Shown piece by piece: positions 1 through 48,644 of a DNA stretch of 48,644 nt (position 1 is its first letter; each line of letters opens with the position of its first letter). This DNA comes from Saccoglossus kowalevskii (lineage: Eukaryota; Hemichordata; Enteropneusta; Harrimaniidae): assembly GCF_000003605.2 (NCBI RefSeq), contig NW_003128862.1, positions 984,770 to 1,033,413 on the forward strand, read 5' to 3'. The notes below the pieces were generated by a model that did not search any database, was not told where the DNA came from, and saw nothing but the letters and a program-made list of their open reading frames with translations. Position numbers and translations under genes: made by a program.

Positions 1-3000
1 TTATCATGATTTATATTTCAGTCAGTTTGACAGTGGTTGTCATGACATATACTGATAAAGGTTAATGACAAGACCAGATGGCGAGCTGGTCGAAATCAAC
101 CAAAAACATCTTATGACTCTGCAGTTTTTAAGATACAAGACAGTAGCTGTAATTCTAAACCAATGTTGTTTGCGAGTTTAAAAAAGGTAGTATCTTGGTG
201 GAATGTTAGTGCGAGATTATTACCCCATCAATATTAGTTAGTGTTGACAATGTATAGAAATGTTTTCTCTAGACAGCTTGACGAGTAATTAATTGATTAT
301 GATGTGTAAAACTTTCATGTGATTGGTTGTTTGTTGGAAGGAAAGGCCTTGGAGTCTCTTATACTGATTGTAATTGGTTAAGGGGTGACAAGAAATAAAG
401 ATGGATTTAATGCTGTCTCGGGTGAAAACCAGGGACTTGGCAGAGAATCGTTTTGGGAACATGAAAGAAGCTTGTGTGTGTCTTTTGTCAGCCTAGCGTG
501 GAAACGACCGAATCCCGGTTACCTAAGTGAAAGGTTTTTAACCATCAAAAATACCTATCACAGAATACAGATTACATGCATTATTTCTGTGAGTATGTCT
601 TATTGAATAATGGTTCACAACAAGAAAGTTATACCTCATTCCATTACCTCATTGCATATTTTGCAATGCGTTGCAATGCGTCCATCAATTTGACAGTTCA
701 TATGGCATCGTGCTACTACATCGTTTTAATTTGAGAGTAGAGAATAAATATCAACGATATGGTACGAGGAAAACCAATCCAATCAAAATTTCGTCGACAA
801 TTAAAATTACATTACAACTTTAAGTTAAATTGAGGTTCACTTAAACTTTTGAAAAGTAGCCATAGATTTATTATTACACTCTCTATTTTCAGTGAAACAT
901 ACTCAAAGAAATTATTATTTTACTCAAAACGGTGCATTTTTTGATATCATAAGTAGAATAATGGAAATGAATATAAGTCTATTTTATGCTAAACATCAAA
1001 ATATATAAAGTTTTTTTTGTTGAATCAAAACGAATGTCATTATTTACTACTCTCTGTCCATTTTTATCTTCGTGACAAGACGTTTGAAATTATGCCATGC
1101 CAATATCGGAAGTATCGTAATTTTTCTTTTTTTTAAATGCTGTTTCCCGGCACAAATCAAACCGTTTATAATTACCCGCTTTCTGTTAAGCTGCCCTGTC
1201 CAACTATTTGGATATATACGACCTGTTTGGAATGCCATCTCAGGCACAAATTAGCGTTTTAAGCAAACAAAACCTAACATTTAAAAAATACTTTCTTATA
1301 GGTTGTATCATTCTCATTGTTGTCACGTGGTCCCAGTAATGAACTTGGACAAATAAGACGGATGGTCTTAGCGGTTAAACCAATGGTACCTACGAGTAGC
1401 GACACAGTTATTAATCTAGATATAGTTTAATAAAGTAGACACGTCAGTGTAATGCAGATTTCATCGATGACAGTTAGTTACGAATATATGCACTAGAAAT
1501 ATTTCATCAACAGTTTGTTATTTTACTTTACATTATTTCACTTATTTAATTATATTTCATTATATTTCTTAGTCATGCAGACACTTTATGTGTATAACGC
1601 TAGGCGTGGACATGGACTAGACTAGTTCAATACCGAACTATTTCCGTGTCCATCACCAGTTGCATTCCGACAAAGCAATATTTTATTTATATATGCATTT
1701 CTGTACATTAGTATTTATTTAATTTCCTATGTAACTGGTGAAATAAATAAATAATAAATGGTGCAGTTAATGTCACGTGAAGTCACGGGTCGTGCATCTA
1801 CGTATATCTACTCAACTTATATTTACAAAATGTTTTTATTACATGCCAGACGACATTTTTTGTGTTAAATGACTCCGCAAGAAACAAAAAAAAACCTGTG
1901 TACGCACCATATGGGCATTCGTACACCTAGTGATGTATTTACATCTTGATAGCGCTGTGATGTACCAGTGGATTCGAGAAAATTGGAATTATTATATCAT
2001 TACAATGAAATACCTTAACACATTGTCCTTGGTTTATCAAATTCGTACATATGTTGAAAATTAACAATCTTTGCACAAGCACTTTGTTAACAATCAGTGT
2101 CTCGTTAATTTATAAATAGAAAATAATCGTAACTTCTTGTTAGTGAAAGATGTCAGCATATTCATATGTACTTTTGTGCATTCGCAAGTTACATTGCATC
2201 AATCCATAGTCGCGATCTCACGTTTGAGAATGCACAATCCTCTTAAGGCTTGATAATAACAGATTATTGCTAGGTTTCTTAGACGAATCCTCGATTTATA
2301 TTGATTCTGGCTTAAACGAAAATATCTTTTTGTAGAAATTGAACATTTATAATACGATTTCTCTTCTGTATGTGCTTCAATATTAATAGGTATGGGATAA
2401 TGACGTTCTTGACAACGTACAGATGAAGACAAATAATGTTGTCATCACCATATGGCGATGTGTATGCGGAATGCATGGACATTCCCAACCAATTTACCGT
2501 TCACAACATGGCTTATAACATGTTTTATTATTTTAAGATATGTTTTTTCTGCCCGCTATTTGACGTCATCGATTGTTATTGTATCTGCAAATTGCAAGTG
2601 AAATACGGACGGTACATATAGTGTATATAGTGACATTATGGCGATGTAATGCTGCATTTCGGTATCAACCACGCCCAGTCGAATACACGCATATGGAGAT
2701 TGTAACACTTGTTTCTAAATGTTTGAATGAATTTCGGCCAGTGACATGTGATCTACATGATTTCGCGTAGCCACTAAACACATAATTAGTGTATAATGAG
2801 AGGAATAGTTTACAATCGATATAGCATTTCCGTGGAGATACACATTCCCGTGTAGATATAACTATGTATATTTTACCGTATAATATCAGTTATGATCATA
2901 TCTGAGTGATGCTTCGTTACGAACCCTTTCTAAGTATTGTATTAAAGTGAAATACATCAAAGTTTACAAGTAATGGGTATTGTTTGGCAACATAACAGAA

Positions 3001-5870
3001 GCTATGTAATCTAAACAGTAGTAGCAATTATTATTATGACAAGGCATTTCCCGTGTGGAATATATTGTTATGTTCAACAGCACCCCTAGTTCATGATGTA
3101 AAGCAAAATATTTACTTTTTTACTACTTAATTACAGTTTGGTTTGCGCTGACTATTGAAACTATATTAAGCATTAATTGTTCAGAAGTATATATTTTCTT
3201 CATTATAAAAAAATGCAAGACCTTGTAACAGTTGACAAGGCCTTTGATGTCGAAAACAACTTAATGCATGTACAACGATCAGTCCCATAGAAGCATGCGA
3301 AAGACAATGTGGCGAAAAAATGCAAGCAACGCCTTGAACGTACAGAATATTACGTCTACGTATTTTTCTAGTACGATCAACTAGGATTCAGATGTGAGTA
3401 GATTGAGATGGTCTGGTTTATTCAATTTATGTGCGAAATATCTTGAAATTATATAAATGCCGTGAGGCTTTCGATTGTGTGATAGCGTAGTGCGTGAGAC
3501 AAATTAATTTCGGTGTAGTGTTTCAAGCGCAAAAACAATCAGCCTGGGTAATGCTTTTGAAATGAACATCATTCATTCCTTACATAATGTATTTTGATTG
3601 TGTTAACACATATGTGGTACACGTTCCATATTTGTGCAATAAAAGATACATTCTTTTTCGTATTAAAAAATGTCTCGAGTTTTGTATTAGACTACCACAA
3701 TTCACAATAAACTACTAGTATGATAGATATTATATTGCAGATAACATTCCAAAGTGTTGCAAACGCAATATAGATAGGTGACGATAGGCAGACTGTGGCC
3801 TTCCCCAAATTAAACACCCGACTATGCTAAATCAGGTTAGATGGGTTTATTTCAACGAACGAACAGCTCCCAATTCGTAAACTCCTCAATCACTCGTATA
3901 AATTTAAGTTGAACTGTTCAAACCAATTCGTCTAATTACATGGCTATTTCACGTGTCCATTGCCAACAATGTATTACAAACGGTCGTGACGGATGGGAAA
4001 TGTGGCTAATTTAAAATGCTCCTTCCATTCAACATGTTGAATCGGAATTATTAGATAATGAGATTTGGCTGATAAATTGACTTTCCTAATTGTGTATTGA
4101 CAAGGCTCATCTATACCATCAGAGTTGTTTTATGAGGACTGATTAGATTATCAATTGCCTTGTTTAAATAAATCATGAAAATCTAATTATTTAACAAAAC
4201 TCGATCTGCTCTTTGTTCTTGACATTTGCCGAATCATAGATTTCATAGTGAAGCCCAAACGTTCTAATTTAAAGAAACTTCGCTCACATTTCGGGTTAGA
4301 TCCCTGACATATTACACGTGTTGGTGAATCAGTGGTCAATTTGACAACAAGATTGTCAAAAGTCACAGAATTCAGCAGTAGCGTACAGTGGTAGTACAAA
4401 TAGACATACTGTTCATATGCTATTCGTTTCATGGAAGTACTTTAACTTATTATGCATGTGTTTTAATTGATGTCAAAACAAAATTCGTTTAACTCTAAAA
4501 TATTGTCTGAAAACATCTCAATTTATTGTGTTCAGAGGCAGACACAAAAACCATTACTTAAAGTAGCGACATCGTGATTTTTTTTGTTTTCATTGCTCTA
4601 TTTTGCGAGTTCATCTAGAATTTATTTAACAAAAAAGTGCCTGCCGAAACACAAGGAAACATTATCTTCATATATAATACAGCGAACGACGGACTTGAGG
4701 ATAGGCTTGAGTATATTTTATCTAGTCATTGTAATTCGGGGGTCCATAGCACGTTATTTGAAGAGGTGACTGTGGTGTTTTGAAATACGCGTCTGCTGAC
4801 AGTGACAGAGTTTGGAACCTGTGTGGCGTGATGTTTTGCAAGTTCACTTAGTACTTGTAGTTTAATTTCATGAATGGCCTTGATATAAAAATAGCACATC
4901 TAATATAACGAAAAAACGAGCGTGTCGAGTGTGTAAATACCGTTGTTTTTGCTTCTGAATGTAATAGGCTACCACTGAAACAGATCGCCAGATTTCCTCT
5001 ATTTTATAATATCGTAAAAATGGTATTTTAAGACACAAATGTACGGTCACTGCGCTTAGTAATCCACTTTTCACACAGAACATTTGTCAAACATCCATGA
5101 AATCGTAGAATACTTCACTATCGTGACAATGTCATTGTATTTAGCAACATATGGTGGAAACAACATGTTTATCATAAAATCATATGATGAGTACAAGTGA
5201 TTGTCATGAACTATTAGAAAAAGCTGGTGATTCATATTTAAAAGAAACAGAATAATAGTGTGACATTTTCTCCTCAAATGTGAGCGCAGGCTCATTCGAT
5301 CCCATGTGTGCACAATGGCATTCATATCCCATAGAGCTACAAACTGTATACGTGACACATACTTATCTGTGGTAAGTAGATACACTTAAAAAACGTACGC
5401 ACATATTCGACCGAATTGTTTATAAACTATTGAAGATAAGTATATAACATATATATTATTTGAAACGCCGTGATTTGAACTATCGTGAAATAGTATCAAA
5501 TAGATAATGATAAATAACTGGGACTTGCATTTTAAATTTAGATTTGACTTTTTTTCACATCACTCATAATATTGTTTTCTCTATTACATGCTACAACTGG
5601 TTTGTGCAAACTGGTTAATAACAAATAGATTTTGTTTATTATGTGACAAGTTTGAAAATCATGAAGAAATCTACTCTAAGTACTATTATTTATGTATGCC
5701 CATTTAGCAGTGCCAGTACTTATCAAAGTAATGTGTCAATATTGAAAAACTAAAATCTTTATTGAAAGTGTTTTCGACTGTACATGTAGAACGATGATTC
5801 ATGGGCAGAATGTTACTGAAAGTAAAACGATAATAAAGGCGCGCCATGTTAGTGTATTATTTCTAACTAA
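1..5870. other. No gene recognised
   Basis: AT-rich, apparently single-copy DNA. Short frames are chance-length. It holds an imperfect hairpin around 1606-1651 (TAGTTC-AATACC-GAACTA core inside GGACATGG/CCGTGTCC), one TGACGTCA (2561-2568) and a TATA-to-AATAAA pair (3452 and 3639) without a supported transcript. Confidence 0.7.
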
Positions 5871-5879
5871 TGATCTTAC

Positions 5880-6142
5880 AGAGAATAAGGTATAGCCCAC
5901 GGACATGATTGCTCTAATGAAGTTACAGGAACCACAGTGTAAGTAGTGAAGATACACGCATCTAATGCAAATTGTAATACAAGTAAATCGCCGCAGTGTT
6001 GAAATTCACAAAGATCGTTGTCACCATTAATTCCACTAATGTGCTTTTGACTGTTTTTTATGGAAATCATATATTTATCCACCTGCACTGAGCGTGTTAC
6101 AGCAATCACGATCACGTTAGTTTTAATTACCTTCATTTGATA
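5880..6142 (-). CDS. Candidate internal exon, unknown protein
   Basis: A 263-nt segment is open throughout on the minus strand. It is bounded upstream by a good acceptor-like sequence (..cattggttatcttag) and downstream by a donor-like CT/GTAAGA whose TAA closes the frame immediately inside the proposed intron. The peptide (about 87 residues) has four cysteines in its second half (..LCEFQHCGD..DACIF..QSCPW), a pattern compatible with an extracellular module, but no family is recognised. The acceptor at 6143 would be the first in a pyrimidine-rich run. It is far (11 kb) from the 17-19.5 kb candidate exons and the link between them is unknown. An open frame of this length is expected several times by chance here. 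Confidence 0.22.
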
Positions 6143-6144
6143 CT

Positions 6145-9100
6145 AAGATAACCAATGACATGACGTCTTGGCATCGGAGTAGAAGTAAATAACATTCAGT
6201 AACATATGAGATGTATGAAGTCTATATAAAAGGTTTCCGGGTATCCAAACCCGTCAAATAAAATAATGACAGCAGTAACAATCAAACATTATTTGACTTG
6301 AAGTCTCTGAAATAACTACAAATCAACGTGTGTGATTCAGGTGAATTTCTCGCGCGAACTATGGTGGATTCACATATCTAAAACCTTCGTCTTTTGTACA
6401 ATGTAAGTGTTCACACCAACAAGACTTCAACAATATGCTGCGTTTCGTTTTAAATAAAGAAGTTAGACATGGTCACGCACCTGATTTTTTTTTCAAATGG
6501 TAGATTCCTTGCCACTCCATTGCTAACATAATGGGACAGCACGTATTCTTAATACAACAAGCTGTTACAATTTCCACTTCGGAATAGGAGTCAGCTCTAT
6601 ATGGTGGATTAAATGACGTTTCTAAATACGTACTTAGGATATCGCCTTCGCTCTGTTCAATTAACAAGCGGTTAGAGCCAATGCCACGCCCTCCCACACT
6701 ATTAAATACTCTGTACTACATTGTGATTAAATTTGCCTTTTTAAGTAGAAACACAATGTGATATGAAAAATGGATCACATTGACATCAAAGTGAAGTAAA
6801 ATATACATCAACAAAGTATTGTCTAGAATAGTTACGACGTTACCGCTCAGTGAATCATCTTCAATGCATAAAAGTTCGTGGCTACTTGAATTTTCCAAAA
6901 AAAGAGGGAATTGGTAATCATGGCACTTAACGCCTTAACATATAGTCCTTCAAAATGAAGTTTTTAATCCGCTCCTCGTTAAAACATATCACAGCGAATG
7001 ATTATATGTTACTCAAGAAGTTTCCACTTGAAGCTTTTGATTCAGTCTTTTTGGGGTTGGAAAATAGGCAATACAATATAGTACTTCCGTTATTAGATTG
7101 CCACATACGTCATCAGAATGTGAATCCCGTATTATCATACGCCTGTAGGCACTGCAATACACACAACCTTAACAAATGAACTTACATAATCATTGTGCAG
7201 TTGATTCGACTGAGACAATCAATCCGCTGTTTTACCGCGATTCGTTTAATGACTGTGTTCTTCAAGGTTGCAATTATGATATTGATAATTATTTGTTGAT
7301 AGAAAAACGTAGATGAATGGTCAACCCAGTCGAAAACAACAGTGTTTTTCTATTAGGGAAATTAAAACACCATGCATAATCTTTGCTTTTTAATTTGCTT
7401 TGGTGCCAACAAATGCATTTTACATTACAGTATCCAAGGACACTTGGCTGCAATATCAGTATCACAATGTTCAAATAACAACGACGTCTGGATCATAGTG
7501 AAAGCGTTAACACAAATGAGTAGTTTCCAAGAGGACGGATTAGAATTTGATGTGTGCAGTAAATTAGTGTCCCGAGAATCGTTGTACAATTATACAAGCA
7601 ATTAAAAGCATTTAACTGGGAAATTGACTTCACGCTTAATGCAGAACTTGTCCTAACGCAAGATGGCACTCGTTCTTTATTTTGGAATAAAATGAGAAGC
7701 AATATATAATAATACACACATATCACATTGTTTAGTAGCGAGGGAAGGGAATAAAGATACTATCGACGATGTTTGATACCGACAAATTATGTTGCCCGTT
7801 AGTTTTACTATGCATTGCGTTAACGAGAATATATGTGTATATGCGCTTGTACTACCGATTACCTCACTGTTTATGGAGATTGAGTTTGGCTAGGGAAGGA
7901 AACTTGTCCTCTCGTTTCATAACAGAGGGTGTAATCAATGTATGATTAGTTAGCTAATAATTCTACTTTGCAACGTCTTGTTGCAAATAAAGCTGTTGCT
8001 AATAGCAACAGTAAACGTGGAAGTTGTGTGACTGACTTATCTTGATTGAAACCATGAACATTAATGACAATATTGAACGTGTTACTATAGTAACCATCAC
8101 AAGAATTAAACTACAGTAATATACGATAATATAACACTTGGCATCGCTTTGATTGAACGTGTTTTCAATATCTGTAAAATGTTCATGACATTAAATACTA
8201 AATTAATAATTTTAATATAAATTGGTCGTTTAATTTGACTGCGTAAGCAAACTCGGCACGCTATGTTTCTGTTGCATAATATGTAATTGTCGATATATAC
8301 TGGCATACGACAAATAACTCATTGTCATTAATTTTTTGAAAACCCCAATAAATTTTTTTCAATTTACAAGATCATGACGCTTTTTGTGTGCAATGTAATA
8401 AAAGGAACTTTACTAACATATTAGTTTTCACATACAATGTCAAACAGGCGACTCCGTCATAACTGAATTTGCAATGTCCAAGTACTAGAATTGTTTCAGG
8501 GAAACTGCTATGATGAGACGGAGGAGCAAATAAAAAAAACTTATGTTTATGAGCACATTTTTTCAAGTGCCTTTCAAGTGTCAACATATGATATCTAAAC
8601 AAGTGTTAAATAGTTTATCTATAGTTTGTTTAGAGTCAACATTACATAAGAAATGTCATTAAACTATCACATCTGCTTGGTTGAGTGGTTATCCGCTATT
8701 TATGATATCGCAACTGTTTAAAAAACAATATTTTTAATTGACGGATGATACATGTCGACGGTGTAAAATGAATTCCCGTGGCCCATATGCATCACAGAAA
8801 CGCGTCATCGCTGGGGGGCGCTTTCTAATAAAATATTCACTTCTATGTATATTGGAGTAAATTATTTCCATATGAAACAGTTTTAAAGCATTATTTGGTA
8901 AATTAAGAATAAATAATAATTCAGAGAATTTCCTAATAATTCATGACTACTATAACGTTCACTGCGCACACTAACATAACGCATCACAATAGTTACAATA
9001 AGATATTTTAACCATAGCAACCAATGTTATATTCCCTAAATATCGCCATTTCTATGGGAGTTTTAGACATGTTTTGTGACCACAACTCTTTTTTCTGGGT

Positions 9101-10855
9101 GCTGTGCAGAATCGCATAAATAAAAAAAATAACAAGGAGCTCCAATGATTTTTTTTAAATAACAGCCGACTACCTTCTCATAATTAATTTATTAAATTGT
9201 GAATTTGACACACATTAGGTGTCGGAATCCAAAAGTCTGAACAAAACGACTGGATGATTCAAGTATAATAGCTTGGTGAAGAGGAAAAATTGGCCCTGAC
9301 AGATAAAGAGTACAGTTGTCTTACAGTACTTAAGTACCTAACAAGCATCGGAAAATGACGAACGGTGACAAGGTGTGCAAAATAACGCTAAGATAAAGTG
9401 GCATCGGTGACATCCTATCATACACTATCTATATAACTGGAGCCTGATTTGACAATCACAATATCATCCAACATCGGCAACGGAACACCAATATGACCAT
9501 TCGGGGTCAATTTTGTGTGAACAGCAGTGTTTGTCTTTATATGTGAGATATGTGTGATCAGTTTTCGTTAAACCTTTGCACTGTGATGTGCAATACAGAA
9601 AAATACATGTTTATAGCATTTGCTTGCAACAGTTCATAAATCTAACGTAATATGACAGATCAATCCAACCCGATTTCGTAAAAGTTGCGAAAGAAGATAC
9701 TATGCCGTCGATTGGCATAAAGCGGTAATTAGTAAAAGCCGCAGGTTGTGTTATCATATTCAGCATAACATGTTTTGAACGAATCGACAAAATTAAAAAT
9801 CTTGGCAACAATGATGTAGTTCTGATGCTAGTTATAACATCTCGGAGATAATTACGACATTATAAGCAGTGATAGTACTCGATAATTGAATCATTAGGAA
9901 TATCAAAAATATTGAAGTCTGGACAAAAATGACTTTGGCATTCACATAATGCTGAACAACTTTGATTTTTTATATTTTCCTACTCAGTTAAACAATACTC
10001 AGTGACGTCACGGCTGTTTAGACACATCACTGGCACGCAAAAACAATTTGATAAGACATTTGATAAGACATCCAGAGCTAGTTATAACGACTGTAAATGC
10101 TAGTTCAATTCATACTAACAGTAACTGTGATCCTTATTTGAAATCTCTAATTTTTAGTACATATTTTTACAAATAACGAGAAATGAGCCTTGTTACTGAA
10201 TTGGGAGAATATTTGTTGGTGGTTGACCATAAAGTGAGAACACTGAATATATAGTATAGCTCTGTGGCAGGCAGGCGACATGAGACAGAAGACAAGTAAC
10301 GATTGATGGATCTAAACCCGAACCGCACTAAAACTAATCAAAATCAAATGTCATTACTAATTACCAATAATGGGTATCAAGTAAAATAACCCGGCCATGT
10401 ATTCAAATCTTAAATTGTTGATTCAGTGTTCCTCGAAAGCTTAAAGATTGAACTGTTTGATAATCAAGGCAGAGTTGGGGTTTCTGTATGAAATTGAATT
10501 ATATATTGAATGACCTTCGATGCACTCATAATTTGCGGGTCGATGATTGTTAAGTGCCCAATGACTCCAGTAGTAGTATCGCTCACAGCGGCGATGTTCA
10601 TTGAGTCGAATCAAACAAAAGTTGGAACTCGAATCGCCAAATCAGCCGCGCGTCTAACAAAGAGTAACTTCGCATATGCTACAAAACAGTGCCGCCACAT
10701 TGATCTCACTTCCACGTGGCTTTCCATTGTTAACAGTTATTGATATTAATCGCGTTACCAGAACATGATACACTCATCAACGACTTGTTTGATATGCTTT
10801 TCCAAAGAAACGATTTTGGGAAAATGTTATTTTCCATACGTAACGCACATTTAAC
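6145..10855. other. No gene recognised
   Basis: AT-rich DNA with chance-length frames only. There is a TATATAAA at 6223-6230, a CTCF-like motif at 8808-8822 and a TGACGTCA at 10003-10010. The stretch 10510-10740 is somewhat richer in G+C and open in frames on both strands, but has no recognised product. Confidence 0.65.
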
Positions 10856-10859
10856 TCAA

Positions 10860-10895
10860 TCTCTGACTAGTAATACTATTATTACTAGTCTGAGA
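10860..10895. repeat. Hairpin, 16-bp arms with one mismatch
   Basis: TCTCTGACTAGTAATA-CTAT-TATTACTAGTCTGAGA. The inner 11 bp pair perfectly with a 4-nt loop. It may be a structured RNA or simply an extruding palindrome. Confidence 0.85.
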
Positions 10896-11381
10896 CTCAA
10901 TGTAGTCTTTGCGTCAACTCACATTCAATTAACGATGCTTGCTTCCGTCCTAGTTCCCTAATATATACCACGCTACAGTAATTGCCCTTCTATATTTGAA
11001 GCCAAAAACGTCAGAAGACTCGTTGGTATTCAAAATTGCGTTCATATGCTTTTCTTCATTTTCCCCATGTAAACGTCGAGAAATATGTTGGTCCCTTTTT
11101 GTTTGTGTACATATTTTTCATTTTACATACGGGCGTGACATTAATCAAACGTCAAAATACTGTACGAATTGAATTGGATTGGACTGCAGATTGCAAATTT
11201 CAAGGATGTAGCGACAAATTAACCCGGTAACGTCCATTGGGATCTGAAAATGTATCAGTAAGTATAACCCAGCTGTAAATTCATCATGATCTCACAGCCA
11301 CAATTTTTTTTGAGATTTGTTTTTAGTATAATACTTTTTTTTGGATGCAACTCTAATTATGTTTTCGTAAAACAGTGTTTA

Positions 11382-11399
11382 TAAGCTTAATTAAGCTTA
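11382..11399. repeat. Perfect 18-bp palindrome
   Basis: TAAGCTTAATTAAGCTTA is its own reverse complement with no spacer. Confidence 0.9.
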
Positions 11400-11490
11400 A
11401 AATATTCACAACTGAATACTCTTAATCATGAGAATGCATTTCTGTTTTTGTATAAGTTATAGTTGATTAATAATGATAATCATCTTATGG

Positions 11491-11572
11491 CTACACTACA
11501 CTACACTACACTACACTACACTACACTACACTACACTACACTACACTACACTACACTACACTACACTACACT
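11491..11572. repeat. (CTACA)n microsatellite, ~16 uninterrupted copies
   Basis: A pentanucleotide CTACA is repeated perfectly over 82 bp. Because five is not a multiple of three and no frame creates a stop, it opens two overlapping plus-strand frames encoding LHYTT repeats; these are artefacts of the array. The absence of any substitution suggests a recent or still mutable expansion. Confidence 0.98.
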
Positions 11573-11599
11573 GTACTGTTCCACTCTCAGAACCACCTA

Positions 11600-13890
11600 T
11601 TTATGTGTTGCTATGTATTTACATAACAATGAAATACATAGAATACGTGGTAGTGCTGACGTCATCCGCCAAGGAACTACTTCCCTGAACTGTGACAAAA
11701 TGTGTCAAGGAGTTCCTCAAAAATATTCACGATTTCAATTACAGTGGTGCAATATACAAATATACTTTATGTACAACAACTTCGGTATGACCAATGCTTT
11801 GACAATGTTCTACAGCTGATCTCACTCCTGTAGTTTTCACTCTATCTCAGACGTCAACAACGAGACCGGTATTAATTTGAATGGCCTACGCTTATATTCG
11901 TTGCTATTTTGGTAAAAAAATAGCATTTCCCTATCCAGCAAGGTATAACTTACGAAGTGAAAAGAATCTGAACATCACCACAACAAGCAATTGTATTAAC
12001 ATTGAAATTTCTCACCTTGTCGTTCGATGAATAATTTCAGAGAAGATTAGATCTCGCGGTGGCACGACAACGATCGTATATATTTACGTGACTTGTATCG
12101 CACTATGTGTGCTTCTGGGAAATATTTACACGCTCATTCAACCGATAATTGCATTTGATGTGATCGTCTCCCCAGCGAATAAAAGTCGGCTGCAATTGTT
12201 TTACGGCACTACCCAGCCTCGTTCACATGCCTTAATTTTCAAGTAGACAAATAAGGCGGTTGTTTAAGACGTGTTAATTGCACTCGTACCTACCTACTTC
12301 AATTGTGCTGTCATTGGTACTTTGTCTAATGGAAATGGGACATGCTTTACTCCATTAAAATTCATATCACTAAATACAGTTCATAACGTGTCCATTTCAT
12401 GGACCAGTCCTAACCCAATATATATATAATATTACACCAAATGAAGTAATAATAACGAACTGGGAAAAGTAAGTGTGACATTACAAAGGTGAAAGTCAAC
12501 ATTGCTCAAAGAAGAATCCTTAGCCGAGAAATGATCTTGATCAATCATTACTCCCACTAAATATTGAACGTCAACTGAAGAAAATTGCAAAATAAAAATG
12601 CTGGTTTCGCCGGTACTTCGTTTTTGTGTAACCGCCATCGCTAACAATAACGATAGCTCTATACCTGCCTAAATATTAAATTGCTTGAATTGTTAATGGG
12701 TTGATTGTCAATCATTATGATCGCGCGTTTGAAATGGGACGGAGTAAACAATAATACGCCAGACGGTGGTTTGAATTTAAACGCCGTGAACTGTTCATGT
12801 ATTTCATCGTAATGTTCCCTGCTTCAGTGTTTCGGAACGATTTGTCGCTGAGCTAAACGTTGTATATTTACTTCAAAAGAGGTTGATACGTTCTTCTTGT
12901 CAAGTTGAGAGTAAAATTCAAGTTCATGGACAGCTGGCTCAGCGTTCATCATCACAGAAATGGGTGAACAAGTAACATGCATACAAAGCAACGATGAGCT
13001 TTTTACCTTTAAAGTTAACTCGTTTATCCAGTTTGTGACGTATCTGTTGGGAGTCAGTAAGTGATTGGCTTCTGTTCGCACATAAAGGTCAACAATAGAA
13101 TTGCGCATGCGTCAGTCAACATATCTATACATGCTAGGTTTCGAGAATAACAAGTGACTACTTACTGATAATTAAGCGTGGAGATTTATTAGAAATAAGA
13201 AACGAGTGGGTGGGTGAGTGGAAACACATGAAAATTATTCTTGTATTTGTGAATACTTTACGGGAATAATTTAGATGGCGTAATGGAATTGAGGTTATAT
13301 AACTTTTACGCCAGTCAATAATAAGAATATTTTTCAGGAGGATGACGCACAATCACGCATTATTTTGTATTTTACGTGTATTACACAGACCTCTCAGGTT
13401 GAGAAGCTACTGTGCTTAAGATTGTGATAAGTATTTCCAAATATGTAAGAGTAAAATCCAGATCCTCGAGAGACTAGAGAAAATATAGAATTTGGTAAAT
13501 AACAGTATTAGAGTAAATAACAAATTAAGACAAAGATTCAGCGGACAAGAGTGGCTTTCTGTGCGAATACAAATCAACACACACTTCTTTAGTGCTGATA
13601 AGTTTAGGAATTGTTCCGACCTGCTTTAGATTTCCCAAGAATATTCCTTGTCAGGATTTACGGTTCAACAGAAGTGGGAAGTCTGCTTCTCGAGATTTAA
13701 GTGTTTTCAATTGCGAACTCAGAGTTCAAACAACTAGAGTCTACACTTGTTTTTTTTCTCTAGAACGTCAATGCGAACGCTTAATGTTCGTTTCAGTTTT
13801 TGTTCTGTCTATGCAAGGTGGACATGGTTTGCCATCTGTGTAAACTAAATATTTCCTCAGACGACAACTGATGTTTTACCCTCAACGTAA
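11600..13890. other. No gene recognised
   Basis: AT-rich DNA with one TGACGTCA at 11657-11664. There are no clear repeats; frames are at most ~95 codons and unremarkable. Confidence 0.65.
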
Positions 13891-13895
13891 AAGCA

Positions 13896-13975
13896 CTTAG
13901 GGTTGTCCTAAGCCCTGTTGGTTGTTAAAAATAGGGGGGACCGCGGCCCCCTCGGCCCCCATCTAAATCCGCCAA
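13896..13975. repeat. GC-rich palindromic patch
   Basis: GGGGGGACCGCGGCCCCC followed by TCGGCCCCC (13935-13970) stands out sharply in AT-rich DNA and can fold on itself. A CTTAGG-GTTGT-CCTAAG hairpin precedes it at 13896-13912. It resembles the tip of a transposon, but a matching far end was not found in the window. Confidence 0.55.
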
Positions 13976-14229
13976 TACATAAGGCCAATGCATGCAATGA
14001 ACATTGAACCATGATATTAACCACTAAAAACGGTCACGAGGCTCTTGTTTGGCCCACCTGACATATAACTATTGCATAGTAGGATGGACTGCCAATAAGT
14101 CAAATTAACATTAACGGGTTAGTTTTGGGAAGTAGCCATGAGACATGTAGACTGTATTCATGTCTGCATTATGACGTCACACACACATTCTTAGTAACCC
14201 GTACATTCCTGTATTGGTCTGCCGATAGT

Positions 14230-14790
14230 TTCTTCGTCTACTATCTGTTATACCATAGTGTCTACCATATTGTCTACTACAAGTTATTTTCCATAAGTCT
14301 ACTATAGGGTCTACTTTATAGTATATAATAGAGTTTATATCATATGGACTAATACAGGATCTACCACAGAGTCTACTATTGGGTATATCATAGAGTTTAA
14401 TATATGGTCTACCACAGAGACTGCATCAGGGTCAACCATGTGATTTACCATAGAATATATTATAGGTATGGAATATAGTCTTTCTTAAGATACACCATAC
14501 GGTGTATAGTATATATATATATTGTCTACTATGATTTTTCTATGGCGTTTGCAACAACGGGTCATGTCATATGGTCTAATTTACATATCATGAAGTCTGC
14601 CATACAATTCACTATAGAGTCCACTATATGCAATAGGTATTGAAAGACGAGTTTGGATGTCACACTTATCGGATTGTTCACCCACCAACAGGGAACGTGA
14701 GTTGGGATACGTCAGTACGGATTTATACCATAAACAATATTCACTATAGAGTATGCCGTTTGGTATGCACATGGCCTAATATGGAGCCTA
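14230..14790 (+). repeat. Degenerate minisatellite, core tctaccatagag
   Basis: Variants of (g)tctac(c/t)a(c/t)a(t/g)ag recur at roughly 10-22-bp spacing over about 250 bp, then thin out to ~14790 (ttcactatagagt.. copies at ~14608 and ~14741). Copies are too diverged to define one unit length. Confidence 0.7.
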
Positions 14791-14799
14791 CTTAGGCAC

Positions 14800-16850
14800 T
14801 AACGTTATTGGGCAAAGAAATAGTTCCGAAAGTTGAAAAGTTCAGATGTTACGTAATCAAAAGCTAATTTGATTATAGGTGCTGATGGATAAAACAGTAG
14901 TACACAGCCATTAATTGTTTCCATCTCTGCAGCCTCTTTCTTTGATATTAAAATTGCAATACAAGATGATTCATAACTGAGAATAGATCAATGTTCATTG
15001 ACGCTTTTCCTCTATTCCGAGGAGGTAACCCCCGGAAATCGACAGGACGATAAGTGAAAGATACAATCAAGAACCGTACAGTTTAGATTTGGAACCGTAT
15101 AGTTAAATCTGCTGATAACACATATGATGGCCTTTTCTCTCATTTGTGTCCAACTACATGTATCTTCTATACCGTGACGGTGATAATCGAAAAAAACAAC
15201 AAAACAATCCCCAATATCCGTCTTACGATGATTTATAACTCATTTAGGAACTAGACTTGACAGTAATGATATTACTGCCTGGTTATGGATCACAAACGCA
15301 AAAAATTACACTGTCCGGGAATTCAATCGTAATAGATATATAAGATATCACTGAATCGTGCGAAACATATTACCGAGACGTTACGTTTTGAATATGACAG
15401 TCATGATAGCACCTGGTTCAATACGCTGATGTCTAACAGTATTATGGGTGTACCATTTTGAAAAATAGGCAGGGGCGAGGTGTATGAGGAAAAACAAACC
15501 ACGTGTTAACAACAATGTCAGAAATAAAGCCAATGATACAAAATACTATATGTTCAAGAAATAGTGTTAGAGCTATTGAACGTTAAATTGATTTCCCAAA
15601 ACAACTACTATGAAATAATACACGGTAAAATATAACAACCATGTCATTGTCTGAAAGTATATATACACTTTCGCCCACTTTCTGTGTGAGCAATGAAAAC
15701 AAAAACATCTATTTTGCACGGATTTAGGCGCCATGTACGTGATGTCGTATTGTCAATGTTGTATATAGTGTATATGACTGAAAAGTCACACGTATTGAAT
15801 ACTTTCATAATCTGTTTGCATGTGAATATATTACACGGTGTTAGTGTTTTATTTTGTTTTGTGAAAAAAATACGATTCAGATGAAATCTGTTCAGACGTA
15901 CAATCGTTGATATGAGTTTCTCAAGAATTGAAAAGTTTTGTTGATATGCTTTAATCTACTGTGACAGTGCAGCTCGACTCTAATAGATAGTAAAGCTGAT
16001 GTGCCCGAATTGAGTTTATGGCGGTTCCTTGCGATGGTTACTATGGTTTCCAGGATGTAAATCAAGTTATCACAGAAAGAGTGAATACCAACGGAAGAAA
16101 GTAACAAGATGACGTAAAGATGCCTAGTTAATTCCCACTGGAATCTCGGTCGACCCCGTAAACATCGGTGTAGATTTCTGAAGGAAATCTACAAGAACTG
16201 TTCATGGAATGCAGTGATAATCACCGCGTAAATAGGGGACGCCATTAAAAGCATTCCGAGAAAGGAGTCCACGTGTCTTCGTATAATGTTTGTCATACAA
16301 ACGGATAACCCCTCGTACGTTAAGGCGTGTAGAATTAATCACCGCAAATGAGAGCATCTGCGGCGATAACCATGGTTACAGGAAATGAATTATAAAATAC
16401 AAACAACACACGTCGACAAGAGTTAAAACGTTTAGCAATGTTTTAGCGGCAATCTCGGTTATAGTGAAATAAATGTTGGTGGAGTTTGTCAAGGTGTGAT
16501 GTGTTTATTGTGGGGTTCGGACGACGCATACAACGCGTGTAAAATACACTAGTTCACTAGTAGTTTACTTAGTCTAGTGCTTACGGTACGAACACTGTAT
16601 TTTTTTTTCAAATAAGCACCTAAGCAAATATGTAAAAAATATATATTTTTTTCCTTGCATTTTTAATAACCTAACTGTATAATTTCAATATGGCGATTTT
16701 TTTGAGCAGTTTCCTTTGATGAAAAAATACCAATATATTTATTCCGAAGTGTTTTCATCCTATACTTTCACCGTCCTCGAGAATACGCAACGGTTGAACG
16801 TGAAGATATGACGTCTATCTATGATCTGCAATAGAGTTTAGTTAGAGAGA
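14800..16850. other. No gene recognised
   Basis: AT-rich DNA. A TATATATA near 15659 precedes a 63-codon frame, but nothing else supports a gene. Confidence 0.65.
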
Positions 16851-16854
16851 CGTT

Positions 16855-16990
16855 TTTATCCGGTGTCATTACATACTAATTCTAGGGGGCATAACCTTCT
16901 CAGATATGTGAACCGTATGAGAACCGCGCCTTTATCCGGTGTCATTATGTTTTAATTCTAGAAGGCACAGCGTTTCCGATATGTTCGTTC
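16855..16990 (+). repeat. Tandem duplication, 76-bp unit, two copies
   Basis: TTTATCCGGTGTCATTA..TTAATTCTAG.GGCA occurs from 16855 and again from 16931. The copies are similar over ~60 bp (..aattctagggggcataaccttctcagatatg versus ..aattctagaaggcacagcgtttccgatatg). Confidence 0.85.
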
Positions 16991-17071
16991 CAGGGGTACA
17001 GTGAGTTTTGTTATAAGAACTAGTTATTATATTCAGACTTGAAACTATTGAACCCAGTGAGATGCTGAATT

Positions 17072-17172
17072 GTTACGGATACGAGTTACGATCATCGAGT
17101 TACGAAAACATCGAGTTACAAACTAGCCACGTCCATATTTTAGAAACCACGCTTAAATTGTAACTCGATGTT
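17072..17172. repeat. Repeated and inverted CATCGAGTTAC motif
   Basis: ATCGAGTTACGA occurs directly repeated at ~17094 and ~17110, with a related GATACGAGTTACGA just before. AACATCGAGTTACA (17107-17120) is perfectly inverted at 17159-17172, with a 38-bp spacer. Confidence 0.75.
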
Positions 17173-17295
17173 CTTCTCGATCTTTAACGTTGGCTTGCGT
17201 CAATTTTACAGAAATGAATGGCGTCATTTATTTAATCTTGCTCTGTCACGAGTGTTTTCTTGACAAATTTGAGGTCATACTAAGCCCACTTGCAG

Positions 17296-17566
17296 CTATT
17301 TCATTTTATTGAAAAGATGACATAATAACACTAGCTTTCTAACAACAGATCTGTCGCCACGCACACTGTACAGCACCAAGCTGACACGATGAATTTCAAC
17401 CTTAACGGTCACATGACCTGTCTGACAGAACTGCACAGACAACAAACAATTAGCAGGCGCCATTTGCGTTATTCTGAAAAATAACCTTCCACTTCTGTGT
17501 GTCGAACTATCTGAATATCTTGAAAAGTAGTCACTTAAACAAGCATCCGAAGGTATTATCGACATA
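17296..17566 (-). CDS. Candidate terminal exon, unknown protein (exon C of minus-strand model)
   Basis: I do not recognise the protein. The frame is open for about 90 codons on the minus strand and ends at a TAG at 17296. On that strand an AATAAA hexamer lies at 17232-17227, about 65 nt past the stop, as expected for a last exon. Upstream, the intron would end in ..aatttaaatcag or ..cagag. Starting after the second AG gives one base that completes the split codon left by exon B (GT+T, Val). Starting after the first AG fits only if exon B ends three bases... at its alternative GT, in phase 0. The segment is visibly richer in G+C than its flanks. The peptide has no transmembrane stretch; it includes a MAPANCLLSV segment and a VRGDRS stretch, and an RGD tripeptide alone means little. 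Chance open frames of this length occur in the window, so this is a hypothesis supported mainly by context. Confidence 0.3.
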
Positions 17567-17754
17567 CTCTGATTTAAATTACTGTTATTGTATACTATTC
17601 GTATCCGGGCCCGTTTGTTTTTACATCAGTATGTGTGTGTTTTATTCTTGATTCAGAAAGCACTAGAGATCAACCGACATTACCGAGTTCATGTGTGTTG
17701 AACATCGCCAGCTAACTTATCAGCCTTACTCCCCCCCATACTCCCGCAATACCA

Positions 17755-17919
17755 TTAAAGCGGGGGAGTCGTCACCTGCGCATGCGTCAGATGGCCATAG
17801 CGTGTCATTGTCTACAAACAAGCGTCTACCCATGAGCTTTTGCGTATTTAGCGTGTGTTGTTATCGTCGCTTGGGACTCCATTCTCACGCGTGAGCAGGT
17901 GAAAACCCTCCCGCTTTAA
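17755..17919. mobile_element. MITE-like foldback element with TTAA ends
   Basis: The ends read TTAAAGCGGGGGAG..CACCTGCGCATGCG and, on the other strand, TTAAAGCGGGAGGG..CACCTGCTCACGCG, giving imperfect terminal inverted repeats of about 35 bp that continue as weaker complementarity toward the centre. If TTAA is the duplicated target, the termini start with AG. TTAA duplication is typical of the piggyBac and Kolobok superfamilies, and the 5' purine pair fits Kolobok better. There is no transposase. The ~165-bp element is far richer in G+C than its surroundings and lies ~190 bp upstream of candidate exon C on its strand. Confidence 0.65.
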
Positions 17920-18571
17920 GACTGACATCCATGAGAGTAATCTATTGAATGAATGACTAATCAAATGCATTTTGACCGAGTAGTTTGAGTTTCTGAACCG
18001 AGTTTGAGGATTTCCATCCTAATTTTGCAGATAAATTCAGACACAATTTAGAAGAATCTTGATCGGTAATAACTCGTATATGTGTATTCCACCATAAACT
18101 GATCTAATGTTTGCAGTTGTTTTATTTTGTGAAGTTTGGGAAATTTTTAACATGTTTGTGTATTTACGATCTCTTTCAAACTGTAATTAATTATCGCACT
18201 GTTTGTTTTCGATTTATGCGCGACAATAAAACGTTATTTTTATAAACCTATATAGTGTATCCTAATTTCTATCTAGTTACGCTTTAATGCGTTAGATTGC
18301 TGTAACGGTTTATTGACGTAATTGCGCTCACTTCAATGAGTATTGCACGACTGCATCATGGTTAGTAACCGTACGTCTAATTCTCTCACTATTTCTCTCA
18401 GCAGCGGGAGGGTGTAAATACCCCTCATGAATTAATAGAAACAAATTCCCTCGTACATGTTACCTACTTTTAATCTCAGATTGATATCTTAGTTACAATG
18501 CAGATAATTGTGTCTACTCAGACATTCTCACTTTGCACTGTGATGGCGCACTTAAAACCTTGTAAACTTAC

Positions 18572-18773
18572 ACGACGAACCTTCTCTTAGCTCCGAAAAG
18601 TTGATGATCCACTGTATCAAATATGAAACGTTTGTTAAATCGTGGAGATTGGTTTTCGTGAAATGTTTGACTACCTTGAGCAACTAAGACCACACTAACA
18701 CAACGTGTTAACGTCTGAACATTACGGCCCCTACTGAAATTAAACTCACCGTGGACGAATTCTTGTGCAAACA
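18572..18773 (-). CDS. Candidate internal exon, unknown protein (exon B of minus-strand model)
   Basis: This is a 202-nt segment open in one frame (2 + 66 codons + 2 nt). It is bounded by a splice-acceptor-like AG (..ttgatttgaaag) and a strong donor-like GTAAGT directly after ..TTCGTCGT. The first two bases join the last base of candidate exon A to make GTG (Val), so the reading frame is kept. The translated peptide is mixed and soluble-looking, with residues such as FVHGEFNFSRGRN early and FDTVDHQLFGAKRRF near the end; low-complexity runs are absent. G+C is higher than in flanking DNA. An in-frame TAA follows immediately inside the proposed intron, consistent with an exon edge. No domain family is recognised. 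The alternative is a random open frame with coincidental splice-like ends. Confidence 0.35.
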
Positions 18774-19367
18774 CTTTCAAATCAAAATTAGAAATACCAC
18801 CAAAGAAGTCACAGTGATACCGACATTACGGAAAGGTTGACCCAGCGTCACTCTAATATTTTTAGTTCGTCAATTCAAAACTGGATGGTTTTTGATAAAA
18901 TTACACTGTCAAACCTAATGCTTGTATATCGTTGTATTATATTATGTAAAACAGTGTTAAATACATGCGTGCTAAAAGATGTTTTCAAAATAGATGGAAG
19001 GACATTCGCGTATTCATACAACTTGAAATTATTATTATTTTAGTGTGAAATAATCCACGGAGTTAGCGAATTGTATTTTTTTTGAAATTCTACATATTTC
19101 ATAATTACATAAAAAAAGACCTAGCATTGTTTGTGTATGTGTGAAATCACAAAATTGAAGCGTAGCGTACTACTTGACATAGTAGTAGAACAAATCGAGA
19201 TTACTACGCCACCCACAAACTTCTGAGCTATATTTATAAATAGCTTAACAATTGTGAAAATTATCGAAGGTACAGTACGTGCTGAATAGACGGCTTGCAT
19301 CGTAACGAGAAAACTGTTCGTGAAGTAAAATTTTTATTTACCTTTAGATTTCAGCTGCCAGTCATAC

Positions 19368-19488
19368 CTTGAGTGTCAGTTGGTGCGGTGAAGTAGACGT
19401 CCGACATAACGTGTGCGACAGTTGATGAGTTGAAATGAACAATAATTAGACACACCGTGGACGATGCGGTTCTGAACGTTTCTGGTTG
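19368..19488 (-). CDS. Candidate internal exon, unknown protein (exon A of minus-strand model)
   Basis: This is a 121-nt segment (40 codons + 1 nt), notably CpG- and G+C-rich against its surroundings. It is followed by a donor-like CAAG/GTATGA and preceded by ..cctacataactcataag, with a pyrimidine-rich stretch (ttttatttttcgtgtc) further upstream. The peptide alternates hydrophobic and polar residues (TVCLIIVHFNSSTVAHVM, then DVYFTAPTDTQ), which suggests a beta-strand-rich extracellular-type fold with an N-S-S/T glycosylation sequon. That fold reading is inference, not a recognised domain. Phase 1 at its 3' end matches the phase of exon B. Further upstream exons would lie above 19.5 kb; I did not find a convincing one. 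Confidence 0.35.
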
Positions 19489-20050
19489 CTTATGAGTTAT
19501 GTAGGTTACACCGACACGAAAAATAAAATTGTGATCATGTTTGATATATTCCCGCAAATTATTTCTAATCATTTTCAATTCTCAAAAACATACTCAATAA
19601 TTGCCCAAAATAATTTTTAAAAAGATGATAAATTAACAATCACATTCTTTTTGTTAAATTATTTTTTCAAGGAGGAAACACTCCTAATTATTCATTCTTC
19701 TCTCATCAGATAAAAGACGTTCTCTGAAAGCGCAGACGACAGGTATTGTTACGCGCCAATTGAGAAGCAGACGTGCGATGCTTTGTTCACGACATTCCCG
19801 TTGTTTGAGTGTAATATCGCGATGTTTTCATGTTTAATTGATGAATGATAACAGAATTAAGATTTATACTTTTAATCATTTCTGGAGGAATTTATTGGCT
19901 GTGACGGGATGATCAATACCAATAAAATGCGATGAGTTATTTCCACGCTTGGTGTAATTAATTACTTATAATAAAACCGAGGTTTACGTTTTTTCATGGC
20001 GCCAACGGACAGTAACGGTGCTCTAGTTCTCCAAGGTATTTTTAATGGGG

Positions 20051-20073
20051 CATGTTTTGTAAGACAAAACATG
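20051..20073. repeat. Perfect 10-bp-stem hairpin
   Basis: CATGTTTTGT-AAG-ACAAAACATG, a perfect stem with a three-base loop. Confidence 0.85.
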
Positions 20074-21823
20074 AACTCGTTTTTACGTACAGCTAAGCTT
20101 CGAGGTCAGGCGCGATAGGTGCGTAGCGTCATTACTGAAAAAAAGTTAGTCGCTTCTGTGACGTTATCAGACACTCCCTGTCCTCATTGCAACAAACTCA
20201 TCTATCTTTCAGGTGGTAATGCCTCAATTACATGATTTTGGTGATCAGTGAGGCTTTTTATCCTAGAAAAACTGCGTGATATGTTCTGTTGTTCGTCATT
20301 TAAAGAAAAAAAAAACGTGACAGCTTTACTGTATTTTGATACAAGATGATTGGCTGTTTATTTTCGTCCCATCTCCCCTCCTTGTCGTTAATGCCGCCTA
20401 TTAAATACACAGTGTAGTGATTCAATCTGATAAAGGTTAGTTTGGAGGGGTGACCCGAAACAAACATTCCTTGGCCGGCAAAGATGCGGAGGACATAGAC
20501 GATGGTAGTTCGACGAGGACCCTCATATTGAAAATACTGTCTTTAATTTAACGCAGAACACCGATGTGAGTCGTATTAGCGATCATACATAGTGTAACAT
20601 ATAATTGTTTCTTCATGTAATGCAACGCATACAAATTTGAAAGAAGCATTTTGTCGAACTATTCTCTATAATATGCTTTTATTTTTAATTTAGCAAAATA
20701 GTCTACGCTCTAGAGAACAAACGAGTTGTGAATAATTATCTAAATATGGTTTAAATATTAATACATTTTAGTTTTACACTGTGCAATAATATTCCCAAAA
20801 CACTTCTATGAGCTGTTGTTGTGCACCACTTATATTGCTGTGAATCAATTATCGAAGACACATACCGGCATGCGCCTCGGTAAAGAAACGCTGCCATTCA
20901 TATCTAAGTGGCGACGACAACTGGCTCACTGTATACTTTGTTAAATAATAACTAGTTGGCTTCGTGGTAATAGACATTTTGGTTTATATAACGTTAATTG
21001 TGACGTAAATGTTTGTTTTTTTTAAATTCAAAACATCTTTAATTTTTCCATCGCGATCTTTATTTCTTTGTTAATTATAGATACCTTTGCTGACCGAACA
21101 ATTGCATTATATTTAAGTATAATTGAACATTTAATATTTAATAGATGTATCGCATTTTACATTCACTTGCGCACACATATCCACCACCATAAAGACAAAT
21201 AACATTACGTGTAACCTTTGAGAATACGAGGGAGTACGAGCACACCAACCTTATTGATTACCACATAATTAACATTAGTATATTGTTAATTATTTGTAGT
21301 GGGAGCAAGGTACGCAACGTGGGAAAAACGCTAAGTTAGAGGTAAAATTCAGAACTAGGATATAAAGATGGAATTGATCTTGAATTATGAGCGAATGAAG
21401 CTGAATGAACAATCAAACTATGTAATATGTTCAACAACTCACGTATGAACAATGAATTAATTCAATAAATACGATTTTACTTACAAAAAATGCTGTATAT
21501 TTCTTCATAAAAATGAAAAAAATCACAATGTCAAAAACGGAAAGTTTTTATCGCAGTGTCAGTATCAGTTTAACCATGGGTGTTATATTGTATACAGTTC
21601 TTCTTTTTAATGAATTCCAGCGTACATGATTTTAAGTCTTCATCATTGTTAGTGTAATTACTGTAGTCTAGAATTAAACACGTAAATAAATTATGTTATC
21701 AATATTTGCATATGGTTACGTAAGCAGCCCTACGGTCTTACGCGACATCGCAAGCTCGGACGCTCCCACCACACGACTTTAGGCTGCAAAATCCGTAACC
21801 AGACCATGAAGATTGTTGCAGTA

Positions 21824-21842
21824 TATCGTATCAGATACGATA
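21824..21842. repeat. Perfect 9-bp dyad
   Basis: TATCGTATC-A-GATACGATA. The single-base centre and CpG-containing half-sites would suit a dimeric binding site as well as a chance palindrome. Confidence 0.7.
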
Positions 21843-24093
21843 CGTTCATTTATTTGTGACTCTCGAGTCCTATGTTGACTAATTCCTGGACCGTCAATAT
21901 CTGACTGACATACACAATACACACACAAAAAAAATCCGTTATGTAAAAAATGAAAGCTAAAATGTCAGTTTCCGGTGTCAAGAGAGCCCAAAAAATGTGG
22001 TAGCACTCTGCCGGTCATCGTTGTCTACAGCAGCAATACGATTTCATACCGAGAAAAGGAGAAACACAACTGTTACTAAATACAGCTATCCTGGACAGTT
22101 TTCGTATCATCGATCACTATGAGTGACGCAGTCGGTGTTCCCATATTTTTGCTTCTATCATTGCACGATAAACGCTCGAGTGAATGAGTTCCTGAGTGTG
22201 CGTCTTTTACGTGTAGTGACGTGAACAATCAAAGACGCCATGAAAAAGATGTTCATTATGGACTAGTTATTTATTTAGTTGTTTTTTGGTACCATTGTCA
22301 AATTTTGGAGAGTTGAGGACTATTTATGCAGGAGAGGTTGCAATAAGGAATTATTAAAATGTTTCGATTCACAGATCGCAATGTTTCTTGACACGCAACG
22401 AACTCGAAACAAATGAAAACCGCCCGATCCAAACAAACTGCGTCCTTGAAAATCTAGTCTTATCGCCTTTGCGTTTCAGACCGAAAACACATAGAGACCA
22501 AAAACGAACGATTTTCGCCAACATCGTCTATGATTGTTTGATAATATCATTAATATAGTCCAATTGTTAGATTGGTTACTTATCAGAGATGCCCGAGAAA
22601 CCAAAATCATTCCGGCTACGATAAATCTACGGTAATAGCCAAGATTGTGAGGGACTGCATTTTAAAAACATATTATATATATGGGGTATATAATAATTCA
22701 CATGGCGTATTTGTGCCAGAACGGCGTCCCACTGACGCGCTGTGATATTAGAGACAACTTTAGTGTTTCTATCGCAAACCTGAAATGTCTCCTAACTAGA
22801 TCGTTTACCATTGCTCGCTGGAAAGATGTGAAGAATGTGATATTACTAAAAACGAACGTGATCCGATTTGGATACATTAATAATTTAAATAAGGCCCTAT
22901 CTTGGTAGTATGACCCGCAAACTATTATGCTTCAGATAGACTTTTCGATGTTAATCTACAAAATGAGCAGCTCGGTGATTTAATATTACTGTGACCGCCA
23001 TACTGTTCTGTAACACCAAAACATCATCATAGCCTGCTGAGTTGCTTATTGGTTTGTTATGCGCGTCTCGATATCGTTACATGATTAGATCCGGTTACTT
23101 CAAACCACTTTTACGAGGGTGCGCCGTTCGGCAAAATACATTCATTTACAGGCGTTATGACACGCACCAAACTAACCATCACTCGAAGGTGTCCTGAGAT
23201 TTCATACATTTTCAGTACAAACAGTTTGCCATTTATTATATAAAATGTATGCAATTGAATAAAATTAATTTTAAAGCAATCATATCTAGATCTTCTTTTT
23301 ATATGCAACGTGTCCGAGTCCCGCGCTATTAGTTTTACGTCCCCTGGCAATGCTGCTGTTTTGGTGTCGGGACAATACGGCGTAACAATAACAGTATTAG
23401 TAAAGTTAATGTCCTGTAAAGCAGAACGTACATTCCCCAGAACGTTTCAAGGTATATTATTTTATTTTCAATATTAAAAGTGACGATGAGTTCAGTAAAT
23501 TAACTAGTAATCATACGTAATAGTGAATATATACTTCTGAAACTTCCCTTGCGACAGTTCGTGTCACCACCGAAGCGTGTTTGATTCCAGGATAGATGTT
23601 TGAATGTCAATTTTAGTTTCTTTAAAATTAATGATACAAAGAAAACTAGTAATAAGTTCGTATTATTAAATTGAAAACAATCATAACCCCGTTTGTGATT
23701 TATTACGCCCGTTAAACATATACACACAAACTAATGGAACTAATGAAATCATGACTTTCAATCGTCGTGTTACTGGAGTGTACTGAAATCCCCGAGTCGT
23801 CATGCAGCGCGTGTTCGAAGTTCGTTTAAGGAAACAATGCACAGGCATTGTAAAAGTCGCACGGGACCCATCAAGTACACGACATGACGCGGCGACTGTG
23901 GCGTTTTAGTGGCACATTTCTTGCTGATGGGATTATTGAATATACGGTTTTCTTGTCACAGATTATCTTTGGTCGGGTCAATAGTAACTGAGAGTTGGCA
24001 AGGATGAAACAATAGAGCAGGTAGACAAGAAAAAAGATTGGTGATACTAAGAGCGGCACTGTGATGGTATTAACACGTATTAACACTTAAAGA

Positions 24094-24483
24094 TTGAGCT
24101 TAAAGTCATACCAATTAAGTATTGACAAACGACACGAGAACCACAGCGCCCGCCTCTTACGACACACTGTAATCATCTATCAGAAGAGCTTGCGTCCGCC
24201 TGGAAGACACTCCACTGTACGTGTCCAATCCCATGTACGGACGCTAAGGTATTCACTATATTTCTATGAGTTTATGTCACATGCTACACCCAATAGGTTC
24301 TTACGAGCAGGAAAACATAGGTATAAACATAGTGAATTGTTTGTAGGCGCATGCACGCGACACGCACGCAGTACGCGCGTAGTGCGTACGCATATTATGT
24401 TTATTTATTTACACAACAGCCGTGCATTGAGAAACACAACATCTGTACGCACGAAATTAGCTATTTTTTTTCAAAAAAAATAA
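24094..24483 (+). CDS. Doubtful open frame in a CpG-rich patch
   Basis: This 129-codon frame is one of the longest not caused by a tandem repeat or the N gap. The predicted product is basic, rich in Arg and His, with no recognised domain or signal peptide. The first 150 nt are unusually G+C- and CpG-rich. All six frames stay open longer than usual there because CpG-containing codons lack stops, and the minus strand offers equally protein-like short frames. An AAG/GTATTC donor-like site occurs near 24250. The 3' part (24355-24390) is an alternating CG/AC-rich near-palindrome, which argues that composition and not coding keeps the frame open. Confidence 0.12.
   Translation: MSLKSYQLSIDKRHENHSARLLRHTVIIYQKSLRPPGRHSTVRVQSHVRTLRYSLYFYEFMSHATPNRFLRAGKHRYKHSELFVGACTRHARSTRVVRTHIMFIYLHNSRALRNTTSVRTKLAIFFQKK
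24355..24390. repeat. CpG-dense near-palindrome
   Basis: ACGCAGTACGCGCGTAGTGCGT (24366-24387) is palindromic except at one symmetric pair and is embedded in further ACGC/GCGT runs. Alternating purine-pyrimidine sequence of this type can adopt Z-DNA. Confidence 0.7.
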
Positions 24484-24489
24484 ATAAAT

Positions 24490-26860
24490 AAAATAGTAGT
24501 AATCAGGTCGTGGACATTTTTCAGAACTTACTTACCTTTAAACTTCGCGGTGTGCGTTGTTATGCTTTACATCTATAGTGCCTGGACATATCGTCAACTG
24601 ACGTGGAGATTAAATAGACTAATTTAACGACCGGGTTACTTTTACGTGTGACGTGATTTCCGGTTGTCACTTTATCTCAAAACCTTACTCTGGAACGGAT
24701 ACGAGAAAGAAGCAATGGAATTAATTGTAAAATATCGGATAGGCTGCTGTATACGTCTATAAATTAATTAAAGTAACAGCAATACACTTGTAAAATTGAC
24801 AACGCTTAATTAGTTTTACACAGATTTATGCAGATTTATGCAGATTTATTGCGAACGCATTGAACATTCTTTTGAAAAGTATTATTATAGTAGGAATATT
24901 TTAATTATTTTTCTTAATTAATAGCGTGTAAAATTTTATTATAAACGATTATAGCTAATTTATGTCATGAATTGTATCCGAAATGCATCTGGACAGGTTG
25001 ACGTTTTGCGATAAAAATTAATTGCCAGTCAGACATTATTATTAATTATCATTTACTCAAACTAAAGAGAAATAAAATTAAAATAGGATCAAATATTACT
25101 AGATTTATTTTCTGCAAGACACTAAAATGCGAACAATATACGGGATCTCTAGTTCCCAAGCATCCATGCACGTGACAGTTAGAATTTTGTATATGATTCA
25201 AGACTTTCCAAACAACAACAGACGTGGAATGTATTAACACACATCTTTGACACAATGGCCTCATCATATCACATAATTGTAACTGTCGTGCGCTGAGCAG
25301 CGCAGCAACACGGTAACCTAAAACTCGTCCGTGTCGTATGACAAAGATGAGCATTTAGCGATGCAATAAATTCCCTGCGTAGGAATTCCGGAATGCGTGT
25401 TTGGGCTTTAGTCGCTTCGCCGTGAATTTATAAGCCTCATATATGTAACTTCTAATTTGACCCCTCGTTTTAATTATGCAGAACTAGTGTATGACTGCAT
25501 TGTATATTCAGTTATTACGTAAGAGTTTTCACATTTTTTCGTTGCTACTGACAAGGCACACTAATTTAAACAATACCAACGCGACGCCGATGACCTGACG
25601 ATTACTTTTAACTTATGAATGTTGTAACTGTACAGCACCTTGATACCCTAACATGTACTCATTGCGCCCCCTGTCAACTCTATGAAGTACAGAGCATGGA
25701 ACTCCGTGTACAAATGGTCTCACCGAAGCTGACAACTTACAACTTACAGACGTCTAATGCGAATGCATGTGAATCGATTATGTGGAAACATGGTGCTACA
25801 ACATAACATGATATGGCGCCGGGGGATGGAACAAAATTAAATTATTTATTTTCTTCCCTGTGACGATAAAACATTTGTCATGAAAAAGATGAAATTAATG
25901 AAGTATTATTCTAGAATTCCCCTCTGATTGTCATTCAAACAGCCGTTCTCACAAAATTCAGCAGCTATCTTAGTCAACTTTATTTTTCTTCAATAGAATA
26001 TGCTAATCACTGTATTGCAATGTCAAGTATGCAATATACTAGTAATACAAAGCACGTGTTTACCATGAAATATTCAAGTAATACATCTGTTCGTGTTCCT
26101 GAGACCCCCGCCCTTCTCATGCAGTAATAGCCATATCACAGCTCTGTCTAACATTGGGGTTGTTCAATACAGTTTAATAAAACTGTGATTTTTTTTAACT
26201 CGAGATAATAAAACAATGTTTCTAAAACTATAATTTAAAATATAGAACACAGATAAGGACCTATTTTGAAGATAGACAGTTTCAATACAGTGCGTCTGAC
26301 TTCGAACCCTACCACTTTAGGAAAATTGTAATCACCAATCATAACAGCTCAGTGCGAGCCACAATAGTTGTAAATTAAACAGCGATTATAGTAAAATTTT
26401 CCACACTGAAAAACGTAAATCTTCGAATATTGCGAGGCGCTACAAACATATTTTGGGTTACATGCTAACTGTGCTTTTTTTAAACCACAATATATCGGTT
26501 ATATTGATTTTACTAAATATGCTTGTATATTTTTTTCATTCCTAATTTTCATTTTTCTATTGTTATCAATGCGTATCGCAAACACAGTACAAGTGTTTTT
26601 TTTTTGTAAGATTAACTGCAAGTGAACATAAATAAAGACAAGTACTGATGATATATGTACATGATTAATGTACACGGTGAACATAATTGTAACTCCAATT
26701 GTAACTTTAGAAGATGGGCAAATCCAAATGTCACTTAGAGATTGGTCCATATAATACATTAATATTTGGCGTCGCTTATTTGTCTTTCTACACTTATCAG
26801 CCCACTGATACATAACAATAACTCTTTATGCGTCCACTTTGTCAATAGTCACTTGTAACA
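24490..26860. other. No gene recognised
   Basis: AT-rich. The minus strand carries a near-ideal donor-like AAAG/GTAAGTAAG at about 24526-24540, but the sequence upstream is closed in the needed frame, so at most it is an untranslated exon. Confidence 0.6.
24821..24852 (+). repeat. Short tandem repeat, (GCAGATTTAT)3
   Basis: Three near-perfect copies of a 10-bp unit. Confidence 0.85.
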
Positions 26861-26862
26861 AT

Positions 26863-27442
26863 ACAAGCCGGTAGGCTGGTTGGTGATCCGCTCCGCTCAA
26901 AAAACAAGCAAGCATGTTTTGCCTGTTGCCATGGTAGGACAGGCGCGTGAAGCTAACGTCCGTTTATAACTAAAATCGGGCCCCGTGTACACAGTTCTCA
27001 AACAACATTCAGTCTTTAGAAGTCACTTTACTTTATTACTAGGACCACAGTCCCTCCACGAGGGACAGTGCTTGGACATATTCTGCAGCTGTTACAATTA
27101 TTATTTTCAAACGTTTTGCGGTAGTATTTTCTAGATTGAAGGCAGCATTTGCAGTTCATTCAAAGTTCAAAGTTGTACTGGGCTTACTTTGATACAGTGT
27201 AACAATGTCGGTGCCGGCGATATCTTGACAGTGCTTAACGTATCCCAAAATAAAAAGCATGGTCATTTGAACACTGTTATTACAAGACTGGTAGAAGGTG
27301 ATAAATTTGGGCGAAAGAATTCAAAAACCAGATTGTGGGTGTTGCCATGCGGTGGGCCAGATTTGTTTTCAAATTGGTGTCGGTACGATTTAGTATGAAA
27401 AAAAATCGGGAAAGCCAAAAAAAGGAGTTAAACGCCATTGCT
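26863..27442 (+). repeat. Dispersed repeat, copy 1
   Basis: From acaagccggtaggctggttgg to about ..ttaaacgccattgctgg the sequence matches copy 2 at 39610-40120, in the same orientation, over nearly its whole length. Shared blocks include gtaggacat/ggcgcgtgaagctaacgt, cattcagtctttagaagtcac, gaaggcagcattt and tacagtgtaacaat. Compared with copy 2 it carries about 34 extra bases centred on a hairpin (27046-27070). There is no coding capacity and no clear poly(A) tail. The first 30 bp look faintly like a Pol III A box, but no B box follows, so I do not call it a SINE. It ends abruptly at the CGTATAC-rich array. Confidence 0.85.
27046..27070. repeat. Hairpin present only in dispersed repeat copy 1
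   Basis: GTCCCTC-CAC-GAGGGAC is a perfect 7-bp stem, extended by three further pairs past one mismatch. The region 27041-27080 is missing from copy 2, where the flanks are joined by only a few bases. Confidence 0.75.
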
Positions 27443-27449
27443 GGCACCG

Positions 27450-27850
27450 GGCAAAATCGTAGATATACGGCGGGTACATTAGCGTATTCGCACACGTATA
27501 TTCCGGATATTCGAAGATATACGTTGGTCGGCGCACACGTACATTCAACGTGTGTACGTGGAATACGTAACGTATATTCACACATTCGGAACATACTGAT
27601 ACGTAAATATACACAGCAGTATATTTACGGAGACCGGAAGTATACAGTGCACACATTAACGTACACCAAATGCAGAACAATGCTTTCTCACGTATTCCTG
27701 CGTATACGTAGTATGTACGGACACGTGATAAACCACTGTTAATACTGACACAGATCCACGTATACGTAGCGTATATGGTCATGCAACAAACCAGTGCACA
27801 AAATTAACATCGGCGCAGATCTACGTATACTTTGCGTATACTCGGCATAT
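27450..27850. repeat. CGTATAC-rich degenerate array with dyad symmetry
   Basis: The motifs CGTATA, TATACG, ACGTATA and TACGTA recur dozens of times over 400 bp in both orientations. A ~60-70-bp unit (..aaaccactg..acagatccacgtatacgtagcgtata) recurs at about 27727-27770 and 27786-27840. A perfect 11-bp stem (CGTAAATATAC/GTATATTTACG) lies at 27602-27629. The motif lacks stop codons on either strand, so it explains the overlapping 130-135-codon frames here; these are not genes. Confidence 0.8.
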
Positions 27851-27990
27851 TTAAAGCGCATGCTATTGGCTGATTTTTCAGGAACATTTGCATACAGGTC
27901 ACAAATTGTAGGTCATGCTACATTTCCGGTTAATCAGTCACGCAGTAATTTGATTCTTGGGCGCCGCACGTGCTCGTAATTTTTTCTAGG

Positions 27991-28080
27991 TACTAGTATT
28001 TTGTTTATAAATATAATATCGATACTATTACTCGTGTTTGCTACCTACACATTTATTTATAAACACATGAATTACTAGTA
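27991..28080. repeat. Short foldback element
   Basis: Left arm 27991-28012 (TACTAGTA..GTTTATAAAT) and right arm 28055-28080 (ATTTATAAAC..TACTAGTA) are imperfect inverted repeats of 22-26 bp around a 42-bp loop. It may be a very small MITE; no target duplication was resolved. Confidence 0.6.
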
Positions 28081-28084
28081 ATTT

Positions 28085-31000
28085 GGGGGAAGAGGTCAAT
28101 TATTTAGATCGGACATCAATTTTCGACTTTCGCATACTTTATGCTATATTCAAAATCGATCCACTGAATACAAGTTATAATAGTTACAATGATATAATGG
28201 TATTCAACTAAGTGTGACAAATTGAACAGTGACTTTTCTATGTGTCTCGGAAATGACACAGCTAGACACGCTACATCGACTGAAAGTTAAACACAACTTA
28301 CAAATACTGCAGGGTCAATCCGGGCATGCTGATTTTCAGAACTTCTAAAAGGATTGATATTACTCTCTTGTGGTATCTTGGTTTCGGTTTCTAAAATAGC
28401 ACGCTTTCTTCTGTCTGTTTTGATGTAGCGATGTGCAAACGATTTACTGTTGTAACTAAAGATCGCATATTTTGGTGATCCGAAGTGCTTGAAGACTGTG
28501 GGCGAGATCTATTTGTGCCTCCTACAAATAAAGACTAGTTGTTGTTTTTTGATACACTGTGGTTCAATTCGTAATAACAGCTCCGTAGTCCTGTGGTTTT
28601 AGCAGCATTTTTTTGGCAGGATTTTTTTTTTCGCCCTCTCGCATTAGTGTTGGGCTGTTCATAGGAAGTCATCCATAAAATTAAATCAGTGTGGCCTTAC
28701 CGAGATAAGCGTAGCGTAACCCATTGTAAGAAGGTGCCAAGATCTAACAAGAACCAATGTTTGTGAACAAATATTGACAAACGATCAATGGGTAAAGCAA
28801 AAACAATTGCGTCGTGGCTCCTTCCGTTAGTACCTTCCATAGTTCTACGGACGCTCGCAAAAGTTCGCGCAAATAATTGTGAGACACTCTACCACAAAGC
28901 TGAAATGAATTCATATACCCAAACGAAACTGCACCATTGAAGTATTTCTCACACATACTATAGACTATGAAAAACGGGAAATTTCTAGTAAAATATATTT
29001 AGGAATTCAAATGATTGTAAGAGTCAAACATTTATTTACATTTATAAATGAAACCTGATAACAAAATACAAGTTTACAGACCAATTCGGAAAAGGGTCGT
29101 CGTGACCCAAGTATAAATAGGCTTCTAAATAATATTAATTAATTTTTTGCAATTCTCGCTGCAGTAAACAGTAGATGTGACTATGAATGTCACTGTAGTG
29201 ATTCAATGTTGTATTTATGACAATAAATAAGTTAAAATTAAGATTTTGTTGAATAAATGTTTTAAAAACGTGAACCGGTAAACCGGTGCGCTACTAAGCT
29301 CGAACAATTAACTGTCAATCGATGTCACGTGATGTGATTGCACTAAAACATGAATAGTCAGTCTAGTTTTCACAAAGATTTACACAGTTCCTTATGCGTT
29401 ACCAAGTACCACATAACAGGTTCAACCATAGACTGTCCATGGTTCAACGAAAACAATGAGAATTGTGTTCGCGAATCTGAAACGTCACTGCAAAGATTAC
29501 TAGCCACAAATATCCATAGTTATTTGAAATGAAATTGCTATGTTTAGCGTTGTTCACTGTTCCGAGCGTATGTGGTGATATCACAGTGACTGTGGTGATA
29601 TAGATCGTATTCTGAAAATAACGCAACGTAAAATATAGTAAATGGGACAGAAATGAAACTTTGTGATCAAACGATTCCTGAAAATGACGATGACGGCAAA
29701 TTTGATCAATTTTGTTACATGTGAGAATTCATTTCACTTTCTTGGTATAAACTTTGTGGCTATTCTTACCAAAATGCCATTCGTACTGGAACCGATCGGT
29801 CAACATTAGTGTATGAGACCACAAGCAGGCCCCGAGAAACACGCACACGACTCCGCCGTTGTTTGACGTTTGATGGCGCAGTTTTAGTTCGATATGTAGA
29901 AGCCAGAACGCCGGAAACTGTCGAGTGCGAGATGGCTACAACTCAGAATCCTTTTTTTTTTTCAATTTTATTCAAAGATAATTTATTATTTAATTTCATT
30001 TTTTTTAAATGCAAATTTCATGGCAACTGTGTACGTATGTGTACGTGTGTATTTCAAAGGCACTTATCGATTGAATTCCGTTGATCGAACGAATTTCTTT
30101 TAAATAACGCCACAGTAGTTCCGATCGTACAATATCATCTTCATCCAACGAGTATTGTTTTCAAATAAATATATTGATCACATAGACACAAGTTTAAATT
30201 ATGCAAATCAATCGCATGATGGCCATGTGAATTTCAGCGCTGAAGTGCCTGAAGCAATTTAACGAAAAATTAAAATTGCCCAACTGAATACTTTTAAAAT
30301 TGCCATCTCGGTTTGAACACCATGGCTTTGCGTGTTTACGGACCACGTACCATTGGCGCGCGTAATTATGCCATAAAATATACTTCACTGTGTCTATTAC
30401 ATGCAACGATAATAATGTGTTGACCCCAAACATTGTAAATATATTGCGTACTTCAAAGCAATCATCGGTGAGTTATTATCCTCATTATTTTATTGAATGT
30501 TGAACTACGAATCTCGTTACGTTCTGATTACACCATGTTTCCTCAGTTATTACGGCGCAATCTTACAAAAGCGAACGAGCGATATTGTCTGTCAATAGGA
30601 ACGGGTTTTGATTGAAACATCACAACATTGTTGAAATTGGTATTTTTTCCTTAGATTGAAAATATAAGTGCTTTTAAGTGTTCCCATTTTGACGTTGATA
30701 ATGATTTACAGTTAGAATTACATCCAGGTACCCATTTTTTTAAAAATGACACAAACATAGCGAAGTGCGCACGCGCGTATCACTGAGTGGATTTGTATGC
30801 GACAACCATTTTCCGCCCAAAGTAGACGTGTGGTATGCAACGTCATAATCTCATTCAAAAAGTTATATATAGGCAATCTAATTTGAAATTTAATTATCAC
30901 ATATTCAGTTATAGAACGAATTCCCGATGATGTTGGAGAGGTGGGGAATTGATAGTTTATTCTTGTAAAATATGTTGACGGTGGGGTGTAATTAAACACG

Positions 31001-32100
31001 AATCGCATGGTTGCTTTGCAATCTTGAAAAGTGGTACAATCTCGGCTCTGCAGGCATGTAATAAAAACTAATAGTGTTACGCTAAATTCTCAGCGTATTT
31101 AATGTCTCGTAAGCGTCAGTCTCCAGGGATTGTAAAAATACAAGGGTCAGTTGAGCCATTGTCCGCATTGTGTTTAATCATGTACGACATTTAGTATGTA
31201 AGAGCTGATTTCTCTGATACAAATGTCTTCTATGTGGGCCATCCCCCAGAATTAGAGACGAATTGTCTCTGTGAATATATTAACACTCAAATTGAGGGAT
31301 AAACTAATGAGTGTCAAATATATTTCGCACGGATTGGCCAGTGTAACCATCCAATGAGCTTCAACATGAAAACGTAGTGATAGATAGTTGCACCATCTAG
31401 CATTATTTACGTCAACAAGGCATACACAAAGAACATAATTTCCAGCATGATAACACCCATCTTAACTTGAAGAAAAAAAAGTAATCGTGTTTTTCCATCT
31501 CATACTATAATGATATTTAATACTGATTTACCAAATATAAGTGACGTCAGTGTAGTGACGTCAATTTATCAAACTGGCAAAATAAATACAGTATTGTTAT
31601 TATTGCATTGAAAGTGGTTAGAAACGCAAGATTACAAAGACAGGAAGTAAAAAGATTTTAATTTGTGCATGTTTATTGCACATATTCAAATTGTTATTTA
31701 TACATGTTTATTTCAACTTGTTCGATTGTATATGAAAGTTGGTGTTAGTTGTTGGTTGACCAATGTTGTCACTATATGTAGTGTTTCCTAGCAAGAATAA
31801 AAAAGCGTGCTATTGATGGCTGGCCGAAAAGGTCTTCTGATTCAATGATCTTGGCGCTAATCAAATGACAGTTTTAGTTTAATTGTTGTTAGGATTATTT
31901 TAACTTAGTAATCTCATTATAGTAATCAATGTTGTAACCACGACATTGATATATTCGCTGCATAGTAATTATTTTAATTTATCTTATGGGAAATGGCAAA
32001 TTATATCAATGTTGGCTGAATACTATTTTCATGATACCAATTGGAAGGGCGCCACCTGTACAAGTCACGTGATGAGTATACACACATTTAAGAGGACAAT
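28085..32100. other. No gene recognised
   Basis: AT-rich DNA up to the assembly gap, with the paired CRE palindromes at 31541-31563. A one-mismatch hairpin (GGTTCAACCAT..ATGGTTCAAC) lies at 29419-29448. Confidence 0.65.
31541..31563. promoter_or_regulatory. Pair of perfect CRE palindromes
   Basis: GTGACGTCA occurs twice (31541-31549 and 31555-31563), so the two TGACGTCA sites are 14 bp apart. TGACGTCA is the CREB/ATF consensus in animals. No adjacent core promoter was identified. Confidence 0.45.
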
Positions 32101-32104
32101 CATT

Positions 32105-32982
32105 NNNNNNNNNNNNNNNNNNNNNNNNNNNNNNNNNNNNNNNNNNNNNNNNNNNNNNNNNNNNNNNNNNNNNNNNNNNNNNNNNNNNNNNNNNNNNNNN
32201 NNNNNNNNNNNNNNNNNNNNNNNNNNNNNNNNNNNNNNNNNNNNNNNNNNNNNNNNNNNNNNNNNNNNNNNNNNNNNNNNNNNNNNNNNNNNNNNNNNNN
32301 NNNNNNNNNNNNNNNNNNNNNNNNNNNNNNNNNNNNNNNNNNNNNNNNNNNNNNNNNNNNNNNNNNNNNNNNNNNNNNNNNNNNNNNNNNNNNNNNNNNN
32401 NNNNNNNNNNNNNNNNNNNNNNNNNNNNNNNNNNNNNNNNNNNNNNNNNNNNNNNNNNNNNNNNNNNNNNNNNNNNNNNNNNNNNNNNNNNNNNNNNNNN
32501 NNNNNNNNNNNNNNNNNNNNNNNNNNNNNNNNNNNNNNNNNNNNNNNNNNNNNNNNNNNNNNNNNNNNNNNNNNNNNNNNNNNNNNNNNNNNNNNNNNNN
32601 NNNNNNNNNNNNNNNNNNNNNNNNNNNNNNNNNNNNNNNNNNNNNNNNNNNNNNNNNNNNNNNNNNNNNNNNNNNNNNNNNNNNNNNNNNNNNNNNNNNN
32701 NNNNNNNNNNNNNNNNNNNNNNNNNNNNNNNNNNNNNNNNNNNNNNNNNNNNNNNNNNNNNNNNNNNNNNNNNNNNNNNNNNNNNNNNNNNNNNNNNNNN
32801 NNNNNNNNNNNNNNNNNNNNNNNNNNNNNNNNNNNNNNNNNNNNNNNNNNNNNNNNNNNNNNNNNNNNNNNNNNNNNNNNNNNNNNNNNNNNNNNNNNNN
32901 NNNNNNNNNNNNNNNNNNNNNNNNNNNNNNNNNNNNNNNNNNNNNNNNNNNNNNNNNNNNNNNNNNNNNNNNNNNNNNNNNN
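32105..32982. other. Assembly gap (878 N)
   Basis: This is an unsequenced run of N. Apparent open frames across it on both strands are artefacts. The gap directly abuts a (CA)n tract, so it probably results from failure to assemble through the dinucleotide repeat, and its stated length may be an estimate. Confidence 1.

Positions 32983-33071
<89 letters not shown>
32983..33071. repeat. (CA)n microsatellite, ~44 copies, truncated by gap
   Basis: A perfect CA dinucleotide run begins at the last N and ends before tgtaactcg. Its true left end is inside the gap, so its length is a minimum. Confidence 0.98.
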
Positions 33072-33073
<2 letters not shown>

Positions 33074-33074
33074 T

Positions 33075-34755
33075 AACTCGCTAACGAATCAGTAGAACGT
33101 ATGTACACAGACAACGCATAGATCCTGCACTTACTAGAATATTAAAACTCAGACGAAATACCACGCTGCGTTCCTCATAAATCCAAAACTGCAATAAAAA
33201 AAAAATACAAAGGAACTAAATGTTCCACAATCACTTGTTATATGCGATCCTATGTCAGAACGTAACATTGAGTACCATAGCACGCAGGTTATAAGTTTAA
33301 TTACTTCCCTCAATTGACCAACTAAATCAACCTATGGAGTTTGACGACATATACTAAAGAAAAATAACTTGTAATATACGCTGAGAGAATTACGTAATGG
33401 TCTAAGTAATTAACTAAAAATGGCTTACTCCAGATTTGATGATGTATTTTAAATGTTCACTTGCCAGTAGAGCAGCCACCGTGGCAATTCAAATGGTTAT
33501 CGATATGTGCTGTACAATGCAATACAGTATCATGCACGTCTATTCGACACGTAGGTAAATTTATTTTAAAAAAGAATGTGATTAAATAGTGAAATAAAGT
33601 ATAATAATAATGTTTCGGATGCGCATTGTGTTCCAATTTATGGTCACATAACGTATACATATACTAGTGTGGAATAAACTATTCGACAATGAAATAATTG
33701 ATTCTAGTTGCCCAGGGAAAATAATTTCCTCCGGTGATATTGATAACTCAGATGGTTGGATTATGCAATCTAGGACATGACTATTCTCCAATACCCAAAA
33801 CTTATGATTGCACATGTCCACCTAATCACAAGTTCGCGTTCAAATCTCATGTGTTGCGCGTTTTTATGTTCGTAATATTTTTGTACTTATATTACTAGTA
33901 TGATGGCGCACACTATCTAGTACTATATATAGTATGAAAATTAAGACATGTACTAGACGCCTTGCCTCTCAAATAAGACGTAAGACACTTATTACCAGCA
34001 TGTACCAATCTATTCAGTGAGCATAAATTGACATTTAGTTCATACCTGGAAAGCGTTTGCCATCTCCAGGTACTTCAATTTGTAATAATAGCACACCCAA
34101 TAGAAACTGTTACCTGTTTGCAGACTGAAACAATGTTTTTTATATCGATTTTCAGTTACATAACATGCTTATATGCAGATATGTGAAGAGCTGCAGTTAT
34201 ATATAGCAAACGCTAGAATTTATCCGTGTGCATTGTTCTGCATTTAGAGCAAATGACGCAAGAACTACGGCATTATTACGTATTTATCAATTTAGTATAT
34301 TGTGCACCAAGTGGTAGTACAATTTATATATATTCAATATTGCGGGATATTCAGATACAATAATTCAGATTCCTATCTATCTATCAGCTCGTCATTGATT
34401 TCCAGTTGACAGCTGTCTCGTTGGAAGAATATTACATGTACGGGTTTTAGAATCAGTGTCTGCATCAGCCATATGGTAAAGTCCTAACTTCCAGTGCCCT
34501 TAAAGAGAAGACGTAAATTATAATTGCGAGTGTGTGTCAACTGAGTGTATAAGTGGCTTTCAATGCATTGTTCATGAGAATACATGTCTTGTCATCACAT
34601 GTTATGAAGGTAACATGGCGCAATTTCCTCATGTATATTTCAACCAATTAAGCTGATGCATAATTTAAACACCACATACTACACTTTCCCAGCCTGAATT
34701 TACATATTAACTAATTTGTTTTTCCCAGTGGCACAAGGCGTATATATTTATAATA
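33075..34755. other. No gene recognised
   Basis: AT-rich, with a TACTATATATAGTA palindrome at 33921-33934 and no other structure noted. Confidence 0.65.
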
Positions 34756-34759
34756 GATA

Positions 34760-35585
34760 CATGATCAATGACAGGAGGGTCATTCCCATATGTTTATACA
34801 TTGACAATAATTGTGTTGGTCAACGCGATAATGTTATCCACCATGGTCGATGACGTCGTCCTTTATTGTCTATTATATTGACAAGAGTTCATAAAAGTCA
34901 AAGTGATGATAGTCTCTGTCAACTGCCGATGAGATCGTTCCCTATTACTCTTGTACATTGACAATAGTTTAGTGCCAATCCAGAAACAAATTTACAATTC
35001 GCAATGAAACCCTGGTGCAATTTAATATAAATGATGTAATAATGCAAGAGAGAAATGAATATTACTGTAAACGTGTGGTAAGTGTATGATGTCAAAATAG
35101 AATTCATTCTTTTTATCACGAAGTCTTGTAGAAAGATGACCAGTAGTGTCATGTTCAAGGTAAATATTAAAATATGAAGCAGCACATGCTGATTCACTTG
35201 TTTCTGATAAATACATCAATAGACAAGCACCATTCAATTTGAATTCAATTTATGGAAATAACACCATCAATACATTTTATTCTGCAATTAAGGGATGTTG
35301 CTTCACGATCTCTCTTCCTGGCAAAATCATTTTGACGAAACTCGCTTAATATGAATGTAGGAATAGGTAATTTGGCAATGGTGGATAATGTCTACTCATG
35401 AGAATTCCAGTGATTTGAAATACATGCCTTTCAATCTCCACAAATATATTGTCAGTGAAGAAATTATAATAACAGTAATCTTACTATAGTATACCCTCTT
35501 CTGTGAAAGATGATGATGACGTACACCCATTATAGACGAGGATTGTCCCCTAACTCTCTTGTATTTTGGCAGTAGTTCCAGTTGG
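34760..35585 (+). repeat. Degenerate ~80-85-bp repeats
   Basis: Units ending (c/t)attgacaa(t/g)a(a/g)tt occur at ~34800, ~34878 and ~34958. Each is preceded by gatgacgtc-, gatgatagtc- or gtcattccc-like sequence. A further diverged unit (gatgatgatgacgtacaccc..tcttgtattttggcagtagtt) lies at 35508-35577. They are non-coding. Confidence 0.6.
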
Positions 35586-35589
35586 TCTC

Positions 35590-38500
35590 AGATGAACTAC
35601 GAAGTATATATTGTTAATTAGTCGGTTTTATTGCCACTTGTAAGGACACCTTATTCTGATTCTAAGGTCGGGTCAAGTACATAAAAGAAATGCGCGAGCG
35701 CATGCTCATTATACTAATTTATCTACGTCAATGACAGCGCTGGTGGCAAACTCTGAAAGCGGTGGTTTAGCTGAACTTTCTTTTGCAATTGCTCTTCAAA
35801 AATACGTTTGATTTACAAAATAGTTGAATTTATATTAGTGTACAACTGTGGACAATACATTTGCCGTGTTTTTATTATTTGATTACAGCTCACGTACGAG
35901 GTTTAGTTCAGTGAGAATGTGCACGCATGAGAAGACATGTATATTGATCAGGCACATGAAACAAATACTAGAGACAAACAAACAAACACTGGACACCATA
36001 AGATAAACATATATTTGTGAACAGGCGAGTGTCATTTATTTAGATTTTTATCCAAATATCAAAAAGTTTAGGTTTACTTCGTCTTGTTGTTTAATTCCCT
36101 TGACGGCCAGTGTGAGTGTGCTTGTTGCGTGGACGACATAGAATGTCGGTTGACTACATCAAATGCCACTAAGAGCTGACCGGTAGGATGTTTGACTAAG
36201 AAGGGTGGACAGTACCTGAGATTGAATTCACCTCATTGTACTACCCACCCTTCATCTCTTTGTTTACAAATCTAGAATAAAGCTGGGTATGTTGTGTCAA
36301 TCAATAAACAGTATGTCGTTGTAATTAATATAATATACTTAGTACTCTATGCTCTAAATCTGTAAAGTATAGAAAGATGAAGATTCTGGCCAGTGAGCAT
36401 GTCTCCACGGCAACAAATTTCTTGCTATGCAAAGGATGCAACAGATTTATGAACGATAATACCGTTTTACGAGCTTAACTTATTGGTGTTCTTAAGATTA
36501 CTATGTATTCAGTAAAACTTTTAATATCAGTTGCATATGAAGCCAATGACAGACAGGCTCCTTAAATTGATTTGTTTCTTCGAGTTCGTTTTTTTTACGT
36601 CTTCGCTCATCAATATTATATTTTAATGTAATGATTACAGTGTAATATCATCGGCATTATAGTGGTATCAACAAATTTCGATGATTTCTGAATATTTAAT
36701 CTCCAATGGATATTTGTGTCTATTCAATCATTTTGTATGAGGTTTATTTATTTCCCCCATCTTCTGGGCGTCAGTGACCCATTTTTGTTTGTTCTTGAAG
36801 TATGATTCTATATACGGGACACGTTGAGCTTGTTGGTATTGGGGCTGCATACTCGAACGCTGCACAATTCATTGATGCATGAATTATCCAGCAGACTTCA
36901 CTCCAGTAGACAGAGATAGCTCGTTTAACAAGCCCGATCACGAAGACAGAAACCTCTGAAGTTATTTAATTTATGATAATATTTTCCAAAGCAATCCATA
37001 TAAGTTAATATGGCTTTGTGACCTTGTTAACGATATTGGCCACATTTTACAGGATAGGGTTTAAATGATAGGGTCGACCCATTATAACATCACTTGCATG
37101 TACTTGTTTATAGTGAGAGGAACAAATTTAGTAGTTAGGGGTAATCCATTTGATATTATTGAGTAAATCCATCAACAGTTAATGTCAACAATGTTATAAT
37201 TAATACAACGATGATTACTGAGCAAGCATATGAATGAAGGGGTAACATCAAAACCAAAATATTAAAATAATGACTGCCTTTAGAAATATAGTACTATAAG
37301 TAATATAAGTCGTTTAGTTAAAATCACATACAAAAACTAAACGAGTGCCTCTCCAATCACATTTCAAAATAATAGTAGGCATAAGCGTGCAACACTGCTG
37401 ACTTTTGACCTGTGATAATATTTTAAAAAAAAACCTGAACGCTAGTTTATTGCCCTATCAACAACAACTTGATTTATTTCGTATTTAAGTATATCATTCA
37501 ATTGACCCGTGACGCTAGACCGAATCACCACACATCATGAAAGCTAAAGCGATCCAGTGGGTTGCATCCGGGAACTACCCATCATACACAAGATTTGTTT
37601 AATGGTAGCCCCATGAGTTGTTTTAATTCATGTACAGATCTTTTAATGTTTGCAGCTGTGTTTCTGTATATGTGTGTCTCATTCTCGTCTCGTATCGTCT
37701 TAGGGGTTTGGTAAATTAGAACTCGAATATTGCTAAAAGCAAAAAATGAAGGGGGAGGTAAAAAAATATATACATCGTACCGACCCACCCCACACACGTT
37801 GATACACACCATTACACACTTTTTATCTGATTCGACCCTTGTTTCGCAATTTACAAATTATACGGAGACCAATGTATATGAAATAGGTTATGTGTGTACA
37901 TTCAAGGCAACGCATGAGTGTCGCCCGGTTCGGTTAATTGCGATGCAAATCATCCTCGAGTTAATGCGACGCTGGACAGTTTGCATATCATAGGACAATC
38001 TTATATTACTCAGACTCAATAAGCACCGTGCCGAGGTTTCAAATATGGTTAAAAGTCACATTTATCCAATAAATGTTGGCATTTGACAGTAAGTTAGACA
38101 ATGTTGTTATGTAGTCGTACGTGACGGAATGAAAACGATACACCACTCAAGTCCGGGTTCTGCATCAGATGTTTCTTGAATAGGAAACCAAATTCAATTA
38201 TTTTCGCGTATGCTTGTAACAACAGTAACATTCTCGCAAAAATCTGTTGATTGTCGATAACTATGGATCTGTGGCTATGCTATGTCGTTTTTAGTTTTTA
38301 TTTGATCAAGGCCGCTCTATGATTAAACTGGCGAATGATCTTAGTACTGTCTATCGTCTATTTCTCAGAAAGACGCGGGTGCAGCACTATTAAGACTTGT
38401 TCAATATTTAAAAAAAGAAAACAATTATTTGTTTATGTATAGTCAAAGAGCACTGTTCGTCGCCATGCGTCATGCTCAATATGGGTCTCATGCGACGTAT

Positions 38501-39605
38501 ACAACGCGTGCAAAACGTATGTGCATGAATTTAAATGCACTGTGCAACGATCACGACACTTCAATTCAAACGTACAAACACATTATACATTCTCGTCACA
38601 TTGGTCCGTGAAATAACCACCCTCCATGATATGTACTTGGTAATGACAATAAGGAAGTGTCTTTCGCCAGGTTTCTCAAGCTCTCTGTTGTTTTCCGCCT
38701 TGCAAACGCTGTAAAACGACTATTCTATGGGTAGATTCAATTGCAGCAATACCACAACGATAAAGTGCACAGTAATGTGTAATTAGTCTAGCGACTGCCG
38801 ACTAGCGTTTACTATAAGCTGCGCATGAATTGTGAAGAGCTTTCACCGTGACGTCATCGCTGATATGTCATCATTTCCCAGGGTGCTAGATAATCACTGA
38901 TGAAACTTATACATTGTATACGTAATGCGGCATGTGTGTTTATGATTAGAGCGTCCACTAAGTTATGTAGCTCTGTCATATATGAATAGAACGCCTGTTT
39001 AGCTTGTATTCTATGTAAATGGGTCACACTGACGATTGTATCAGGGTTACATGGCATTAATGTCCGAATATGTCATAAAGTCCGCCATTTTGTTCTCCCT
39101 CGTTTGTCCTATTTGTTATGATGACTAGTCCTTCAAATTATTAGACCTGGTGGGCAAATGTATTCAGAGATATATTTCCCATGGTACATATTCGAGCATG
39201 TATGAGTTACAGGGTGAAACGTAGTAGAAATAAGTAAACGTTTGAGTTATAAACCAACTTGGAACGAGCCTGCAAGTTGCTGACGTAACCAAACAGAATA
39301 TCACGTAACCAGCATCCCACAAATGACCAACAACAAGGATATCATTTGTTGCAATGAGACAACATTACAACCGAGCAATCAATTTGAAAACGTGTGTACG
39401 AGTGGAAAAAAATGAATGAAAACAAATTAAGGATCAGTTACTCCAAATTTAAAGAACTTCAACTAAATACTTCGACCAACAATACAGTATAAGTAATATT
39501 AAAGCCTATAAAGATTAAAATTAATGTCTATAACGATTCAACTATAGACATTGCATTTACATTGAATTGTTCCCAGTATGTAAATAACTACAATTGGAAA
39601 GCAAG
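35590..39605. other. No gene recognised
   Basis: AT-rich DNA with chance-length frames and one TGACGTCA at 38849-38856. A single gtccgccattttg at ~39080 may be a relic of the ATGGCC repeat family. Confidence 0.6.
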
Positions 39606-39609
39606 TTAA

Positions 39610-40120
39610 ACAAGCCGATAGGCTGGTTGGCGATTCGCTCTGCTCAAAAAACAAGCGACATGTTTTTGGCTGTTTCCATGGTAGGACATGAGCGTGAAGC
39701 TAACGTCAGTTTATAAATAAATGGGCCTCGTATACGAAGTTCGCCAAAAACCATTCAGTCTTTAGAAGTCACTTTATTACTATGTCGTATTCTGCTGTTA
39801 CATTTATTATTTCCAACGGTTTTGCGATAGTATTTTCTAGAATGAAGGCAGCATTTACAGTTCATTCGAAGTTCAAAGTTGCGTCGGAATTACGTTGATA
39901 CAGTGTAACAATATCGGCGCCAGTGATATCTCACCTGTGCGCAAATTAGCAAAAATAAAAAAGCATAATCATTATTCAAAAATAAGTTTTTTGCTGTTGC
40001 CATGGCAGCGGTGGGCCAAGTTTTTTTTTTAATTAGTGACGGTACGACCTGCCTGTCAAGTATGGACAAAATCAGCCAAGCTAAAAAAAATCACATAACA
40101 GTTAAAAGCCGTTGCTGGTT
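39610..40120 (+). repeat. Dispersed repeat, copy 2
   Basis: This is a direct-orientation match to 26863-27442, lacking that copy's hairpin insertion. The alignment stops near 40117 (..gccgttgctgg). After that this copy continues into gttaccccaactttggggt, whereas copy 1 continues into the CGTATAC array. The element is probably older than any functional mobility, since the copies differ by many substitutions and small indels. Confidence 0.85.
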
Positions 40121-40560
40121 AAAGTTACCCCAACTTTGGGGTCAAATCAAGCTGAGTAGAATGAGCTACGCCCGTGCTTTTTAGTCGTAGAAATGTAGGG
40201 TGAAATACATTTGGCTCGAATGTCTTAAAAAAACAGTTTTCGGCTTTTGCCATAGAAACGGAGGGCCAGAATTTGTTTTCAGAGTTTACAACCTAACTAG
40301 AGTGAAGGTACGACTTGCCTGCCAAGTTAGAACCAAATCGGCTCAGCCAAAAAAAAATACAGAAGAGTTAAAAAGCCATTTCTGATGAACAGTTACCCCA
40401 ACTTTGGGGTTAAATTTCTCGGTAATATCAAAAATTGAAATATTAACTCTGCGCCCACACTCAAGCTGGTAGAACGAGCTATGTCTGAGGTGTTTACTCC
40501 CAAATTTGTAGGAGGAGATCCATTTGGCGCGAAGCTATCCAAAAAATATTTTTCCTAATA
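39985..40560 (+). repeat. Degenerate ~268-bp tandem duplication within and after dispersed repeat copy 2
   Basis: The block cttttgccat-ggcggtgggcca..ggtacgac-tgcctgtcaag..gttaccccaactttggggt occurs at 39990-40142 and again at 40240-40410. The part ..agctg-gtagaa-gagctatg..aaatacatttggc.. occurs at 40150-40230 and 40463-40545. Each unit contains the hairpin ACCCCAA-CTTTGGGGT (40124-40142 and 40392-40410), 268 bp apart. The third unit is partial. Confidence 0.8.
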
Positions 40561-41265
40561 AATACTGGTGTTTTTAGGAGTCTAAAATATTTGAATGAAT
40601 GAAGTGTTCCCAAATCCTCATCAGGAGAAGAAAACTCAAGTGGTACTTTAATCTGACGAACAAAGAAGACCAGGGACAGACATTGCTGAGCAAACATAAA
40701 GACAAAATGTGAACATAAGCCAGATGTGCAGTACATACTGTCGACGTGGGTGGTGAAATTGGATAAAACATCAAATGTAGTTATACCACTCGACAACACT
40801 ACAAAGAAGTTTGAAAAAAAAAATATTAACTCGAGTTTTCCTGGTGCGGTTTTACTTGGCGTGTTGTTAGTAAATTAAACCCATCAACCTATTAATCGGA
40901 AACACATTCATACGGAGATATCCCATAAAAACCCAAAGTATCATGAAATACTACTCACAATTTAACAATAGGTTCATACACTGTAACAGAGAGTGTATGA
41001 CCTTTGTTTATATTTAAGCCATTGTATTAAGACAATTGGAAGATTACAACGTTGTATGAATGGCGCTGGTCGTCGCGCCTCGTCCTGTTCAATATGGAAC
41101 TTAGAACGACCCACCCAATGCGTATAAAATACATTGTTCATGTTTGTTTGCATGAAATTCGAACACGCGGTTCGCAAAGGGCACCGCCCTTTAATTATTA
41201 TAGTATGTTGGTAACATTTGCTGCTGCTTGATTTGCGATCAAAATAATAACAAAACCCCCAATAT

Positions 41266-41266
<1 letters not shown>

Positions 41267-41347
<81 letters not shown>

Positions 41348-41348
41348 T
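41267..41348. repeat. (TA)n microsatellite
   Basis: About 40 TA units with a single C interruption at 41335. Such tracts can extrude cruciforms and often vary in length between alleles. Confidence 0.97.
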
Positions 41349-41995
41349 ACCTAAGTCACAAAACAAAAATAACAATGAGCGACTGACAATCACGTTACAT
41401 GGAATAGTGGGAAAAAGTAAAATAAGCCACGGGACATGCAAAAAAGAAATAAGTCGGGTTAAACAAAATCACATATTACCCTTTTCTGTGACACCTGCCA
41501 TGTATCACATGTCTCCTATTCGGATGGTTTCTGTTAAGAAACAGATAGTATCGAATACCGCTTTGCCACATCAGATATTAGGACAGCTGAACGTCATTAG
41601 ATATTTCCATTAAAAAAGTATTATTTAGATAAGAAAAAATATTATCTGATAACTTGAACTGGTACTGTGTAAATTGTATGTAGTAGTTATAGAAGATTAT
41701 ACGTATGATTAACAAATTTTGACGTGTTTAAGTTTAGCATTTTCGAATTGTTTGAACGTGAAAATATAACAGAAATGGAGTTTTCAGTGCTTGCTTATCT
41801 AGGAGCCTTAATGTTAACAATGAGGAATGCCTTTAACAGTGGCCTGTAATACAAGTCTTCCAAAAAGGTGATTTTGATTTTTTTCGAACCTAACATATGA
41901 ATTCCAAGTAATTATTATTAGTTATTATGATTTTCTCCTAATATTATAAAAACAAAAGGCCGCACGTAGCATGTCACACCGCGTCGTGTCGTGAT

Positions 41996-42355
41996 GTGGG
42001 TCTCATTTTCAGTGGTTTCCCCACGGTTTCGGATCACCAAAGTCGGCGTAATGCCAGCAGGAATACAAGTACTCCAGCAAATACTACAAATACCATTCCA
42101 ATCAAACGTATTTACCAGCTCTGGGATATAACAAACGAATTGAAATTGTGTTTATTGTTTTTTTCCTGCCAATTGGATGAATCAAACTTGCGACGAGCTA
42201 AGCCGAATTTTGTTAACGACCCCAGGGTCATTATGAAGAGATCCGGTTATCAATATTGGATCGGATGTTATGCAGTAATTTGGTTAGTAGTTTCAACCAT
42301 GACAAATCGCGATAGTCAGGAGTACAACAAATTGAGAAAAGTAAAAAAAAAATGA
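41996..42355 (+). CDS. Doubtful 119-codon open frame
   Basis: This is an ATG-to-TGA frame of 119 codons in ordinary AT-rich sequence just before the repeat array at 42.56 kb. The product has a Thr/Asn-rich stretch early, a hydrophobic segment near residues 95-105 (YAVIWLVVSTM) and a Lys-rich tail. I recognise no homology, no clear promoter precedes it, and the length is near the chance maximum for this amount of sequence. I list it only as the longest unexplained frame on the right side. Confidence 0.1.
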   Translation: MGLIFSGFPTVSDHQSRRNASRNTSTPANTTNTIPIKRIYQLWDITNELKLCLLFFSCQLDESNLRRAKPNFVNDPRVIMKRSGYQYWIGCYAVIWLVVSTMTNRDSQEYNKLRKVKKK

Positions 42356-42557
42356 AAGTTGATAATAAAAAAAACTCTATGTCGTATTTTGTTTTTAAGC
42401 CCGTTATTTCATTCAACCATATCACTGAGGTAGTGAAGTAATCCGAAAGCAATATTTGATGGCGTGAGAAATAAATCGATTGTCTCTTTTATTGCACGCA
42501 TGATTTCCTACTATCCATATTGAGAGGGATTGCTCTGGAACAGCATTAATTATAACA

Positions 42558-43115
42558 AATTGGCCATCGGTCCGCCATTTTGAATACATCTATAACATGA
42601 TGTATAATGAAAATATAAAATTTTAATATGATCAGTCAAAGAATGTCACGGATAAAACAAAATTGCCGCCAGTCAGCCATTTCGAATCAGACCTGAAAAA
42701 TAAAATGACATGCACGCGAAACTCATAATGTCTAAACTATGTACCTAGTTTGTACAAAATCCATGTATAAACGCAAAGATCCGGTTCCGGAATGCCAGAA
42801 ATGCTTTGTTTTTGATGATTTGTTAGCACTAAAATGGCCGTCATTTGTCCATTTTCTATCAGATAGTCAAACCAATATATTTGTATATCTATGTCATGAT
42901 GTATAATGAATACATTATATATGAAATTTAAACATAGTCATGGCAGAGATATAATGGCACTATAACTGCATTCATTCAAATAAAATAGCCGCCAGTCGTC
43001 CAGTTTAAATCGGACTTGAACAATAAAATGACATGTATCAAGGTACCATAATGCCCAACGTATGTACTATGTTTGAACAAAATCCATCCATAAATGCTTG
43101 ATTTTGATCTGATTG
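42558..43115 (-). repeat. ATGGCC-family array, minus orientation, older copy
   Basis: The same A/B monomers appear as reverse complement. Dyad cores lie at 42562-42581, 42664-42682, 42834-42855 and 42986-43004. Recognisable blocks are catgatgtataatgaa, (g)tttgaacaaaatccat and gtctaaactatgta. Spacing is irregular (about 100, 170 and 152 bp) and divergence is higher than in the 47.6-48.5 kb array, so it is a decayed relative. Confidence 0.85.
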
Positions 43116-43166
43116 TGACACAAATTAATGTACATATGTATAATATCATGAATGTGTGAACACACG

Positions 43167-43211
<45 letters not shown>

Positions 43212-45004
43212 TTCAATACTACGGACACACGGATACAAAATAATTGTTGTACTCTTGTGTGCTATATTGTTCTATTCAGGTCTACCATTGCGAAAGAACG
43301 ACCGGAACGTCTGGTTATATCGAATAATTAACATGGACTACGTTACCAACCACAATCATCTATATGTTATACATTGATTATCAGATATTATGCGTAAGCT
43401 TTACGCATCGACCATCTCTTGCTCATTGTCATATTCTGTAAGTGATAAAAGTGTGTCTTCCCATGATTAATAGTTGTCTTTGATCGTTGTACAATAAACT
43501 ACAATACTAGTACGTCTTAAACATAATGAGTTTGAAGAAGAAACAATCATCAAAGCGTTAAAACGTACATTTAAAATACGCCCAGTTATCTGAATTGCGG
43601 TGTTGACAACTTCGACAAATGCGATTAAAATTGCTCACCAGGATTCGTTGTTTTACAATTGATTGAGCATTCCGCAATCAAACTGTGTGTTATAACAACA
43701 ATATCTACGTTTCCATATACAAGCGTGACACACTGCATTGAAATACGTCAAAGTGAAATTGACACGTCTGCTTGAATATGTCGTCGGCTCATCATGGCAT
43801 TAGATGACATATGAGATGATATTTATTATAGAAATAATCGGTTCAATCAAGTACTTAATCTGCAGTAATTGACTGCATTAGGAATTATTTGAAATATTAG
43901 CCTTAGGAGTTCGATATCCCGCATTTTGACCGAGCAAGTGATATTCTCGTGTACTGGCAGGTTTGTACACGGCGCGTTGCTAAGCGACACGTTGCTTCAA
44001 ATGTACACAACTCATACGAGTGTTATAGCCTCGTGCATTATTCAACTATAACTGCTATATTAAATAAAGAACAAATACACATATGGCTATAATAATATGA
44101 AAAACGGAGGCCATGGTATGCAACGTTATTAATTTGGTCCTATATATCTTAGTTAAAATACAGAATGAATCAATTAATATGTCGATGGGGCCATATATTC
44201 GAGCAGAAATCGTCAAAGTGACGGCACATCTATAGTTAACAACACCTTAAATTTGAATTCAAGGTATTTGCATATGTGTTCTGACGTTGCGTATGTGACA
44301 AAATGACCACAAACACACGTGGTACACTTAATTTTTACAAGGTTTTGCATTTCATGCAATCGCAATTATTTTTTGTTCACATATTCATAGAAATTCCACA
44401 AGTTATTAAACTAAATGTGTCTCCATGTTCACTCGTCACTGGTTTAACACAATATATGTCAAACACCTATTATTTCCCCGATACTTTTCTGTCACTCGCA
44501 GTGTCACCTAGAAGCTGTTAAATGTGACTGTTAATCAGATATTGTTACAATAGGCACAAAAGCTATTGACAATCGCCTAATTTAAAAAAAAATAGAGATT
44601 ACAATATATTAAAATCGACTGTGAGCAAGCACAATATATGTGTCGAAGGACACCAAATAAATTGTCACTGCTAAAAAAAAGAAATCCCGAACATTTGCCT
44701 CTTGTAAAATCAAAGCAGTATGCTATATTTCTATGTTGATTTTACTTGGTTGCTTTTAATTTTAGAGTACATATGTACATTTGATAAACACATCTGCAAA
44801 ACGTGATTTTTAAAGAAAATAACGTATTCGTTCTTGTAAGGCGCACCCTCTACCGACAAAATATTTCTCTTACAGCGTCTATTGTCAACTACGTGGTTGT
44901 CCGTCAATAAATTCAAACTTTGTATTCCAAATGAACAACTAAACGCAGAAGCGGTAGTGTATTTTAACAACACTGTGTCATATTGACGTCACAGTAGCAG
45001 ATCG

Positions 45005-45019
45005 TCGCTAGAGGGCGCA
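45005..45019 (+). promoter_or_regulatory. CTCF-like motif
   Basis: TCGCTAGAGGGCGCA matches the core of the bilaterian CTCF consensus (CTAGAGGGCGC) at nearly all positions. It lies 13 bp from a TGACGTCA site. Similar but weaker matches are at 8808-8822 and, on the other strand, 25672-25686. Function is inferred from sequence only. Confidence 0.3.
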
Positions 45020-45689
45020 ACTATTGCGAACGTTAATTCATATTTTAAACTCCGTTCAATATATGCATGCAATACATAGCTGCCGACAACGAATGTAAAC
45101 ATGTAAAGAAATAAAAAGCACACTGTTAGCCGATCATGTGTATGTTTTCTTCCCAATTCCCATTTGATCTAAAGACAGAGTAAACAACCCTCAAAATAGC
45201 CGACTTTTATAAATACTGTGAAATTGCATATACGGTATTGAAATGGAATAAGTGGTCGCATGTTCATTGCTGAACCCCAATGTAGCGTACTTATGTGAAA
45301 CACAGTGTTATTTCCGTGTATAAATAGATTTAAAATAGAACGAGTAAGTGTGTTGCTCCCAGTACTTATCGGCTTAGACGGTGATACAAATAAAAACAAA
45401 ACAGGCAAATGCTTTAAATTTGGTTTAATATGATTACTAGTCATTCTTACATGGAGTATTTGGAAGAAATTTAAAAGAAAGAGAATATTCAATGAGTGAT
45501 CATAGACGTAAACAAGTGTAGTAATTTCCTAGCATTTGGTAAGGAACACATGACAACTATTATACTATTAGTTTTGTCAGCATCCTTTATTTCATGTTTT
45601 TTGTCATATTACCTCAAACCCTGCAAATGGAAGTGTGCTTGGAATCATGGGAAGAAACGGTGTGCATTGTGATAACTGTCAGAAATGTG

Positions 45690-45835
45690 ACTGACAGGTC
45701 ATACTTGTTTTCAAATCTGGAAGGACAGCGGGATCTGTGTGCCTATAATTTACATAACAAAGGGTGTTTACAACTTTGGAAGGAGAGTTGGAATATACCA
45801 GGTGTGCTGTTATTTGAATAACAAAGCATGTTTAT
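45690..45835 (+). repeat. Degenerate ~62-bp tandem pair
   Basis: tctggaaggacag..tgtgcctataatttacataacaaagggtgttta is echoed by tttggaaggagag..tgtgctgttatttgaataacaaagcatgttta. It opens a short plus-strand frame that I do not regard as a gene. Confidence 0.6.
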
Positions 45836-45884
45836 GATCTACTGAGTTGCCTACGTGCCCCAGCTGCTAGTGAGATCACATTCT

Positions 45885-46537
45885 GATTGGCTTATGTGGA
45901 AACCCAGGTGGTGACATTGAATCATGCATATAAATTGGACAGACTCAGGACAGTTTGGGTCCTTCATTTCAACTTGGTATCCAGTGTGTTCTGCTACGAT
46001 ATTGTGTGACAAGTGATACAGGTTACAACCATCGTTTTGTGAGACTAGTATGAACTGCTCTGCGATCTCCTGCTTTCAGCGGTGCCCTCCAGAATACCAG
46101 CGTTCTTCTACAAGCAAGACTCCTGTGTTTCTTTGTTGTTGTGTTGCAGACGCCATTGACTGTCGTCCATTAATACATCCTGGACATCCTGAGTTATCAG
46201 CAATGCACACTTTCCTAAGCAATCCCTTATTTTAGTGACTTTATTCGAAGCTTTAACTCGATATTTTGGTGTATGTGTATTTCATTGCCAGTACTATTGT
46301 CTTGTCTACCCCATACTAGCAGTGAAAGAACCCCTCTGTCCAGTGCGAGTTCTGTGGGTGGCCCTCTCAATTGCGATAAGCAGGCCTTACACTGTGACAA
46401 GTTTCATAAATACGATATTGCACGAATGTTGATACCCTATTTATCCCTTGTATGTGCGCGCGTCTGAACGTATCCTACCCATTGAATTGATTGCATTTCA
46501 AACAGTTTTCATAAAAATACTTTGTTTAGACAATAAA
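45885..46537 (+). promoter_or_regulatory. Possible small transcription unit or solo LTR: CCAAT, TATA, acceptor-like site, AATAAA
   Basis: A reverse CCAAT box (GATTGG, 45885-45890) lies about 40 bp before a TATA box (TATAAA, 45929-45934). An initiator-like TCATTTC sits at 45964-45970. Downstream are a 61-codon open frame (46050-46235), a pyrimidine-rich acceptor-like site ending ttgcag at 46149, and a poly(A) signal AATAAA at 46532-46537 followed by a GT-rich stretch. The block is richer in G+C than its flanks. Promoter plus poly(A) signal within about 600 bp is also the layout of an LTR, but I could not define TG..CA ends, a target duplication or a primer-binding site. Confidence 0.25.
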
Positions 46538-47292
46538 CGAGCCATGTCTTTACATTTTAGAAGGTAGCTAGTTGGTGACATGAAAAATGTAAATTGCATT
46601 CATATCACGAATGATGACATCATATTGTTAAATACGATTGTTTCCAAAATCATGATTTTTTGTGATGTAATTGGAATTAAATCACTGGGATTTTCCGCAT
46701 TTTATTTAAGTGTATTATTTAAGTACAATCGTCTTGTATTTCTATTTAAATTATTATACACTCAGAGTTATAATGAAAATTTAGTAGAAAATATAAGTTG
46801 TTGCTAGTTAACTGTTCTACACCTTACTGCATAAAATGAATATAGGTAAGCAAGCGTACATGAATAATCCGTCGCCAGTCTGTTACTAAACAGTTGGTCA
46901 ATTAGACCCAGTATTAAACTATGTTCAGCTTTATATACCCTCCATCTGTGTCCGACTAGTAATATAAAAACTGCTGACGCCATGCAAATGAAACATTCAT
47001 ATAATCTGATTCAATTAATTATTTTCTTAGTATTAAATATCAAAATATAAACACGATGTATGTGCTCAACAAAATACTACAATAGCTTTACAGCCGCATA
47101 GTTAAATAAGTACTTGTGTATGCGTGGTTCTACACACATTTTGCAAGAATGAATGTGTCTCAAATCTATCCATGACGAAGTTCTCGATTGACTGTAATGT
47201 GGCTATACTTAACTTCAGCAATAAGTGTTCTAGTTTAATCACATGCATTTCAACATTGGTCAATGGAATGAAAATAGATATCAGACGTATAT

Positions 47293-47422
47293 GGCCGCAG
47301 AGATCTCGTTGAGAGCAAGGGGACTACGTGATTTCGTTATGGTATTAGGGACAGTACACGTGATGACGAGAAACAATCCGCAGAAAGACAAGTCTCGTGC
47401 TTTCAACGAGATCTCGGAGGCC
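47293..47422. mobile_element. Foldback/MITE-like element, ~130 bp
   Basis: The left arm 47293-47316 (GGCCGCAGAGATCTCGTTGA..) is the near-perfect reverse complement of the right arm 47399-47422 (..TCAACGAGATCTCGGAGGCC). The dyad makes both strands encode similar short peptides (EISL.AR.L / NEIS.A), which explains the two overlapping open frames. No target duplication is evident. Confidence 0.65.
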
Positions 47423-47467
47423 GTTAGCTGTGTCGGGGATTGACGGATTTCAACTTTACAAGTTTTT

Positions 47468-47502
47468 AGTCCCCGTTCGGACGCAGTCCGAAAACGGGGA
47501 CT
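47468..47502. repeat. Strong hairpin at the head of the 150-bp repeat array
   Basis: AGTCCCCGTT.CGGAC-GCA-GTCCG.AAAACGGGGACT folds into a stem of about 15 bp with a 2-nt bulge and a 3-nt loop. It is followed immediately by the GTGCGTGC microsatellite and the tandem array, suggesting it is the terminus of one composite repetitive element. Confidence 0.8.
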
Positions 47503-47516
47503 TATGTTTTGACTTC

Positions 47517-47560
47517 TGTGTGTCTGTGCGTGCGTCAGTGCGTGCGTCTGTGCGTGCGTC
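47517..47560 (+). repeat. GTGCGTGCGTC-type minisatellite
   Basis: Three imperfect copies of a ~14-bp unit (tctgtgcgtgcg / tcagtgcgtgcg / tctgtgcgtgcg) lie between the hairpin and the 150-bp repeats. Confidence 0.85.
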
Positions 47561-47564
47561 CGGA

Positions 47565-48475
47565 CCTGTATCTTAGAAATGCCTGTACCAATCACAATCA
47601 AATTTCACACATACATCATACATGATATTATACATATGCACTTCAATTTGTTTCACAATCTAATATAAGATGGCCGAATGGCGGCCATTTTTGTGCTAAC
47701 AAATCCTAAAAATCAACCATTTCTCGGCTGTTTACAGATGGATTTTGTTCAAACTTGGTATATACATTAGACATTATGGGCATTGATGCAAATAATTTTG
47801 TTTTCTAGATAAGATTCAAAATGGCCGACTGGCGGCCATTTTGTATTAATAAATGTGGTTCTCGTGCCATATCTCTGACTTGCTTTCACTGATTATGTTA
47901 ACATTTTAAATATTCATTATACATCATGTCATAGATAGACAGATATATTGATTTGACGATAATATTCAAAATGGCCAAATGGTGGCCTTTTTTGTGCTAA
48001 ACAATCATCAAATATCAAGCATTTCTGGCAGTTATGGATGGATTTCGTTCAAACTAGGTACTTATATTAGACATTACAGGTTCCTGGTGCACATCGTTCA
48101 TTTTTCAGATCATATTCAAAATGGCTGTTTGGCTGCCATTTTGTTTCAATGAATGGGCTTCTAGACCCATATCTCCAACTTGTTTTGACTGATTATATTT
48201 TCAAATTTTAAATATTCATTACACATCATGTCATAGATAAACAGATATATTGGTTTGACTATCCTATTCAAAATGGCCGAATAGTGGTCATTTATGTGCT
48301 AAAAATCATCAAATATCAAGCATTTATTGGTGGATTTCGTTCAAACTTGGTACATACATTAGACATTACGGGTTCCTGATGCTCATTTTATTTTTCAGAT
48401 TGGATTCAAAATGGCTGACTGGCGGCCATTTTGTTTTAATGATTGGGCTTCTAGAGCCATATCTCTTAAATGCTT
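47565..48475 (+). repeat. Tandem array of ~150-bp monomers arranged as ~300-bp dimers (ATGGCC family, plus orientation)
   Basis: Each monomer opens with a dyad of the form ATGGCCG(N)2-4TGGCGGCCATTTTG. The starts are at 47670, 47821, 47971, 48121, 48273 and 48411. Monomers alternate between type A (..atcaaatatcaagcatttct..ggatttcgttcaaac..acattagacatta) and type B (..gggcttctagacccatatct..tttaaatattcattacacatcatgtcatagat). This makes a higher-order ABABAB array with a 300-bp period. The last monomer fades out near 48475. It is non-coding. Confidence 0.93.
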
Positions 48476-48644
48476 AAGTTAGCAGAATAGTTTTTTGGGC
48501 ACTTTTCACATTTGTTTTTGAAAATCACACGAATAGCTCCCTAAGGCATGCTACATACATGGGTGTATTTATTTTATTGAAAAAAAAATATCTTGTACAA
48601 GTAAACTGATTTTTTTCTTGTTTGCAAACAAATTGCCAAGTTTC

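Follow-up and report, generated by a model that had tools for sequence, protein, structure and literature searches.

The hairpin, minisatellite and tandem repeats at positions 47468-48475 of the window, that is, of the whole 48,644-nt stretch of the Saccoglossus kowalevskii contig NW_003128862.1 analysed here, in all probability represent an incomplete copy, with no 3' end, from a family of non-autonomous Helentrons (HINEs). The members of this family are small gene-less mobile elements, of which the genome holds roughly a thousand copies. We regard this HINE family as new in the sense that no printed match was found, the known relatives having been compared by description only. It adds to the known HINEs a high-copy, fairly young family whose ends are clear and for which empty sites and sister families can be pointed to.

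A composite of hairpin, GTGCGTGC minisatellite and A-B-A-B-A-B array had originally been predicted for this interval, and the fold, TRF and the monomer annotation all agree that it is present. The family features of the window are the following:

47468..47502, plus strand: left (5') terminus, a hairpin with a T-run just before it (basis: boundary in oriented copies, genome matches and fold)
47468-47477, plus strand: 10-nt subterminal inverted repeat (subTIR) AGTCCCCGTT, with its complementary inverted repeat (IR) at 47493-47502, 15 nt apart
47518..47560, plus strand: GTGCGTGC/GTGCGTCT minisatellite, of varying length among copies (basis: TRF and copy comparison)
~47550..47667, plus strand: b0, a truncated, diverged B-like monomer without dyad head (nhmmer: positions 31-148 of the B profile)
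47670..47820, plus strand: monomer A1, with the dyad ATGGCCG...CGGCCAT
47821..47970, plus strand: monomer B1, which passes the strict dyad pattern
47971..48120, plus strand: monomer A2, dyad decayed
48121..48272, plus strand: monomer B2, dyad decayed
48273..48410, plus strand: monomer A3, 138 bp, dyad decayed
48411..48475, plus strand: monomer B3, beginning only; the likeness to other copies ends by 48475
42514..43154, minus strand: second, older, end-less copy of the family (blastn of the L016 element against the window; about 68-78% identity in the main aligned blocks)

The left hairpin is 35 nt long, consists of the arms AGTCCCCGTT and AACGGGGACT together with an inner stem, and folds at -15.3 kcal/mol as DNA, which is equalled by 0 of 200 shuffles. 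TRF assigns the minisatellite at 47518-47560 a period of 12 with 3.6 copies and 90% matches, and the array at 47670-48465 a period of 300 with 2.7 copies, 81% matches and a score of 1003, in line with the true 300-bp higher-order period that had been proposed; monomers 1, 3 and 5 of the window array are of type A and monomers 2, 4 and 6 of type B. The proposal that a dyad heads every monomer holds in its strict form for three of the six (A1, B1 and B3) and fails for A2, B2 and A3, where the dyad is decayed. The order of minisatellite and array was likewise given correctly, with the amendment that the stretch between the minisatellite and the first dyad is itself a B-like monomer, b0. No stop-to-stop frame of at least 90 aa lies wholly within 47468-48475; a 107-aa frame on the minus strand (47281-47604) overlaps the start of the element. 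Position 48475 is the latest stop of the top alignments to other copies and not a natural end of the element. The window copy is without the remainder of B3, the roughly 125-bp 3' segment and the right terminus that are seen in other copies, and directly past the window end the assembly contains 1246 N (genome 1033414-1034659). The older copy at 42514..43154 lies at a distance of about 4.3 kb, is oriented the other way round and is an array without recognisable ends. Apart from these family copies, an inverted repeat of 130 bp (window 47293-47422; 25-nt arms, 88% complementary, 80 nt between them) stops 45 bp upstream of the element.

The genome searched comprises 572 Mb in 4830 contigs. A search with the 1008-bp sequence produced 3719 candidates; 40 of these were scored, and a set of 20 from among the best, to which the window copy belongs, was extracted with about 2 kb on each side. 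The top alignment begins at the hairpin in 12 of the 19 other copies and extends more than 13 bp to the left of it in none (0/19), and the hairpin does act as the marker of one end that it had been supposed to be, forming the left boundary in oriented copies. It can be recognised by eye in three more of the 19 and is broken, shortened or missing in the rest. Whether a second conserved end exists beyond 48.5 kb had been raised as a question; such an end, ...ATCTTAAATTTGATAACTAACGGGGACTGTGCCATGCATGGCTTGT, is present in 17 of the 19 other copies (L024 and L027 are without a right end), about 250 bp beyond the point that matches 48475. This right terminus is made up of the initial 10 nt in inverted form (AACGGGGACT), the palindrome GCCATGCATGGC and TTGT. 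SubTIRs are found at both ends, AGTCCCCGTT at the left and AACGGGGACT at the right, the right end being known from other copies and absent from the window copy. The 3' palindrome GCCATGCATGGC is no more stable than shuffled sequence (80 of 200 shuffles fold as well), and covariation in the left hairpin is not significant across 36 copies, with 4 compensated cells against a shuffle mean of 1.95 and a maximum of 7. Genome-wide, the left-end 36-mer has 1398 matches with at most 3 mismatches and the right-end 28-mer 963 matches with at most 2, the reversed control giving 0 in either case. Among 47 distinct right ends in the loci examined, 31 pair with a left end no more than 2.3 kb away, and the length of these 31 paired elements ranges from 641 to 1837 bp. 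Nine complete elements diverge from the majority sequence by 2.4-6.0%, from which we conclude that the family is fairly young.

Insertion at a fixed dinucleotide had also been raised as a question, and the elements do sit in T-runs: TT precedes AGTCCCC in all 31 paired elements (window background 0.106; p about 5e-31). On the right, T follows TTGT in 37 of 47 ends (window background 0.318; p about 5e-11), the flank starting with another base in the remaining 10. Paralogues of another repeat served as empty sites. At L052, five paralogues could be aligned (83-96.5% identical), and each is one T shorter than the two flanks put together; at L037, one of four aligned copies displays a plain one-T gap and three have a shorter T-run combined with base changes; and at L028, which lies in a sister array, the difference amounts to one or two Ts. 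The empty sites of L052, L037 and L028 thus gave no sign of a duplication, except perhaps of a single T. Insertion occurs within T-runs with one extra T, where a 1-bp T duplication is indistinguishable from a terminal T of the element. A T-rich interspersed repeat distinct from the family was noted at L014:223-393 and in L026, L029, L036, L037 and L052, and the elements of L026, L036, L037 and L052 appear to be inserted in copies of it.

In order to describe the internal structure of the family, monomers were annotated by nhmmer in 40 elements or part elements, the order classes being those assigned by the present authors. The predicted ABABAB order describes the largest class only: b0 A1 B1 A2 B2 A3 B3 occurs in 16 of the 40 elements, the window copy included, and other orders occur in 24, namely b0 A1' A1 B1 A2/3 B3 (b0-A-A-B-A-B) in 9 and longer, shorter or broken arrays in 15. 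Between elements, A and B monomers are 54-59% identical, whereas A compared with A and B compared with B are 79-94% identical (means over 25 elements). This larger divergence between A and B than within either type indicates that dimerisation preceded growth of the array, as had been suggested. When the same place in the array is compared between elements, monomers share 92-95% identity in the main order class (16 elements) and 91-94% in the second, while monomers of the same type at different positions of one element reach 80-90% and 80-87%, respectively; the least distinct pair is A2 and A3 (90%; main order class), and b0 is 95% identical across copies of the main order class. As same-position identity exceeds identity within an element, the order was inherited by copying of whole elements, and the ordered array, as judged from these identities, predates dispersal of the family. 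It provides a clear case in which the order of satellite-like monomers was fixed before dispersal, and the position-specific monomers make it possible to separate inherited array structure from later gain or loss of dimers, copy by copy. Extra internal units of the A2B2 type are found in the longer arrays of L021 and L028 and, less cleanly, of L020. Among 14 typed elements b0 is first in all and B3 last in 12; the edge monomers are kept in most copies, and length shifts mainly via the internal A2B2 dimer. It is conceivable, but in our estimation rather unlikely, that the array is a conserved module and not a passive passenger, with its edge monomers, or else the dyad phasing, serving replication or strand transfer.

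Short arrays with a 150/300-bp period resemble fragments of a satellite, and the window copy at 42.5-43.2 kb is an array without recognisable ends, so that one might see in these loci an ordinary satellite whose scattered arrays lie beside hairpins by chance. The association of ends and array makes this highly improbable. Thirty loci were chosen by their exact right end alone, and 22 of them are free of N in the tested stretch; the eight left out comprise six with N nearby and no left end, L055, in which both ends are present with N inside, and L056, which is situated at the end of a contig. Of the 22 gap-free loci, 17 retain the left hairpin (at most 7 mismatches) and 21 show three or more monomer matches, counting partial ones, which bears out the expectation that hairpin and array would co-occur elsewhere. 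The left end is missing in five of the 22 (L029, L030, L036, L046 and L050), indicating that damage is common. Moreover, array and ends share one strand in the 40 elements analysed, that strand alone having been searched; the arrays are short, with no more than 11 monomer matches per element; and the monomers are position-specific and not homogenised. A mobile element, and not local amplification of arrays, would then account for a large part of the dispersal of this satellite-like DNA.

Two other kinds of mobile element come into consideration besides a HINE. Because the first 10 nt reappear in inverted form close to the right terminus and the left end pairs with itself, the copies could be taken for MITEs, DNA transposons of the terminal-inverted-repeat or foldback type that a cut-and-paste transposase mobilises, a reading to which we give hardly any credence. 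The right inverted repeat is not terminal but is followed by 18 nt, and the ends are asymmetric. A longer target duplication is usual in MITE-type elements, whereas the empty sites here differ by about one T, without such a duplication. Pearl elements were originally called MITEs as well but, according to the account in PMC7492417, were later re-categorised as non-autonomous Helentrons. A canonical Helitron, with Rep-Hel and no endonuclease, in place of a Helentron derivative would equally explain the rolling-circle logic, the 3' palindrome and the lack of a target duplication, which are described as common to Helitrons and Helentrons (PMC4067079). The same source gives a 5' TC and 3' CTRR, a target between A and T, and subTIRs as features by which the two are distinguished. 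The family has neither a 5' TC nor a 3' CTRR, its ends being AGTCCCC and TTGT, its targets lie in T-runs and not between A and T, and subTIRs are present, which leaves only a very slight chance for a canonical Helitron.

The pearl elements of Crassostrea virginica reportedly go back to work by Gaffney in 2003. In support of the assignment to the HINEs, the family shares with them the absence of coding capacity, subTIRs at two ends, an IR by the 5' subTIR, a minisatellite with tandem repeats, and TT or T-rich insertion without target-site duplication, a possible single T aside; a microsatellite and central tandem repeats are, as far as the descriptions go, frequent in HINEs and not obligatory. 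In layout, in target preference and in the lack of a duplication, the family agrees with the descriptions of HINEs (Thomas et al., 2014; PMC4067079) and of the Cg_HINEs of Crassostrea gigas (Vojvoda Zeljko et al., 2020; PMC7492417). Likeness to the latter, as described, extends to the 5' subTIR, complementary IR and microsatellite-like segment, to the 3' subTIR, 3' palindrome and T-rich insertion without target duplication, to the repeat array (repeats of mostly 140-180 bp in Cg_HINEs), and to the existence of families with common flanks and different repeats and with no autonomous partner linked. The authors of that study could not relate the autonomous elements of C. gigas to the Cg_HINEs (PMC7492417). 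In contrast to the Cg_HINEs as described, two monomer types alternate here within one array and their positions are recognisable across copies; in Cg_HINE_10_13, two related arrays succeed one another in blocks, unlike the A/B alternation (PMC7492417). For the same species, most of eleven inspected satellite-like repeats are described as mainly Helitron-associated (PMC8268682).

The short array is also reminiscent, by description, of the pearl elements CvA, CvE and CvG, which carry up to six repeats of about 160 bp (PMC7492417, PMC11136912) and which PMC7492417 places among the non-autonomous Helentrons; the resemblance to Helitron- and pearl-type elements put forward in the original prediction thus holds for the architecture. 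With DINE-1 and HINE-Mo the family shares subTIRs, central repeats, a 3' stem-loop, a TT target and variable terminal Ts, and with DINE-1 additionally an IR near the 5' subTIR and a microsatellite, in the description of PMC4067079. It departs from the mite HINEs described there in that the 3' subTIR lies 18 nt from the 3' terminus (roughly 38-60 in mites) and the palindrome 4 nt from it (8-35 in mites), and from DINE-1 and HINE-Mo in that no autonomous partner is shown here. A literature search with the short end sequences returned no transposon paper, judged by title, among the matches listed, and for dimeric or higher-order Helitron repeats there was no obvious parallel among the matches listed, judged by titles and the starts of abstracts.

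The genome encodes predicted Helentron proteins. On C2261, a coding Helentron comprises, in open stretches, a Helitron_like_N domain (Rep), followed by PIF1 and then by an endonuclease/exonuclease/phosphatase domain. Its Rep lies in a stop-to-stop frame of 977 aa and carries the motif VEFQQCGSPHTH (GSPH) with FYR before it, which appears in keeping with the Helentron signature as given in PMC4067079. Neither family end occurs on the coding strand of this Helentron (10.1 kb); one 10-mer upstream of Rep is a single mismatch away from the subTIR and is without a hairpin. The C2261 Rep has 26 genome matches, which group into 13 loci, and the partner search covered these loci except C167, C2719 (two), C689, C1855 and C994. 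No family end was found in parts of the coding loci C1479, C2224 and C4131, in 3-kb pieces round the Rep matches of C3364, C651, C238 and C1873:16 kb, or, at stricter thresholds, in 3-kb pieces at C3452 and C2109. A left-end match on C689 precedes a piece of Rep by 5.8 kb on the same strand. Among the coding loci examined, none is an autonomous Helentron with both family ends.

One decayed Helentron coding locus, C1873 (69-74 kb), has an exact family right end about 3 kb past a helicase remnant, and the last 54-68 bp of this end are 91-94% identical to two elements. Given 963 right ends, the chance expectation for one within 5 kb of the 13 loci is about 0.05, the case having been noticed by comparing the Rep matches with the first 100 of the 963. 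There is no left end within 12.2 kb, and other sequence lies between the helicase remnant and the right end. Sequence related to the stretch before this right end is found also at C3051, C2268 and C2916, which are absent from the matches of the Helentron protein search, and at C3051 the reading frame continues past the point where the family 3' end starts in C1873. C1873 is regarded as a lead and not as a link to an autonomous partner. The decayed coding-like sequence between a Helentron helicase remnant and the family right end (L069:6600-8386), which has its relatives at C3051, C2268 and C2916, gave no Pfam hit for the three short frames scanned in that region.

In the HINE family, a full element begins after a flanking T with AGTCCCCGTTCGGACGCAGTCCGAAAACGGGGACT (subTIR and IR hairpin) and runs through minisatellite, partial monomer and ordered A/B array into a 3' segment roughly 125 bp long, closing with AACGGGGACT (the inverted subTIR), the palindrome GCCATGCATGGC and TTGT, followed by a flanking T. 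We infer that the Rep-helicase of an autonomous Helentron would recognise the hairpin/subTIR ends and nick one strand, that rolling-circle replication would copy the element and halt at the 3' palindrome, and that the copied element would be joined into a T-rich site. The array would be copied along in order, and unequal exchange or slippage among the nearly identical 300-bp units may occasionally add or remove an internal A2B2 dimer.

The family has relatives within the same genome. At L022:879-1942 lies a complete sister HINE that shares the 3' subTIR and, almost unchanged, the 5' end; its repeats are different and form a 280-bp repeating unit with minisatellite sequence inside, and its 3' palindrome GTCATTttcAATGAC differs from GCCATGCATGGC and still pairs. 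Sister monomers bear only a distant resemblance to the A and B profiles, somewhat closer in the case of B. Apparent remnants of other sister elements are present in L028, L046 and L004/L012, and copies of the family are nested in related arrays in L028 and probably in L017. Near the nested HINE copies of L028, at 4563-5570, there is in addition a 59-bp tandem repeat of 17 copies with 94% matches.
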